Positions 1 through 64,000 of a stretch of DNA of 64,000 nt are shown here, piece after piece (the stretch's first letter is position 1; each line of letters opens with the position of its first letter). A model generated the notes under the pieces. The model did not search any database. It saw nothing but the letters and a program-made list of their open reading frames with translations, and was not told the origin of the DNA. A program made the position numbers and the translations under genes. Source of the stretch: Pelagibacterium nitratireducens (GTDB taxonomy: Bacteria > Pseudomonadota > Alphaproteobacteria > Rhizobiales > Devosiaceae); NCBI RefSeq assembly GCF_037044555.1, contig NZ_CP146275.1, positions 1,406,501 to 1,470,500 of the forward strand, in the 5' to 3' direction.

Positions 1-1
1 C

Positions 2-3000
2 ACGCTGGCGCAATCGGCGACGGTCACCAATGTGTCGATCGCCAATGCGCAGCTGACCGATGGCGTGGTGCGGCTGACCGATCTGCGCAGCGGCGAGAGC
101 TGGCGGGCTGACGGTTTCAATGGCGATATGGCGCTGACGGGCGTTCGCGGGCCGTTCGCCATCGAGGGGCAGGCCGTCCATGAGGGCACGGCCTATGGCG
201 TGCGGGCTTCGACATCGGCGATGAATGCGGCCGGGCAGATGCAGGTCAGTGCCTTTGTGCGGCCGACCAGCGGGGCGTTTTCGGTGACCGCCGAGGGCTT
301 GCTGGATACGGGAGGAGCGCCGAGCCTTGAAGGGACACTGACCTATCGGCAGGCCCCGCCAGCCGATCAGGGTGAAGTGGTGGTCGGGGGGATGACGCTG
401 GAAAGCCCGCTCATTGCCGATGCCGAGCGGATCGCGCTTTCCGAGTTCGTGCTGCTGCCCGACGAGAACCAGACGGCAACCCGGCTGACCGGGGAGGCGA
501 CGCTGAGCCTTGGGGCGGAGCCGGCGTTTGACGCTACGGTTTCGGGCGGCGTGGTCGCGCTCCAGCCACGGGCGGTGACGGACGAGGGCGCCCAGCCGTT
601 CGAAATCGTCCGGCTTTTGCGCGGCATGCCCGAGCCTTTGATGCCGCCGCTGCCGGGACGGATCGCCATGGCGATCAACGAGCTTTCGGTGCGCGGCGTT
701 GCGGTGCGCGACGTGCGGCTGGACGCCACGAGCGATGGCGAGAGCTGGCAAGTCGAGGAATTTTCGGGGCGGCTGTCAGGAGACACGACGCTGAAACTGA
801 CCGGGCAATTGGGTCGGGCGGCGGGCTGGCCGGCCTTCGAGGGCACGCTGTCAATGGCCTCGCCGCGGCTCGATGCACTCTCGCTGCTCTGGAAACGGGC
901 CGGGGAGGGCAATCCGTTGTTCGGTATGGGCGGTTCGCTCAACGGGCGGGTGCAATTGGTCAACGACCGGCTGCGGTTTATCGACGGGTTGCTGGTGCTT
1001 GACGAGACGGTTCACACGGTATCGGGCGATATGCGGTTCGGGGATGCGCCTTCGCTCGAGGTCACCGCAGGGCTGTCGGCGCTCAACGCGCGCCAGAGCA
1101 CGGCGTTGCTGGCGCTGCTGCCGCCGATCGATCCGGCAGGCGCGTTTGGCCTGAGCTTCCCGCAGGGGCGGCTCGACCTCGATGTGGATGCGGCGCGGGT
1201 CGAGGGGCTGGGGCTCGAAGGTCTTTCGCTGCGTTCGGCCTGGAGCGCGGAGGGGCTCGAGTTCGAAAGTCTTGCTGTCGGGTCGTATGGCGGGGTCGGG
1301 TTCGAGGGCACGGGCCGGCTGTCGGGAACGCTGGCGGCGCCGGTGGTCGCGGGCGAAGGCCGTATCGAGATTGCATCGAATGCTCCCGCGGTCGGGCTGT
1401 TGACGGGCGAGGACAATCCGTTGCGCCAGGCTGTGTCGGGCAGCCTTCCCGCGCAAATGTCGGTGGTTCTCGAAGCGCCCGGACGCGATGGCGTGCAGAT
1501 TTTGACGCTCGATGGCCGGGCCGGGGTGAGTGAGGTTTCCGGGCGGCTGGACATGACCGGAGGCATAGGTGGGTTGGGGCGTGAAAATCTGGTGGTTTCG
1601 CTTGAGGCGGCGGCAGGAAGCGGCACGCAATTGCTCGACCAGCTGGGGCTGGCGCCGCTGATTGCCGGAGAGGATGGCGCGATTGCCAGCGCCCGGCTGG
1701 AGGGCAACCCACAGGGCAACATGGATGCCGATTTCTCGCTCGAGGGCGGCGGAGAGCGGATTGATTTTTCCGGCACGCTGCAACTGGCCGATCCAGGCTC
1801 GATCCGGGGCGAGGGGGAGACCTCTTTCCTGTTTGCGGACGGGGTTGCGCTGGCCGAGATGGCGGGCGCGCAGGGCGTGTGGTTTCCCGGGCTCGAAGGG
1901 CAGGCCGATATCGGTTTTGTGGGCACTGAGAGCGTGACGCTGTCCGACATTTCGGCCAGTGCCGCAGAGCGGGCGATCAGCGGTACGCTGTCTTATGCGG
2001 CGCAGCGGGAAACAGCGGTTGTGACAGGGTCGCTGGGGTTCGATGGGATCGACGTCGAGACGGTGGCCGCCATGCTGGCCGGGCCGGCTGGCGTGATCAA
2101 TTTTTCGCCCGGCCTGTGGCCCGACGGCCCGGTCGATCTGGGGGCAAACCAGAGGACGACGCGGGGGCGGATCACCATTACGGCGCCGGTGCTGATGGCG
2201 GGCGAAGAACGGCTGATCGAAGCTTTGGCGTTCGATTATGCGTGGGGCGAAGAGGATGTGGGGCTGCGCGGCCTGTTTGGCGAATTCGGGGGTGGCACGA
2301 TCCAGCTCGACGCAACGGCATGTTGTGCCTCGGCGCTGGCCGACAAGAGCCTGAGCGGGCGGTTGACGCTCAATGGCGTTGCGATCGATGCGGCGCTGCC
2401 CGATACGCCGGCTGACGTGCTGGGCGGCACCCTGACCCTTGGAATGCAGTTTCAGGGGAGCGGAGACAGCTATCGGGCCTTTGCCGGATCGCTGAACGGA
2501 GAGGGCAGTTTTTCGGTCGAGGACCTGCGGATCGAGGGCTTGTCGCCGGACGCGTTTCAGGCGGCGGCCAATGTGGACAATCTCATCGAGATCGAGCCCG
2601 AGGCACTGGAAATTCTGGTTGCGACGGCGCTGCAATCGGGGCCGTTCGAGAGCCAGGACGCGGGCGGACTGGTGCGGCTGATCGGCGGGGTGGCGCGGAT
2701 CGCCAACATTGCCATCGACGGTGGTGACGCCAGGCTGGTGGGCGGGGGCAGCCTCGATGTGGAAACCGGAACGCTCGAAGCGGACTGGACGCTGGCGCTG
2801 ACCCGGGCGCTGGCCGGCAACGGGTTGATTACCGAAACCACGGGCCGGATCGGGCTGGGGATCGAGGGGACGCTGTTTGCGCCCGAGCGGAGCCTGGATC
2901 TGGGACCGATGGTCGATGCGATCCAGATGCGGGCCTATGAAATCGAGCTCGATGAGCTCGAGGCATTGCGGGCCGAGCAGGAGGCGCGCCAGCGCGCCGC

Positions 3001-3280
3001 GGCCGAAGAGCAGGCACGGCTGATGGAGGAAGAGGCGCGGCGGCAGACCGAATTGCTGTTGCAACAACAGCAGGAAGAGGCCGAACGGTTGCAGATCGAA
3101 GAGCAGCAGCGTCAGCTTCAGGAGCTTGAGGAGCAGCTTTCACAGCCCGAGCCTGCGCCATCATCACAGCCGGAGCCGGAGCCGGAGGCGGGGCCGGGCG
3201 CGGGAGAGGATATCAATTCGTCGTTTACGGTGCTGCCGCCGGGCGCGCTGGACCTGCAGGCGCTAACGCCCGGCCGCTGA
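2..3280 (+). CDS. AsmA/TamB-like envelope biogenesis protein, 5' end outside window
   Basis: The frame is open to the window edge: coding-like residues continue upstream of the first in-frame start (GTG at 32), so the true start lies outside. About 1,090 residues are visible. Most is a long Gly/Leu/Asp-rich succession of predicted beta-strand segments with recurring 'L.G....A' patterns, as in the C-terminal halves of AsmA-like proteins, which are inner-membrane-anchored periplasmic proteins linked to outer-membrane lipid handling. The last ~150 residues change character: a Glu/Gln/Arg coiled coil (about 2955-3150) followed by a Pro/Glu tail. The 3' end overlaps the convergent small gene by 18 bp. 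Family assignment rests on overall resemblance; the exact subfamily is not determined. Confidence 0.6.
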   Translation, partial: TLAQSATVTNVSIANAQLTDGVVRLTDLRSGESWRADGFNGDMALTGVRGPFAIEGQAVHEGTAYGVRASTSAMNAAGQMQVSAFVRPTSGAFSVTAEGLLDTGGAPSLEGTLTYRQAPPADQGEVVVGGMTLESPLIADAERIALSEFVLLPDENQTATRLTGEATLSLGAEPAFDATVSGGVVALQPRAVTDEGAQPFEIVRLLRGMPEPLMPPLPGRIAMAINELSVRGVAVRDVRLDATSDGESWQVEEFSGRLSGDTTLKLTGQLGRAAGWPAFEGTLSMASPRLDALSLLWKRAGEGNPLFGMGGSLNGRVQLVNDRLRFIDGLLVLDETVHTVSGDMRFGDAPSLEVTAGLSALNARQSTALLALLPPIDPAGAFGLSFPQGRLDLDVDAARVEGLGLEGLSLRSAWSAEGLEFESLAVGSYGGVGFEGTGRLSGTLAAPVVAGEGRIEIASNAPAVGLLTGEDNPLRQAVSGSLPAQMSVVLEAPGRDGVQILTLDGRAGVSEVSGRLDMTGGIGGLGRENLVVSLEAAAGSGTQLLDQLGLAPLIAGEDGAIASARLEGNPQGNMDADFSLEGGGERIDFSGTLQLADPGSIRGEGETSFLFADGVALAEMAGAQGVWFPGLEGQADIGFVGTESVTLSDISASAAERAISGTLSYAAQRETAVVTGSLGFDGIDVETVAAMLAGPAGVINFSPGLWPDGPVDLGANQRTTRGRITITAPVLMAGEERLIEALAFDYAWGEEDVGLRGLFGEFGGGTIQLDATACCASALADKSLSGRLTLNGVAIDAALPDTPADVLGGTLTLGMQFQGSGDSYRAFAGSLNGEGSFSVEDLRIEGLSPDAFQAAANVDNLIEIEPEALEILVATALQSGPFESQDAGGLVRLIGGVARIANIAIDGGDARLVGGGSLDVETGTLEADWTLALTRALAGNGLITETTGRIGLGIEGTLFAPERSLDLGPMVDAIQMRAYEIELDELEALRAEQEARQRAAAEEQARLMEEEARRQTELLLQQQQEEAERLQIEEQQRQLQELEEQLSQPEPAPSSQPEPEPEAGPGAGEDINSSFTVLPPGALDLQALTPGR

Positions 3281-3475
3281 ACGGAACCAGGCCAGAACGA
3301 AAACGCGGATGGCCGAGGACAGATTTGAATCCTCGCGCGTTTCGTCTATCTCGGCAATCAGATTGGGCAGGGACATTTCACGCGCCTGCGCAATGGACTG
3401 CAGCGCCTCCCAGAAGGGGGGCTCGAGCGCGATGGAGGTGCGGTGGCCGGCAATGGTCAGCGAGCGCTTGCGCAC
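3263..3475 (-). CDS. Small ribbon-helix-helix domain protein
   Basis: A 70-residue protein starting at a GTG, with the pattern of the ribbon-helix-helix family found in alphaproteobacteria: a short basic strand (RKRSLTIAGHRTSIAL), then two helices (EPPFWEALQSIAQ and SLPNLIAEID), ending in an Arg/Phe-rich tail. Such proteins usually bind DNA as dimers or act as small regulators; the target is unknown. It starts 6 bp after the sspB stop on the same strand, so the two are very likely co-transcribed. Its 3' end overlaps the convergent AsmA-like gene by 18 bp. The start has no strong ribosome binding site, consistent with translational coupling to sspB. Confidence 0.7.
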   Translation of the reverse strand: MRKRSLTIAGHRTSIALEPPFWEALQSIAQAREMSLPNLIAEIDETREDSNLSSAIRVFVLAWFRSAAGR

Positions 3476-3481
3476 CGTCGG

Positions 3482-3982
3482 TTATTTCTTGCGGAAGGAA
3501 TCGAGGCTGACGACCTTTTCGCCACTTTCTTCTTCGATGGCGGGTTCGTCGGTTTCGGCCAGATCGGCGATGTCGTCACTCTCTGGATCATCGGGGTCGG
3601 CCACAATGCGCGGACCGGCCTGTGTCTCGGCGACTTCGAACTGGAGACCGAACTGGACCGAGGGGTCGAAAAAGCCCTTGATGGCCGAAAAGGGAATGAG
3701 CAGGGTCTCGTTGACGCCGTCGAACGAAAGACCGACCTCAAAACCGGTTTCGGAGACTTTCAGGTCCCAATACTGGTTCTGGAGGACGATGGTCATTTCC
3801 TTGTCGTATTGAGAGATCAGTTTCTGACTCAGGCGCACGCCGGGGGCTTGCGTCACGAAGGAAATGAAGAAGTGGTGATCGCCGGGCAGGCCGGTGCGAG
3901 CAACTTCGCTCAGCACTTTCCGTACGACGCCGCGCAGGGCTTCCTGGGCCAAAATGTCGTAGCGGATGTGGTCTTGTGCCAT
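3482..3982 (-). CDS. sspB: SspB, ClpXP protease adaptor (alphaproteobacterial type)
   Basis: A 166-residue protein. The N-terminal ~115 residues form the substrate-binding domain (start MAQDHIRYD, with GDHHFFISF and a central DKEMTIVLQNQYWDL segment) seen in alphaproteobacterial SspB. This is followed by an acidic linker (about 125-155) and a short C-terminal tail with hydrophobic residues (VVSLDSFRKK) that in this family docks on ClpX. It delivers ssrA-tagged and other substrates to ClpXP in the cytoplasm. It lies directly downstream of the tmRNA gene on the same strand, so adaptor and tag are encoded side by side, and upstream of the ribbon-helix-helix gene. Confidence 0.9.
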   Translation of the reverse strand: MAQDHIRYDILAQEALRGVVRKVLSEVARTGLPGDHHFFISFVTQAPGVRLSQKLISQYDKEMTIVLQNQYWDLKVSETGFEVGLSFDGVNETLLIPFSAIKGFFDPSVQFGLQFEVAETQAGPRIVADPDDPESDDIADLAETDEPAIEEESGEKVVSLDSFRKK

Positions 3983-4044
3983 TTACGGCGGCTCCCTAAG
4001 CGATTCTCATTGAGCCCATAACAGCCTGAATTTGCGCGGGGGTT

Positions 4045-4369
4045 CAAGAGAAATGCAGGCTTCTGTTGCCAGGTGCCTGCGGACCCCGCCTACACCCGGC
4101 TAGGAGCGTAGGACTTCAATTCCCAGTTCTCGCACCGCTTACGCGGCGAGAGCGACCGGAGCCTTATTGTTGTCATTAGCAACTATAAGTTTTAGTCCGA
4201 TAACGGTGGTACCATGCCGAGCGAAAACACACCCTTTACGCCCTCGTCGATCCTGTTTCGCCCCCATAAGCCTCTGTAAGAAGAGGGTTTTTGGTGGAGG
4301 CGCCGGGTACTGCCCCCGGGTCCGATGGGTTTATTACGATGGCAATTTATCGCCATAGCCGTTGCCGGC
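4045..4369 (-). ncRNA. ssrA: tmRNA, circularly permuted two-piece form (ssrA)
   Basis: Read on the minus strand, the acceptor piece comes first and ends in CCTCCACCA at 4292. It contains a T-arm-like GGACCCGGGGGCAGTACCC segment. After a ~26-nt intervening loop the coding piece begins at 4265 with GGGGGCGAAACAGGATCGAC, the usual tmRNA 5' end. GGGGGCG pairs with CGCCTCC to make a 7-bp acceptor stem with a G-U at the third pair, the alanine identity element. The tag frame at 4180-4139 reads ANDNNKAPVALAA then TAA. The 3' region has a GCAGGC/GCCTGC stem (pseudoknot-like). The exact 5' end and the processed 3' end of the coding piece are estimates. tmRNA with SmpB rescues stalled ribosomes; smpB is not in this window. 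Confidence 0.93.
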
Positions 4370-4375
4370 ACGCTC

Positions 4376-4404
4376 AATATAAGGACCATGGACCCCAATG
4401 AAAA
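4376..4404 (-). promoter_or_regulatory. Putative sigma-70 promoter of the tmRNA gene
   Basis: On the minus strand TTTTCA (4404-4399) and TATATT (4381-4376) are separated by exactly 17 nt, placing transcription start near 4369, just before the acceptor piece. The -10 is a good match and the -35 matches 4 of 6. Confidence 0.55.
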
Positions 4405-4491
4405 GGGGGTGCGAACAAAGGGTGCAAAAACAATCGCGATGCGGGATCGGTGCGCCGGGGCCGCGCGAATCGCGATAAACATTGGCCCACA

Positions 4492-5286
4492 ATGAAGCAG
4501 TATCTCGACCTTTTGCGCCATGTGATGGAAAACGGGGTGGACCGGGCCGACAGGACCGGGACGGGGACCCGTTCGGTTTTCGGCTATCAGATGCGGTTCG
4601 ACCTCAATGAAGGCTTTCCGCTGCTGACGACGAAAAAACTCCATATCCGTTCCATCGTCTATGAGCTTTTGTGGTTTTTGCGCGGGGACACCAATGTGCG
4701 CTGGCTGCAGGAGCGCGGGGTCAAGATCTGGGACGAGTGGGCCGACGAGAACGGCGATCTCGGCCCGGTCTATGGCAGCCAGTGGCGCAGCTGGCCGGCG
4801 CCGGACGGGCGCCATATCGACCAGATCGCCAATCTGGTCAACCAGATCAAGACCAGGCCCGATTCCCGGCGTCACATCGTTTCAGCCTGGAACCCGGCGG
4901 AAGTGGACGATATGGCGCTGCCGCCCTGTCATTGCCTGTTCCAGTTCTATGTCGCCGACGGCAAGCTTTCCTGCCAGCTCTATCAGCGCTCGGCGGATAT
5001 CTTTCTGGGCGTGCCCTTCAACATCGCATCCTATGCGCTTTTGACCCATATGATGGCCGAGGTGACCGGGCTGGGGGTGGGCGATTTCGTCCATACGCTG
5101 GGGGACGCTCATATCTACCACAACCATTTCGAGCAGACCCAGACGCAGCTTGAGCGTTCGCCCAAGCCGCTGCCGAGGCTGGAGATCGTTACCAGGCGCG
5201 GTTCCATTTTCGACTTTGCGTTCGAGGATTTCGAGATCGTCGGGTATGACCCCGATCCGCACATCAAGGCACAGGTGGCAGTATGA
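4492..5286 (+). CDS. thyA: Thymidylate synthase
   Basis: A 264-residue protein, the usual ThyA length. It converts dUMP to dTMP using methylenetetrahydrofolate and yields dihydrofolate. Visible family signatures are the N-terminal [21 protein letters not shown] with the phosphate-binding Arg, the LLTTKKLH segment, the catalytic Cys in ALPPCHC, and the C-terminal [12 protein letters not shown] at 4492 is chosen over the upstream in-frame start at 4450 because it matches the family start; no clear ribosome binding site is seen. The TGA overlaps the next gene's ATG (ATGA). folA, which regenerates tetrahydrofolate after this reaction, lies 3 kb downstream on the same strand. Confidence 0.96.
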
Positions 5287-6266
5287 AGGCATGGGTGATC
5301 GGAGCAATGGCTTTTGGGCTGGCGCTCCCCGCCCATGGCAACGATACGATGGCCACTGTGGGGGTTGGCGGGCTGCAATTTGCGCAGAACGAGAACGTGC
5401 GCATGCTCAGCGAGGACCTCTATCTCTCGATGGACGCGGTTCGGGTTACCTATGAATTCGAGAATCTGACCGATACCGATCAGCATGTCCTCGTGGCGTT
5501 TCCGATGCCCGATATCGAGAGTTCGCCCTATGAAATGGCGGGTTTCCCGACCGACGATCCTGAAAATGTCTTTGGCTTTTCGACCACGTTTGACGGACGG
5601 CCGGTGGAGGCCGAACTGCACCAGTCGGTTTTCGCGCTGGGGGTAGACCGTACAAAGGCGTTGCAGAAGCTCGGCGTGCCGCTGGCGCCGCATCTGCTTT
5701 CGACCGAGGATGCTGTCAACGCGTTGTCCGAAACGGACAAGCAAATGCTGGTGAGCATCGGGGCGCTGGGGCCTTATCCCTATGATGAAGCCGGACGCTA
5801 TTCGCCGGACTGGACGCTGAAATCGGCCTATCTGTGGGAAGCGGTGTTTCCGGCGGGTGAGATCGTCGAGGTGAGCCACCGCTACACGCCCGGGCTGGGC
5901 GGGACGGTGGCGGCGACCTTCATCGACACCGAATATGGCCAGCGGGCCGAGTATGAGGAAAAATACTGCCTCGAAGATGATCTGGTGGCGGCGGTGGAAC
6001 GCACGCTGACCAGCCCGGACGAGCCGTGGTCGGCGCCGTTCACCGAAAGCTGGCTTACCTACATTTTGTCGTCGGGCGCCAACTGGGCAAATTCGATCGG
6101 CACGTTCCGGCTGACCGTCGACAAGGGCAGCGTGGACAATTTCGTCTCGTTCTGCGGCGAGGGCGTTACCAAGACCGGGCCGACGACCTTCGAGATGGTG
6201 CAGGAGGATTTCTACCCCTGGCAGGATATCGAGGTGCTGTTCGTGGTGCGGAGGGACGACTATTGA
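5283..6266 (+). CDS. DUF4424-type exported protein
   Basis: A 327-residue protein with a short signal peptide ([19 protein letters not shown]) and then a secreted domain resembling DUF4424 proteins of alphaproteobacteria: [22 protein letters not shown] near the start, a [11 protein letters not shown] beta-sandwich-like segment, and conserved Cys in EEKYCLED and FVSFCGEG that could pair in the periplasm. The function of the family is unknown. It overlaps thyA by 4 bp and the next gene by 4 bp, so the three genes are translationally coupled, though no functional link is obvious. Confidence 0.75.
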
Positions 6267-6595
6267 GACCGGATAAGGATGCGGCGCGGGCGCAACTCGC
6301 GGCTTTGACGCAGGCGGTGGGGAAGGTGTCGGACACTTATGCCACGCGATGTGACATCGATCGGGATCGCGACTGGGCGGCGCTGAAACTCTCCGAGGAA
6401 ACTGGCGAGCTGGTTGCAGCGTTTCTGAAAACGACCGGCCGGGGGCGCCGCGAGGGCGAGTCGGAAGATGGGCTGCGCGAAGCGCTCGAGGATGAAGCCG
6501 CCGATGTCCTGGCGATGCTGCTGATCTTTGCCAAACAGAACGGCATCGACCTGACCACGGCGCTGGAGCGCAAGTGGTTTCGGTATCTGGCGTAG
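6263..6595 (+). CDS. MazG-like nucleotide pyrophosphohydrolase
   Basis: A 110-residue all-alpha protein starting at TTG 6263, which overlaps the upstream stop (TTGA). It carries the MazG/HisE-type metal motif: KLSEETGELV in the first helix pair and DEAADVLAMLL about 40 residues later (EExxE...ExxD pattern). Proteins of this superfamily hydrolyse nucleoside triphosphates to monophosphates plus pyrophosphate; the substrate here cannot be read from the sequence. It is the third gene of the thyA operon, so a role in cleaning the deoxynucleotide pool is a reasonable guess but unproven. Confidence 0.75.
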   Translation: MRPDKDAARAQLAALTQAVGKVSDTYATRCDIDRDRDWAALKLSEETGELVAAFLKTTGRGRREGESEDGLREALEDEAADVLAMLLIFAKQNGIDLTTALERKWFRYLA

Positions 6596-6682
6596 GTTGT
6601 GTAACTGGCTGATCGCGGTCCGCAAACGGCCATGTTCGCTGGCGCGGGCCTGCGGTTCGGCCCTCCCTTGGGATGCCGCCGC

Positions 6683-7165
6683 CTAAGATATCTCGATAAT
6701 CTCGATTTCCTTGTCGCCCAGATTTGCGATGTCTCCTGCGGTTTTGCCCATGAGAGCGCGGGCGAGGGGGGAGACATAGGAGATCGATCCTGATTTGGGA
6801 TCGGCCTCGTCCTCGCCCACTATGCGGTATTTCTGTATCCGACCGTCGTCGCGGCTGAAGGTGACAGTGCTGCCGAATGCGACGGTATCGGTTTGAACCG
6901 GTGCCGGGATGAGTTGGGCGGTGCGCACGCGCTGGGTGAAATAGCGCAGGTCCCGCAACGGGCTGGCCGCTTCGCGGCGGCGGTCGTTGACGTCTTCGAT
7001 GGCACTGGCGGTGTTATAGGCCATGCGGGCAGCGTCGAGCTGATCGTGCAGGGCTTTAAGCCCCGCCTCGGTCACAAGGTTGGGTTCGGGCGAAATGGGG
7101 CGATCGGGCAACAGGGTTTCCGATGCCGTTTCCGCACTTTCTTCCTTGGTGAACGCAACGCTCAA
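6683..7165 (-). CDS. GreA/GreB family transcription elongation factor
   Basis: A 160-residue protein. The central part is a helical hairpin (EAGLKALHDQLDAARMAYNTASAIEDVNDRRREAASPLRDLRYF, split here by description only), followed by a C-terminal FKBP-like domain with the family signature YRIVGEDEADP...ISYVSPLARALMGKTAGD. Gre factors enter the RNA polymerase secondary channel and stimulate cleavage of backtracked transcripts. The start is placed at TTG 7165, preceded by AAAGGAG at 9 nt, rather than at the longer open frame to 7207. The N-terminus is acidic and somewhat extended compared with GreA. Whether it acts as Gre or as an Rnk-like anti-Gre protein is not decided. Confidence 0.8.
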   Translation of the reverse strand: MSVAFTKEESAETASETLLPDRPISPEPNLVTEAGLKALHDQLDAARMAYNTASAIEDVNDRRREAASPLRDLRYFTQRVRTAQLIPAPVQTDTVAFGSTVTFSRDDGRIQKYRIVGEDEADPKSGSISYVSPLARALMGKTAGDIANLGDKEIEIIEIS

Positions 7166-7260
7166 TCTGGCGCACTCCTTTGGGGTTACGCAATGAATAG
7201 ACCACACAGATCATGTGGGGTCTGACGGCGGCGGTTAAAAGGCCGTCGCGGCCCATTCGC

Positions 7261-7557
7261 TCACGGGTCGGCGGCCCCGGAGCTTTCGATGTTTTCCAGC
7301 GTGCGGGCCGGGGAATCGGGCGCGGCCTGGGTCGGCTCGTTGGTCAGATCGCCGCCATCGGGCACCGCGACACCTTCGCTTGGCACCTCTGAGCTGCCGA
7401 TTTCTGCGGGGTTGTCGGCGCGCTCGGGCTCGCTGGCTGCAAAGAACACCAGAAATCCCACATAGACAACGGCGAGGATGGCAAGGATGCCCAGAATGCC
7501 GATGGCGAGGTTGCGCACGGGCGCTCCGCGCACCGGGCCTCTTTGCGGATCGGTCAT
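7261..7557 (-). CDS. Hypothetical single-pass membrane protein
   Basis: A 98-residue protein not recognised as a named family. It has a short basic Pro/Gly N-terminus (about 16 residues), one strong transmembrane segment (NLAIGILGILAILAVVYVGF, residues ~16-36), and an acidic, Pro/Ser-rich C-terminal tail of ~55 residues that would be periplasmic. It lies alone on the minus strand between the Gre-like gene and the divergent GNAT gene. Codon use is typical of the surroundings. Confidence 0.6.
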   Translation of the reverse strand: MTDPQRGPVRGAPVRNLAIGILGILAILAVVYVGFLVFFAASEPERADNPAEIGSSEVPSEGVAVPDGGDLTNEPTQAAPDSPARTLENIESSGAADP

Positions 7558-7726
7558 TGTGCTGTCCCTTCATGGCTTCGGGCGAGATACAGTCCAACGC
7601 CGCGAACGGGCGGAGGTTCCTGGCGGACGAGCATGTGAGCGTCAAGCCGGTGCTTGGATGTCGCGGTTGCCGCGCGAACTGGAATCGCGCCATGTGATGG
7701 TCCCGGCGGCAGGTCAAGGCAGGACG

Positions 7727-8209
7727 ATGAAACCCGATATCCGGATGGCGGTTGCCGACGATGCAGCTCTGGTGCTCGATTTCATCGTCAAGCTCGCCGA
7801 ATATGAAAAGCTCGGCCATGAAGTCGAGGCGACTGTCGAGCAGATCGGCGCGCAATTGTTCGGCGAAAACCCCAGGGCCTTTTGCGAGATTGCCGAACTT
7901 GACGGCAAGCCCGTGGGGTTCGCGCTATGGTTTTATACCTTCTCGACCTTTCAGGGGCGGCATGGCATCTGGCTCGAGGATCTGTTTGTTGACCCCGAGG
8001 TGCGGGGGAAGGGGATCGGCAAGGCGCTGCTGGCGCATCTGGCCCGACGCTGCATCGACGAAGGGCTGGGGCGGTTCGAATGGTGGGTGCTGGACTGGAA
8101 CACGCCAGCGATAGAATTTTACAAGGCGCAAGGAGCTCTGATGCTGGACGAATGGACGGTGTGCCGGGTGAGCGGGGCGGACCTTGTCGCATTGGCGGGC
8201 AAGTCATGA
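7727..8209 (+). CDS. GNAT family N-acetyltransferase
   Basis: A 160-residue single-domain acetyltransferase. The acetyl-CoA binding motif A is clear (LFVDPEVRGKGIGKALL, around residue 90-106), followed by the motif B region WWVLDWNTPAIEFYKAQGA. The sequence resembles diamine or aminoglycoside-type acetyltransferases of this superfamily (FALWFYTFSTFQGR, LEDLFV); the substrate is not known. ATG 7727 begins MKPDIRMAV, the normal GNAT start; the longer upstream frame is non-coding in character. The TGA overlaps the folA ATG, so folA is translationally coupled. Confidence 0.85.
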   Translation: MKPDIRMAVADDAALVLDFIVKLAEYEKLGHEVEATVEQIGAQLFGENPRAFCEIAELDGKPVGFALWFYTFSTFQGRHGIWLEDLFVDPEVRGKGIGKALLAHLARRCIDEGLGRFEWWVLDWNTPAIEFYKAQGALMLDEWTVCRVSGADLVALAGKS

Positions 8210-8715
8210 GCGTGGTGGTTGCGATGATCGCGGCGGTGGGGCGCAACGGGGCGATCGGGGCGGCGGGCGATCTGCCCTGGCGGCTGCCGACCGACTTTGC
8301 GTTCTACAAGCGCACGACGATGGGCAAGCCGCTGGTCGTGGGGCGCAAGACGTTTCAATCCATCGGCAAGCCCTTGCCGGGGCGGACAAATATCGTTGTG
8401 ACGCGCAGCGCCGATTTTGCGCCCGAGGGTGTCGAGGTGTTCGGCGATTTGTCAGAGGCGATTGCGCGAGGGCGCGAGATTGCCGAGCGTGACGGGGTGG
8501 ATGAGCTGTTCATCAATGGGGGCGGGGAGATCTATCGGGCCGCCATGCCGCTGGCGGATCGGCTTTACGTCACCCATGTCGACGCCGCGCCGGACGGCGA
8601 TACGTTCTTTCCCCAGATCGATCCGGCGGCCTGGGTGGGCACGGTGCTGCCTGAAATCGTGCCAGGGGAAAAAGACAGCGCGCGCTTTGTGACCATGGTA
8701 TACGAGCGACGCTGA
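8206..8715 (+). CDS. folA: Dihydrofolate reductase
   Basis: A 169-residue protein of normal FolA length. It reduces dihydrofolate to tetrahydrofolate with NADPH. Visible motifs are VAMIAAVGRNGAIG at the start, the substrate loop LPWRLPTDFAFYKRTTMGKPLVVGRKT in two parts, and the cofactor-binding segment ELFINGGGEIYRAAM. It overlaps the preceding GNAT gene by 4 bp. Together with thyA 3 kb upstream it completes the thymidylate cycle locally. Confidence 0.95.
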   Translation: MSVVVAMIAAVGRNGAIGAAGDLPWRLPTDFAFYKRTTMGKPLVVGRKTFQSIGKPLPGRTNIVVTRSADFAPEGVEVFGDLSEAIARGREIAERDGVDELFINGGGEIYRAAMPLADRLYVTHVDAAPDGDTFFPQIDPAAWVGTVLPEIVPGEKDSARFVTMVYERR

Positions 8716-8802
8716 CAGAGATCGAACGCCGTGTGCGATCACGGCGCGGTCAAAATCGCGTTTACCATGGCCCAAGGTGCTTCGTGCCGCACCCGGTTTC
8801 CA

Positions 8803-8831
8803 TTGATCGGGGAGCCATGGTTCCCTATATA
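8803..8831 (+). promoter_or_regulatory. Putative sigma-70 promoter for hflK-hflC
   Basis: TTGATC (8803-8808) and TATATA (8826-8831) with a 17-nt spacer sit 50 bp upstream of the hflK start; transcription would begin near 8838. Confidence 0.6.
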
Positions 8832-8879
8832 AAACATCAATAAGCAAAAGCACTTTCACGACAAACCGAAAGGGACGAA

Positions 8880-9989
8880 ATGCCGTGGGAAGACAATAGG
8901 GGCGGCCGCCGGAGCCGCAGCGGCGGTCCATGGGGCCAGGCGCCGGGCGGAGGTGGTGGCGGTAACGGTCCACGCCGTCCCAGCGGGGGAAACAACACTC
9001 CCAATCTCGAGGACATTCTGGCACGCGGCCGGCAGCAGTTCGGCGGCGGCGGAAATATTCCCGGCGGCGGGCGCTGGCTGGTGATTGGTGTCGTTGCGGC
9101 GGCGCTGGTCTTTTGGGGCAGCCAGTCGATCTATACCATCGCGCCGAACGAAGTGGGCGTCGAGCTTTTGTTCGGGGAGCCCAAGGACGAATTCTCCAGT
9201 CCGGGCCTGCATTTCCATTGGTGGCCGATCGAGCGCGTCGAGCGTGCGTCCACAACGGAAAACCAGACGCGCGTGGGCACGGGAACGACCAATGACCGCG
9301 ATAGCGGGCTGATGCTTTCGGGCGATCAGAACATCGTCAACATGAGCTTTTCGATCCTGTGGCGGATCGCCGATCCGCGGCTTTACCTGTTCGAGGTTCG
9401 CGACCCCGACGAAATGGTGCGCCAGGCCGCCGAAAGCGCGATGCGTGAGGTTGTCGGGCGCCGTACGGCGCAGGACGTGTTCCGTGACGATCGTACCGGG
9501 ATCGCGCTCGAGGTGCAGCAGATCACCCAGAACATTCTCGACAGCTATGGCGTGGGTGTGACGATCTCCAACATCTCGATCGAAAACGTGGCACCGCCGG
9601 CCGAAGTTGCCGATGCGTTCGACGAAGTGCAGCGCGCGCTGCAGGACGAAGACCGTTTCCAGGAAGAAGCACGGCAATACGCCAACACCCTTCTGGGTAG
9701 CGCGCGTGGTCAGGCCGCAGCGATCCGCGAAGAGGCCGCAGCCTATCGTGACCGCGTGATCAACGAGGCCGAGGGCCAGGCGGCGCGTTTCGTTTCCGTT
9801 TACAACGAATACCGCAACGCGCCAGAGGTCACCCGCCAGCGCATCTTCCTTGAAATGATGGAAGAGGTTCTGGGCGGAACCGAGAAGGTGCTGCTCGAAG
9901 GTGGCCAGGGTTCGGGGGTCATCCCCTATCTGCCGCTGCCCGAACTGCGAAGCAGCGGGTCCACCCTCCAGAGCGGAGGTAGCCAGTAA
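8880..9989 (+). CDS. hflK: HflK, subunit of the HflKC membrane protease-modulator complex
   Basis: A 369-residue protein. It has a Gly/Arg-rich disordered N-terminus (residues 1-60), one transmembrane segment (WLVIGVVAAALVFWGSQSIY, ~63-82), then a prohibitin/SPFH domain beginning YTIAPNEVGVELLFGEP, and a coiled-coil C-terminal half (DEDRFQEEARQYANTLLGSA). HflK and HflC form a large periplasm-facing cage around FtsH and modulate its proteolysis. AAGGGAC 4-10 nt upstream of ATG 8880 serves as ribosome binding site. The TAA overlaps the hflC ATG by one base (TAATG). Confidence 0.95.
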   Translation: MPWEDNRGGRRSRSGGPWGQAPGGGGGGNGPRRPSGGNNTPNLEDILARGRQQFGGGGNIPGGGRWLVIGVVAAALVFWGSQSIYTIAPNEVGVELLFGEPKDEFSSPGLHFHWWPIERVERASTTENQTRVGTGTTNDRDSGLMLSGDQNIVNMSFSILWRIADPRLYLFEVRDPDEMVRQAAESAMREVVGRRTAQDVFRDDRTGIALEVQQITQNILDSYGVGVTISNISIENVAPPAEVADAFDEVQRALQDEDRFQEEARQYANTLLGSARGQAAAIREEAAAYRDRVINEAEGQAARFVSVYNEYRNAPEVTRQRIFLEMMEEVLGGTEKVLLEGGQGSGVIPYLPLPELRSSGSTLQSGGSQ

Positions 9990-11128
9990 TGAATAGGCTC
10001 ATCATAGCAATCGTCGCAGTGGTCATTGCCGCCTACGTGCTGTTTTCTTCGCTGTTCATCGTCAACGAACGCGAGCAGGCCATCGTGATGCGCTTCGGCG
10101 AAATCACGCGCGAAATCCAGGATCCGGGGATTTACTTCAAGGTTCCGACCGATTTCGTGGAAACCGTGCAATATATCGACAAGCGCCTTCTGCGCTACGA
10201 CCTGGAACGTATCCGCCTGCAGGTTTCGGGCGGCCAGTTCTATATCGTCGATGCCTTCATCACCTACCGTATCGTTGATCCCATCCGGTTCCGCCAGACG
10301 GTGCTCGGCAGCCTTCAGCTTGCCGAACAGCGTATCGCAACCCGTCTGGAATCGGCTCTGCGTGCCGTTTACGGCCTGCGTGAGTTCGATGCGGCGCTTT
10401 CCGAACAGCGTTCGGAAATGATGCGTGAAGCCAGCGATCTGGTGGCAACCGACATGACCGAGTTGGGCATCGAGGTCGTGGACGTGCGCGTTCTGGTGAC
10501 CGATCTGACGCCGGAAGTGTCCCAGCAGACCTATGAGCGTATGCAGGCCGAGCGTAATGCGGAAGCCGCGTTGATCCGCGCTCGTGGTCAGGAGCAGGCA
10601 CAAACCCTGCGTGCCATCGCCGACCGTCAGGCGGTCGAGGTGGTTTCGGCCGCCAATCGCGACAGCGAAATCATCCGCGGTGAAGGTGACGCCGAGCAGA
10701 ACCGTCTGTTCGCCGAAGCCTATTCCCAGGACCAGTCCTTCTTCGAGTTCTACCGCTCGATGGAGGCCTATCGCAACGCGCTGGCCGATGGAAACACCAC
10801 CATGGTGCTCTCGCCGGACTCGGCGTTCTTCAACTATTTCGGTTCGAACGGCGAATTGCCCGACTTCCCGGCACCGACGGCGACGCCGATCGATATCGGG
10901 GTTCAAGGACCGAGCGAAGAGCCCATCGATTCCACCGAGATCGACGATCTGCTGGCAACGGATTCGCTGGTTTCGGGCGAAGGCGCCGGAAGCATCGAGC
11001 AGGATGTTCAGGATCTCGAGCAACTGCTCGAGACCGAGAACCTGGGCAGTGAAGGGCTTCCGGAAGAAACGGCTCCGGCCGAACCTGCGCCCGCTGCAGA
11101 GGACGCCGAGCCCGCTCCCGCTCAATAA
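9989..11128 (+). CDS. hflC: HflC, partner of HflK
   Basis: A 379-residue protein with an N-terminal signal-anchor (LIIAIVAVVIAAYVLFSSLFIV), the SPFH start motif VNEREQAIVMRFGEI, and the conserved LTPEVSQQTYERMQAERNA coiled-coil region. It is longer than E. coli HflC (~334) because of an acidic Pro/Glu/Ala-rich C-terminal tail (from about residue 300). A GGAGG at 9975 inside the end of hflK is its ribosome binding site. It acts with HflK on FtsH at the inner membrane. Confidence 0.95.
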   Translation: MNRLIIAIVAVVIAAYVLFSSLFIVNEREQAIVMRFGEITREIQDPGIYFKVPTDFVETVQYIDKRLLRYDLERIRLQVSGGQFYIVDAFITYRIVDPIRFRQTVLGSLQLAEQRIATRLESALRAVYGLREFDAALSEQRSEMMREASDLVATDMTELGIEVVDVRVLVTDLTPEVSQQTYERMQAERNAEAALIRARGQEQAQTLRAIADRQAVEVVSAANRDSEIIRGEGDAEQNRLFAEAYSQDQSFFEFYRSMEAYRNALADGNTTMVLSPDSAFFNYFGSNGELPDFPAPTATPIDIGVQGPSEEPIDSTEIDDLLATDSLVSGEGAGSIEQDVQDLEQLLETENLGSEGLPEETAPAEPAPAAEDAEPAPAQ

Positions 11129-11151
11129 GAGCGCGGCTGCAATTGCTAATG

Positions 11152-11181
11152 GAGGCGCACCTCAGGTGCGCCTCTTTTTTT
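11152..11181 (+). terminator. Rho-independent terminator after hflC
   Basis: A perfect 10-bp stem GAGGCGCACC / GGTGCGCCTC with loop TCA is followed by a run of seven T broken by none. It lies between hflC and the small DUF2065 gene, whose ribosome binding site begins at the very next base. Confidence 0.85.
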
Positions 11182-11194
11182 GAGGAGAATTCAA

Positions 11195-11380
11195 GTGACC
11201 GATCTTCTTGCCGCTCTGGGGCTGGCCTTTGTTATCGAGGGGCTGCTTTACGCTGCATTTCCCGAGCAGATGAAAAGGATGGTCGCCCAGATGATCGCGC
11301 TGCCGAGCCAGCAATTGCGCATGGCAGCGCTTGGAATGGCAGCGGCAGGCCTGATCGTGCTCACGGTCGTGCGATTTTAG
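11195..11380 (+). CDS. DUF2065 small membrane protein
   Basis: A 61-residue protein with two hydrophobic helices (LLAALGLAFVIEGLLYAAF and MAALGMAAAGLIVLTVVRF) joined by a short loop with FPEQMKRM, matching the DUF2065 family that commonly follows hflC in alphaproteobacteria. Function unknown; the neighbourhood suggests an accessory of the HflKC/FtsH system. GTG 11195 is preceded by GAGGAG (11182-11187) at 7 nt. A terminator hairpin sits between hflC and this gene, so its expression may depend on readthrough. Its stop codon TAG is the first three bases of an intergenic repeat. Confidence 0.8.
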   Translation: MTDLLAALGLAFVIEGLLYAAFPEQMKRMVAQMIALPSQQLRMAALGMAAAGLIVLTVVRF

Positions 11381-11507
11381 AGCCGTCCGGGATTTGATTG
11401 AACAAAATCCTTGGCTCTAAGTCCTTGCTTTGTCGCGTGTTGCGAACTGCAAAACCGTTTCCATCCCCGATCGCGTCGAGGACATGGTTTTGCTGGACAC
11501 GCTCCGG
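11378..11507. repeat. RIME-like palindromic intergenic repeat, copy A
   Basis: Begins TAGAGCC, contains AAATCCTTGGCTCTAAGTCCTTG and the segment TTCCATCCCCGATCGCGTCG (each given in short), and ends in a GGACACGCTCC module. Nearly the same ~130-bp element is found at 30815-30940, and diverged copies at 18194-18299, 23795-23840 and 32925-32976. The TAGAGC...GCTCTAAGTC(C/T)TTG layout is that of repeats scattered in Rhizobiales genomes. Confidence 0.75.
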
Positions 11508-11610
11508 GCCCGTTCAGCAACGCGCTTGAGGGCGACCATTGGTTTCGTCCATCGACGTGCTCGATGGGCAGGGTTTCGACGTCGAAATCGTCCAGCAACC
11601 AAGAGATCGA

Positions 11611-12183
11611 TCAGGAGCGGGCCGGATTGGCGATGCGATAGAGAACGTGCGGGCGCAAGGGGTGGTTCTCGGCGATGCGGGGGTGAAGGAAGTCGCCCTC
11701 GGTATCGCGGGTCATGCCGATTTTTTCCATGACGCGCTGAGACGGCTGGTTGATGGCCGCCGTGAAGGCGACGAGTTCGGGCAGGCCACGCTGCCAGGCC
11801 GAAAGGATGTGGGCGCGCGCGCCTTCGGGGGCGTAGCCCTGTCCCCAATATCGGTTGCCCAGCACCCATCCGATTTCTTCGGGCGGGTTGCCGCGCAGAT
11901 CCATGTCGATCCGGGCGGTGCCGATCAGCCCGATCAACTCACCATCGGCCTTGCGTTCGGCGGCGAGGAAGGCCGAGGTTCCGGCATCGAGGCCGGCGAT
12001 CATCTTGTCGATCCAGGCGTCAGCCGCGGCCCGGTCGCGCGTGCCTGTATAAAAGCGCATGACATGGGGATCGCCAACGATGGCCGCGAAGGGCGCGCGG
12101 TCGGCGTCCTGCCAGGGGCGCAGGATCAGGCGTTCGGTTTCCAGCACTGTCCGCGGTTCCTGTTCCACGCATCGAACTCCCAT
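11611..12183 (-). CDS. RimJ/RimL-like GNAT acetyltransferase
   Basis: A 190-residue protein of the GNAT_3 (RimJ/RimL) type: TERLILRPWQDADR at the N-terminus, EIGWVLGNRYWGQGYAPEGARA as the acetyl-CoA motif A, and the C-terminal NQPSQRVMEKIGM signature. These enzymes acetylate N-terminal amino groups of proteins or small substrates; the target is unknown. It lies downstream of serB on the same strand with 10 bp between them, so it is probably the second gene of that operon. Confidence 0.85.
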   Translation of the reverse strand: MGVRCVEQEPRTVLETERLILRPWQDADRAPFAAIVGDPHVMRFYTGTRDRAAADAWIDKMIAGLDAGTSAFLAAERKADGELIGLIGTARIDMDLRGNPPEEIGWVLGNRYWGQGYAPEGARAHILSAWQRGLPELVAFTAAINQPSQRVMEKIGMTRDTEGDFLHPRIAENHPLRPHVLYRIANPARS

Positions 12184-12193
12184 TTGCGATGCT

Positions 12194-13069
12194 TTATCTT
12201 ACAATGTCGTCGTCCGAATACCCCTGCAGATAGAGCAGGGCTGTGAGATCGGAATGATCGATCCTGACGGCGGCCTGTTCGGCAACGATCGGTTTTGCGT
12301 GGATGGCGACCCCGAGGCCGGCGGCCTGGAGCATGTCGAGATCGTTGGCGCCATCGCCCACCGCCATGGTCTGGGCGATAGCGAGGCCTTTTTCCGCTGC
12401 CAGTGCCATGAGGCGGTTGCGTTTGGTGGACTTGTCGACGATGGGTTTTTCGACAGTGCCGGTGAGGCGGTCGTCGGCATCAAATTCGAGGACGTTGGCG
12501 ATGGCCTCGTCAAAACCGATGCGCTTGGCGAAGTAATCGGCGAAAAGGGTGAAACCGCCGGACACCAGGGCCGTGTAGGCGCCGTAGGCGTTCATGGTCT
12601 GGATGAGGGCGCGGCCGCCGGGAGCGAGCGTTATGCGCTCGCGGCGGACGTCTTCCACCAGTCGGCGCTCCAGCCCCTTCAAAAGCGCGACGCGGGTATC
12701 GAGGGCGGCTTCGAAGTCAAGTTCGCCGCGCATGGCGCGTTCGGTGATTTCGGCGACCTGAGGTTTGAGGCCCAAAGCATCTGCCAACTCATCGATGCAT
12801 TCCTGCTCGATCATCGTGGAATCCATGTCGGCGACGAGCAGTTGCTTGCGTCGGTTGGCCAGCGCAACGAGTGCCGCGTCGATGGGCTGGGAGCCGATGA
12901 TATCGCGGGCTGTCAAAACCGGATCGGCGGCCTTGGGCGCGATGATCTCGCAGGCTATGCCTTGCGCGAGCCAATTGATTTCGCCATGGGTTTCACTCTG
13001 GACCGTTTCCACCAGTGTGTTGGACAGGGCCGGTTCATTGGGATTGGCGATCAGAACGAGAACTGACAT
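12194..13069 (-). CDS. serB: Phosphoserine phosphatase
   Basis: A 291-residue HAD-family enzyme catalysing the last step of serine synthesis. Residues ~1-75 are the N-terminal ACT-like domain of SerB; the catalytic domain shows the nucleophile motif VADMDSTMIEQECIDELA, the SGGF motif with the following FADYFAKRIG, and the C-terminal VGDGANDLDML metal motif. The start is set at ATG 13069 (MSVLVLIANP); the longer open frame upstream is antisense to miaA. The start codon is only 10 bp from the divergent miaA start. Confidence 0.95.
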   Translation of the reverse strand: MSVLVLIANPNEPALSNTLVETVQSETHGEINWLAQGIACEIIAPKAADPVLTARDIIGSQPIDAALVALANRRKQLLVADMDSTMIEQECIDELADALGLKPQVAEITERAMRGELDFEAALDTRVALLKGLERRLVEDVRRERITLAPGGRALIQTMNAYGAYTALVSGGFTLFADYFAKRIGFDEAIANVLEFDADDRLTGTVEKPIVDKSTKRNRLMALAAEKGLAIAQTMAVGDGANDLDMLQAAGLGVAIHAKPIVAEQAAVRIDHSDLTALLYLQGYSDDDIVR

Positions 13070-13079
13070 AGACACGACC

Positions 13080-13976
13080 ATGGCAAGGGATGGAGCAAAG
13101 CGCGCGGTTTTGATAGCTGGTCCGACCGCCAGCGGCAAGACGGCGCTGGCCATCGCGCGAGCGCGCCAGAGCGGGGCGCGGATCGTCAACGCCGATTCCA
13201 TGCAGGTTTATGGCGTGCTCGACCGCCTGACGGCGCGGCCCAACCCGGACGAGCTGGCGCGGGCGCACCATGAAATGTTCGGACATGTGGATCCATCGGT
13301 GCGCTATTCGACGGGCGCCTGGCTGGCCGATGCTCACAAACAGATTCAAGAGGCTGACAAAGAGAATCAGGAGCTGATTTTTGTTGGCGGGACAGGGCTT
13401 TACTTCGATGCGCTCGTAAGCGGATTCGCGCAGGTTCCGGCCATCGATCCTGAATTTGTGGCCGAGGCTGAGAAACTGATTCAAGAGCGCGATGAGGCGG
13501 GGCGGATGGCGCTTTTGGTCGAGAGGGACCCGGCAACGGCAAGACGGCTCAAGGTCGCCGACCCGCAACGGGTGGTGCGGGCGCTTTCGGTGCAGATGGC
13601 GACGGGCAAGACGCTGAGCGCCTTTCAGGATGCCAACGGGCCCGGGCTGCTCGATGATTATGCGCTGGAGCGGATTGTATTAATGCCCGAGCGGGGATTG
13701 CTGCGGCGGCGGATCGGGGAGCGGTTCGCGGCGATGATGGAGGCAGGGGCTGTCGAGGAGGTCGAGGCGCTGTTGGCGCGCGACCTCGATCCGTCATTGC
13801 CGGCGATGAAAGCGATTGGCGTGGGAGAAATCACGGCCATGCTGGCGGGCAAGATGGACCGTGACGAGGCGGTGGAAAAAGCGGTGATTGCCACACGGCA
13901 ATATGCCAAGCGGCAATCGACATGGTTCCGCAACAGGTTCAGGGACTGGACTTTTGTCGATCCGTTTGCCGGTTAG
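13080..13976 (+). CDS. miaA: tRNA dimethylallyltransferase
   Basis: A 298-residue protein that adds dimethylallyl to A37 of tRNAs reading UNN codons. It has the P-loop GPTASGKTALA near the N-terminus, the NADSMQVY motif, FVGGTGLYFDALV, and the C-terminal ATRQYAKRQSTWFRNR signature. ATG 13080 is the only reasonable start; no Shine-Dalgarno is evident. It diverges from serB with 10 bp between start codons, so promoters of both must overlap the opposite gene. Its stop overlaps the end of the convergent antiporter gene by 4 bp. Confidence 0.95.
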   Translation: MARDGAKRAVLIAGPTASGKTALAIARARQSGARIVNADSMQVYGVLDRLTARPNPDELARAHHEMFGHVDPSVRYSTGAWLADAHKQIQEADKENQELIFVGGTGLYFDALVSGFAQVPAIDPEFVAEAEKLIQERDEAGRMALLVERDPATARRLKVADPQRVVRALSVQMATGKTLSAFQDANGPGLLDDYALERIVLMPERGLLRRRIGERFAAMMEAGAVEEVEALLARDLDPSLPAMKAIGVGEITAMLAGKMDRDEAVEKAVIATRQYAKRQSTWFRNRFRDWTFVDPFAG

Positions 13977-14923
13977 CCAATAGCTCCGAGTGCGAGCCAG
14001 CCGATATAGCCTGCATAGAGCGCCAAGAGCACGCCGCCTTCCCAGCGGACAATTTCGCGTTGGGTGTAGGAGAAGCCGAGCAGGAGCGCCGTAGCGCCGA
14101 GCATGACCCAGATGTCGAAACCGATGATTTCGGGCGGGACGGGAATGGGCTGGATCAGGGCGGTGACGCCGAGAATGAACAGCACATTGAAAATGTTCGA
14201 GCCGATGATGTTGCCCAGCGCCAGGTCGGTGTGACGGCGGAGCGCGGCGATGATCGAGGTGACCAGTTCGGGCAGTGAGGTGCCGATGGCGACGACGGTC
14301 AGGCCGATGATGGTTTCGGATACGCCAAGGGCCGTGGCGATCTCGACGGCGCTCGACACCAGAAGGCGCGCGCCGAACACGGTCAGTGCCAGCCCGCCGA
14401 TAACAAACACGATCGACAGCCAGACCGGCTGATGGCCGCCCGTGGCTTCGATTTCGGCGACGACGGTTTGGCCGGCCTGGGCCTTGCGGTCGGCAAAATA
14501 GGAAAACAGCACATAGGCGAGCAGCATGGCGATGAGAACTACGCCCGCGATCCGGCCCAAAGTGCCGATCATGACGATGGCGAGGGCGGCGAGGGAAGCG
14601 ACGACAAGGACGGATCCATCGCGGCGCAGGATGGCCTTATCGACGGCGATGGGAAAGATCAGCGCGGTGATGCCGAGGATGAGCAGGATATTTGCGATGT
14701 TGGAGCCGACCACATTGCCCACGGCAATGCCGGGGGCGCCATCGAGGGCGGCCTGGACAGAGGTGACCAGTTCGGGCAACGAGGTGCCGAAGCCGACCAG
14801 TGTCAACCCGATCAGCAGCGAGGACATGCCAAGTTTCTCTGCGATGGCCACCGAGCCGCGCACGAAGCCTTCGCCGCCTGCCACGAGCAGAATGAGGCCG
14901 ACGATAAGCAGGAGATAGACCAT
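13973..14923 (-). CDS. Calcium/sodium antiporter (CaCA family, YrbG-like)
   Basis: A 316-residue integral membrane protein made of two homologous halves of five helices. Each half contains the cation-binding alpha-repeat: GFGTSLPELVTSVQAALDG with GNVVGSNIANIL in the first, and AIGTSLPELVTSIIAAL with GNIIGSNIFNVL in the second. Members exchange Na+ for Ca2+ across the inner membrane. It overlaps miaA by 4 bp convergently, and the YbaK-like gene lies 17 bp upstream on the same strand. Confidence 0.93.
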   Translation of the reverse strand: MVYLLLIVGLILLVAGGEGFVRGSVAIAEKLGMSSLLIGLTLVGFGTSLPELVTSVQAALDGAPGIAVGNVVGSNIANILLILGITALIFPIAVDKAILRRDGSVLVVASLAALAIVMIGTLGRIAGVVLIAMLLAYVLFSYFADRKAQAGQTVVAEIEATGGHQPVWLSIVFVIGGLALTVFGARLLVSSAVEIATALGVSETIIGLTVVAIGTSLPELVTSIIAALRRHTDLALGNIIGSNIFNVLFILGVTALIQPIPVPPEIIGFDIWVMLGATALLLGFSYTQREIVRWEGGVLLALYAGYIGWLALGAIG

Positions 14924-14940
14924 TTAGGGGCTCCGGGGAG

Positions 14941-15417
14941 TCAGGTGACGGTGATGCGGGGTGCGCCGGTGACGCGGGCGAGATCGTCCGGTGCGATTTC
15001 AAATACCGAGCGCGCGTTTCCGGCTGCGGCCCAGACGGTTTGGAACGCGAAGAGATCGGTGTCCATATAAATCGGAATGGATTTGAGCTGTCCCAGCGGC
15101 GAAACGCCGCCGATGGCAAAACCGGTGGCTTCGCGCACCAGATCGGCATCGGCGCGGCCCAGCTTCTGGCCGATCTGGCGGCCGGTGCGCCTTTCGTGAA
15201 CGCGATTGGCGCCCGAGACCAGCACCATGATCGGCTCGCCGGTCTCCTCGCCGACAAAGATCAGCGATTTGACGATGCGGCCCACCTCGACGCCGAGCGC
15301 CTCGGCAGCCATTGCCGCGGTGGTCGCGAGTTGATCGAGCACGACGACGGTGCCGGGCAGGTCGTGGCGGGTGAGGTCGGCGGCGACGCGGAGTTCGGAT
15401 TGGCGCAGTTCAGTCAT
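14941..15417 (-). CDS. YbaK/EbsC-type aminoacyl-tRNA deacylase
   Basis: A 158-residue single-domain protein of the YbaK/ProX family that hydrolyses mischarged tRNA in trans. Visible signatures: a GVEVGRIVKSLIF segment containing the catalytic-site Lys, VLVSGANRVHERR, and ATGFAIGGVSPLG near the C-terminus. ATG 15417 (MTELRQSELR) is chosen; a TTG at 15453 would add 12 residues without a better ribosome binding site. It is just upstream of the antiporter gene and probably in the same transcript. Which tRNA it edits is unknown. Confidence 0.85.
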   Translation of the reverse strand: MTELRQSELRVAADLTRHDLPGTVVVLDQLATTAAMAAEALGVEVGRIVKSLIFVGEETGEPIMVLVSGANRVHERRTGRQIGQKLGRADADLVREATGFAIGGVSPLGQLKSIPIYMDTDLFAFQTVWAAAGNARSVFEIAPDDLARVTGAPRITVT

Positions 15418-15533
15418 GAAGCGAGAGGAGCCCGATCGATTATCGGTCGTCAAGTGGGAACGTGCTGACAGGGTTTGTCACCCCAACCGGTTAGGCGAGA
15501 GCACCGACAGGATCGTTGAACCAGGAGAACGAT

Positions 15534-16103
15534 ATGCTTGCGATCACCATTGTGCTGACCGAGGGGTATTCCGATTGGGAAATCGGGGTGCTCGCCGGAA
15601 CCGGGCGAGCCTATTACGGCGCCGAGATTGGATTTGTCTCTGCGGACGGAGGGCCGGTGACGGCGGTTTCCGGGCTCAAGACAGAAGCGCTTGAGCGGTT
15701 TTCCGCACCGACGGATGGCGTGGTCGTGGTTTGCGGTGGTCCCGCGTTTGAGAGTGATGCGCCGCCCGAGATCGAAGCACGATTGAAACAAGCTCACGAG
15801 AACGGGTGCGTGGTCGCGGGAATTTGCGGCGCGACGCTGGCGCTGGCGCGGGCGGGCATGCTCGATGATGTGGCGCATACCTCCAACGGGCGGGACTATC
15901 TGCAGACGGTCAAATCCTATCGGGGAGCGGTGCACTATCGCGATCAGCCCCAGGCGGTGCGGGACGGGAGGATCATCACGGCGCCAGCGCCCGCTCCGGC
16001 CAGCTTTGCAGCGGAGGTTTTGACGGCGGCGGGGCTCGAGGCAGAGGCGGCCGGTGTCATCATGGCCATGCTGTCACAGGAACACGCACGCGTGGGGAGT
16101 TGA
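15534..16103 (+). CDS. DJ-1/PfpI family protein
   Basis: A 189-residue class I glutamine-amidotransferase-like protein. The nucleophile elbow is visible as AGICGATLALARAGML, with the Cys followed by Gly-Ala as in DJ-1/PfpI rather than a triad amidotransferase, and the upstream acidic residue sits in LTEGYSDWE. Members are chaperones, proteases or glyoxalase-like; function here is open. AGGAG at 15523-15527 precedes ATG 15534 by 6 nt. It is followed 54 bp later by pncA. Confidence 0.85.
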   Translation: MLAITIVLTEGYSDWEIGVLAGTGRAYYGAEIGFVSADGGPVTAVSGLKTEALERFSAPTDGVVVVCGGPAFESDAPPEIEARLKQAHENGCVVAGICGATLALARAGMLDDVAHTSNGRDYLQTVKSYRGAVHYRDQPQAVRDGRIITAPAPAPASFAAEVLTAAGLEAEAAGVIMAMLSQEHARVGS

Positions 16104-16157
16104 CGCGACGCGTCTGGCTTGCAGTAGTGCGCGGACCTTTGATTTGGGGAGGCGCAT

Positions 16158-16757
16158 ATGGCCACAAAAGCGTTGATCGTCATCGATGTGCAGAACGATT
16201 TCTGCCCAGGAGGAGCGCTTGCGGTGGACGAGGGTGATCAGGTCGTGCCGGTCATCAACCAGCTTATGGGGCAGTTCGACCACGTCATCCTGACCCAGGA
16301 CTGGCACACGGCGGACCATTCGAGCTTTGCTTCCCAGCATCCCGGAAAGGCCCCGTTCGAGAATATCGAGATGGCGTATGGCAGCCAAACGCTGTGGCCC
16401 GATCACTGTGTGCAGGGCAGCCATGGGGCCGATTTTCACCCAGAGCTCAACCTGATGCCGGCCGAGCTGATCATCCGAAAGGGGTTCCGGACGGAAATCG
16501 ATTCCTATTCGGCGTTTTTCGAGAACGATCACGTAACGCCGACCGGGCTGACGGGGTATCTGCGCGAACGGGGGCTGAGTGAGCTTACGTTCGTTGGGCT
16601 GGCCACCGATTTCTGCGTTGCCTATTCGGCACTCGATGCTGTGGGGCAGGGGTTTTCGGCGCGGGTGTTGCTGGAGGCGTGCCGGGGGATCGATCTGATG
16701 GGCTCGATGGAGACGATGATCGGGAAGATGAAGGCAGCAGGGGTGGATTTGATTTGA
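16158..16757 (+). CDS. pncA: Nicotinamidase
   Basis: A 199-residue isochorismatase-fold amidohydrolase converting nicotinamide to nicotinic acid in NAD salvage. The catalytic Asp is in [14 protein letters not shown], the metal-binding Asp/His are in [12 protein letters not shown], the Lys is in LIIRKGF, and the nucleophilic Cys is in [15 protein letters not shown]. The TGA overlaps the TTG start of pncB, so the product is handed directly to a co-translated NAPRTase. Confidence 0.95.
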
Positions 16758-18067
16758 GCTCGTCGTCCAAGACCGACATTGCGCGGCGCGTTTTCAACCA
16801 TACGTTCAAGCTCGACCCGATCATCCGTTCGCTGCTCGATACCGATTTCTACAAGCTCTTGATGCTGCAGATGATCTGGGGGCTGTATCGGGACGTTGAG
16901 GCGACGTTCTCGCTGACCAACCGTACGACGAGTGTGCGGCTGGCCGATGAGGTCGATATCGACGAGCTGCGCGAACAGCTCGACCATGCGCGCAGCCTGC
17001 GGTTTACCAAAAAGGAAATGATCTGGCTGGCGGGCAACAGCTTTTACGGAACCAAGCAGATATTTTCGCCGCAGTTTCTGGCCTGGCTGGAGAATTTCCA
17101 GTTGCCCGATTACGAGCTCAGCGAGCGCGACGGGCAGTTCGAATTGCATTTTCCCGGCAAATGGGTCGAAACGGCCATGTGGGAAATTCCGGCGCTGGCC
17201 ATCATCAATGAATTGCGCTCGCGGCGCGCCATGCGGGGCATGGGGCGGTTCGCGCTCGACGTGCTTTACGCACGCGCCAAGGCCAAGACCTGGGAGAAGG
17301 TCGAGCGGCTGAAAAAGCTGCCCGATCTGAAAATTTCCGATTTCGGGACACGGCGGCGGCATTCGTTTCTGTGGCAGCGCTGGTGCGTGGAGGCGCTCAA
17401 GGAAGGGCTCGGGGATGCGCTGACGGGCACGTCGAACGTGCTTTTGGCCATGGACACCGATCTCGAAGCGCTGGGCACGAATGCCCATGAACTGCCGATG
17501 GTGGCCGCCGCATTGGCCGAGGGAGACGAGGCGCTCAAGCAGGCGCCCTACAAAGTGCTCAAGGACTGGCAGAGCTATTATGGCGGCAATCTGCTGATCG
17601 TTCTGCCCGATGCGTTCGGGACGGCATCGTTCCTTGAAAACGCACCGGACTGGGTGGCCGACTGGACGGGGTTCCGGCCCGACAGCGCGCCGGCCATCGA
17701 GGGCGGCGAAAAGATCATCGCATGGTGGAAGGCGCATGGGCGCGATCCGAAAGAGAAACTGCTGATTTTTTCCGATGGGCTGGATATTGAAACCATCGAT
17801 GCGGCCTACAGGCATTTCGACGGCAAGGTGCGGATGAGTTTCGGCTGGGGGACGAACCTCACCAATGATTTTGCCGGGACGGCGCCCATGCACACCCCGC
17901 AACTCAAGCCGATCTCGCTGGTCATCAAGGTATCGAGCGCCAATGGGCGGCCGGCGGTCAAACTCTCGGACAATCCGGCCAAGGCGGTGGGCGACCCCAA
18001 AGAGATTGAGCGGTATCTGCGGGTGTTCGGCGATGCGGAGATGGCGGAGCAGGCGGTGGTTGTCTGA
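16754..18067 (+). CDS. pncB: Nicotinate phosphoribosyltransferase
   Basis: A 437-residue enzyme joining nicotinate to PRPP to give nicotinate mononucleotide. Typical motifs are [16 protein letters not shown] near the N-terminus, the catalytic-loop [27 protein letters not shown], and the C-terminal [10 protein letters not shown]. Starting at TTG 16754 (TTGA overlap with pncA) gives the family length; the 25 residues further upstream are antisense-like. pncA-pncB form a two-gene NAD salvage operon. The stop codon abuts a large inverted repeat. Confidence 0.95.
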
Positions 18068-18187
18068 TTTCCGCCATGGTGGGCTGCAAATGGCGATGGG
18101 CTGCGCTTCCGGTGCTCACGTACCAGATGTACGCTCCGCTCCGGTTCTCGCCCATCACCATTTTCGCCTCACCCTGACGGAAATCGG
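18066..18187. repeat. Large imperfect inverted repeat downstream of pncB
   Basis: Outer arms GATTTCCG (18066) and CGGAAATC (18187) and inner arms ATGGCGATGGGC (18090-18101) and GCCCATCACCAT (18150-18161) can fold into one long hairpin of ~122 nt, with GCTCACGTAC / GTACGCTC near the tip. It has no coding capacity and looks like a mobile palindromic intergenic element rather than a plain terminator. Confidence 0.65.
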
Positions 18188-18193
18188 CGCGAT

Positions 18194-18299
18194 TAGAGCA
18201 TTTCAGCGCTTCTTCAAATCGGTTTAATTGCTCTAAGTCCTTGTCTTGTCGCGCTTCCGAACCGGACAAGTGGTGTCACTTATCCTGGAAGCGTTCTAA
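18194..18299. repeat. RIME-like palindromic intergenic repeat, copy B
   Basis: TAGAGCATTTCAGCG ... TTGCTCTAAGTCCTTGTC ... TTATCCTGGAAGCG-TTCTAA. This is the version closest to the classical Rhizobiales element and a diverged relative of copies A and C. The CTA at 18296-18298 is the (minus-strand) stop codon of the MATE gene. Confidence 0.75.
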
Positions 18300-19699
18300 G
18301 CCGCTGCCACCATCCGGCGCCGGTCGATGAGGCCCAGCCTGTCGCGCATGGCGAAGCGGGCGGTGAGGACGACGGCGCAGAAGGCCAGGCCGGCGGCGAG
18401 GCCGAGCCAGATGCCGATACCGGCGAGGCGGTCGGGCGATCCCAGAAACCATGCGACGGGCATGCCTACGCACCAATAACCGAACAGGGCGATGAACATG
18501 GGAATTTTGGTGTCGTTGAGGCCGCGCAGGACATGGACCGCCACGACCTGCGCGCCGTCGACGATCTGAAACAGGCCCGCAACGGCAAGGAAGGTCGTGG
18601 CCATGGCGAGCGCAGCGAGGTTGCCGGGGTCGGTGGGGTCGAGGAACAGACGGGTGAAGATCTGCGGCATTGTGAGAAACAGCACGCAGGTGATGACCAT
18701 GAAACCCGTACCGATGATCATTGCGACCCAGCCGGCCTGGGCAATGCCCCGGTCGCTGCCGGCCCCAAAGGCGCGACCGACGCGGACCGTGGCGGCCATG
18801 GAGAGCCCCAGCGGCACCATGAAGGCGAACGAGGCGCATTGAAGGGCCACGGCGTGGGCGGCCAGCGCGTCGGTGCCGTGCCAGCCCATGAAAATGGCGG
18901 CGACCGCGAACATGCCCACTTCGGCCATCAGGGTCAGTCCGATCGGGGTGCCGATCCTGAAGATTTCCCTGAACCGCAGCCAATCGGGCTTCCAGAACCG
19001 CACGAGGATGTGGAAGCGGCGGTATTTGCGGTGGGTGAGCGTATAGGCGAGCAACAGGCCGAACATGAGCAAGTTGGTCAGAACGGTCGCGACCGCCGCG
19101 CCCTGCAGTTCGAGCCGGGGGAAGCCGAAATTGCCGAAAATCAGGGCGTAGTTGATGGCCGCGTTCACCACGACCCCGGCGATTGTCACGTAAAGGATGA
19201 TCTGGGTCGAGCCGAGCGCCGAGAGAAATGAGCGAATGGCGAAAAGCCCGAGCCCGGGAAACAGGACCAGAACAGCAATGTGCATGTATTGGGCTGCCAT
19301 GCCGGCCAGTTCGGGCTCCTGACCGGTGGCGAGCAGGATATGCTCGATCTGCCAGATGAGCGGGAACAAAAGCGCCGCGACAAGGATGCCGGCCCAGAAT
19401 CCCTGGCGTGCGGTGCGGCGGACATTCTTGATCTGGCGCGCACCCAATGCCTGAGCGGCAAGCGGGGCGACGGCGGAAACGATGCCGCCGCCAAGCAAAA
19501 GGAACGGCGTGAAAAAGGATGTGGCCAGGGTGCCGGCGGCCAGATATTGGGGGCCGAGCCAGCCCATCATGATGACGTCGGTGGTAAACAGCGCGTTCTG
19601 GGCCACCTGGGCAACGACAAGCGGCCAGGCGAGCACAAATGTGGCGCGCAGCTCCGCGGCCCAGCCGGGCGCGGTCGGCGTCGTGTCGGTCGTATTCAT
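18296..19699 (-). CDS. MATE family multidrug/cation antiporter (NorM-like)
   Basis: A 467-residue inner-membrane protein with twelve predicted helices in two homologous halves, including FVLAWPLVVAQVAQNALFTTDVIMMGWLG at the start (given as a region) and the corresponding LMAEVGMFAVAAIFMGWHG of the second half. MATE proteins export cationic drugs and metabolites driven by Na+ or H+. It is monocistronic; its stop lies inside repeat copy B. Substrate unknown. Confidence 0.92.
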   Translation of the reverse strand: MNTTDTTPTAPGWAAELRATFVLAWPLVVAQVAQNALFTTDVIMMGWLGPQYLAAGTLATSFFTPFLLLGGGIVSAVAPLAAQALGARQIKNVRRTARQGFWAGILVAALLFPLIWQIEHILLATGQEPELAGMAAQYMHIAVLVLFPGLGLFAIRSFLSALGSTQIILYVTIAGVVVNAAINYALIFGNFGFPRLELQGAAVATVLTNLLMFGLLLAYTLTHRKYRRFHILVRFWKPDWLRFREIFRIGTPIGLTLMAEVGMFAVAAIFMGWHGTDALAAHAVALQCASFAFMVPLGLSMAATVRVGRAFGAGSDRGIAQAGWVAMIIGTGFMVITCVLFLTMPQIFTRLFLDPTDPGNLAALAMATTFLAVAGLFQIVDGAQVVAVHVLRGLNDTKIPMFIALFGYWCVGMPVAWFLGSPDRLAGIGIWLGLAAGLAFCAVVLTARFAMRDRLGLIDRRRMVAAA

Positions 19700-20017
19700 C
19701 GTTCTGGCCTTCCCAAGCCACGCCCAGCGCTGGATGGCGTTGGGTGAACAGAACCCGATACACGCGAATCGGGGGCTTGTCAGCGCCCTTTGCTATCGCG
19801 CATGGGCCGGATCGTGCATGGGCAATGCCAAGGCATGATGCGCCAAAGCACTTGAAAAAATTCACAAAATGGAGAAAGTTAAGAAATTGTCGACGGCGTT
19901 CAGTTTCGCTTCATGTTGAAAATTGTATGGCCAAGGGCCCCGCTCGCGGAACCAATAGCGGCTAACCGCATTAAGGGGCGAGGGAACTCTAGAGTTAAAG
20001 TCGCAGGAGGCTTGGAA
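19700..20017. other. Intergenic region between divergent MATE and lipoprotein genes
   Basis: 318 bp with no credible ORF on either strand. The right half is AT-richer than average (about 19850-19930) and probably holds the lipoprotein promoter, but I cannot identify -35/-10 boxes with confidence. A strong AGGAGG at 20005-20010 serves the downstream gene. Confidence 0.4.
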
Positions 20018-20287
20018 ATGAAAAAAGCATTTATTATCGGCGTTGCCCTTACTTCTCTTATGGCCGTTTCGGCCTGTACCCGCACCCAGGAAACAGCTGC
20101 CATCGGCGCTGGTGCCGGTGCTGTCATTGGTGGCGTGACCACCGGTAGCGTGCAGGGTGCCGTTGTCGGCGGCGTGGTCGGCGGTGTCGCCGGTGCGCTG
20201 GTTGGCCAGGTCGCTGGCGAACCGAACCAGTGCTACTATCGCGCTTCGGACGGAACGCTCTACAAGGACGCTTGCCCGGCCAGCTGA
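20018..20287 (+). CDS. Small glycine-zipper outer-membrane lipoprotein
   Basis: An 89-residue protein. A lipoprotein signal peptide ends in LMAVSAC (lipidated Cys at residue 20), followed by an Ala/Gly stretch AAIGAGAGAVIGGVTTGSVQGAVVGGVVGGVAGALVG (in two zipper halves) typical of the glycine-zipper family (Rick_17kDa_Anti-like), then a short C-terminal piece with two Cys (NQCYYRASDGTLYKDACPAS). Likely outer-membrane or periplasm-associated; function unknown. ATG 20018 has AGGAGG 8 nt upstream. A terminator follows. Confidence 0.8.
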   Translation: MKKAFIIGVALTSLMAVSACTRTQETAAIGAGAGAVIGGVTTGSVQGAVVGGVVGGVAGALVGQVAGEPNQCYYRASDGTLYKDACPAS

Positions 20288-20309
20288 TCGGGCGCGTAAA
20301 GCATCTCAA

Positions 20310-20343
20310 AAGGGCTCGTGCTTTCCCTGCACGGGCCTTTTTT
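20310..20343 (+). terminator. Rho-independent terminator after the lipoprotein gene
   Basis: Stem AAGGGCTCGTGC / GCACGGGCCTT (one G-U in the core) with a 7-nt loop, followed by six T. Confidence 0.85.
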
Positions 20344-20367
20344 GATTCCGGGCATCTGCTTTTTGGC

Positions 20368-20400
20368 TTGACCGGCGCCGTACCCGGCAGTACCTATAAC
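20368..20400 (+). promoter_or_regulatory. Possible promoter of the ilvI leader
   Basis: TTGACC at 20368-20373 is followed by TACCTATAAC at 20391-20400. Using TACCTA as -10 gives a 17-nt spacer; using TATAAC gives 21, which is too long. The position, 23-28 nt upstream of the leader peptide start, fits. Confidence 0.4.
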
Positions 20401-20422
20401 GCCGAAATTTTGGAGAAATGAC

Positions 20423-20470
20423 GTGCAGACGGCACTTATTCTTGTAGTAGGCAGGCGCATCGCAACATGA
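20423..20470 (+). CDS. ilv leader peptide
   Basis: A 15-codon ORF starting at GTG with GGAG 7 nt upstream, encoding MQTALILVVGRRIAT. It contains Leu-Ile-Leu-Val-Val in a row plus a later Ile, that is, the three amino acids made by the downstream pathway, written with CTT, ATT and GTA codons. It is followed at once by overlapping hairpins and a terminator before the ilvI gene, the classic layout of a ribosome-mediated attenuator. The stop codon lies in the left arm region of the first hairpin. Confidence 0.8.
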   Translation: MQTALILVVGRRIAT

Positions 20471-20531
20471 GGGCATAACCCTCGTGCGAATTGCGGTGCG
20501 CCGAACACAGGTCCCTCACGGGGCCTTTTTT
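20454..20531 (+). promoter_or_regulatory. Transcription attenuator of ilvI-ilvH
   Basis: A long hairpin (20454-20502) has a 12-bp outer stem GGCGCATCGCAA / TTGCGGTGCGCC and an 8-bp inner stem CATGAGGG / CCCTCGTG. It is followed by a terminator GGTCCC-TCAC-GGGGCC with six T (20510-20531). TGAGGG (20468-20473) can alternatively pair with CCCTCA (20513-20518) and break the terminator. Slow translation of the Leu/Ile/Val codons in the leader would change which structure forms. The exact antiterminator has not been resolved. Confidence 0.75.
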
Positions 20532-20584
20532 ATTATCCAGATCCGGCTGCGGCGGGATGAAATTTAGAGCAGGGAGTGGCTGAG

Positions 20585-22354
20585 ATGGCCGAACAGATGA
20601 CCGGCGCGGAAATGGTTATACGGGCGCTGACCGACAACGGGGTGGAACATGTTTTCGGCTATCCCGGCGGCGCGGCCCTGCCGATCTACGACGCCATGTT
20701 CCAGCAGGACAAGATCGAGCACATTCTCGTCCGGCACGAGCAGGGCGCGACCCACATGGCCGAAGGCTATGCCCGATCGACCGGGAAATGCGGCGTGGTC
20801 CTTGTCACGTCGGGGCCGGGGGCGACCAATGCGGTGACCGGGTTGACCGATGCGCTGATGGATTCGATCCCGCTGGTCTGCATCACCGCGCAGGTGCCCA
20901 CCAATCTGATCGGCACCGACGGGTTCCAGGAATGCGATACTGTCGGGATCACCCGCAGCTGCACCAAGCACAATTATCTCGTCAAACGGGTCGAGGATCT
21001 GCCGCGTATCCTGCACGAGGCTTTCCTGATCGCGACGACGGGCCGGCCCGGTCCGGTGGTGATCGATATCCCCAAGGATATCCAGTTTGCGCTGGGCGAC
21101 TACTACACGCCGGACGTTGAAAAGCTGCGCCACCAGAGCTACCGGCCGCAGATGGATGGCGATCTGGATGCCATCGAGGCGGCTGTCGATCTTATGCTGC
21201 GCGCCGAGCGGCCGGTCTTTTATACCGGGGGCGGGGTTATCAATGCGGGACCTGAAGCGTCCGAGCTTTTGCGCGAACTGGCCGAACTGACCGGCTTTCC
21301 GGTGACGTCCACCCTGATGGGGCTGGGTGCTTTCCCGGCATCGAACGCACAGTGGCTGGGCATGCTGGGCATGCACGGCACCTATGAAGCCAATCTCGCG
21401 ATGCATGAATGCGACGTGATGATCAATATCGGGGCGCGGTTCGATGACCGTATCACCGGACGGATCGACGCGTTCTCGCCCGGCAGCCGCAAGATTCACG
21501 TCGATATCGACCCGTCTTCGATCAACAAGGTGATCAACGTCGATGTCCCGATCATCGGCGATTGCGCCCGGGTGCTCGCCGAGATGATCCGCATCTATCG
21601 GTCCAGGACCAATCAGCCGCGCAGCGAGGCCATTGCGCCGTGGTGGGCCCAGATCGAGAAGTGGCGGGCGGTCAATTCGCTTGGCTATGAGAATTCTCAA
21701 ACCACCATCAAGCCGCAATACGCCATCGAGCGGCTCTATGCGGCGACCAGGGCGCAGGACAAGGACGTGTTCATTACGACCGAGGTCGGCCAGCACCAGA
21801 TGTGGGCGGCCCAGCACTTTCATTTCGACAAACCCAACCGCTGGATGACGTCGGGCGGGCTCGGAACGATGGGGTATGGCTTGCCGGCCGCCGTCGGCGT
21901 CCAGGTGGCGCATCCGGATGCGCTGGTGATCGATATTGCCGGGGAGGCAAGCGTTCAGATGACCATGCAGGAGATTTCGACAGCGGTTCAGTACCGGCTG
22001 CCGGTCAAGATCTTCATTCTCAACAATGAGCGCATGGGGATGGTCCGCCAGTGGCAGGATTTGTTGCACGGATCGCGATATGCCCATTCCTATTCGGAAT
22101 CGCTGCCCGATTTCGTCAAGCTCGCCGAGGCCTATGGCGCCAAGGGTGTGCGTTGCGACACCCCGGCCGACCTCGACGCGGCGATTGCCGAAATGCTCGA
22201 TTACGACGGGCCGGTGCTGTTCGACGTGCTTGTTGAAAAGGACGAGAACTGCCTGCCGATGATTCCGTCTGGCAAGGCGCACAACGAGATCATTTTGTCC
22301 GATACGGCCAATATCGGCTCGATCATCGATGAGAAGGGGCGGGCCCTGGTCTAA
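20585..22354 (+). CDS. ilvI: Acetolactate synthase large (catalytic) subunit
   Basis: A 589-residue ThDP enzyme catalysing the first common step of valine, leucine and isoleucine synthesis. The N-terminal ThDP pyrimidine domain has VFGYPGGAALPIYDA and the catalytic Glu in RHEQGATHMAEGYAR; the central FAD domain has GARFDDRITG; the C-terminal ThDP domain has SGGLGTMGYGLPAAVG and the metal site as DIAGEASVQMTMQE (Glu where Asp is more usual). ATG 20585 is preceded by AGGGAG at 8 nt; an in-frame GTG lies 9 bp upstream. It is controlled by the attenuator just upstream and followed 20 bp later by ilvH. Confidence 0.95.
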   Translation: MAEQMTGAEMVIRALTDNGVEHVFGYPGGAALPIYDAMFQQDKIEHILVRHEQGATHMAEGYARSTGKCGVVLVTSGPGATNAVTGLTDALMDSIPLVCITAQVPTNLIGTDGFQECDTVGITRSCTKHNYLVKRVEDLPRILHEAFLIATTGRPGPVVIDIPKDIQFALGDYYTPDVEKLRHQSYRPQMDGDLDAIEAAVDLMLRAERPVFYTGGGVINAGPEASELLRELAELTGFPVTSTLMGLGAFPASNAQWLGMLGMHGTYEANLAMHECDVMINIGARFDDRITGRIDAFSPGSRKIHVDIDPSSINKVINVDVPIIGDCARVLAEMIRIYRSRTNQPRSEAIAPWWAQIEKWRAVNSLGYENSQTTIKPQYAIERLYAATRAQDKDVFITTEVGQHQMWAAQHFHFDKPNRWMTSGGLGTMGYGLPAAVGVQVAHPDALVIDIAGEASVQMTMQEISTAVQYRLPVKIFILNNERMGMVRQWQDLLHGSRYAHSYSESLPDFVKLAEAYGAKGVRCDTPADLDAAIAEMLDYDGPVLFDVLVEKDENCLPMIPSGKAHNEIILSDTANIGSIIDEKGRALV

Positions 22355-22374
22355 GGGCGCGAAAGGAAACGATC

Positions 22375-22929
22375 ATGAACGCACATCTGAAACCGACGGG
22401 CTCGGCCTATTTCCTGACCACCGAAACACAAGCCACCGAGCGTCATACGCTGACGGTTCTGGTGGACAACGAGCCGGGCGTTCTCGCCCGGGTGGTGGGG
22501 CTGTTTTCGGCGCGTGGATACAATATCGACTCGCTGACGGTCAGTGAGACCGAACACGACAGGCATCGCTCGCGCATCACCATCGTGACCGTTGCCACGC
22601 CAAAGGTGTTGGCCCAGATCAAACTGCAGCTCGAGCGGCTGGTGCCGGTGCACAAGGTGCACGACCTGACGGCGGAAGGCGGGTCGCTCGAACGCGAACT
22701 GGCGCTGCTCAAGGTTGCGGGCAAGGGGGAGAACCGGGTGGAAACCCTGCGGTTGGCCGATGCGTTTCGGGCGCAGGTCGTCGATGCCTCGACCGAAAGC
22801 TTTGTGTTCGAGATCACCGGCAAACCGAGCAAGATCGACCAGTTCATCACGCTGATGACGCCGCTGGGGCTGGTGGAAGTGGTGCGTACCGGGCTGGTGG
22901 CGATCACGCGTGGGCCCGACGGCATGTAA
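22375..22929 (+). CDS. ilvH: Acetolactate synthase regulatory (small) subunit
   Basis: A 184-residue protein with an N-terminal ACT domain (RHTLTVLVDNEPGVLARVVGLFSARGYNIDSLTV, residues ~22-55), which senses valine, and a C-terminal ACT-like regulatory domain (VVDASTESFVFEITGKPSKIDQFI). It stabilises and feedback-regulates IlvI. It has an N-terminal extension of ~18 residues compared with E. coli IlvH. ilvI-ilvH form an operon. Confidence 0.95.
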   Translation: MNAHLKPTGSAYFLTTETQATERHTLTVLVDNEPGVLARVVGLFSARGYNIDSLTVSETEHDRHRSRITIVTVATPKVLAQIKLQLERLVPVHKVHDLTAEGGSLERELALLKVAGKGENRVETLRLADAFRAQVVDASTESFVFEITGKPSKIDQFITLMTPLGLVEVVRTGLVAITRGPDGM

Positions 22930-23008
22930 GTCCGGAGCTTGGTGGCCCTTCGGGTCCTGGCCGCGCTCCGAAAGTTGAGGTTTGCGCGAACCCCATTTCG
23001 CGATAGAG

Positions 23009-23041
23009 GGGGGCCGTACATTTCGTACGGTCCTTGTTTTT
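23009..23041 (+). terminator. Terminator-like hairpin between ilvH and pdxJ
   Basis: A 10-bp stem GGGGCCGTAC / GTACGGTCCT (two G-U pairs), loop ATTTC, followed by TGTTTTT. It ends 13 bp before the pdxJ start codon, so it either ends the ilv transcript or forms in the pdxJ leader. Confidence 0.6.
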
Positions 23042-23053
23042 CAGACTGCCGCC

Positions 23054-23797
23054 ATGACCAAGCTTTCCGTCAATCTCAATGCAGTGGCGCAATTGCGCAA
23101 TCGCCGGGATCTGCCCTGGCCGAGTGTGACCGGGATGGCGCGCATCGTGCTCGATGCGGGGGCGGTGGGCGTGACCGTCCATCCGCGCCCCGACGAACGC
23201 CACATCAGGCGCTCCGACGTGTTCGATCTGGTCAATCTGTTGCGCACCGAATATCCCCATGCCGAGTTCAACATCGAAGGGTATCCGACGCCGGCGTTTC
23301 TCGAACTCGTCGCGGCGGCCAATCCCCATCAGGTGACGCTGGTGCCCGATGCGCCCGAGCAGGCGACGTCGGACCATGGTTGGGACTTTATCGCTCACAA
23401 GGGGCTGTTGACCGACGTGGTGGCCGAGCTGGCCGCGCCGGGGCGGCGGGTGGCGCTGTTTTGCGATCCCGATGCCAGCGCGGCGGCGCTGGAAGCGGCG
23501 AAAGCGGCGGGGGCCGATAGGGTCGAACTTTATACGGGGCCGTATGGCGCGTGTTACGACAACAATGAGGCCGCGGTCTCGATGCTGGCCGATCTGGCGG
23601 AAACGGCGCACGCGGCCCACGCGTTGGGGCTCGGAATCAACGCCGGGCACGATCTGACGCTGGCCAATCTGCCTGCGTTCCAGAGCACCGTTCCATTTGT
23701 GGACGAAGTTTCCATCGGCCATGGAATCACCGCCGACGCGCTCATCTTCGGGTTTGAGGAAGCCGTGCGCAAATATCTTGGGGCATTGGGCCGCTAG
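23054..23797 (+). CDS. pdxJ: Pyridoxine 5'-phosphate synthase
   Basis: A 247-residue TIM-barrel enzyme that condenses 1-deoxyxylulose 5-phosphate with aminoacetone phosphate in vitamin B6 synthesis. Signatures: [13 protein letters not shown] at the start, [14 protein letters not shown] with the catalytic His/Arg, NIEGYP with the Glu, and the C-terminal [21 protein letters not shown] 23054 matches the family start. The stop TAG is the beginning of a TAGAGC repeat fragment. Confidence 0.95.
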
Positions 23798-23840
23798 AGC
23801 AAGAAAGTCAGCCTTTGTGTCGTTTCGAACCCGTTGTTTG
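23795..23840. repeat. Degenerate RIME-like repeat fragment, copy E
   Basis: TAGAGCAAGAAAGTCAGCC followed by TTGTGTCGTTTCGAACCCG matches the GTC(C/T)TTG...TTCGAACCG core of the other copies only in part. Just after it, GTTCGGC-ATC-GCCGAAC is a perfect 7-bp inverted repeat. Confidence 0.4.
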
Positions 23841-24042
23841 TTTGTTCGGCATCGCCGAACGATGGCGGAGAACTGGGGCGTTCTGATAATTTATTGATTA
23901 AATTCAATTGCTTAGGTTTTCCACGCCTCGCCATAGGCAATGTTTTCTGCCTAGCTTACAGTGGTGTGCCTACTTGAGTGACAGGCCTAAAGTCACATAT
24001 GCAGCCCTACTTACTGTTCGTAACCAGGCGTAGGGAAACATC

Positions 24043-24627
24043 ATGTCCAAGCCAAAAATCGCAATCATCATTTCCTCGACCCGCGAAAGCCGTTTTGCCG
24101 ACAAGCCGGCTCAGTGGCTTTTGGCCAAGGCGCAGGAGCGCTCTGAATTCGACGTCGAACTCGTCGATCTGCGCGATTTCGACCTGCCGTTCTTTGACGA
24201 AGTGGCCTCCAACATGTGGGCGCCCAGCCAGGACCCCAAGGCCATTGCCTGGCAGAAGAAGGTCGCCGAATTTGACGGCTACATCTTCCTGGTGGCCGAA
24301 TACAACCGCTCGATCACCGCAGCGCTCAAGAACGCGCTCGATCAGGCCTATGTCGAATGGAACAAAAAGCCTGCCGCTTATGTCGGCTACGGTTCGGTCG
24401 GCGGCGCCCGCGCCATCGAGCAGCTCCGCCTGATCAATATCGAACTTCAGATGGTGCCTATCCGTCACGGCGTCCATATCGGCGGTTCGGAATTCTTCAC
24501 CGTCTGGGGTGGCGGCAAGAACGAGCCGATGGAAGCCATCGAGCCGGCAGTCGGACCGAGCCTCAAGGATCTGTTCGACAACCTCGTCTGGTGGACCAAC
24601 ACCACCAAGGCTGCTCGCGAAGCATAA
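24043..24627 (+). CDS. NADPH-dependent FMN reductase family protein
   Basis: A 194-residue flavodoxin-like protein. The FMN phosphate-binding loop is IISSTRESRFADKPAQWL near the N-terminus, and the second flavin loop is VAEYNRSITAALKNALD with the conserved N-R/H-S motif, followed by GYGSVGGARAIEQLR. Such proteins reduce FMN, quinones, azo compounds or chromate; the substrate is unknown. It is monocistronic with ~245 bp of upstream intergenic DNA and a very strong terminator after it. ATG 24043 is preceded by AGGGAAA. Confidence 0.88.
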   Translation: MSKPKIAIIISSTRESRFADKPAQWLLAKAQERSEFDVELVDLRDFDLPFFDEVASNMWAPSQDPKAIAWQKKVAEFDGYIFLVAEYNRSITAALKNALDQAYVEWNKKPAAYVGYGSVGGARAIEQLRLINIELQMVPIRHGVHIGGSEFFTVWGGGKNEPMEAIEPAVGPSLKDLFDNLVWWTNTTKAAREA

Positions 24628-24670
24628 GCTGCGCCATAGAGCTTGACGCTTCCTCCTGCGTCTCGAACCG

Positions 24671-24709
24671 AAGGGCTGCCCGCAAGGGTGGCCCTTTGTT
24701 TTTTTTTTT
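24671..24709 (+). terminator. Strong rho-independent terminator
   Basis: AAGGGCTGCCC-GCAA-GGGTGGCCCTT (11-bp stem with two wobble pairs, GCAA tetraloop) followed by TG and a run of eleven T. It ends the FMN reductase transcript and may serve the convergent gene as well. Confidence 0.88.
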
Positions 24710-24723
24710 GCCCAAGCGCGCAA

Positions 24724-25143
24724 TCAGCGTGGCATGTCGGGGCACAAAAAGGGCACGGGCGAGACCGTATAGCGCTCTTCGACCACTTCGCCGCCCACAA
24801 GATGCAAGGCCAGAACCAATTCGGCCTCGTTGAGCTCGACGATGTCGGCTTCGATGGTCATCGTATCTTCCTGCCAGCTCAGCGAATCCTCTCCCGTCAT
24901 CTGCCAGTTGGACAGGCGATAGGTCTCCCAACACGAATCCTGGAGCATTGTGCCTTCCGAGAGGAACAGGACCATCGAGCCCGGCAGACCGGCATCTTCT
25001 TCGGACTGGACCCAGAATTTTTCGGTAAGCGAGGCGCCGATCATCGGGGCGGACGTCATGCCCTCGGCTTGCTGCGCGAAGGCGGGGGATGCGATCATGA
25101 GGGCCGAGGAGAAGGCCGCGGCGGTAGCGATTTGACGGAACAT
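24724..25143 (-). CDS. Hypothetical secreted protein
   Basis: A 139-residue protein with a clear signal peptide (MFRQIATAAAFSSALMIASPAFAQQ, cleavage after AFA). The mature part is acidic and beta-rich with two Cys (DSCWETYRL and FLCPDM) that could form a disulfide. No family recognised. The start ATG 25143 lies divergent from the TetR gene, with a perfect palindromic operator-like site between them, so it may be under the TetR regulator's control. Confidence 0.65.
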   Translation of the reverse strand: MFRQIATAAAFSSALMIASPAFAQQAEGMTSAPMIGASLTEKFWVQSEEDAGLPGSMVLFLSEGTMLQDSCWETYRLSNWQMTGEDSLSWQEDTMTIEADIVELNEAELVLALHLVGGEVVEERYTVSPVPFLCPDMPR

Positions 25144-25231
25144 GGGGGCGATTTCCTTGCCTTTGGTCTGAGCGCAGTCTGAAGGCGAGATTGGCCCAAA
25201 CTGTGGTCGGCAAAAAGGGGGAAAATCACAC

Positions 25232-25263
25232 TTGAAAATAGCCGAACCGTACCGTACGGTACG
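25232..25263 (+). promoter_or_regulatory. TetR-type operator palindrome over a promoter
   Basis: CGTACCGTACGGTACG (25248-25263) is a perfect 16-bp palindrome of the kind bound by TetR-family repressors. TTGAAA at 25232-25237 with a 17-nt spacer places a -10 (TACGGT, 25255-25260) inside the palindrome. It lies between the divergent secreted-protein gene and the TetR gene. Confidence 0.6.
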
Positions 25264-25342
25264 CCTCGATCGGCAGGGCTGAATGCCCGGCTGGGTGCGG
25301 CTTTCCGTGCCATGATAATCGATAACGGAGAGCGAGTCACGC

Positions 25343-25972
25343 TTGACCCCGCCAACCCTGACCATAAGCGACGATACGCTCACCGGCCGCCAGAAGGATG
25401 TTCTGGATGCGGCCCTGGGCTTGCTGGTCGATGGCGGTGACGGGTTGACCATGACCGGGGTGGCCCGCCGGGCGAGCTGCTCGAAGGAAACACTCTATAA
25501 ATGGTTCGGCGACAGGGACGGGCTCTTGACGGCCACGGTTCAGTGGCAGGCGTCCAAAGTGCGCATGGTGCCGGTGGATCGCGAAACGCTGGACAAGCGC
25601 ACGCTGGGCATTGCGCTGGAGAAATTCGGCCGCGACTGGCTGACGGTTCTGACGGGCGATATTTCGGTGGCGCTCAACCGGCTGGCGGTTTCCCATGCGG
25701 GGCAGGAAAAGCGCAATCTGGGCGCGATCGTTCTGGAAAACGGCCCCATCGGCATGGCGCGACGCTGCGAACCCCTGCTCGAGGCGGGCAGGGAGGCGGG
25801 GCTGCTCGATTTCGACGATGCCGACCAGGCGTTTCGGACATTTTTCGGTCTGGTGGTCAGGGACACCCAGATCCGCATGCTGCTCGGCGAGCAAAGGCGG
25901 CCGAGCGAAGAAAAGATTGCCGGGCAGGCACGACGGGCCCGCGAACAGTTCTTCGCGCTCTACGGAGCGTGA
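25343..25972 (+). CDS. TetR family transcriptional regulator
   Basis: A 209-residue regulator. The N-terminal helix-turn-helix is LDAALGLLVDGGDGLTMTGVARRASCSKETLYKWFGDRDGLL (a region of ~residues 21-62), and the C-terminal ~140 residues form a helical ligand-binding domain resembling the TetR_C AefR-like group. Start TTG 25343 is uncertain (GGAG is 12 nt upstream). It probably represses itself and the divergent secreted-protein gene through the palindrome 80 bp upstream. It ends 38 bp before ilvC, so readthrough into ilvC is possible. Confidence 0.88.
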   Translation: MTPPTLTISDDTLTGRQKDVLDAALGLLVDGGDGLTMTGVARRASCSKETLYKWFGDRDGLLTATVQWQASKVRMVPVDRETLDKRTLGIALEKFGRDWLTVLTGDISVALNRLAVSHAGQEKRNLGAIVLENGPIGMARRCEPLLEAGREAGLLDFDDADQAFRTFFGLVVRDTQIRMLLGEQRRPSEEKIAGQARRAREQFFALYGA

Positions 25973-25998
25973 GTATTCCAACAAGACAAATGCGATAA

Positions 25999-27030
<1,032 letters not shown>

Positions 27031-27056
27031 ACTTCCGAAGTTGAAGTTGAACTTTG

Positions 27057-27087
27057 AAAAAGGGCCGGTTTTTGCCGGCCCTTTTTT
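27057..27087 (+). terminator. Rho-independent terminator after ilvC
   Basis: AAAAAGGGCCGG / CCGGCCCTTTTTT with a TTTTTG loop; perfect stem, A- and T-flanked, so it can act in both directions for the convergent pair. Confidence 0.9.
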
Positions 27088-27133
27088 CTAAGCCATCATT
27101 CGTTGACCGGCCGGATTTCGGTCCCGCCGTGAG

Positions 27134-27697
27134 CTATCGCGCGTTTTCCAATCGGTAGGTGATGACGATTCCGCCATTCCTGAGCGGCTGGGCTTTGATC
27201 AACTCGAGGTCAATCCGGAGGTTGGACGGTTTGAAGAGAGGGTTGCCGCGCCCAAGCAGGAGCGGGGCAAGACCGAGCCGGTATTCATCGACAATGCCGG
27301 CGGGCAGGAGCGTCGCCAGTAACTCGGCGCTGCCGAAGACATAGAGATTGCGGTCCGATTTGGCCTTTATGTCGCGCAGCGCCTGGACGATATCGCCGCT
27401 GATGATTTTCGTGTTGTTCCAGTCCGCTGCCGTCAGGGTGTTGGAGACAACATATTTGGGCAGCGCGTTCATGGCGTCGGTGATGGGGCCGGTTTCGGAT
27501 TCGTCGGCCCAGTAAGCAGCCATGCCTTCATAGGTGCGGCGTCCGAAAACCAGTGCCTCGGTATCGGCAAGCTGGGTTTCCGAAAATTCGGCCAGTTCGT
27601 CGCCCCAGATGGTTTCGTGCAGGGAAAGGTCCCAGGGTTCGGGACCTTCGAAATAGCCGTCCAGGCTTGCGATATTCCAGACGATGAGCTTGCCCAT
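27134..27697 (-). CDS. Dihydrofolate reductase-like (RibD C-terminal domain) protein
   Basis: A 187-residue protein of the RibD_C/DHFR superfamily: KLIVWNIASLDGYFEGPEP at the start, ALVFGRRTYEGMAAYW in the middle, and NLYVFGSAELLATLLPAGIVDEYRL with LGRGNPLF near the end. It lacks the folate-binding features of FolA and is probably an NADPH-dependent reductase of unknown substrate. ATG 27697 has GGAGGAC upstream. It lies downstream of the FAD monooxygenase gene on the same strand with a 104-bp gap. Confidence 0.85.
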   Translation of the reverse strand: MGKLIVWNIASLDGYFEGPEPWDLSLHETIWGDELAEFSETQLADTEALVFGRRTYEGMAAYWADESETGPITDAMNALPKYVVSNTLTAADWNNTKIISGDIVQALRDIKAKSDRNLYVFGSAELLATLLPAGIVDEYRLGLAPLLLGRGNPLFKPSNLRIDLELIKAQPLRNGGIVITYRLENAR

Positions 27698-27801
27698 TGG
27701 TCAGTCCTCCGCGATCTTGGCAAGGGCGGCCAGGAGCCCGGCCGCTCCGTCTTCACAGCTCTTTGGTTCATCAAAGCCGTCGAGATAGGCGCCCTGGCCG
27801 G

Positions 27802-29034
27802 TCAGCCTTCGGGGCGGCGGGCGAAATCGGGTGCATGTTCGGGGCGTGGACCGAAGCCGACGAAAAGCGCAGGCAGCTTGCGGAAGCCGGGGACGTGCCG
27901 GGCGAGAAACAGCATGAAGTGCGGCGGTCCGGCGCGCCGGGACTGAAATCCGTTCTGAAAAATGACGCGATGGAGAACGCGCTGCATGGCCTGGATGACC
28001 CGGGTGGGCATCATACGGCGGCGCTGGACGGCAGCAAGATCGGTTTCGGTGAGCGTGCCGGCGCGCAGCGGATGGCGCAGAATCTGGGCGGTCGCGACAG
28101 CGTCCTGAATGGCGAGGTTGATGCCCACGCCACCGGCAGGGGACATGGCATGGGCAGCGTCACCGATGCAGAGCAGGCCGGGGCGATGCCAGCGCTTGAG
28201 GCGGTCGAGCCTGACGTCGAGTGTCTTGACCTGGTCCATCGCGGTGAGGGTATCCACGCGGTCGGCAAAATCGGGACGCAATCGGACGATCATGTCCCTG
28301 AGCGGTCCGATGCCCTGGGCGCGGCGCTGGGCATCGGATCCTTTGGGAATGAAGGCGGCCATCTGGTAAAATCCCTCGCGGGCAATCGCGAGCATGATGT
28401 CGCGCCCTGCAAAGCTGGGAACAAGATTGGCCGGTTTGGCCTGTTCATCGGGGTGGCGGGGAAGGCGAAACCACCAGACATCAAAGGGCACATCGTAGTT
28501 GCGGGACGCCAGTCCGGCTTGCGCGCGCAGGATCGAATGCCTTCCGTCGCAGGCAACGACGAGGTCGGCCCCGATCGAGTCTTCCTGGCCCCCGGTGAGC
28601 ACGGTGACACCGGAGACCCTTTCGTCCTGCCAGAGCAGGCCCGTCACTTCGGTTTCCATCAACAGCTTGAAGCTCGGCTCGCGCCGGGCATGAGCGGCCA
28701 GGAAGTCCAGAAAATCCCATTGGGGGATCATGGCGATGAAGTTGTAGGGCGGATCGAGGGCGGAAAAATCGCCGAAATCGATCGTCTCGCCGCCCGTCGT
28801 GGGCAGGCGCAGGCTTTCGAGCCTGCTTTGGGGCAATTGCGCGAACTCTGCGCCCAGGCCGAGCTCGTCGAGGAGCCTGATCGTGGAGGGGTGTACGGTG
28901 TCGCCGCGGAAGTCTCGCAGGAAGTCGGCGTGCTTTTCGCAAACGATCACCTCAACGCCGCCGCGCGCCAGCAGCAGGCCCAGCATAATGCCGGCGGGAC
29001 CCCCTCCGGCGACAAGGCACGTCGTGCGTTTCAT
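27802..29034 (-). CDS. FAD-dependent monooxygenase (PHBH/UbiH fold)
   Basis: A 410-residue flavoprotein. The N-terminal dinucleotide-binding motif is CLVAGGGPAGIMLGLLLARGG; the second motif DLVVACDGRHSILR carries the conserved Asp-Gly; the third, LLCIGDAAHAMSPAGGVGINLAIQDA, binds the FAD ribityl chain. These are the three hallmarks of class A flavin monooxygenases, which hydroxylate aromatic or polyketide substrates. ATG 29034 follows GGGGAGAAA; the open frame extends 7 codons further but with a worse start. Substrate unknown; no aromatic degradation genes are nearby. Confidence 0.88.
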   Translation of the reverse strand: MKRTTCLVAGGGPAGIMLGLLLARGGVEVIVCEKHADFLRDFRGDTVHPSTIRLLDELGLGAEFAQLPQSRLESLRLPTTGGETIDFGDFSALDPPYNFIAMIPQWDFLDFLAAHARREPSFKLLMETEVTGLLWQDERVSGVTVLTGGQEDSIGADLVVACDGRHSILRAQAGLASRNYDVPFDVWWFRLPRHPDEQAKPANLVPSFAGRDIMLAIAREGFYQMAAFIPKGSDAQRRAQGIGPLRDMIVRLRPDFADRVDTLTAMDQVKTLDVRLDRLKRWHRPGLLCIGDAAHAMSPAGGVGINLAIQDAVATAQILRHPLRAGTLTETDLAAVQRRRMMPTRVIQAMQRVLHRVIFQNGFQSRRAGPPHFMLFLARHVPGFRKLPALFVGFGPRPEHAPDFARRPEG

Positions 29035-29204
29035 GCGATTTCTCCCCGCGCCCATTGTCGCAAATCTAGGACGACGTGTCGCGGGGGAAAAGCATATTTG
29101 AAGGAAGCAATTATGGGGGTGGTAACCAATGGAACGATAGGCGTAGTGTTTTGAGTATACCCATGGATATCGCCTCCCGATCGTCTCCCAGGACCGGCCG
29201 AAAA

Positions 29205-30098
29205 ATGAAGCTAACCTATTTCATTCTCGATGTTTTCACGCGCGATCGGCTGAGCGGCAATCCGCTGGCAGTGGTGCTGCGGGCCGACGAGCTTTCGACA
29301 ACCCGGATGCAGGCGATCGCCGGGGAGTTCAATCTTTCGGAAACGGTCTTCGTATGCGCGCCCAAGGGCGAGCGACATACGGCGGCGCTGCGGATTTTCA
29401 CGCCGGTGAGCGAACTGCCCTTTGCCGGACATCCCACTGTGGGTGCAGCGGTGCTCCTGGGATTGCAGCACAAGCAGAGCGCGGTGCGGCTGGAGTTGGG
29501 CGTGGGCAACGTCACCGCCGTCATGGAGCGGATAGACAAGCGGACCGGGGAAGCCAAATTCGCCCTGCCGAAAAAGCCCGAACGGGTTGGCGAATTGAGC
29601 GACCTTAATGGCATTGCCGAGCGGCTGGGCATTTCGGCCGAGGATATCGGGTTCGACGATATGATGCCCGCGCAATATTCGGCGGGCAATCCATTCTATC
29701 TGGTGCCCCTGCGCGATGCTTCACTGCTTTCGGAGATGACGCTGGAACGGCGTGGTTGGACCGATACCTTCACCGGACCGCGCAATGCGGTTTATGTCTT
29801 TGCCAGAACCCCCAAGGAGCGCGGCAATGATTATGCGGCGCGCATGTTCCATGTTTCCCATGGAAGGGGTGAGGATGCGGCGACCGGTTCCGCGGCGGCG
29901 GCGCTGATCGGCCTTCTGGCCGATCACGGCGGATATGGCGAGGGCAGCCACACGCTCAAGATCCGCCAGGGACGTGAAATGGGCCGCCCGAGCGAAATCG
30001 GCGTGCAGTTCAATATCGAAAATGGCCAGCTCAAGCATGCCGGGATCGGCGGAGGGGCAGTGGTCCTGGCCGAAGGGGTGCTCGATCTGGACGACTAG
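29205..30098 (+). CDS. PhzF family isomerase/epimerase-like protein
   Basis: A 297-residue protein of the PhzF/diaminopimelate-epimerase fold: [20 protein letters not shown] at the N-terminus with the conserved Asn-Pro-Leu, the catalytic Glu region [22 protein letters not shown], and the C-terminal [19 protein letters not shown]. Most family members have no known substrate. The start is placed at ATG 29205 (MKLTYF), the usual family start; an upstream ATG at 29163 is possible. Its stop overlaps the convergent gene by 4 bp. Confidence 0.88.
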
Positions 30099-30721
30099 GC
30101 AGCGGTACCCGACAGCATCGAGGGGCCGCTGCATCCCGATATTTCGGCGGTAGTAACTTCTATGTCGTGGGTTTCGAGTGCGACGATGACGACGGACTTG
30201 ACCATGCACCCCTCATTTTTCGGGGCGCGTGGCTCGAAGGCGCGAAGGGCCATTTGGGGGATGGGGAGAATCGCTGCCTGCCAATGGGTTTCGGCAATCA
30301 GCAACCCGGTCATCAACTGCAGAAAATCGTAATAGAGCACGGCGGCTTCGCGCTTGGTGGGGCCGATCCTGTAGTCCGAGATCGCAACCCTGCAACTGCG
30401 TTCGACGCCGTCGCCAGCGGCGAACTCCTCTTCCTCGATGACATATCGACCGCCGGGGTGGGAGAGGAGACGCGCATGGAGCGTCGGTCGGGAACTGGGC
30501 GGCATGGATATGATCTGCGCGGGTTCGAGCCCGGCGGTGTCCAGCGGAATGCCGGCCTCTATTGCCGTGCGGCAGCGCTCGACGAGGTCCATCCAGTCGC
30601 GTGCGATGCGGGTTTCGAGGCCGTGGGCATAGGTCATCATGCCCGCCCAGATCAGCGCGAATACGAGAGCGAAGCTGGTGAGCATCAAGACCAGGCGCCT
30701 TGCCAGGGGCGTGACGACCAT
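30095..30721 (-). CDS. Hypothetical membrane-anchored protein
   Basis: A 208-residue protein not recognised. It has an N-terminal membrane anchor (LVLMLTSFALVFALIWAGMM, residues ~10-30) and a soluble, presumably periplasmic remainder with four Cys (ERCRTA, ERSCRV, NEGCMV, SGCSG). ATG 30721 has AAGGGAG 7 nt upstream. It stands alone on the minus strand and overlaps PhzF by 4 bp. Confidence 0.6.
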   Translation of the reverse strand: MVVTPLARRLVLMLTSFALVFALIWAGMMTYAHGLETRIARDWMDLVERCRTAIEAGIPLDTAGLEPAQIISMPPSSRPTLHARLLSHPGGRYVIEEEEFAAGDGVERSCRVAISDYRIGPTKREAAVLYYDFLQLMTGLLIAETHWQAAILPIPQMALRAFEPRAPKNEGCMVKSVVIVALETHDIEVTTAEISGCSGPSMLSGTAA

Positions 30722-30814
30722 AACCGAATCTCCCTTGTCCCGCCCTGAGTGTAACAGCGCTTGGGCCATGGGCCAGCGGCCGCCGGCGGGAAGATCCGAC
30801 CAAAGTTGCCCTCT

Positions 30815-30940
30815 AGAGCCGTTCGGGATTTGATCGGCTCAAATCCTTGGCTCCAAGCCCTTGTTCGTCGCGTGTCCGAACCGCAAAGCCGGTTCCATCC
30901 CCGATCGCGTCGAGGAGATGGTTTTGCTGGATACGCTCTA
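30815..30940. repeat. RIME-like palindromic intergenic repeat, copy C
   Basis: Begins TAGAGCCGTTCGGGATTTGA and ends GGATACGCTCTA; shares with copy A the segment TTCCATCCCCGATCGCGTCG and the GG(A/T)TTTGCTGGA module almost base for base. The terminal TAGAGC / GCTCTA are inverted. It sits in the 312-bp gap between a membrane-anchored hypothetical and a small Leu-rich ORF. Confidence 0.8.
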
Positions 30941-31033
30941 AAGCGCTATTATTGTTGCACGAAGTCTTGCGCTTGGCGCTCAATTGGACCATTGTGGCCA
31001 TGTCGATTTATCAAAAAGGGCAAGGCCGTACCG

Positions 31034-31165
31034 ATGCGCCGCAGTGAAAACCGCGCAATCGCCATAGCCGCCAGCAGGCAAAACGCCGTGCAGGCCCGTA
31101 TCCTTATGGGTTCGGCGCTGCTGCTTTCCGCTGCCCTCCTACTTCTCCTTATCAGCCCCTGGTAA
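31034..31165 (+). CDS. Small Leu-rich ORF upstream of leuA (leader peptide or mini membrane protein)
   Basis: A 43-codon ORF beginning MRRSENRAIA and ending in a hydrophobic stretch GSALLLSAALLLLLISPW just before the stop. Eight Leu codons lie within 12 positions, including CTA, CTT and CTC, which are uncommon in this CTG-rich genome. It ends 130 bp before leuA. The region between contains mutually exclusive stems (GTCTGC/GCAGAC at 31172-31190, or GCGGTCTG with CAGACCGC at 31261-31268). This fits a leucine attenuation leader, but no U-tract terminator is visible and there is no clear ribosome binding site, so a tiny membrane protein is an equal alternative. Confidence 0.5.
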   Translation: MRRSENRAIAIAASRQNAVQARILMGSALLLSAALLLLLISPW

Positions 31166-31295
31166 CCGGCGGTCTGCCTTTTGCGCAGACGGGTCGTCAG
31201 GGGATTTTGCCATAACGCCGAACATCAATGTCCGGCCATAACCTGCTGCAAATGCAAAGCCAGACCGCGCAGGTGGCCGATCAAGGAAGAACAAG

Positions 31296-32849
31296 ATGAC
31301 CAGCCAAGCCAATACCGACCGCGTCTATATTTTCGACACCACGTTGCGCGACGGAGAGCAGAGCCCCGGCGCCACAATGACGCTGGAAGAAAAACTCCAG
31401 ATTGCCGACATTCTCGACACGATGGGCGTCGACATTATCGAGGCGGGGTTTCCCATCGCCTCGAATGGCGATTTCGAGGCCGTATCGACAATTGCCAAGC
31501 GCGCCAGGAATTCGGTGATCTGCGGTCTGGCCCGCGCCATTCCCGCCGATATCGACCGGGCCGGGGAGGCGGTGCGGTTTGCCAAGCGCGGGCGCATTCA
31601 TACCTTTGTCTCCACGTCGCCCATCCATCTGGCTCATCAGATGAAAAAATCCGAGGACGAGGTGCTCGAAATCGTCATCAAGACGGTGGCGCAGGCCCGC
31701 AATCTGATCGACGACGTTGAATGGTCGGGAATGGACGCAACCCGCACGCCCATCGAATTTCTCGCCCGTTGCACCGAAGCGGCGATCAACGCCGGCGCGA
31801 CGACGATCAATATCCCCGACACTGTCGGATATTCGACGCCGGAAGATTATTACCGGCTGATCCACGATCTGATCGAAATGGTGCCCAATTCGGACAAGGC
31901 GATCTTTTCCACCCATTGCCACAATGATCTGGGCATGGCGGTGGCCAATTCGCTGGCCGGCGTGCGGGCCGGAGCGCGACAGGTGGAGTGCACGATCAAC
32001 GGGATCGGGGAACGCGCAGGCAACGCGGCGCTCGAAGAGGTGGTGATGGCGCTGCGCACGCGCGCCGATGCCTTGCCCTATCACACGGAAATCGAAACGA
32101 CCCATCTTTCGCGCGCTTCGCGGACGGTGTCGGCGGCGGCCAATTTCCCGGTCCAGTACAACAAGGCCATCGTGGGCAAAAATGCCTTCGCCCATGAGAG
32201 CGGCATCCATCAGGACGGCATGCTCAAGAACGCCTCGACCTACGAAATCATGACCCCCGAAAGCGTGGGGATCAAATCGACCTCGCTGGTGATGGGCAAG
32301 CATTCGGGCCGCCACGCCTTCAAGGAAAAGCTCAAAGATCTGGGGTACGAACTGGCCGACAACCAGTTCCAGGAAGCGTTTCAGCGCTTCAAGGATCTGG
32401 CCGACCGCAAAAAGCATGTCTATGACGACGACATCATCGCGTTGGTCGACGACGAAATGGGCTCGGGCGCCGACCGCATCAAGCTGGTGGACATGAGCGT
32501 GACCTCCAAGACCGGGGGTGTGCATCGGTGCGAACTCAAGGTGGCCGTGGATGGGGCACCGGTGGACGTGTCGCTGGATGGCACCGGATCGGTCGATGCG
32601 ATCTTTTCGGCGATCAAGGCAGCGGTGAATGCCCAGCCGCATCTGGTGCTCTACGCCGTCGATGGCGTGACGGGCGGCACGGACGCGCAGGCCAACGCGC
32701 ATGTGCGGCTTGAAATGAACGGTCGCATCGCCTCGGGCAATGCGACCGAGCCCGATACACTGGTGGCCTCGGCACGTGCCTATCTCAATGCGTACAACCG
32801 GCTGCTGGTCGAACGCGGCGCACCGGCGCAGGGCGCGCTGGCCGGCTGA
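31296..32849 (+). CDS. leuA: 2-isopropylmalate synthase
   Basis: A 517-residue enzyme committing 2-oxoisovalerate to leucine. The catalytic TIM barrel has [16 protein letters not shown] with the metal Asp and Arg, the [20 protein letters not shown] motif ([15 protein letters not shown]), and [18 protein letters not shown]. The C-terminal LeuA dimer/allosteric domain (about residues 390-517) is intact, so leucine feedback is expected. AAGGAAG lies 6 nt upstream of ATG 31296. It is monocistronic, preceded by the Leu-rich small ORF. Confidence 0.96.
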
Positions 32850-32924
32850 TCGTTACCGCCTGCGATGAGGCATGAGGAGGGTTTGCGGTTTTGGGGACCC
32901 GCGAAATTCCTCCTCGTCATCGTT

Positions 32925-32976
32925 TTGTCGCGCTTTCGAACCGAATAAGTGGGTTCGACTGATCCTGAAATCGCTC
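32925..32976. repeat. RIME-like repeat fragment, copy D
   Basis: TTGTCGCGCTTTCGAACCG ... GACTGATCCTGAAATCGCTC matches the right half of copy B (TTGTCGCGCTTCCGAACCG ... CACTTATCCTGGAAGCGTTC). The left half is missing. Confidence 0.6.
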
Positions 32977-32993
32977 CGGGGGGCGACCATATA

Positions 32994-33941
32994 GTGGCAA
33001 TCGGGGCCGAGATTCGTGGCGTGCTCACCGGCTTTGGGCTGGTTGCGGCAGGCGTTCTGGTGCTGGCGCGGGTCGATCTCGGTCTGCCCGGCCAGTCATT
33101 GCTGCAATCGCTGCAACTGCATATGGGAGTGGCCCTTTTGGGTCTCGCCCTTTTGCTTGCGCTGGCCAGGGCGCGGTGGCGGGCCGGGCTGGTGGTCGCC
33201 ATGGCGGTGTTTGCCGGCGGGCATGTGATGTGGCGCGTGGCTGACCAGTATGAGGGGCGGGGGGCTCTGGCGGGGCTCGAGCGCGCGGCCCAATTCACGC
33301 TTTTGAGCTTTAACGTGCTCAACTCCAACGACCGCCACGAGGAGCTGGCAGATTATATCGCCGGGTCGGGGGCCGATCTTGCCTTTATCATGGAGGCGGG
33401 GCGGCTGCGGCAGCATTTCGAGCAACTCGAAGCGGTCTATCCCTATCGTGTCGGTTGCGAGCAGGGTGGCCCCTGCGATCTGCTCATGCTCTCGAAATTG
33501 CCGTTGGAGAACGTCGAAATCCGCTCGCTGGGCAATACCCATCCCAACCGGATGATCGTCGCACAAACCGAGATTGGCGGCGAAGCGCTGACGCTGGTCG
33601 CCGCGCATCTGACCAAGCCCTATTTTGACGATGCGGGACTGTTCGAAGCGCGGCGCCTGACGCGGCAATTGGCGGCAATCGAGGGGCCGCTGGTTCTGGC
33701 GGGGGATTTCAACTCCGCCCCCTGGGCAGATGCGATCGATGATCTGGTGCATGGGGCCGCGCTTTTGCCGCCTCCCCGTTACAACGCGACCTGGCCGACC
33801 GAATTGGGGCCATTGGGCATCCCGATCGATCACATGTTTTCGCGCGCGCCGATCATCATCGAGGATATCGAGGCGCTGTCCGACCCCCTGGGGTCGAACC
33901 ATCTGGGACTGATCGCGCAACTGGCAATCGTGGCCGAATAG
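32994..33941 (+). CDS. Endonuclease/exonuclease/phosphatase family membrane protein
   Basis: A 315-residue protein. Three hydrophobic segments in the first ~95 residues anchor it (LTGFGLVAAGVLVLARV, LHMGVALLGLALLLALA, LVVAMAVFAGGHVMWRV). The C-terminal domain is the metal-dependent EEP fold: LSFNVLNSNDRHEEL, FIMEAGR (the Glu ligand), LVAAHLTKP, LAGDFNSAPW and the final GSNHLGLIAQL with the catalytic His. Nuclease, phosphodiesterase or lipid phosphatase activity is possible. GTG 32994 is preferred; the upstream 15 codons lie in repeat copy D. Confidence 0.8.
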   Translation: MAIGAEIRGVLTGFGLVAAGVLVLARVDLGLPGQSLLQSLQLHMGVALLGLALLLALARARWRAGLVVAMAVFAGGHVMWRVADQYEGRGALAGLERAAQFTLLSFNVLNSNDRHEELADYIAGSGADLAFIMEAGRLRQHFEQLEAVYPYRVGCEQGGPCDLLMLSKLPLENVEIRSLGNTHPNRMIVAQTEIGGEALTLVAAHLTKPYFDDAGLFEARRLTRQLAAIEGPLVLAGDFNSAPWADAIDDLVHGAALLPPPRYNATWPTELGPLGIPIDHMFSRAPIIIEDIEALSDPLGSNHLGLIAQLAIVAE

Positions 33942-33942
33942 A

Positions 33943-34806
33943 TCAGGCCGCGGATTCGGGGGACCAGCCCGCGGTATCGGCGAGGGAGAATTTTACACTC
34001 CAGCGTCCCGGTGCGGCCTGCGACCCGGCCGGGCGGGCGAGGAGCGCCGCATAATCGGCACGCGCGAGGACGGTGCCGCCGAGCGCCTGGACCCATGGCG
34101 ACATGATCTGATGATCGACTGCCGTGATCCCGCCGTCGGCGAGGTGATGATAGAGGCTCACGATGGCGAATTTGGACGCGTTGTCGGCGGTATGGAACAT
34201 CGAGAGCGCGGAAAATACCGGGCCGACGGTCACGCCGAACAGGCCGCCCACCAGTTTGTCGTCGGCGTCGAAAATTTCCACCGAATGGGCATGTCCTTCG
34301 CCATGAAGTCTCATATAGAGCGCGCGAGCCTTCGGGGTGATCCAGGTGAGGTGCGGGCGCGATGGATCGCGCGGCGCGGCGCAGCCATCGATCACGCCGG
34401 CAAAATCGGTATCGAACGCCACCTGCATGTCCGAGCCACGCATGGTGCGGCGAAACCGCTTGGCGATGTGAACCGAGGCAAGATCCATGACGGCGCGTTC
34501 GGGTGGCGACCACCATTTCATGGCCCCCCAATGGCCCTGCGGATAAAAGCCGCGCGCCATGGCCTGGAGAACCACAGGTGTCGACAGATCATCGGCAAGT
34601 CCTGCAAATCCGGGCGGGGATTTGCGGATGCGCGAGGCATCGGGAACCGGGGCGGGACGCAACAGCCTGTCGCCGACGAGACCAGCCACCAGCCCCGGAA
34701 AATGCTGCACGCGCTGGGGCTTGAGCCAGTACGCCGTGGCAAGTGCCAAACGGCCAAGGCTGTAATTGCCTTGCCGGGAAGGGCCGGGTTGGGGAAGGCT
34801 GTTCAT
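33943..34806 (-). CDS. Leucyl/phenylalanyl-tRNA-protein transferase-like (Aat family)
   Basis: A 287-residue protein of the Aat (L/F transferase) family that adds Leu or Phe to protein N-termini and so creates N-degrons for ClpS/ClpAP. Shared landmarks with E. coli Aat: MKWWSPPERAV, VIDGCA, TWI, LHGEGHAHSVE, LVGGLFGV, NASK, and the catalytic Asp...Gln pair in VDHQIMSPWVQALGG. It is about 50 residues longer at the N-terminus. The conserved Glu of the GESMF motif is replaced (SALSMF). ATG 34806 follows GGAGCC. The convergent EEP gene ends 1 bp away. Confidence 0.82.
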   Translation of the reverse strand: MNSLPQPGPSRQGNYSLGRLALATAYWLKPQRVQHFPGLVAGLVGDRLLRPAPVPDASRIRKSPPGFAGLADDLSTPVVLQAMARGFYPQGHWGAMKWWSPPERAVMDLASVHIAKRFRRTMRGSDMQVAFDTDFAGVIDGCAAPRDPSRPHLTWITPKARALYMRLHGEGHAHSVEIFDADDKLVGGLFGVTVGPVFSALSMFHTADNASKFAIVSLYHHLADGGITAVDHQIMSPWVQALGGTVLARADYAALLARPAGSQAAPGRWSVKFSLADTAGWSPESAA

Positions 34807-34968
34807 TTGGAAAGGCTCCGGGGGAGAACTGGGCGGACCATAGGCTGAAACCATTGCCGGGCGCTTACCGTAATTGCTTAAAATACGAAGAAACCCGCAT
34901 GTTCACGCGGCTTTGACTTGCGGTTGAAGGTGTGGGCGTTCCAACTGACGAAAACGAGGAGGTGCAGC

Positions 34969-35583
34969 ATGCATCGCAGATTTATTGCTTTGGCGGCCGC
35001 CGCGAGCGCGTTTGCCGCCACTCCCGCACTGGCCGATACGGCGCTTTTCGCCGGCGGGTGCTTCTGGAGCGTGGAATCCAATTTCGAAAAGGTCGAAGGC
35101 GTCTCCGAAGCCGTGTCGGGCTTTGCCGGTGGCCATGTGGAAAATCCCACCTATAATCAGGTCGCCTATGGTGGCGATACCGGCCATTACGAAAGCGTCG
35201 AGATCACTTTCGATCCCGAGGTGGTCAGCTATGAAGAGCTTCTGACGGTCTATTGGCACACGACCGACCCCACCGATGCCGCCGGTCAGTTCTGCGACAA
35301 GGGACCGATGTATAAGCCGGCGATTTTTGCGCTCAACGATGAGCAGGCTGCCATTGCCGAAGCCAGCAAGGCCGCCATTGCCGAATCGAGCGGCTACACC
35401 ATCGTCACCGAGATCAAGCCGGCAGCCACGTTCTATCCGGCAGGGCCCGAGCACCAGGATTTCTATAAGACCAACGCCGCCCATTATGAGCGCTATCGGA
35501 TCGGGTGCGGGCGCGATGTGGTGATCCGCGAGCTTTGGGGCGATCAGGCCTTTCTGGGAACCAGCGAGAACCCTTTCTCTTAG
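34969..35583 (+). CDS. msrA: Exported peptide methionine sulfoxide reductase A
   Basis: A 204-residue MsrA that reduces methionine-S-sulfoxide. The catalytic motif is LFAGGCFWSVE; downstream are GYAGG-like GFAGGHVENPTYNQV, GHYESVEITFDP and YWHTTDPTDAAGQFCDKG. Candidate resolving Cys residues are in QFCDKG and RIGCGRD. A signal peptide (MHRRFIALAAAASAFAATPALA) is present, so it acts in the periplasm, unlike the cytoplasmic E. coli enzyme. GAGGAGGTG 5-13 nt before ATG 34969 is a very strong ribosome binding site. Confidence 0.93.
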   Translation: MHRRFIALAAAASAFAATPALADTALFAGGCFWSVESNFEKVEGVSEAVSGFAGGHVENPTYNQVAYGGDTGHYESVEITFDPEVVSYEELLTVYWHTTDPTDAAGQFCDKGPMYKPAIFALNDEQAAIAEASKAAIAESSGYTIVTEIKPAATFYPAGPEHQDFYKTNAAHYERYRIGCGRDVVIRELWGDQAFLGTSENPFS

Positions 35584-35680
35584 GCATCGCGAAAAAGCAT
35601 TGAATTGGGTGGACAGCGTGAATGGCGTTTGCTAGAGAGGCGCCACTCTGGCGGTGCGGAGACGCGCTGCCCGATGGATC

Positions 35681-35756
<76 letters not shown>

Positions 35757-35941
35757 AAATCCTCAAATAATGACGAAGTCTTGCGAGCCGATCCTGGATC
35801 GGTTCTGTAAGCCTTTGATTCAATGCCTAAAGTTCTGGTTTACCAGTTTGGCAATTGAGGGGCTTTATTGGCTTTGCGGAAAGCATTCCATAGGGGCTGG
35901 CCGTTAGGGTTGGGTCAAATTGAACTGACCCGGTGACGCCA

Positions 35942-37108
35942 ATGTCCTTGACCAGCCATTCGCCAACGATGACCACCCTTGCCCCTGTCACAGCGGGCGT
36001 TTCGAAAAGGAACGGGACGCTGCTGGAGCATCGTGTTTTGCCCGGTGGAGAGTGGGACCGGCTCGTCTCGACATTTGACGGCGTCTGCCAGGAGCAGCTT
36101 TTTGCCTATGCCAGTCTGCGCTGGCCGGGGGTCGATCTGGAGCCTGTCCTGTTTTCCGAGGGCGATAAAGTACTGGGCGGCGCCCTGGTGATGTTGCAGC
36201 GGCTGCCGCTGGGCGTGGCCACAGTGGCGCTGATCAAGTGGGGGCCTTTTCTTGCGCAGAGCGAGGGGCTGGACCGTGACGTGGTCATGGAGCGTATGAT
36301 CGATACGCTCGTGGCCGAATACGCCTCGAAGCGCTCCATGATGGTTTCGATCATGTCCCATGCCGAGGCCGGCGAGGTCAACGGCATGGCCGCAATACTT
36401 GCGGCACGCGGGTTCAAACCCGGCGTTGGCGTGAAATACCCCATGCGGTACGTGGTCGACGTATCGCTCGACGATACGGCACGGCTGGCTGCGTTCAGTC
36501 AGAAATGGCGCTACAATCTGCGCAAGGCCATGAAGGCCGGGCTCGCGTTCGAAACAGGAGCGCCCGGCGATATCGGCCGGTTCATGACGCTCTATCGGGC
36601 GATGAGCGAGCGCAAGCTGTTCCCCGATTACTCAGGCATCGATACACTCGAGGGGCTGATGGCCATGCCGGACGGGACGGCGCGGCCCGAGCTGTTTTTT
36701 GTCTCGCAAGGGGACAAGACAATCGCTGGGGCGGCAATTTTCACCGCCGGGACGACGGCATGCTATCTGTACGGCGCAACCGATGACGCCGCGCTGGATT
36801 TGCGCGCCGGTTATCTGCTGCACTGGCACATCATCGGGTGGTTGCGCGACAATACCAAAGCCAGGCTATACGATCTGGGCGGCACCGATGGCTTTGCCGG
36901 TCTGCATCAGTTCAAGAGCGGGATGGTGGGCGATGCGGGCCATATCAGCCCCTTGCCGCCGACAATGAATTTTGCCTCGCACTGGCCGGCCTTTGCGGCG
37001 GGTACAGCGGCGTACAAGGGCCGCGAGATGCTGACGCGCGGGCGCGATGCGGTGCTGACGGCGCGGCTTGAAATGCAGAAACGGCTCAGGCGCGGCGCGC
37101 GGGCCTAA
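35942..37108 (+). CDS. FemAB/GNAT-type peptidoglycan- or envelope-related acyltransferase
   Basis: A 388-residue protein with two GNAT-like lobes as in FemA/FemB/FemX: an N-terminal lobe ending near RGFKPGVGVKYPMRYVVD, then a helical arm around SQKWRYNLRKAMKAGLAFE (the 'KWR.NLRKA' pattern typical of the BioF2-like/FemAB fold), and a second lobe including GYLLHWHIIGWLRD and LYDLGGTDGFAGLHQFKSGMVG. These proteins transfer amino acids from aminoacyl-tRNA to lipid II or acylate polysaccharides; substrate unknown. ATG 35942 is used; a GTG lies 9 bp upstream. It is followed 20 bp later by a flippase gene. Confidence 0.75.
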   Translation: MSLTSHSPTMTTLAPVTAGVSKRNGTLLEHRVLPGGEWDRLVSTFDGVCQEQLFAYASLRWPGVDLEPVLFSEGDKVLGGALVMLQRLPLGVATVALIKWGPFLAQSEGLDRDVVMERMIDTLVAEYASKRSMMVSIMSHAEAGEVNGMAAILAARGFKPGVGVKYPMRYVVDVSLDDTARLAAFSQKWRYNLRKAMKAGLAFETGAPGDIGRFMTLYRAMSERKLFPDYSGIDTLEGLMAMPDGTARPELFFVSQGDKTIAGAAIFTAGTTACYLYGATDDAALDLRAGYLLHWHIIGWLRDNTKARLYDLGGTDGFAGLHQFKSGMVGDAGHISPLPPTMNFASHWPAFAAGTAAYKGREMLTRGRDAVLTARLEMQKRLRRGARA

Positions 37109-37128
37109 GGCCAAGGGAAAGTCCACGA

Positions 37129-38433
37129 ATGTCGATAGCCGGAAGGCTTGCCTCGAAATCGGTGATGATTTTTGCCCTGCGCATTTTTGGCGCGGGGTTC
37201 ATCTTTCTTGTGCAGGCGGCCATTTCCCGTGTTTGGGGCGCGCAATCGCTTGGCGACTTCCTGCTGGTTATTGCGGCGGCCAATCTGATCGCGGTTATGC
37301 TGCCGCTGGGTTTCCAGACCGTCTCGACCTATTTTTCCGCGGAGTACGGCTCGCGCGGTGAGGGCAACCATCTGCGGCGATTCGTAGGCCGGGCCTATAT
37401 CCAGATGGCGTTGATGGGCGTGGCCATTCTGGCACTGGGCTGGCCGCTGTCGTTCGTTCTGGGCGAGGCGGGTGCGCATCTGCGCCCGATCTGGGTGCAG
37501 ACGGCGTTGATCGGGATTGCGACGGCCATTACCTATATCAGCACCACGACGCTGGTGGGGCTCAAGCACCCCATGGCGGGCTATCTGCCAGACATGATTT
37601 TCAGGCCGGCGCTGACGCTCGGCGCATTCGGTGCCGTGGCGCTGATGAGCCCGGTTGCCGATCTTGGCCTCATGCTGTGGGTGCTGGCAGGGGCGCTTCT
37701 GGTCCTGTTCGGGTTCCAGAGCATCCGGGTGAGGCGAGCCGTGGTGGCGGTGCCGCGCGATGATGCTCTACGTCAAAGCGAGCCTCGGCGCTGGTGGCGC
37801 TTTGCGACGCCCTGGGTGCTCATTACGCTCGCTTCGGACTATTTTTTCGACATCAATCTGATCCTGCTGGCCGGGCTGCTCGATCGCACCGATCTGGCCA
37901 TTTTCGGGGTCAGTACGCGGATTTTCGCACTGGCCTCGTTCGGAGTGGTTGCGGTCTATGCGTTGACGCTGCCCAACATGTTCGACGCTGAGCGTGATGC
38001 CGATCGCGGTGCCTTCGGGAAACGGGTGGGAGAGGCCAATCTGGTGACGACGGGGCTGGCGCTGGCACTGTTTGTCGGCGTTTTGCTGGTCGGGCGCTAC
38101 GCGCTGATGCTGTTCGGGGACGAGTTTGCCGATGGGGCGCTGCCGGTGGCCATATTGTGCCTCGGGCTGGTGGTCAGAGCAGCGTTCGGGCCGGCCTCGC
38201 TGGTGCTTTCGATGCATGACCGGCCATGGGCCAGCCTGCCCTCGGTCGGGCTTGGCCTTGTGGCGCTGATTGTGGGCAATTTGACGCTGGTGCCGCCCTA
38301 CGGGCTGATGGGCGCGGCGATATCGGCGTTCATCGCGATTTCGCTGTGGTCGGTGTCGCTGTGGGCGACGGCGCTTTACCGGGCAAAGATCGATGTCTCG
38401 ATCTTCGGGCGCTTCCGGGCCGTTGCAGCCTAG
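37129..38433 (+). CDS. Polysaccharide flippase (Wzx/MOP superfamily)
   Basis: A 434-residue inner-membrane protein with ~12 predicted helices and the MOP-type start MSIAGRLASKSVMIFALRIFGAGFIFLVQAAISR (region) followed by GDFLLVIAAANLIAV. Such proteins flip undecaprenyl-linked sugars across the inner membrane. It sits between a FemAB-like acyltransferase and a convergent GNAT gene, so an envelope polysaccharide or peptidoglycan modification role is likely, though no glycosyltransferases are adjacent. It overlaps the convergent GNAT gene by 4 bp. Confidence 0.85.
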   Translation: MSIAGRLASKSVMIFALRIFGAGFIFLVQAAISRVWGAQSLGDFLLVIAAANLIAVMLPLGFQTVSTYFSAEYGSRGEGNHLRRFVGRAYIQMALMGVAILALGWPLSFVLGEAGAHLRPIWVQTALIGIATAITYISTTTLVGLKHPMAGYLPDMIFRPALTLGAFGAVALMSPVADLGLMLWVLAGALLVLFGFQSIRVRRAVVAVPRDDALRQSEPRRWWRFATPWVLITLASDYFFDINLILLAGLLDRTDLAIFGVSTRIFALASFGVVAVYALTLPNMFDAERDADRGAFGKRVGEANLVTTGLALALFVGVLLVGRYALMLFGDEFADGALPVAILCLGLVVRAAFGPASLVLSMHDRPWASLPSVGLGLVALIVGNLTLVPPYGLMGAAISAFIAISLWSVSLWATALYRAKIDVSIFGRFRAVAA

Positions 38434-39002
38434 CGGTCCAGCAACGCCCGCGCCTTGAGCTTGAGGCGGGTGCCCAGCGGCAGGGAAATGCCGTCGTCAT
38501 AGCCCTCGGTTACCTTGGTGAACTTGCGTTCCATGACGAAATAATCCTCGCCGAAGATGTGATCTTCGAGGTGAGCGACCTGGGCATAGCCATAGCGCTT
38601 GAGCAGGACCAGAGCCGGGCGGTTGTCGGGGCGGGTATAGGTCGAGGCCTTGTGGAAGCGTGAATTGTCCCAATGGGAAATGAAGGCCTCCATGCCAAAC
38701 CGGCCCAGCGGGGTGCCGCGATAATCGGGATAGATCGCCGACCAGAACTGGAAGATCGTTCCGTTGGCCGGGCCGGAAATCAGGAACCCTCCGGTCTTGC
38801 CGTCCATTTCGAGCAGCAGGATGTGCCAGGGATCGACTTCGAGCAGGGTCCGCAGGAAGGTGCGGTTGAACCGCGCTTTTTCGAACGCTTTGAAGCGTTC
38901 GCCGTAATAGGGCATGGAGTCGATCAAATCCATCAGCTCGCGATGGACATCGGCGATGTCGGCATGGGTCGCCGCCCGCGCGGTCATCTGTGCGTCGGTC
39001 AT
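38430..39002 (-). CDS. GNAT family acetyltransferase
   Basis: A 190-residue GNAT-like protein. The central part reads WHILLLEMDGKTGGFLISGP then FWSAIYPDYRGTPLGRFGMEAFI, a recognisable though atypical motif A, followed by STYTRPDNRPALVLLKRYGYAQVAHLEDHIFGEDYFVM, the motif B region. Substrate unknown. ATG 39002 has GGGGAAAG upstream, so the 27 extra upstream codons are not used. It converges on the flippase gene with a 4-bp overlap. Confidence 0.72.
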   Translation of the reverse strand: MTDAQMTARAATHADIADVHRELMDLIDSMPYYGERFKAFEKARFNRTFLRTLLEVDPWHILLLEMDGKTGGFLISGPANGTIFQFWSAIYPDYRGTPLGRFGMEAFISHWDNSRFHKASTYTRPDNRPALVLLKRYGYAQVAHLEDHIFGEDYFVMERKFTKVTEGYDDGISLPLGTRLKLKARALLDR

Positions 39003-39181
39003 GGTCTTTCCCCGGTTTGCGGCCCAGACTAGCGGTATGTCCGCTAAAAAAGGGTTTGCGGGGCACAGGGCAAAATCGATCATATCGAAACTTGCGCGAT
39101 TTGGCGTCCAGCCCCGCCTTGCAGTTGGCTGAATCGGCGGGTTAAGACAGAGGCAACAAGCTATAAAGCGGAGGAATGGTC

Positions 39182-41128
<1,947 letters not shown>

Positions 41129-41275
41129 GCCGTCTGGGTCTTTGGCTTTGACGCCGGGCTCCGCATTGGCGGTGTCCGGCGTTGGCATTTACGGGTTCTT
41201 CAACTGCTTGGGAGATAAAGGAAAAAGCGTTCGCGCAGTAAATTGCGGACGAAAGCAGGGGGCAGGACGTCCACG

Positions 41276-44026
41276 GTGGCTCGGGTTCAGCATCTCATTG
41301 TTGCGGCGGTAGTGTGCGCAACCATGCTCGTGGCGGTGGCCATGGGGTGGTTTGCCGCGCTCGATTCCGCCCTTCATGATATGCGATTTTCGCTGACCTC
41401 GCGCCCGGCCAGCGGCGATATCGTGTTCGTTGAGATCGACGCCGCGGCAATGGCGCAGGCCGGCAGCCGATCACGGGCACGCAGCGTTTATGCCGATGCG
41501 CTCGACAGCCTGATCGATGCCGGCGCGCGAACCGTGGTTCTCGATGTCGGGCTGCAAAGCGCCCTCGACTATTTCGATGACAATGCGCTTGTTCAGGCCA
41601 TGACCAGGGCGGCGGGCAAGGTGCGCACGGTTGCTACCGAGACCCGTTCGTCCGCATCCACCCGCGTGTTGAGCATGCCCATGGACCGGTTCGCGGCTCT
41701 TGCTCCGCCCGTCTATATCGATGCGGTTGGCGGCAATCGGCGGTCGGCGGTCTATCGCACCCGTATCGTCAACGATGGCTGGGTAATCGAATCCCTGGCG
41801 ACGGCGCTCTCTTCGGATCATTCGGTATCGCGCCCATCCTTTTTGATCGATTTTTCCATAGATCTTGCCACAATTCCGCGGACGACCCTGTCGGACGTGG
41901 TCGGGGGCAGCTTCGAGACGGGGCTGTTCAAGGGCCGGCAGGTCATTGTGGGCCAGGCCAGCTATTCGCAGCAATCGAGCCATTCGGTGCCCCGCTACGG
42001 GATGCTGTCCACTCCATCGCTGCAGCTTCTGGCGGCCGAGACTGTACGGCAGGACAGGGCGCTGAGCGATATGGGGCGCCTGCCGGCGATCATCATCGTT
42101 TTGGGCATGGCGGTGCTGTTTGCGTGTCTGAGGCCGCGCATGACGCTGGGCTCGGCTATTGCCGGATCGCTGGCTTATGCAGGCATGCTCGAATTTACCG
42201 CCCTGGCCATGCAGGTTCATGCGGGCATGCTGCTTGATACGGCCGGCATCCATATCGCGCAGGTTGGATTTCTGGCCATTGCGTTCTGGCATGAGCTCGA
42301 GGCCCGGGGGCGTTCGCTATCCCATGCGGCGCGTGAGCGCGATTCCATGCGCGGCATCCTGACCCGTGTCGTTGCCGACAATTTCGATGGGGTGGTGGTC
42401 GTCGATCACAACAAGTCGATCCGCGCTGCCAGCCGGTTGGCCGAAGAGCTGATATCGCCGGGGCTGCACGGCGCGCATATTGGCGATGTCCTTCCCGTAC
42501 CCTTCCGTGAGGCGCTTGAAGCGGCGCTCGATAGCGGGCGGATGATGGATGCCGTGTCCGAGGTGGTCATCGGGTGCAATGGTGCGAGCCGGACTGTGGA
42601 GTTCGTCGTCACACTCTCGGATATCGATGCTGGCGAGGTGAGCGCGGAATCGGCCGGAAGGGTGGCGTGCCTTACCTTTAGGGATGTGACCGAGCGCCGA
42701 CAGGTCGAGCACAGGCTGACCTATCTTGCCCAGCACGACCCACTGACCGGCGCTGCCTCACGGGTCAAATTCGTCGAGACGATCGGGGAGCTGCTGGCCA
42801 CGCCAAACGGCCGGGTGCGGGGCGTCAGCGTCTATCTGATCGGGCTTTCGCGGCTCAAGACGGTCAACGATACTTTGGGTCACGCCTATGGCGATGCCCT
42901 GCTCAAGCAGGTGGTGGCCCGGCTGGAACTTCTGGGGCCGATCAGCGTGGCGCGGCTGGAGGGCAACGCCTTTGCCGTGCTGCGGGAGGGACTGCTGGGC
43001 GACGACGGCGGCATGGGGTTTGCCGAAGCATTGATTGCCGAGGTGGTGCGACCCTATACACTGGACGAGCACGGGGCCATCATCGGTGCCCGGGTGGGCA
43101 TGAGCGATTCCGATCTTTCGGGCAGCGCGCCCGATGCACTGGTCAGCCATGCGGGCGTCGCGCTCTCGATAGCATCGGATCAGTCGGGCAATCGCGCCCT
43201 TGCCTTTTCCAAGGAAATGGACACGCGCATCAAGTCCAAGCAGGACATGGAAATCGCGCTGCGTGCGGCGCTGGCCCGTGAGGAATTTTCGGTTCACTAT
43301 CAGCCTCAGGTGGATCTCGAGACCGGAGAAATTACCGGTGTGGAGGCTCTTGCGCGCTGGACGCATCCTGAACTTGGGTCGGTCCCACCGGGTAAATTCA
43401 TTCCCGCTGCCGAAGAGACCGGGCTTATCGTCGAGCTTGGCCGCTGGATTCTGCATGCGGCGGCAAGAGAAGTGGCCAACTGGCCGCGTCCGGTGCGGCT
43501 TTCGGTCAATGTTTCTGCGCTTCAGTTCGAGCTCGGCGACATCATTGCCGACGTCCGGTCGGCCCTGGCACAATCGGGCCTGCCGCCCGAGCGGTTGCAG
43601 GTGGAAATCACCGAGAGCCTTCTGGTGACCGAGACCTCTCACGTTACCGAAAAGCTTCGCGTTTTGCGTGCGGAAGGGGTCGGGATCGCGCTCGACGATT
43701 TCGGCACGGGCTATTCTTCGCTGAGCTATCTGGGCCGGTTGCCGGTCGATACGATCAAGATCGACCAGAGCTTCGTGCGGGGTCTGCCGGGGGATGGGGA
43801 GGCTTCGGCCATCATCCGGGCGGTGCTCATGCTTTCTGAGTCACTGGGCAAACATGTGGTCGCCGAGGGCATCGAGAACCAGGATCAGGCGTGGCTTCTG
43901 CGCCTTGCAGGGTGCAAGACGGGGCAGGGGTATTTCTTTTCGCGTCCCGGCCCGGCTGAAGACATCGTCGTCAAACTGCTCGCCGCCGAACATGACAGGC
44001 TGTCCACAGTCATGCGCATGGGCTGA
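41276..44026 (+). CDS. CHASE2-PAS-GGDEF(degenerate)-EAL cyclic-di-GMP phosphodiesterase
   Basis: A 916-residue membrane signalling protein. After one N-terminal membrane helix comes a periplasmic CHASE2-like sensor (ALDSALHDMRFSLTSRPASG onward, residues ~28-265), three membrane helices (~270-350), a PAS region (~365-470), a GGDEF domain and an EAL domain. The GGDEF signature is replaced by EGNAF (42959-42973), so no cyclase activity is expected. The EAL domain retains EALARW, SVNVSALQF, ITES, DDFGTGYSSL, IKIDQSF, AEGIEN and QGYFFSRP, so it should hydrolyse c-di-GMP. The start could also be TTG 41243. Confidence 0.9.
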   Translation: MARVQHLIVAAVVCATMLVAVAMGWFAALDSALHDMRFSLTSRPASGDIVFVEIDAAAMAQAGSRSRARSVYADALDSLIDAGARTVVLDVGLQSALDYFDDNALVQAMTRAAGKVRTVATETRSSASTRVLSMPMDRFAALAPPVYIDAVGGNRRSAVYRTRIVNDGWVIESLATALSSDHSVSRPSFLIDFSIDLATIPRTTLSDVVGGSFETGLFKGRQVIVGQASYSQQSSHSVPRYGMLSTPSLQLLAAETVRQDRALSDMGRLPAIIIVLGMAVLFACLRPRMTLGSAIAGSLAYAGMLEFTALAMQVHAGMLLDTAGIHIAQVGFLAIAFWHELEARGRSLSHAARERDSMRGILTRVVADNFDGVVVVDHNKSIRAASRLAEELISPGLHGAHIGDVLPVPFREALEAALDSGRMMDAVSEVVIGCNGASRTVEFVVTLSDIDAGEVSAESAGRVACLTFRDVTERRQVEHRLTYLAQHDPLTGAASRVKFVETIGELLATPNGRVRGVSVYLIGLSRLKTVNDTLGHAYGDALLKQVVARLELLGPISVARLEGNAFAVLREGLLGDDGGMGFAEALIAEVVRPYTLDEHGAIIGARVGMSDSDLSGSAPDALVSHAGVALSIASDQSGNRALAFSKEMDTRIKSKQDMEIALRAALAREEFSVHYQPQVDLETGEITGVEALARWTHPELGSVPPGKFIPAAEETGLIVELGRWILHAAAREVANWPRPVRLSVNVSALQFELGDIIADVRSALAQSGLPPERLQVEITESLLVTETSHVTEKLRVLRAEGVGIALDDFGTGYSSLSYLGRLPVDTIKIDQSFVRGLPGDGEASAIIRAVLMLSESLGKHVVAEGIENQDQAWLLRLAGCKTGQGYFFSRPGPAEDIVVKLLAAEHDRLSTVMRMG

Positions 44027-44113
44027 TTTGTGCCCCAAAGTTGCGAAAGATTGGCCTGGCCGGTCGGGGAATCGGGCACATTTGCCCTTCCCGCCGCCCA
44101 CAGAAAGCAGGCC

Positions 44114-45211
44114 ATGCGCATTCTTGCCTCTCTTTGTCTTATCCTTGGGCTGATCGTGCCCGGCGAACCCGCCTCGGCGCAAAGCCTTGAGGATATGGCG
44201 GGGCAGATGGTCATGGTGGGCTTTCGGGGCAGTTCCCCCGATGCCGCTGGCGTGCGGGCCGTGCGTGAACAGATCGCGCGGGGCGAAATCGGTGGCGTGA
44301 CGTTCCTGCGCATCAATGTGGACAGCCTTGCGGCGGTGAGCGGCATCAACCGCAGCCTGATCGCGGCGCGTCCATGGCTGCCGCCGTTCATCGCGCTCGA
44401 CCAGGAGGGCGGGCAGATCGAGCGGCTCACGGCGGCAGTCGGATTTGATGAGATTCCCTCGGCACGCGCCGTTGCGGCCCAGACGCCGGATCGCGCCAGG
44501 GCAATCTATGCCGGTCTGGCCGGCGATCTGGCGCGGCTGGGGTTCAACGTCAATCTCGGGCCGGTGGTCGATCTCGATATCAACCCCGACAATCCGATCA
44601 TCGCCCGCTATGAGCGCGCCTATGGCACTGATCCGGTTCAAGTTACCGCGCTGGCCTCGGCATTTGTCGAAGCGCATCGCGGCGCAGGCATGGCGACGGC
44701 GCTCAAGCATTTTCCCGGCCATGGGTCGAGTGCTGCGGATACCCATGAGGGGTTTGTGGATGTCACCGGGATGTGGCAGCCGGTCGAGCTCGAACCCTAT
44801 CGGGACATGATCGATGCCGATCTGGCCGACATGGTGATGGTGGCCCATCTTTATAACGCCGATGTCCAGGGCAACGATGCCCGGCAGCTTCCGTCGAGTC
44901 TCTCACGCACCTGGATCGAGGGCGTGCTGCGCGACGAGTTGGGATTTGCCGGCGTGGCGATCAGCGACGATCTGGAAATGGGGGCCATCCGCTCGCGGTT
45001 CGATCTGCACGACACCGTTGTGGTGGCCGTGGAAGCGGGGATGGATGTCCTGCTGTTTTCCAACACCGCCGCTTATGACCGTGCGCTGGGCAGCGAAATC
45101 CATCAGATCCTTGTCGATGAAGGGCGGGCCAATCCCGAATTTGCCGACCGGATCGCGCAGAGCTACGGACGAATCCTGGCTCTCAAGCGCAAGATGGGCA
45201 TGATCCCGTGA
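44114..45211 (+). CDS. nagZ: Exported beta-N-acetylhexosaminidase (GH3, NagZ-like)
   Basis: A 365-residue GH3 enzyme that releases GlcNAc from muropeptides. The GH3 features are ALDQEGGQIERL, KHFPGHGSSAADTHEG with the Asp/His catalytic dyad, and the nucleophile motif AISDDLEMGAI. Unlike cytoplasmic E. coli NagZ it starts with a signal peptide (MRILASLCLILGLIVPGEPASAQS), so it should act in the periplasm. ATG 44114 follows AAAGCAGGCC. Its TGA overlaps the GTG of the next gene (GTGA). Confidence 0.88.
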   Translation: MRILASLCLILGLIVPGEPASAQSLEDMAGQMVMVGFRGSSPDAAGVRAVREQIARGEIGGVTFLRINVDSLAAVSGINRSLIAARPWLPPFIALDQEGGQIERLTAAVGFDEIPSARAVAAQTPDRARAIYAGLAGDLARLGFNVNLGPVVDLDINPDNPIIARYERAYGTDPVQVTALASAFVEAHRGAGMATALKHFPGHGSSAADTHEGFVDVTGMWQPVELEPYRDMIDADLADMVMVAHLYNADVQGNDARQLPSSLSRTWIEGVLRDELGFAGVAISDDLEMGAIRSRFDLHDTVVVAVEAGMDVLLFSNTAAYDRALGSEIHQILVDEGRANPEFADRIAQSYGRILALKRKMGMIP

Positions 45212-45741
45212 CCCGGTTCGTGGGCCTGCTCTATTCGATCTCCCTGCCGGATGGAAAGCGCGTCATCAATGCACCATGGCGCGAATTGCTCGAAGCGTTG
45301 GGTCATAGCGACGTCAGGACGCTGCTGGCCACGGGAAATGTGGTGTTTACGGCTAAAGGCAATGACCCGCAGGCCATCGAGAAGACCGTCGAGCCGGCAT
45401 TTGCCAAGGCGTTCGGCCGTCATATCGATTTCATCGTGCGTGAGAGCACCCGATGGGAACGGCTGGTGGCCGCAAACCCTTTTCCCGAGCAATCGAAAAC
45501 CGACGGATCGCGCGTGGCGGTGCGCGTGATGCGCGAACCAATGGCGGCGGAGGCGCAAAGCCTGATCGAGGACCGTGCGAGGGGCGCCGAGATCGTGCGC
45601 GTGATCGATGGCGACCCGTGGATCTATTTCGGCGATGGATTTGCCACATCGAAACTGGCTGGCGTCCTGACAGCGGGGCGTACGGGCATTGGTACGTCGC
45701 GAAACTGGAATACAGTCAAAAAGATCGCCGACGCGCTGTAA
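45208..45741 (+). CDS. DUF1697 domain protein
   Basis: A 177-residue cytoplasmic protein matching DUF1697: FVGLLYSISLPDGKRVINAPWRELLEALGHSDVRTLLATGNVVF (as the opening region) and the C-terminal RNWNTVKKIADAL. Function of the family is unknown. GTG 45208 overlaps the nagZ stop by 4 bp, so it is translationally coupled to nagZ, though nothing suggests a shared function. Confidence 0.85.
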   Translation: MTRFVGLLYSISLPDGKRVINAPWRELLEALGHSDVRTLLATGNVVFTAKGNDPQAIEKTVEPAFAKAFGRHIDFIVRESTRWERLVAANPFPEQSKTDGSRVAVRVMREPMAAEAQSLIEDRARGAEIVRVIDGDPWIYFGDGFATSKLAGVLTAGRTGIGTSRNWNTVKKIADAL

Positions 45742-45810
45742 GGTTTGGCGGATTGGCAAATTGGTGAAAAGCTGCTATTAGGTCAACATTACTGACGTTG
45801 TGGGGCGTCC

Positions 45811-46413
45811 ATGGACATGTTGAACGGTTCTTTGGTGGCCGCATTCTTTTTGGCGTGTGCCACCGCTTCGTTTTCTCCCGGCCCGAACAATCTTATGGTC
45901 ATGACTTCGAGCGCCAAGTTCGGTTTGGCGGCTACGGTTCCGCATGGCGTGGGCATCATGGTGGGGTTTCCCGTGATGGTGTTTGTGGTGGGGTTCGGGC
46001 TGGCCGGCGTGTTTGAAGCCTATCCCTGGATCAACACGGCCATGCGGTACGGTGCAGCGCTTTATTTCGTGTGGATGGCCTGGACAATGCTCGGCATCAG
46101 GATCGGCAATGCGCAGGGCAGCGAGCGGCCCATGCGGCTCCATGAGGCGGCGGGCTTTCAGTGGATCAATCCCAAAGCCTGGGCCATGGCGCTGAGCTTT
46201 GTGGCGCTGTTCGTTCCGGCCGGCGAGGGCAGGCTGGTCAACCTGTTGCTGGTGTCGCTGGGCTGTGCACTGGTCAGCGTCTTTTCGGTCGGGACGTGGA
46301 TGGTGTTCGGGCGCGGTTTGATTGCTTTCCTGCGCAAAACGGGCACCGAAAAATATCTTGGCCCGATTCTGGCCGTCCTGATGCTGGCTTCGGTGGTCCT
46401 GTTCATCCTCTGA
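45811..46413 (+). CDS. LysE/RhtB family amino acid exporter
   Basis: A 200-residue inner-membrane protein with six predicted helices and the LysE signature near the start: FSPGPNNLMVMTSSAKFG followed by PHGVGIMVGF, then WINPKAWAMALSFVALF in the middle. Members export amino acids or homoserine lactones. It lies 69 bp after DUF1697 and 111 bp before the first LpxH-like gene. Confidence 0.9.
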   Translation: MDMLNGSLVAAFFLACATASFSPGPNNLMVMTSSAKFGLAATVPHGVGIMVGFPVMVFVVGFGLAGVFEAYPWINTAMRYGAALYFVWMAWTMLGIRIGNAQGSERPMRLHEAAGFQWINPKAWAMALSFVALFVPAGEGRLVNLLLVSLGCALVSVFSVGTWMVFGRGLIAFLRKTGTEKYLGPILAVLMLASVVLFIL

Positions 46414-46524
46414 CATAGAGGCCGGCCGAAACGATTTTGCCATCGGGGATCGCTCGTCTAAAGTGCCCGGGCCGCGCTGATGGGGAATCAGAATGCGCTT
46501 CAGGTAGGACAAGGTACTTTCTGC

Positions 46525-47325
46525 ATGCAAGAAACGGGGACCGTCCGGCACGTCAGGGCGCTCTTTATCAGCGACGTCCATCTGGGGATGCAGGCAATTC
46601 AGGTCGAGGAACTCCTCAAGTTCCTGGCGATCCATGAGGCCGATACGATCTATATCGTGGGCGACCTGATCGATGGATGGCGTTTGCAAAAGGAATGGAA
46701 CTGGCCGGCCGAGTACGATGCGCTGGCCAATGTATTGCTCGGCAAGGCACGGGCAGGAGCGCGCATCGTTTATCTTGCGGGCAATCATGACGAGTTCCTG
46801 CGCGATTATCTGGGCACCTATTTCGGCGGCGTCGAAATCGTCGATCGCATGATCCACATCACGGCGGACGGCAAGCGCTATCTGGTGATCCATGGGGACC
46901 AGTTCGACGTTGTCGTCGCCAACGCCAAATGGCTCGCCCATATCGGGGACTGGGCCTATAATTTCGCGCTGACCATCAATGCGCCGATCAACTGGGTACG
47001 CCGTCGTATGGGGCTCAGCTATTGGTCGCTGTCGGCCTGGGCCAAGCAGAAGGTCAAGAGCGCGGTTTCGGTCATGGGGCGGTTCGAGGAAGCGCTGTCG
47101 CTCGAAGCGCGCAATTCCAAGGTCGAGGGGGTGATCTGCGGTCATATCCATCAGGCCGCCATGCACCACAAATTCGGCATTCACTACATCAATTCAGGCG
47201 ACTGGGTGGAAAGCTGCACGGCCATCGTCGAGGGCCATGACGGTGCGTTCGAGCTGATCCGCTGGAAGGACATCTCTGCGCCGCCGCGCAAGCGGCGCGG
47301 GCTGGGCCGGTTGCGGGCAAGCTGA
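46525..47325 (+). CDS. LpxH-like metallophosphoesterase, copy 1
   Basis: A 266-residue calcineurin-fold phosphoesterase. The two-metal motifs are FISDVHLG, VGDLIDGW, LAGNHDEF, IHGDQFD and GHIHQAA, as in UDP-2,3-diacylglucosamine diphosphatases. The segment SLSAWAKQKVK and the Trp-rich NWPAEYD are conserved in the second copy at 48698. Alphaproteobacteria often use LpxI for that lipid A step, so the real substrate is open. ATG 46525 is preferred over 46480. An MFS gene separates it from its paralog. Confidence 0.85.
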   Translation: MQETGTVRHVRALFISDVHLGMQAIQVEELLKFLAIHEADTIYIVGDLIDGWRLQKEWNWPAEYDALANVLLGKARAGARIVYLAGNHDEFLRDYLGTYFGGVEIVDRMIHITADGKRYLVIHGDQFDVVVANAKWLAHIGDWAYNFALTINAPINWVRRRMGLSYWSLSAWAKQKVKSAVSVMGRFEEALSLEARNSKVEGVICGHIHQAAMHHKFGIHYINSGDWVESCTAIVEGHDGAFELIRWKDISAPPRKRRGLGRLRAS

Positions 47326-47419
47326 GTTCTTACGAAATTGACGGTACTTGCCGCTTGCCAGTTCTGGTAGCGCGTGTGCATGGTCGCGTGTCTTTATCTC
47401 GCCTTCCGGATCCTTCCCG

Positions 47420-48640
47420 ATGCTTCCGAGCCTGCCCGAGCGGCTGACGACGCCCGAAATGCGCACGGGCCTGTTCTATGCGGCCATGTATCTGCCGATC
47501 GGCGTCTCGACGCTGCTCTTGCCCGTGTGGCTGGACGGCAGAGGGATCGGGGAAGAGGAAATCGGCATCATCAGTGCGACGCCGATCTTTATCATGATCG
47601 TGCTCAATCTGCTTGTCGGGCGCGTAGCGGACAAGGCCAGCGACTGGCGCGGCGTAATCGTCGCCGGATCACTGGTCAGCGCAGTGGTGTCGCTGGGGTT
47701 TGTTTTTGTCGACGCGTTCTGGGGCATTTTGCTGTTCAACACCTTGCTGGTCATCCCCATCATGGCCATCGAGCCGGTGATCGACGCAGCGGCCATAAGG
47801 ATGACGCGGCGGCGCGGCACCGATTTCGCGCGGGTGCGAATCTGGGGCACATTCGGCTATATCGGCGGGACGGCGCTAGCCGGATGGATGTTTGGCTGGG
47901 TGGGAATCGCCGTGTTCGTGCCGTTGCTGATTGCCACGGCACTGCTGCGCGGGTTATCGGCGCTGCCACTGCCGTTCTTCCGATCGCAAAACGGGGGCGG
48001 GCAAGCCGGTGCGCCGCTGGTGAGTGCGCCCGGAGCCGGCCAGACCCTGCGGCAGGTGGCCAGGCCGTGGTTCGTCCTGACGCTTCTCGGGGCGGCAATA
48101 TTACAGGCCAGCCATATGCTGCTTGTCAGTTTTGGCGCGCTGTTGTGGCTCAGAGCGGGGGTGCCGGAGGCCGCGGTGGGCATATTGTGGATCGTGGCGC
48201 CGGTCTGCGAGATCGTCACCATGCTGTTCTTTTCCCATCTCGCACGGCGGTTTTCGGCCCGGCATCTGCTGCTCGCGGCCTGTGTCAGCGGCGTCCTGCG
48301 CTGGATCGGAATGGCGTATGCAACCGATGTCTGGCAGTTGGTCTTGTTGCAGGCGCTGCACATGATGACGTTCGGGCTGGCCTATATGGGCATTGTCACC
48401 TTCATCGCCAATTGGACGAGCGAGGAAATCGCGGCCCAGGCGCAGAGCTTTTATGTTGTCATGAAGCAGATCTGCTCGGTCGTTGCGCTGCTGTTTTTCG
48501 GGACGCTGGTAGCCCATTTCGGATTGCAGAGCTTCTGGGCGGCGGGGCTGCTTTCGGCGATCGGCGCAGGCATGATCCTGATTTCGCTCTCGATCTGGTC
48601 GACCAAAGCGCAAAACGAGTCGCGCCCGCTGTCACAATAG
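47420..48640 (+). CDS. MFS transporter (MFS_1-like / nucleoside-proton symporter type)
   Basis: A 406-residue protein with twelve predicted helices. It shows FYAAMYLPIGVSTLLLPVWLDGRGI at the start, RVADKASDWR as the loop 2-3 motif, RIWGTFGYIGGTALAGW in helix 5, and a long loop with QNGGGQAG between halves, resembling the MFS_1-like group including NupG and 3-phenylpropionate transporters. Substrate unknown. ATG 47420 (MLPSLPERL) is used; the upstream frame belongs to intergenic DNA. It sits between two LpxH-like paralogs. Confidence 0.85.
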   Translation: MLPSLPERLTTPEMRTGLFYAAMYLPIGVSTLLLPVWLDGRGIGEEEIGIISATPIFIMIVLNLLVGRVADKASDWRGVIVAGSLVSAVVSLGFVFVDAFWGILLFNTLLVIPIMAIEPVIDAAAIRMTRRRGTDFARVRIWGTFGYIGGTALAGWMFGWVGIAVFVPLLIATALLRGLSALPLPFFRSQNGGGQAGAPLVSAPGAGQTLRQVARPWFVLTLLGAAILQASHMLLVSFGALLWLRAGVPEAAVGILWIVAPVCEIVTMLFFSHLARRFSARHLLLAACVSGVLRWIGMAYATDVWQLVLLQALHMMTFGLAYMGIVTFIANWTSEEIAAQAQSFYVVMKQICSVVALLFFGTLVAHFGLQSFWAAGLLSAIGAGMILISLSIWSTKAQNESRPLSQ

Positions 48641-48697
48641 AGTTGCGCAAATCAGGCATTCGAACAGTCGCGAGCCAACAGCCTTGCGGTACGGTCG

Positions 48698-49501
48698 ATG
48701 CATTCCGCACAAAAACCACTTCAGTTGCGCGCTCTGTTTATCAGCGATACGCATCTGGGTATGCGCGGCGCCCAGGCGGGCGCATTGCTGGATTTTCTGC
48801 AATCGGTCGAGGCCGACTGCATCTATCTGGTCGGCGATTTCGTCGATGGGTGGAAGCTGAAGAAGAGCTGGTACTGGCCGCCGGCCTGCAACCGGGTCAT
48901 CCAGCATTTGCTCGACTGCACGCGCAAGGGCGCGCGCATCGTTTATGTACCGGGCAATCACGATGAATTCCTGCGCGAATTCGCAGCGCTCCGGTTTGGC
49001 GGCATAGACGTTCGCGAACGGGCCGTCCATACCGGCGCAAACGGGCAGCGCTATCTGGTCATCCATGGAGATCAGTTCGACGTCGTCGTGCGTCATGCGC
49101 GCTGGGTCTCGTGGCTGGGGGATATTTCCTACAATCTGGCACTGCGCGCCGCCATGCTGATCAACCGGGTGCGCCAGAAACTTGGCCGCCCGCGCTGGTC
49201 GCTTTCGGCCTGGGCACGGGCCAATGTGAGCCGGGCTGCAGCGCTCGTCGAGCGGTTCGAGACGGCGTTGGTGCGCGAAGCGGCGGAGCAGGGATTTGAC
49301 GGCGTGGTGTGCGGGCATATCCATGCCGCGGCTATCGCCGACCATGGGAGCGTCACCTATCTCAATTGCGGTGACTGGGTCGAGAACTGCACAGCCATCG
49401 TGGAGACAAGGGACGGGCGGTTCGAGTTGATCCGCTGGGTCGAAAAGACCGTGCCCAGTTCCCAGGCGGTTGCGCCTCTTGCCCAGGAGGTCACCCCATG
49501 A
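48698..49501 (+). CDS. LpxH-like metallophosphoesterase, copy 2
   Basis: A 267-residue paralog of the protein at 46525-47325, colinear with it over the whole length (FISDTHLG, VGDFVDGW, PGNHDEFLRE, IHGDQFDVVV, SLSAWARANV, GHIHAAA, GDWVENCTAIVE). The metal ligands are intact. Its stop overlaps the glycosyltransferase start by 4 bp, so this copy is translationally coupled with a GT4 enzyme, which suggests a glycolipid substrate. Confidence 0.87.
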   Translation: MHSAQKPLQLRALFISDTHLGMRGAQAGALLDFLQSVEADCIYLVGDFVDGWKLKKSWYWPPACNRVIQHLLDCTRKGARIVYVPGNHDEFLREFAALRFGGIDVRERAVHTGANGQRYLVIHGDQFDVVVRHARWVSWLGDISYNLALRAAMLINRVRQKLGRPRWSLSAWARANVSRAAALVERFETALVREAAEQGFDGVVCGHIHAAAIADHGSVTYLNCGDWVENCTAIVETRDGRFELIRWVEKTVPSSQAVAPLAQEVTP

Positions 49502-50523
49502 CGCGGCTGCTGATTGTATCGGATGCGTGGCATCCGCAGGTAAACGGTGTCGTGCGTTCGCTTGAAAACGTTGGCAACACGCTGGCGCGGCGCGGCTATG
49601 AGGTGAGATATCTCACCCCCGAGCCGTTCTGGACGCTGCCCTTGCCGACGTATTCGGAAATCCGGGTGCCGCTGCCATCGCTGCGGGTGGTGCAGGATAT
49701 GATCGCCGATTTTGCGCCCGACCATATCCACATTGCCACAGAAGGTCCGCTGGGGTTGGCCGCACGAACACTTTGCGTGACGGGCGAGCTTGCCTTCACG
49801 ACCAGCTATCACACGCGCTTTCCCGAATATCTGGCGGCACGCTTGCCCGTGCCGGTCGAGTGGAGCTATGGCTATCTGCGCTGGTTTCATGCCGCCGCAT
49901 CGGCGACCATGGTGCCCACGCCCTCGGTTCTCAAACACTTGCGGCGGCGGTTCTTCCGTCACCTCGCCGTCTGGTCGCGGGGGGTGGACCTTTCAGCCTT
50001 CAGCCCCGGACCCAAGGCGATGTTTGCGGGTCTGCCGGGGCCGCATCTTCTCTATGTCGGGCGGGTCGCGGTCGAGAAAAACATCGAAGCGTTTCTCGAG
50101 CTGAAGCATCCCGGCACCAAAATCGTTGTTGGAGACGGCCCGGAGCGGGGGGCTCTCATGCACCGTTTTCCCGATGTCGTCTTTACCGGGCAGTTGACGG
50201 GCGCAGCGCTGCGGGATGCCTATCGCAGTGCCGATGTTTTCGTCTTCCCCTCGCGCACCGACACCTTCGGCAATGTCATGCTCGAATCCATGGCCTGCGG
50301 CACGCCCGTTGCTGGCTATCCCGTGATGGGCCCAATCGATGTGATCGGGACGGGCAAGGGCGGGGCGCTGGAAGACGACCTGGCGTCGGCCGTTAAGCGG
50401 GCGCTATCCATTCCGCGCTCCGAGGCGATTTCCAGAGCAAAGGAATTCACCTGGGAGGCCGCTGCCGACCAGTTTGCGCGGCGGCTTGCGCCGATCCGTT
50501 CCCGTGTCGGCATCGCTGCATAA
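49498..50523 (+). CDS. GT4 family glycosyltransferase
   Basis: A 341-residue GT-B enzyme. The N-terminal domain begins LLIVSDAWHPQVNGVVRSLENV; the C-terminal donor-binding domain has YVGRVAVEKNIEAFL, VVGDGPERG and FPSRTDTFGNVMLESMACGTPV, the family 4 EX7E region. It resembles mannosyl- or glucosyltransferases acting on diacylglycerol or phosphatidyl lipids. It overlaps the LpxH-like gene by 4 bp, and together they are a recurrent alphaproteobacterial pair, probably for a membrane glycolipid. A terminator follows. Confidence 0.9.
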   Translation: MTRLLIVSDAWHPQVNGVVRSLENVGNTLARRGYEVRYLTPEPFWTLPLPTYSEIRVPLPSLRVVQDMIADFAPDHIHIATEGPLGLAARTLCVTGELAFTTSYHTRFPEYLAARLPVPVEWSYGYLRWFHAAASATMVPTPSVLKHLRRRFFRHLAVWSRGVDLSAFSPGPKAMFAGLPGPHLLYVGRVAVEKNIEAFLELKHPGTKIVVGDGPERGALMHRFPDVVFTGQLTGAALRDAYRSADVFVFPSRTDTFGNVMLESMACGTPVAGYPVMGPIDVIGTGKGGALEDDLASAVKRALSIPRSEAISRAKEFTWEAAADQFARRLAPIRSRVGIAA

Positions 50524-50536
50524 GCCGAAACAAAAA

Positions 50537-50560
50537 CGCACCCCTCAGGGTGCGCTTTCT
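50537..50560 (+). terminator. Hairpin terminator between convergent genes
   Basis: CGCACCC-CTCA-GGGTGCG with AAAAA before and CTTTCT after; weak T-tract on the plus strand and an A-run on the other side, so it likely serves both convergent transcripts. Confidence 0.7.
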
Positions 50561-50579
50561 CAATTCAAATTGGCAGGCC

Positions 50580-53500
50580 TCAGTTCAACCGGCCGCTGGC
50601 ATGGGCGAGCATAGTATAGACCTTGCCACGGTTGCTCACGAGCTGGTTGAAGGTCTGCTGCATGCCATTGGGGCCGTTGGCAGCTTCGCCGAGCAATTGC
50701 TCGAATTCGCTCATATAGGCTGTTGCCGTGCGCGAGAATTCGGGATCGCGCTGGAGCTTGCGGCGCACCTCGTCGAAGGTCGACTGACCGGTGATTGTGT
50801 AGAGCCGGCGGTTGAAAGCGCCCGATTCCCCATCCTGATAGCGGTTCCAGGCGGCAGCGAGGGCATCGTCGTCGATGGCGCGGGCGATATCTTCGGTCAG
50901 GCTCGAAAGGTTCAGCGGGCGCTGGGTGCCGGCCTGCTGGCTGGCCGAAGCGTTGCGCAGGACATCACGCAGCCATCCGCCTTCCTGGGGTGCGGCGGCG
51001 GAGGCCGGCTGTTGGGAGGCGGTTCCGCGTGACTGGGTGAGCGCTTCGTTGAGCCGCTCGGACGGCGATTTTTGAGCCTCTGCCGGGCGTGGCTGGGTCA
51101 TCACAGGTGCCTGCTGGCGCGTCGGCTCAGGCTGACGGGCAGGAGCGGGGCGTGCGGGCTGATGAGGTGCCGGTTCGGCCGACCGGGTCGGTTCGGCAGC
51201 GGCAAGGCGTGCCGAGGGCGTGCGCGGCGTTGCGCGGCTGGACACTTCATGGGTGCCCGGCTGGGCACGCACGATGGCATTGAGCTCGGACAACGCCTCG
51301 ATCTGTTCGGCAACCACGCGGCGCATTGCCGCCGCGCTGGCCCGGGTTTCTTCGGGCAGGTCGAGTACGGAACGCTGCAATTCGTTGCGGGTCGCTTCGA
51401 GTTCCTGGCCGAGCTGAGATGCGGTGGTGCGCATGGCATCGGCGGTGTCGCCAAACCGGCGGGTAGCGTCCGAGTAAGCGCGCTCGATATCGGCGAGGAG
51501 GTCGGCCTGGGTCTGGCGCAGGGCGTCGCTGGCCCGTTGCCCTTCGCCCGAGGCGAGGTCGCCAATTGTCGAAATCTGGCCGGTGACGGCATCCGATGTC
51601 GAGGCAAGAGCCTCTTCCATGGCCTTGCGGGCCGCAATCAGGCGGCGCTCGGTCTGGTTGACCGTTTCGGCGATCGACTGGGCGAAACCGCGCAGGCGGC
51701 TGTCGATTTCCTCGGTGCGGACCGCAAAACCTTCGGCAAGCGATTCCATGGCGCCACGGCGGTTTTCCAGGGTGTCCATCGTGGAGTTGGATACTTCGGC
51801 AAGGTTGGCGGCGGCATCGGTGAAGCCGGCGGTCTCGGAGTCCAGCTTGCCCGAGAGCTGGCCGAACTGTTCGAGCATTGCAGACATGGTGTTCTGCAGC
51901 GCTTCGACGTGCTGGCTCATCATCGTTCCAGCCTCTTCGGTGCCGGCCATCGCGTCGCGAACGGCGCTCGTATAGGCCTGCGTCTGCTCGCCGACATTGC
52001 CCTGCAGGCGGGCCAGATTGCCGGTCGAGGCTTCCAGAACGCGCTGGAGCAGCAAATTGGCATCGTTGAGCTTGCGCAGCGAGTCGGTGATCTCGTGCTG
52101 AATGCGATTGGACGATTCCGACATGATGTCTTCGGCGTCGCGAGCATTGGCTTCGAGCGCAGCGCGCAGCAGGTTGGTCTGGCTGCCCAGTGCGTTGGTG
52201 AGCTGGTTCTGCTTGGTGTCGATGAGTTCGGCGAAACGGTCGGTGTGTTCGGAGACGATCCGGTTGATCTCGGAAGCCTTGCGGCCCAATTCGTCCGCCG
52301 TAGCGACGGCGCGCACTTCCACCAGATCCTCGATATGAACCGAGGCAACCTTGAGCTCTTCCATGGCCTTGCGGACCACCGCGTCCATCCGCATGGCGGT
52401 CTGTTCGACGTCGGCGGAGATGTTGGCCGTGACGTTGGCCAGCTTGTCGTTGAGCACCTCTTCGATCCGGCTGGCGCCGGTTTCAAGGTCGGACATGGAC
52501 TGGCCGATGGCGCTGTGGATCGAGCCGGTGAGGGTGGATTCGATGCGATCTGCGCCGCTTTCGAGGTCGCGCATGGAATCGGTGATCGTGCCGTGGATGG
52601 CCTCGTTGAGGCCGGCCAGGCGCTCGGCGGTGATTTCGGCGCGGGTGGTGATCGCTTCGGGCAGGGTGCCCAGGCGGTCATCGACCATCTCGGTAATTGC
52701 GCTGCGGGCTTCGGTGAGGCGTGCTTCGACGAGGTCGGCGGCATCGCGGGCGCTCTGACCGACCGAAGTCGCGGCCTCGCCGATCCTGGCGGTGACACCG
52801 GATTCCGCGCCGCTGATCTTGTCGACTGCGGCGTCGATTTCACGGCCGATATTGGAATTGAGTTCGGCCACCTTGCTTTCGATGAGCTCGGACATTTGGG
52901 CCGAACGACTTTCCATCGTCTCGGTGACATTGGTCAGGCTGCCATCGATTGTGAGGCGGATGCGCTCGCCCGAAGCGTCGACCGCCGTGGTGAGTTCGCT
53001 CGTCTTGCCGGAAATCGACTCCGCCATGAGGCGGGCTTTTTCGTCGAGCGATTCTTCGAGGCCGCGGGCCTGGCCCGTGATCGAACGCTCGAGGCGTTCT
53101 GCGGACTCATCGATCAACCCGCCCATATAGCGGGTGCGCTCGGTCAGCGTTTCCGAGAGCTGGTTAGAGGTGATGTCGAGCATCGAATTCATCGCATTGG
53201 CGCGCTCGGCCAGGGTGTCGTCGAGCTGAGTGGTGCGCGCCGAGAGTGCGGTATCGAGCTGCTCGGTGCGCGCATCGAGCGCGGAGGTCAGCTGTTCGCT
53301 GCGGCTGTCGAGTGCCGAGGTGAACTGTTCGGTTCTTCCATCAAGGGCAGACGTGAAGGTTTCGGTTCGGCCGTCAAGGGCCGCCGTAAGGTGCTCGGTG
53401 CGGCTGTCGATGGCCGACGTCAGATTGCCTGTGCGACTTTCAATGGCCGACGCGATTTCCTCGGCGCGGCCATCAAGGGCGGCACCGATCTGTTCGGCCC

Positions 53501-55883
53501 GACCGTCAAAGGCGGATGTGAGCGCTTCGGTGCGAATGTCGAGGCTGGAATTGAGCGCGTCCGCGCGCGTGTCGAGTGCAGCGGACAGGGCATCGGTGCG
53601 CAGATCGACGGCCGATGTAATGGCCTCGGCACGCGCATCGAGGGCTTCGGTGAGGGCCGCGGTCTTGGCGTCGGCCATGGCGCCAAAGCTTTCGCCGCCG
53701 GTCTCGAGGGCACTGGCAAGGGCGCGGCCCTTGTCGTCGAGCAGTGTTTCGAGCCTGTTGGACCGCTCGGCGATCTCGGAGGTGTGGGCATCGAGCGAGG
53801 AGACGAGCTTTTCGCCCTTTTCGCCCACGATGGTGTCGACCTGGCCGATGCGGCTGTCGAGAATGACAGAGATTTCATCGACCCGCGCGTTGAGCTGGGC
53901 CAGAGTATCGGTTCCGGCCCGGGTCAGGATGTCGCGCGTCCGCTCGGTCGATTCCTCAAGCGCGCCATCCAGCCGCAGGCTCATGGATTCGATCTGGCTC
54001 TGGAGGGCGTTGGACTGGATCGAGAAGGTCTCATCGAGCCGATTGGTGATCCGGCTCAGGGTTGCCTCTGCCTCTTCGGCGCGGCTGGCGATCCCGTTGG
54101 AGACCGTTTCGCCCAGAGCCGTAAAGCTGGTCCCGAGAGCTTCGGAACGGCGCGAGAAATCCACGAGGATGGATTCGGTCGATCCCTTGAGGACGTCGCC
54201 GATGGTGGCCGATTTTTCTTCGATGGCCGCCGAAAACGAGATCGTGTGAGAATCGAGGGAATTGACCAGCGTGTTGATGCGTGTGTCGACCATCTCGGTG
54301 ACTTCGCTGGCCCGCTGATCCAGCGCTTCGGTCAAGGCATCGGTACGACGTCCGAAGGCGGACTCGATGTTTTCCACGCCCATGCCCAGCGCGTCGGCGA
54401 GCGCTTCGGCACGGCCCTCGAATGCAGCCCGAACCTCGGCAACGCCGGTTCCCAGGGCATCGGCGAGTGCATCGGCACGACCGGCAAACGCAGCCTGTAC
54501 GTCCTCGACGCCGGTGCCAAGAACCTTTGCAATCGCCTCCGCACGGCCCTCGAAGGCGGTTTCGATGCGCCCGACGCCGGCGCCCAGAGCGTCTTCGAGA
54601 ATTTGGTTGCGGCTATCGAGCGCGTTGGTGAGATCGGCCGTTCTGGTGTCGAACAGGGTGTTGAGCGCGCCCGTCGTGTCGCTGAGCGCGGTTTCCACCA
54701 TGTTTGAATGCCCTTCGAGCGCGATCTGGACGCTCGAGGCACTGGAGGTGAGTACGGTGTCGAGACGGTCGGTCGAGGTGTCGATGGCGCTGGCCAGCGC
54801 CTCGGCCCTGTCGGTCAGCGTGCCGTCGAGGCGGCCGGCGCTGTCGTCGAGCGCCATGATCAGATCGGCGGTGCGGCCCTCGATGGTTTCGGCAAAGCTC
54901 TGCGAGCGGCGCTCGAAGGTGGTTTCGATTGTGGTTCCGGCCGTTTCGATCGATTCCGTCATCGCCGTTGCGCGATCGGAAAGCGCCTGGGTGATTTCGC
55001 CGCCGGTGGTCTTGAGGCGGTCGGTGATCGAGGTGCCGATCTCGTTGAGATCGGTTGTTACATTGCCGTGCACGGCCGCGATGGCCTCGCGCATGCGCTC
55101 GGAATTGGTGACGACGGCGTCGCGCTGGCTGGCCAGTTCCTCGATCAACTGGCGCATGCGCGTCTCGTTGTCGGAATAGGTGCGCTCAAGGGCGGTCACT
55201 TCGTTGTGGACCATCACTTCGAGCTCTCCGGCGCGCGAGAGGGCGCGTTCAAGCCCGTCGCCGATGGCGTTGACCTCGCGGCGCACGGCCTGGCCGACGG
55301 TTGCGATCTTATGGGCGGCGGCCGATTCGGGCTCGGTCAGGCGCATGGCGGCCTGGGTCATCGAAGCGGCGGCGAGGCGCAGATCCTGGGCGCGGCGCAC
55401 AAGGAAGGCAATGGAAATCATTGCCAGAATGGGGAGCGCGGTAATCGCGGCGAGGGCTGCAAAATCAAGGCTCTGGACGAACTCTGCGACCGAAAGCCCT
55501 TCGGTGAAACGCGGGCCATAGCGGAGCACGGCGATCAGGCCGACGCCGACCAGCCAGAGCAGGGACGCGGTTATGGCAAACCAGATCGGCGCGTTCGAGG
55601 CGCGCGACTGGAGGGCGTAAAGAGCGGATGCGGCGGTGGAGCGGTCGTCATTGGCGACCGAGGACGCCTGGGCGGCGATCTTGTCGGCGGCACGCAGGCG
55701 TTCGGTGTTGGTGGGGGCCTCGCGGCGCTGTTCGCGCTTGGGCTCGCGGTTTGCCGGCTGGCTTTCTACCTTGCGGGCGGGCTTGTCATCCATCGAGAAG
55801 ACCGAGTCCTTGAGTGCGTTTTCGACAGCTGAAAACGCAAGCGCTGCCGGATCGTCCTTGGGTGGGGTCGACTTGTTCGCCAT
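50580..55883 (-). CDS. Giant coiled-coil polar growth protein (growth pole ring, GPR-like)
   Basis: A 1767-residue protein. Residues 1-90 are polar and charged; two transmembrane helices lie at ~98-120 and ~140-162; residues ~165-1550 are helical and largely built from 11-residue repeats; a Pro/Gln-rich linker covers ~1560-1634; and a compact conserved domain ends the protein (1635-1767, from GGWLRDVLRN to SGRLN). In block 337-710 the repeat unit is 22 residues, 17 times without gaps; in 743-1017 it is 11 residues, 25 times (xLTSALDxRTE). The size, membrane anchor and apolipoprotein-like repeats match the Agrobacterium growth pole ring protein, which organises unipolar growth; homology is inferred from architecture. 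It is transcribed away from an Hpt gene, with a CtrA-type site between them. Confidence 0.78.
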   Translation of the reverse strand: MANKSTPPKDDPAALAFSAVENALKDSVFSMDDKPARKVESQPANREPKREQRREAPTNTERLRAADKIAAQASSVANDDRSTAASALYALQSRASNAPIWFAITASLLWLVGVGLIAVLRYGPRFTEGLSVAEFVQSLDFAALAAITALPILAMISIAFLVRRAQDLRLAAASMTQAAMRLTEPESAAAHKIATVGQAVRREVNAIGDGLERALSRAGELEVMVHNEVTALERTYSDNETRMRQLIEELASQRDAVVTNSERMREAIAAVHGNVTTDLNEIGTSITDRLKTTGGEITQALSDRATAMTESIETAGTTIETTFERRSQSFAETIEGRTADLIMALDDSAGRLDGTLTDRAEALASAIDTSTDRLDTVLTSSASSVQIALEGHSNMVETALSDTTGALNTLFDTRTADLTNALDSRNQILEDALGAGVGRIETAFEGRAEAIAKVLGTGVEDVQAAFAGRADALADALGTGVAEVRAAFEGRAEALADALGMGVENIESAFGRRTDALTEALDQRASEVTEMVDTRINTLVNSLDSHTISFSAAIEEKSATIGDVLKGSTESILVDFSRRSEALGTSFTALGETVSNGIASRAEEAEATLSRITNRLDETFSIQSNALQSQIESMSLRLDGALEESTERTRDILTRAGTDTLAQLNARVDEISVILDSRIGQVDTIVGEKGEKLVSSLDAHTSEIAERSNRLETLLDDKGRALASALETGGESFGAMADAKTAALTEALDARAEAITSAVDLRTDALSAALDTRADALNSSLDIRTEALTSAFDGRAEQIGAALDGRAEEIASAIESRTGNLTSAIDSRTEHLTAALDGRTETFTSALDGRTEQFTSALDSRSEQLTSALDARTEQLDTALSARTTQLDDTLAERANAMNSMLDITSNQLSETLTERTRYMGGLIDESAERLERSITGQARGLEESLDEKARLMAESISGKTSELTTAVDASGERIRLTIDGSLTNVTETMESRSAQMSELIESKVAELNSNIGREIDAAVDKISGAESGVTARIGEAATSVGQSARDAADLVEARLTEARSAITEMVDDRLGTLPEAITTRAEITAERLAGLNEAIHGTITDSMRDLESGADRIESTLTGSIHSAIGQSMSDLETGASRIEEVLNDKLANVTANISADVEQTAMRMDAVVRKAMEELKVASVHIEDLVEVRAVATADELGRKASEINRIVSEHTDRFAELIDTKQNQLTNALGSQTNLLRAALEANARDAEDIMSESSNRIQHEITDSLRKLNDANLLLQRVLEASTGNLARLQGNVGEQTQAYTSAVRDAMAGTEEAGTMMSQHVEALQNTMSAMLEQFGQLSGKLDSETAGFTDAAANLAEVSNSTMDTLENRRGAMESLAEGFAVRTEEIDSRLRGFAQSIAETVNQTERRLIAARKAMEEALASTSDAVTGQISTIGDLASGEGQRASDALRQTQADLLADIERAYSDATRRFGDTADAMRTTASQLGQELEATRNELQRSVLDLPEETRASAAAMRRVVAEQIEALSELNAIVRAQPGTHEVSSRATPRTPSARLAAAEPTRSAEPAPHQPARPAPARQPEPTRQQAPVMTQPRPAEAQKSPSERLNEALTQSRGTASQQPASAAAPQEGGWLRDVLRNASASQQAGTQRPLNLSSLTEDIARAIDDDALAAAWNRYQDGESGAFNRRLYTITGQSTFDEVRRKLQRDPEFSRTATAYMSEFEQLLGEAANGPNGMQQTFNQLVSNRGKVYTMLAHASGRLN
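52833..53657 (-). repeat. Twenty-five in-phase 33-bp coding repeats inside the growth-pole protein
   Basis: 825 bp encoding 25 consecutive 11-residue units (consensus xLTSALDxRTE) with no insertion or deletion. The units nearest 53250-53500 are most alike in DNA, suggesting recent duplication; those towards 52833 are diverged. Confidence 0.85.
53754..54875 (-). repeat. Seventeen in-phase 66-bp coding repeats inside the growth-pole protein
   Basis: Residues 337-710 divide into 17 units of exactly 22 residues, many starting R(A/T)(E/D)AL; for example three near-identical units at residues 447-512. A slip of phase separates this block from the 11-residue array at 743-1017. Confidence 0.75.
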
Positions 55884-56080
55884 ACTCTAAATACTCTTTA
55901 CTCATGCGCCGCAAATTTTAGAAAAACGGCTTTTTCGGCAATACCTTGGCGGGGGCTAGCCGCTTCGGATCCATCGCCGGCCGGGATACAGAACGCGCGG
56001 AAAAATGCCCCGCAGTGATCCCAACAGCCAATTCTCTATCGTGAGTTATACACGGTTTGGGGCCATTGCTGAAATCTTTA

Positions 56081-56095
56081 TTAAAAGACCGTTAA
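56081..56095. promoter_or_regulatory. CtrA-type binding site (TTAA-N7-TTAA)
   Basis: TTAAAAGACCGTTAA is a perfect full-length match to the alphaproteobacterial cell-cycle regulator CtrA consensus, followed by C as preferred. It lies in the 323-bp AT-rich gap between the divergent growth-pole gene (start 55883) and the Hpt gene (start ~56207). The rest of the gap shows no ORF. Confidence 0.55.
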
Positions 56096-56206
56096 CGATT
56101 TTTTTCGTGTACCCACCAGGGCTGAAAATATAGCAGATATCAGCGATTAAGGGTCTTTTTATCCAATCAGGGTTAAGCTGGCGGTAGTGATTGTGACGAT
56201 TGCGTG

Positions 56207-56599
56207 ATGGTGGGAAAGATGATGCAGCCGCGGGTGGGGGTGAGCCTCGATTCTTTGAAAGTGGACAGGACCAACCGGCCGATCGATCTGGTGCATCTGG
56301 CGCGTCAGACGCTGGGGGACAGGGCGCTGGAATGCGAAGTGTTGCGCATGTTTGAAAAGCAGGTCGCGATCTATTTCGAGCGGGTGAGCGCTGCGACCGA
56401 TCCCCATGAAATAACCCTTGGACTTCATACGCTTAAGGGTGCCGCGCAGGGCATTGGCGCCATGGTTCTGGCCTCCCAGGCGCGGGCGGCGGAAGTCGAA
56501 TTTGCCCGTGACGGCAAGCTCGACGAGGAGACGCTGGCCGATCTGGGCATGGCGGTTTCCGAGGTGTGCGGATACATTTCATCGATCGTTTCGGACTGA
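56207..56599 (+). CDS. Hpt domain phosphotransfer protein
   Basis: A 130-residue single-domain protein with the histidine phosphotransfer signature LGLHTLKGAAQGIGAMVLA, where the His is the phosphorylated residue and Lys-Gly follow as in Hpt domains; flanking helices are ALECEVLRMFEKQVAIYFERV and LADLGMAVSEVCGYISSIV. It would relay phosphate between a hybrid kinase and a response regulator. It is an orphan here. The start is uncertain: GTG 56204, ATG 56207, or ATG 56219/56222 with GGGAAAG upstream. It diverges from the growth-pole gene. Confidence 0.8.
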   Translation: MVGKMMQPRVGVSLDSLKVDRTNRPIDLVHLARQTLGDRALECEVLRMFEKQVAIYFERVSAATDPHEITLGLHTLKGAAQGIGAMVLASQARAAEVEFARDGKLDEETLADLGMAVSEVCGYISSIVSD

Positions 56600-56627
56600 A
56601 TTTTAGCGCCAACAATGGCGCTAAAAT
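56600..56627 (+). terminator. Perfect 12-bp inverted repeat after the Hpt gene
   Basis: ATTTTAGCGCCA-ACAA-TGGCGCTAAAAT. The stem begins at the stop codon; its A/T ends give a short T-tract in both directions, so terminator is likely, but an operator is not excluded. Confidence 0.6.
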
Positions 56628-56743
56628 CCATGGACTTGTGCGTTCGGTAGCCCCACATTTGCGTTTGTTGATGCGCTTGTGTGTGCGGGATGGTTTTCCT
56701 ATATCCGGGGCACCTCACAGATTTATCCCCGGAGCCCTTTTCC

Positions 56744-57064
56744 ATGCCTATGATCACGTTCGTTGAACCCGATGGCGCGCGCCGCGAAGTCGAAGCGGAA
56801 AATGGTGCGACACTGATGGAGACGGCGATCCGCAATGGGGTGCGCGGCATCGTGGCCGAGTGCGGCGGGGCGTGTACCTGCGCGACGTGCCATGTGTATG
56901 TGGAAGAGGAATGGTATGGGGTGACGGGCGGCCCCTCCTCGATGGAAGAGGACATGCTCGATTTCGCTTTCGACGTCAAAGACACCAGCCGGCTTTCATG
57001 CCAGATCAAGATCCGCGACGATCTCGATGGGCTGGTCGTGAACGTGCCGAGCCGCCAAGGGTAG
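56744..57064 (+). CDS. [2Fe-2S] ferredoxin (adrenodoxin type)
   Basis: A 106-residue ferredoxin. The cluster ligands are in AECGGACTCATCHVYV (C-x5-C-x2-C) and the fourth Cys in RLSCQIKI, spaced as in adrenodoxin/FdxB ferredoxins. The acidic partner-binding patch SSMEEDMLDFAFD lies between. These proteins feed electrons to P450s, Fe-S assembly or haem synthesis. ATG 56744 has GGAG 9 nt upstream. It stands alone, followed by a repeat and a terminator. Confidence 0.92.
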   Translation: MPMITFVEPDGARREVEAENGATLMETAIRNGVRGIVAECGGACTCATCHVYVEEEWYGVTGGPSSMEEDMLDFAFDVKDTSRLSCQIKIRDDLDGLVVNVPSRQG

Positions 57065-57102
57065 GATCGGCGACGGTCTATCAGGAGTGTTCTCCGCCCT
57101 CT

Positions 57103-57187
57103 TCCCCCGGCGAAAGCGGGGTCCAGCAGCATCAACCACGAAATCACCGCCTGATGACGCTCCCGTGGGCCCCGGCTTTCGCCGGGG
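57103..57187. repeat. Palindromic intergenic repeat (CCCCGGCGAAAGCGGGGTCC type)
   Basis: CCCCCGGCGAAAGCGGGG (57105 on) and GGCCCCGGCTTTCGCCGGGG (57168-57187) are inverted copies flanking a ~40-bp centre. This kind of element is widespread in alphaproteobacterial intergenic DNA. Confidence 0.65.
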
Positions 57188-57223
57188 CAGCGAAGGGAGC
57201 TAAACCCGCGCGTCCGAATGCAA

Positions 57224-57255
57224 AAGGCCCCGCCGAAGCGGGGCCTTGTTTTTTT
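57224..57255 (+). terminator. Strong rho-independent terminator after the ferredoxin gene
   Basis: AAGGCCCCGC-CGAA-GCGGGGCCTT, a perfect 10-bp stem with CGAA tetraloop, followed by G and seven T. Confidence 0.9.
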
Positions 57256-57264
57256 GCAAAGGGA

Positions 57265-59082
57265 TCAGTTCAGTTCGAACCTGTCGAACAGTTCGACTTC
57301 GCCTTGCGGGTCGGTGGTGTCGAAGACGTAGGAGCTGACGGTCGTCCCGTCGGGGCCGGTTTCGAGGACCGAGAACGCGGTCAGCTCGTTGCTGGCGATG
57401 CAGGGGAGGTCTTCGCCCGAGGATGCATTGGTCATTGGCGAAAACTCGGTGGGCATGACCGGTTCGTAGCCGTGCGGATCGCCGGTGACGGCGTAGTCGG
57501 CCGGATCGTAATCGAAACCGGAGGGGGCATTGCCGCGGGCCTGGTGGCCTTCGACGTAGCAACCATAGTTGTTGCCGACATTGGAGGTCTCGAGGATGTT
57601 CATACCGGCCGGGTTCACGAAGCGATACCAAACATGGGAATGGCCGGTGTGGACGAGCTGCACGCCGGCGTCCGAAAGGAGCGGTTCGACGTGGTTGACG
57701 AACATATCGGCATCGACCGGATAGTCGTAACGCACGCCGGTCAAACGGCCAGCCTCGTCATAGTCGAGGATCTGTTCGGGGTTCGCGTAGGCGGGAATGG
57801 AATTGTCGCCCATGCCGTGTGACGGGTGGTGCATGAGCGCGAGCTTGACCGGAGCCGACTTGAATTGCTCGCTTTCGAGCACGGAAACCAGCCAGTCATA
57901 CTGCTCAGAGCCTTCGGCCATATCCTCGAAGATGAATTCGCCCCATCCCCAATTGTCGGGGGTGTCGAGGTCGGCTGCCGCCTCGCGGTATTTGCCGCGA
58001 ACGCCTTCATCCTGCGAGGGGGACCGCCAGATGCGGGTGCCATAAAGCCCGATCATGAACACATCGCCGTAGCGGATGGCGTAATAGGTCTCTTCGCCCG
58101 GGCCGTCCGCGGGGAGGGTGAAGATTTCCTCATAGGTGGTGGTGTTGAACGAATTGTCGGCGATCCACTGTTCGCGGATTTGCGCGTCGCCCGAGGGGTT
58201 GTAGAGGTCGGCATTGGCTTCATAGAGCGCTTCGGCAACGGCGCGGGGACGCGGGTCGTTGAACTGGCTGCCCAGCGCGGTGGCGGGATTGTAGCGGCCC
58301 ATCACTTCGTGGTTGCCGATGACCGGGAACAGCGGGGCGTTCTGGATGATTTCGCCGCCGTGATAGGTGGTCGTCGTGTCGAACGTGATATCGCCCTCGG
58401 TGCGCGACTGGGCCAGCGCATAGGCGGCGTGGCCCTGAAGGCCGGGGAAGAAGGCAAAGCCGCGATTGTCGTCGAACCATTCCGAGGCGCGGTCGGGGAT
58501 ATTCTGGAGATCGCCGGAAAAGAACACGGCGTCGAGTTCGCCGACATTTTCGGCGATCTTTTGCATGTTGGTCGGGGTCATCGGCTTGAGCTGATGATCG
58601 GAGGTCAAAAGGATGCGCAGGGGCTGCCCTTCGGCGGGAAGCGGGGCGAGGGAAAATTCCCGGCTTTCGACGGTCTCGCCATTCTCGTCCGCCGAGCGCA
58701 CGAAATAAGCCTCGCGCTCGCCGGCCGTGAGGCCGTCCACATAGGCTTCGTGACGCCAGACGTCGCGGGCCGTGGTGGCGGAGAAGACCGAGCCGTCACC
58801 ATTCTGGGTGCCGACCCAGGACTGGTTGTCCTCGGCCAGACGGCTCATCTTTATGGTTTCGGCGGCAAATTCGCGCTCGCCGACGACGACTGTGTGGTCC
58901 TCGCCTTCGAACTCGGTGAACCACACGACGTGGACGCCGTCCTGGGTGGGGAGTTGAAGGAAGGGGTCGGTCAACAAGCGCTCATCGGCCTGGCTGGCCT
59001 GGGCCATCGCTGGGATGGGGGTGCAAAGGGCGGTTGCGGCAAGAAGGCCGGCAAGGAAAAGGGTTCTGGGGGCGGGAGTCAT
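57265..59082 (-). CDS. Secreted purple-acid-phosphatase-like metallophosphoesterase
   Basis: A 605-residue protein with a signal peptide (RTLFLAGLLAATALCTPIPAMAQA). Residues ~40-150 resemble the N-terminal beta-sandwich domain of purple acid phosphatases (GVHVVWFTEFEGEDHTVVVG). The calcineurin-like catalytic domain has LLTSDHQL, FFSGDLQNIPD, VIGNHEVMGR, LMHHPSHG and VHTGHSHVW, the metal-binding series in order. It probably releases phosphate from organic esters in the periplasm or outside. A four-unit Pho box 51-90 bp upstream points to induction by phosphate starvation. It converges on the ferredoxin gene across a terminator. Confidence 0.85.
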   Translation of the reverse strand: MTPAPRTLFLAGLLAATALCTPIPAMAQASQADERLLTDPFLQLPTQDGVHVVWFTEFEGEDHTVVVGEREFAAETIKMSRLAEDNQSWVGTQNGDGSVFSATTARDVWRHEAYVDGLTAGEREAYFVRSADENGETVESREFSLAPLPAEGQPLRILLTSDHQLKPMTPTNMQKIAENVGELDAVFFSGDLQNIPDRASEWFDDNRGFAFFPGLQGHAAYALAQSRTEGDITFDTTTTYHGGEIIQNAPLFPVIGNHEVMGRYNPATALGSQFNDPRPRAVAEALYEANADLYNPSGDAQIREQWIADNSFNTTTYEEIFTLPADGPGEETYYAIRYGDVFMIGLYGTRIWRSPSQDEGVRGKYREAAADLDTPDNWGWGEFIFEDMAEGSEQYDWLVSVLESEQFKSAPVKLALMHHPSHGMGDNSIPAYANPEQILDYDEAGRLTGVRYDYPVDADMFVNHVEPLLSDAGVQLVHTGHSHVWYRFVNPAGMNILETSNVGNNYGCYVEGHQARGNAPSGFDYDPADYAVTGDPHGYEPVMPTEFSPMTNASSGEDLPCIASNELTAFSVLETGPDGTTVSSYVFDTTDPQGEVELFDRFELN

Positions 59083-59132
59083 CGCGTCCTGTCTCCTGTG
59101 GGGAACTCACAGGATGGCTCTACGATCAGGGG

Positions 59133-59172
59133 CTTACAGGGGTGTGACAGGGAAATGTCGGCGCGGTGACAG
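59133..59172 (-). promoter_or_regulatory. Pho box array (PhoB binding site), four units
   Basis: On the minus strand four 7-bp units at exact 11-bp spacing read CTGTCAC, CCGACAT, CTGTCAC, CTGTAAG (59172 down to 59133). The PhoB consensus is CTGTCAT repeated every 11 bp. The last unit is 51 bp from the phosphatase start codon. Confidence 0.75.
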
Positions 59173-59190
59173 CAGCGCACAAAAAGAAAG

Positions 59191-59316
59191 GCCCCCTCAC
59201 CCGGACCTTGCTTTGCAAGCTCCGACCTCTCCCCCCAAGGGAGAGGTACGAACCCGCGAGCGCGGGGATATACCTCTCCTTTGGGGAAATGGGCGCGGAG
59301 CGGTGGGTGAGGGAGG
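59191..59316. repeat. Palindromic intergenic repeat (CTCACCC ... GGGTGAG type)
   Basis: Outer arms CCCCTCACCC and GTGGGTGAGGG, inner arms ACCTCTCCCCCCAAGGGAGAGGT and TACCTCTCCTTTGGGG; the pattern belongs to a family of hairpin elements common in Hyphomicrobiales intergenic regions. No coding capacity. Confidence 0.65.
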
Positions 59317-59462
59317 CTTTTGGTTATTCTCCAGCGCGCCAGTCGTGTTTTTCGCGCCGGTGGCGAGAGGGAAATTTATTCGCGCATTGCGACCTTGGCC
59401 GCGCGCGGTGTTCCAAGGGCTTCCTGCCCAGGGAAATAAGTCTCCGAACGCCGTTGTTGCGC

Positions 59463-59491
59463 TTGCTGGATGGGCCGGAAACCCCTAATTT
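59463..59491 (+). promoter_or_regulatory. Possible promoter of the cysG cluster
   Basis: TTGCTG (59463-59468), 17-nt spacer, TAATTT (59486-59491), about 90 bp upstream of cysG. The rest of 59317-59583 holds no credible gene. Confidence 0.35.
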
Positions 59492-59583
59492 TGCGCATGT
59501 TTGGCTGTGCGTGTGTCCTCCCGATGCCGCCGCCAGTTCCAAAAACTGAACCGATCTCGTTTACGGCCAGGAGACCCTCACCC

Positions 59584-60978
59584 GTGGCACGGCTTAACAC
59601 ATTCCCGGTTTCGGTCGCGGTCAAAGGGCGGCGCATCGTCATTGTGGGCGGCGACGAGGAAGCCCTGGCCAAGGCGCGGCTGGCGGCCAAGACCAGCGCG
59701 GAAGTGGTTCTGTTCGCCCACGAATTCGAGGCCGATTTTTCAGGGCTGGACGTGACGCTGGTTGCTCGGTCGGTCGAGCCGGACGATTTTGCCAATGCGG
59801 CGCTGGCCTTTGTGGCCGACCATGGGCCGGAGGGCGCGCGGGCACTAAAGCTGGCGCGCGAGGCGGGCGTTCCGGTCAATGAAGTCGACGTTCCCGAAAA
59901 CTGCGATTTTTTTACTCCGGCCATTGTCGACCGGGCACCGATTTCGATTGCCATTTCGTCCGAAGGCGATGCGCCGGTGCTGGCGCGGCTGGTGCGGGCA
60001 AAGATCGAGGCGATGTTTTCGCCCCGGCTTGGCGATATCGCGCGGCTGGCCGGATCGATGCGCGACAAGGTTGCAGCCCTGCTATCCGATGGGGTGGCGC
60101 GGCGGCGGTATTACGAGGCGCTGGTGACGGCGCCGGGCATCGAAGGTGCGCTTGCCGCCGGAGAGGGCGAGGCGCGAGCCGATGCGCTGCTGGCCGAACA
60201 TGCCGGTGCGGCATCGGGCAATGGCCTGGTGTGGCTGATCGGGGCTGGGCCGGGGGCAGAGGATCTGCTGACGCTGCGCGCCCAACGCCTGTTGCAGGAA
60301 GCGGACGTTATCGTTCACGACCAGTTGGTGCCCTCCGCTGTCGTCGAAATGGGGCGGCGCGATGCCGACCGGATTTCGGTGGGCAAGGCCAAAGGGCATC
60401 ACTCGTTTTCGCAGGCCCAGATCAACACGCTGATCGTGCGGCTGGCGGGTGAAGGCAAGAAGGTCGCGCGGCTCAAATCGGGCGATCCGATGGTGTTCGG
60501 GCGCGCGGGCGAGGAAATCGCGGCATTGCGCAAGGCTGGCATCGACTATTCCATTGTGCCGGGCGTGACCTCGGCGCTGGCTGCGGCAGCAGATACGGCA
60601 ACGCCGGTGACGCTGCGCAAGGTCTCCTCGGGGTTCGTTTTCGCCACGGCGCATGGCGCCGACAATTCCGATCTTGCCCATTGGGCGTCGCTGGCCCAGT
60701 CGGGGCTGACGCTGGGGCTTTACATGGGCAAGTCGATTGCCGGGCAGGTGGCGGGCGATCTCATGGCGCAGGGGCTTTCGGGCGCGGTGCCAGTGGGGAT
60801 CGTGGTCAATGCCGGGCGGGCCGACAAGACGCTTTATGCGGGAACTGTCGGCGGGCTGGCGTCGGGCGCAATCGATTTTGCCGATGGGCCGGCGATCATC
60901 TTTATCGGCGAAGCGGTGGCCGAAGGCGATTGGGCTCAGGCCGAGGCGATTGCGGCGCAGGTGGAGCGGGTGGCGTGA
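59584..60978 (+). CDS. cysG: Siroheme synthase (trifunctional CysG)
   Basis: A 464-residue fusion. The N-terminal precorrin-2 dehydrogenase/ferrochelatase domain has VAVKGRRIVIVGGDEEALAKARLAAK (region) and the chelatase Asp region; the C-terminal uroporphyrinogen III methyltransferase has VWLIGAGPGAEDLLTLRAQRLLQEADVIVHD (region), RLKSGDPMVFGRAGEE and VPGVTSALAAAA. It makes the siroheme needed by CysI, encoded downstream. GTG 59584 is chosen by family start (ARLNTFPVSVAV), with AGGAG 12 nt upstream. It heads the sulfate assimilation cluster. Confidence 0.94.
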   Translation: MARLNTFPVSVAVKGRRIVIVGGDEEALAKARLAAKTSAEVVLFAHEFEADFSGLDVTLVARSVEPDDFANAALAFVADHGPEGARALKLAREAGVPVNEVDVPENCDFFTPAIVDRAPISIAISSEGDAPVLARLVRAKIEAMFSPRLGDIARLAGSMRDKVAALLSDGVARRRYYEALVTAPGIEGALAAGEGEARADALLAEHAGAASGNGLVWLIGAGPGAEDLLTLRAQRLLQEADVIVHDQLVPSAVVEMGRRDADRISVGKAKGHHSFSQAQINTLIVRLAGEGKKVARLKSGDPMVFGRAGEEIAALRKAGIDYSIVPGVTSALAAAADTATPVTLRKVSSGFVFATAHGADNSDLAHWASLAQSGLTLGLYMGKSIAGQVAGDLMAQGLSGAVPVGIVVNAGRADKTLYAGTVGGLASGAIDFADGPAIIFIGEAVAEGDWAQAEAIAAQVERVA

Positions 60979-61009
60979 TGGCGACTGCGCTTGGCGTTTC
61001 AATCGCAGC

Positions 61010-61145
61010 GTCATTGTCGGGCTTGACCCGGCAATCTGCAGTGGCGCCGCTGGCGCAGACGGTGTTCGCGGCACCAGCCGTGCGACACACTTCTGCTGCG
61101 TACAATGGTGGCGAGGCGGATCCCCGGGTCAGGCCCGAGGATGAC
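61010..61145. repeat. Palindromic intergenic repeat (GTCATTGTCGGGCTTGACCC type)
   Basis: GTCATTGTCGGGCTTGACCC (61010 on) and its inverted counterpart ending GGGTCAGGCCCGAGGATGAC (61126-61145) flank a ~80-bp centre. Located between cysG and DUF2849 within the sulfate cluster. This is a common alphaproteobacterial interspersed element. Confidence 0.7.
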
Positions 61146-61232
61146 GGTGGTTGGGTTGGGCAGCGCTGTCGAATGTCGTCCATATGTCGCCTCTAAAATG
61201 AATCCGATGGTTTCTGTAACGTATTGAGTGAA

Positions 61233-61527
61233 ATGACGAAAATCCTCACAGGCAATGAACTGCTCTCCGGGGCGACCGTGTATCTCGATCCGCAAGGCAA
61301 TTGGGTTGAGGACATTCAGGCGGCGCGGGTGTTTGGCAAGGACGAGACCGAGGCGCTGGACGCTGCCATGGCCGGGACAAGGGCGACGGGGCGGATTCTG
61401 AGCCTTGAAACCGAGGACGTCGAAACGATCAATGGCGCGATTCACGCCAACCGCATCCGTGAGCGCATCCGGTCCGAAGGGCCGACGGCTCCGCGCTTTG
61501 ACCGCCAGCATCTGGGCGAGGACGAAC

Positions 61528-61541
<14 letters not shown>
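61233..61541 (+). CDS. DUF2849 protein of the sulfite reductase cluster
   Basis: A 102-residue cytoplasmic protein beginning MTKILTGNELLSGATVYLD and continuing EALDAAMAGTRATGRILS, matching DUF2849, which is regularly found immediately before cysI in alphaproteobacteria. Its job is unknown; the context suggests an accessory of siroheme sulfite reductase. A TTG at 61224 could add three residues. Its 3' end overlaps cysI by 14 bp. Confidence 0.85.
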
Positions 61542-63172
<1,631 letters not shown>

Positions 63173-63186
<14 letters not shown>

Positions 63187-64000
63187 CTCCATCATCAGTG
63201 CCGGCGAACCCAGGCCGGACAAGCTGCGCCAGCTCGGTATTCTCTCGCTCAACGGCATGTTCGACGAGATGGACGCCGAGGGCGTGCTGCGTCAGGCGGT
63301 CGAGGAATTGCTGCCGGGTGAGATCGCCATGGTGTCCTCGTTCGGGGCGGATTCGGCGGTGCTTTTGCATCTGGTGTCCAAGGTCGATCAGAAGCTGCCG
63401 GTCTATTTTCTCGAGACGGGCAAGCATTTTGCCGAGACGCTCGATTATGTGGAAACGTTGAAAGCGCGGTTCGGGCTGACCAATGTGATTACGCTCTATC
63501 CCGACAGCGCCGACATCAAGCGGTTCGATCCCGATGGGACGCTATGGGAGAATGATCCGGATTCGTGCTGTCATATCCGCAAGACCGAACCGCTCGAAAA
63601 GGTGCTCGAGGGTTATGGTGGCTGGGTGACCGGGCGCAAGCGGTTCCAGACCGCCGAGCGGGGCGTGCTGCCGCATTTCGAGCTCACCAGCGACGATCGC
63701 ATCAAGGTCAATCCATTGGCCTACTTTACCCATGAGGACATTGATGCGTACAAGGCGGCCCATGGGCTGCCCGAGCATCCGCTGTTCGAGCGCGGGTACA
63801 AGTCCATAGGCTGTGCTCCGTGCACCAGCGCCGTGGCGGAAGGGGAAGATCCCCGGGCCGGCCGTTGGCGCGGGCGCGACAAGCGTGAGTGCGGCATTCA
63901 TTTCGATTTCAATGGGAGCATCGCGAAACCGGTGAGCCAATCTTCTTTGACTCTCTATAAGGACGGTGCGTTCAGGGCCGATCCCTGGCGCGCCTGGGCC
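63173..64000 (+). CDS. cysH: Adenylylsulfate reductase CysH, fused in frame to a DUF934-like start (3' end outside window)
   Basis: 276 residues are visible and the frame is open at the edge. The PAPS reductase fold motif is SSFGADSAVLLHLV; the [4Fe-4S] ligands DSCCHIRK and GCAPCTSAV mark the APS-using type, and the redox-active Cys is in ECGIHFD. AGGAGG at 63161 precedes ATG 63173. After GIHFDFNGS the frame continues, with no stop, into SLTLYKDGAFRADPWRAW, which resembles the start of DUF934, normally a separate downstream gene in this cluster. The fusion is directly seen; the DUF934 assignment rests on ~17 residues. Confidence 0.9.

Follow-up and report, generated by a model that had tools for sequence, protein, structure and literature searches.

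The window analysed here is a 64,000-nucleotide stretch of the Pelagibacterium nitratireducens genome. On its reverse strand, an intact open reading frame (50580..55883) encodes a protein of 1,767 residues, and all the features of this protein are given below on that strand. A hydrophobicity scan placed two membrane helices near the N-terminus, as originally predicted, at residues 102-120 (55524..55580) and 144-162 (55398..55454). They are followed by a conserved N-terminal stretch, predicted to be cytoplasmic (residues 163-263, 55095..55397), that matches across the homologous loci and in RgsE. The rod comes next. Its 11-residue (hendecad) pattern runs in a first register at residues 264-710 (53754..55094, a = 0 mod 11) and in a second register at residues 711-1271 (52071..53753, a = 7 mod 11). 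The first register holds the 22-residue units of the original prediction and closes with one heptad (residues 704-710, 53754..53774), by which the register is shifted. The array of greatest regularity lies in the second register and has 25 units of 11 residues with the approximate consensus xLTSALDxRTE (residues 743-1017, 52833..53657). In the rod end (residues 1301-1500, 51384..51983) the sequence has no 11-residue periodicity. A proline-rich linker, recognized by its proline density (residues ~1525-1640, 50964..51311), leads to a conserved, all-helical C-terminal domain (residues 1655-1767, 50583..50921). An AlphaFold2 model of this domain was all-helical with a mean pLDDT of 80.7, and a search of solved structures found no close one. 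The gene is single copy in the 3.85-Mb genome. The only other match in this genome was weak, antisense and inside the same gene. Opposite the rod, on the strand of that weak match, lies an open reading frame of 1,211 residues (51072-54707, forward strand), which is most likely a by-product of the repeats and the GC-rich codons.

Upstream, on the forward strand, are a divergent Hpt-domain gene (56204..56599) and a 2Fe-2S ferredoxin gene (56681..57064), both recognized by Pfam. A scan of genome contigs gave at least 596 relatives of the protein, of which the best 80 were taken as loci. Among these 80, some of which are cut short, the Hpt gene was matched in 46 and the ferredoxin gene in 67. An Hpt gene next to that of a polar growth factor is a hint of a connection to a phosphorelay. 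On the other side, the gene adjoins a forward-strand cluster (46480-50523) of two related metallophosphoesterases (46480, 48698), an MFS transporter and a GT4 glycosyltransferase, and parts of this cluster recur near the gene in Devosiaceae loci.

The original prediction was that the protein is a homolog of the Agrobacterium growth pole ring protein. In S. meliloti, A. tumefaciens and Brucella abortus, GPR and its Sinorhizobium counterpart RgsE have been localized to the growing pole (PMC7327166, PMC9938171). They are reported to be cytoplasmic and membrane-anchored, with misshapen cells on their loss (PMC7327166, PMC9938171, PMC8262873), and loss of GPR is reported to disperse wall synthesis (PMC8262873). 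RgsE is given as 2,089 residues long and 42% identical to GPR (PMC7327166). In S. meliloti Ak57 (CP090106.1), found in a plasmid collection, a gene annotated as 'kinesin' encodes a protein of 2,089 residues, and we took it as RgsE (SMc00190) from its length and species. It matched the Pelagibacterium protein in the N domain (41% identity over 77-330, E 2e-49), at the junction of rod and linker (46%, E 3e-10) and in the C domain (53%, E 1e-29). Its transmembrane helices are at 122-140 and 164-182, its rod is a hendecad rod with a period of 3.655, and proline density peaks directly before the C domain in both proteins. The Hpt and 2Fe-2S genes are also upstream of it, arranged as in the window. 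The two proteins differ in that the S. meliloti rod has 297 more residues (exactly 27 x 11) and is less regular, its top lag being 22 at 0.172. The published layout of A. tumefaciens GPR (Atu1348, 2,115 residues) is alike, with two N-terminal transmembrane helices, some 1,700 residues of helix that include PF01442 domains, a proline-rich region at 1890-2000 and an essential C terminus (PMC8262873).

Close and distant relatives share this layout. The protein of Pelagibacterium sp. SP179 is 99.8% identical (1,763 of 1,767 residues), and those of two further Pelagibacterium species are 67% and 70% identical. Residues 1630-1767 retrieved 51 homologs in a search restricted by length, every one with PF01442 and 1,048-1,885 residues long. 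The few named members of this set are from Devosia, Pseudochrobactrum, other Hyphomicrobiales and unclassified alphaproteobacteria. The C-terminal domain of about 130 residues, which had been predicted to be conserved, is kept in these 51 homologs, and in 29 others it is 45-88% identical to that of the Pelagibacterium protein. The N-terminal 330 residues were matched in all of 37 loci with room for the whole gene, taken from the best 80 (of at least 596), with E-values of 1.4e-46 or better and identities of 34-99%. Thus the predicted homology held for N domain, C domain and gene order alike, in a comparison with the RgsE-length protein of S. meliloti rather than with Atu1348. These matches support the view that the protein is the Pelagibacterium ortholog of GPR/RgsE, and it adds a member to an already known family. 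It had also been called shorter than its relative. This is so against RgsE (2,089 residues) and GPR (2,115 residues), but the protein is longer than 170 of 229 homologs in a set from a length-limited search. One might instead suppose an unrelated long coiled-coil protein, such as a ZorA-like stator tail, that resembles GPR by convergence. The ZorA model does match the rod weakly (31.7 bits, E 5e-8), but its curated NCBIfam cut-off is 190 bits, and the S. meliloti protein is strongly similar in both domains outside the rod and shares the gene order. The matches of the N and C domains largely refute such convergence, which is very improbable.

The 11-residue periodicity of the rod is real and extends further than originally claimed. 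At residues 743-1017, sequence identity at a lag of 11 was 0.383, against a mean of 0.090 and a maximum of 0.133 in 200 shuffles, and positions 2 and 6 were both L, I, V, M or F in all 25 units. Hydrophobicity power at 11/3 was 29.9 at 743-1017, 37.3 at 369-742 and 84.9 at 331-1500, against shuffle maxima of 10.0, 10.8 and 11.7 for any period from 3.3 to 4.0 (500 shuffles each). The hydrophobic period over 331-1500 was 3.665 residues. At 7/2, corresponding to the 3.5-residue period of heptads, the power over the same residues was negligible (0.45 vs 84.9), so the rod does not show the period of a heptad, left-handed coiled coil. One lattice of 92 consecutive units in two registers could be followed over residues ~264-1271. 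In 78 units both core positions were hydrophobic, in 14 one was, and no unit lacked a hydrophobic residue at both; the chance of both being hydrophobic is 5.8%. The core has the pattern L..AL..R, in which a and e are L/I/V/M/F, d is mostly A and h mostly R. The rod ends differ, with peaks at 3.62 for 171-368 and at 3.60 for 1301-1500. An 11/3 peak was present in the rods of 221 of 227 homologs.

The array had been described as seventeen 22-residue units and then twenty-five 11-residue units without a single gap. The 25 units at 743-1017 stand, but the register changes once, from 0 to 7 (mod 11), by the heptad at 704-710, and the last ~1.5 of the 22-residue units are out of register. Since this single heptad is what splits the registers, the two arrays are one lattice. 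As for the rod being unusually regular, at lag 11 it ranked second of 229 homologs in a 121-residue window (tied with the near-identical strain) and fourth in a 275-residue window, but at lag 22 only 24th to 30th. The residues repeated at lag 11 had the same codon in 55 of 101 cases (48.5 expected), and those at lag 22 in 39 of 84 (40.4 expected). Because this agreement is close to chance, the pattern does not come from recent copying of DNA and is kept at the protein level.

So far the rod of GPR/RgsE, a protein needed for normal polar growth, has mainly been read as an apolipoprotein. Apolipoproteins have 11/22-residue periodicity, and their 22-residue units are punctuated by proline. The rod could thus act like an apolipoprotein or perilipin, with amphipathic helices on the inner membrane that sort or mark the lipid of the growth pole. 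PF01442 (apolipoprotein A1/A4/E) matched the Pelagibacterium rod in ten stretches with 193.7 bits (cut-off 90) and the S. meliloti Ak57 protein in 12 stretches with 257.8 bits. The authors of PMC8262873 favour a lipid role and read their GPR deletions as apolipoprotein-like. Unlike apolipoproteins, the Pelagibacterium protein is a membrane-anchored giant and net acidic, with a charge of -96 and one proline across the 1,170 residues 331-1500. The charge is -1.57 per 18 residues in the array, and there is no proline in 369-1017, so the rod lacks 22-residue units punctuated by proline. A lipid-binding score computed from charge and moment exceeded its threshold of 0.68 in none of the 258 windows of the array, in 25 of 1,153 over residues 331-1500 and in 38 of 1,433 in the S. 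meliloti rod. Among the 96 relatives outside the order described below, five with 25/7 rods were compared with PF01442. None of the five reached the cut-off, and two matched weakly (31.6 and 39.3 bits), suggesting that a strong PF01442 match follows the lattice more than descent. One of the five (L114) passed the cut-off of ApoLp-III, a separate family of lipid-binding proteins (37.1 vs 36.3 bits). Given the acidic charge and the absence of proline from 369-1017, we read the strong PF01442 match as a probable consequence of the 11/22 lattice, and a lipid-sorting role of the rod seems unlikely. The charge, the missing proline punctuation and the register-locked length changes described next would favour a coiled coil over a helix lying on the membrane. 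The terms hendecad, repeat and 11-residue do not occur in the text of PMC8262873. Among the literature matches listed, no title dealt with hendecads in the GPR/RgsE family.

The rod changes length mainly in steps of eleven. In alignments with the proteins of the two Pelagibacterium relatives, with gaps as placed by the aligner, all gaps in the rod were multiples of 11 (11, 22 and 33 in one; 11, 44, 11, 22 and 77 in the other), and those outside the rod were not. To avoid aligner bias, rod length was also measured as the distance from residue 200 to residue 1480, two anchors that lie beyond the repeat and align without gaps. In 118 homologs the length class modulo 11 was far from uniform (p 8e-18, which overstates the significance because the residue class is inherited); control moduli 7, 9, 12 and 13 gave p 0.08-0.92, and 10 and 18 gave p 0.03. 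We paired 227 of the 229 homologs (two lacked anchors) into disjoint pairs by similarity of the non-rod sequence, with 95 pairs at a distance below 0.3. Rod length differed in 74 of these. The difference was an exact multiple of 11 in 45 pairs (6.7 expected, p 3e-28), and in 26 more it belonged to the 4/7-residue classes. In total 71 of the 74 differences were 0, 3, 4, 7 or 8 modulo 11 (33.6 expected). The 29 differing pairs that are not multiples of 11 count against strict quantization. The linker is not quantized: in the same 95 pairs, only 6 of 87 differences were multiples of 11. Of the pairs at distances of 0.3-0.45, 12 differed in the rod, 6 of them by a multiple of 11, and 13 in the linker, 3 of them by such a multiple. 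With six anchor settings, 62-74 pairs differed in rod length, 38-45 of them by a multiple of 11.

Such steps could also be purely mutational, the regularity and the 11-residue changes coming from unequal exchange between 33-bp repeats with no function beyond keeping the frame. Tandem Repeats Finder did report 33- and 66-bp arrays, and a 22-residue insert in Bosea shares 94% of its nucleotides with each of its flanks. DNA was compared for 22 of 73 possible disjoint close pairs, which had 54 indels in the rod, 45 of them in multiples of 11. Among these 45, the 37 no longer than 66 residues include one near copy of its flanks, and the best flank identity of the other 36 was only 0.39-0.82 in DNA with the aligner's gap placement. 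Moreover, the segment 1260-1480, which is not 11-repetitive in Pelagibacterium, was congruent modulo 11 in 74 of 79 placeable homologs (14 of 17 distinct lengths), and codon agreement in the rod is near chance. Thus a mutational origin of the whole pattern is rather improbable, while part of the quantization could come from repeat-mediated mutation, as in the Bosea insert. Codon agreement did not support recent tandem expansion of DNA as the source of the regularity, with Bosea as one clear exception.

We consider it probable, though well short of certain, that the GPR/RgsE ortholog serves as a membrane-anchored, register-locked, cytoplasmic coiled-coil scaffold for polar growth. The two N-terminal membrane helices would anchor a very long cytoplasmic alpha-helical rod, and the proline-rich linker would join this rod to the helical C-terminal domain. 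The rods may pack side by side through the hendecad core stripe into near-straight, slightly right-handed bundles that make up a polar ring, with the C-terminal domain docking partners in wall synthesis. Eleven residues make exactly three turns, so the length could change in steps of 11 without rotating the rod ends. By arithmetic, a heptad or a 4-residue step would turn the ends by about 33 degrees. We propose that rod lengths may be quantized by selection because 11-residue steps leave both ends facing alike. The stripe is narrow for a coiled coil, as one of the four hendecad core positions, h, is usually Arg and the other three alone are hydrophobic. An alpha helix rises 0.15 nm per residue, and a continuous helix of ~1,330 residues would be ~200 nm long. 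At the same rise 1,700 residues would make a helix of ~255 nm, against the 600 nm given for the 1,700 helical residues of GPR (PMC8262873). The register-locked hendecad reading makes the function of the rod directly testable by deletions of counted residues. The arms of SMC proteins, in work attributed to Buermann from 2017, are reportedly also of tuned length. They resemble the rod as coiled coils with preferred discrete lengths, but they belong to another family and have another repeat length.

The C domain is not confined to the Hyphomicrobiales, the order of the window. Its profile matched 109 of 289 genomes drawn over the Alphaproteobacteria, in open reading frames of 330-2,752 residues, and 99 of the 109 were analysed (the window's own and nine others were left out). 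Two transmembrane helices were predicted in 83 of the 99, one in 10 and none in 6. The rod peaks were at 3.55-3.595 in 80, at 3.595-3.635 in 15, at 3.545 in one and at 3.658-3.663 in three, and these three are exactly the three from the order. The 11/3 rod was found in 0 of the 96 outside the order, most of which were near 25/7. The commonest sequence lag was 25 in 64 of the 99. Fifty-two of the 96 were shorter than 1,045 residues. A published survey with a length limit of +/-50% is reported to have found distant homologs in only two other orders (PMC7327166), perhaps because these 52 fall under its limit. The 25/7 rods show no 25-residue length quantum. Among 72 same-family pairs, which are not independent, 59 were measurable (13 lacked anchors) and 31 differed in length, none by a multiple of 25, four by multiples of 29 (1.1 expected) and four by multiples of 11 (2.8 expected). 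As a negative control for the order, these rods thus showed no enrichment of multiples of 11.

Neither MreC nor MreB was found in the P. nitratireducens genome, and the three hits of the MreB model were two Hsp70 proteins and FtsA. This is consistent with MreB-independent growth. Rgs and MreB homologs have been suggested to be mutually exclusive (PMC7327166). In the Hyphomicrobiales, the C domain was found in 144 of 149 genomes, including all 14 with MreC over the cut-off (L185-L198). Because all 14 carry it, possession of the GPR C domain does not exclude the Rod complex. In the class sample, at least 103 of the 109 C-domain genomes also had an MreC match. A strict tie of the 11/3 lattice to loss of the Rod complex was rejected in a test on 39 of 40 open reading frames (one was dropped for its short rod): three MreC-positive genomes (G319, G320 and G354) have rods of 3.655-3.66, and in MreC-negative genomes rods of 3.62-3.63 (families f144, f167 and f169) and 3.575 (G330) occur. 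Only size correlated with MreC, with at least 1,500 residues in 0 of 14 MreC-positive and 92 of 130 MreC-negative open reading frames, counts from related genomes in which some frames are cut by contig ends. Giant open reading frames do occur in MreC-positive genomes outside the order, and neither lattice nor size maps perfectly.

In a tree of the C domain (162 rows, 128 columns, 42 forks open), the Hyphomicrobiales rows formed one side with a support of 95/84 and one long-branch outsider inside. The 11/3 lattice was present in 49 of the 69 rows on this side and in 0 of the 93 others. The 11/3 label needs 6 changes on the tree, against a mean of 42.6 after shuffling; all three lattice labels together need 14. 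With 6 changes, a single gain of the 11/3 lattice is plausible rather than demonstrated. The wider history can be drawn tentatively as follows. A family of membrane-anchored rods with one conserved C-terminal domain, present across the alphaproteobacteria, would have exchanged a 25-residue lattice (7 turns, 3.57) for an 11-residue one (3 turns, 3.667) at the root of the Hyphomicrobiales, and the new lattice would later have softened in one short-rod subgroup. Length could then evolve in register-neutral quanta of 11 residues, which would have allowed giant rods as polar growth rings where MreB/MreC are missing. The likeness of GPR to apolipoproteins would be a by-product of the lattice rather than a sign of lipid transport. 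Since the label count leaves a single gain short of demonstrated, we hold this history with less than even confidence. The C domain marks a wider alphaproteobacterial family with short members, whose ancestral function is approachable in cells with the Rod complex. In eight open reading frames, including L134, L140, L144 and L172, the leading lag is 29 residues (8 turns), a third lattice beside those of 25 and 11.
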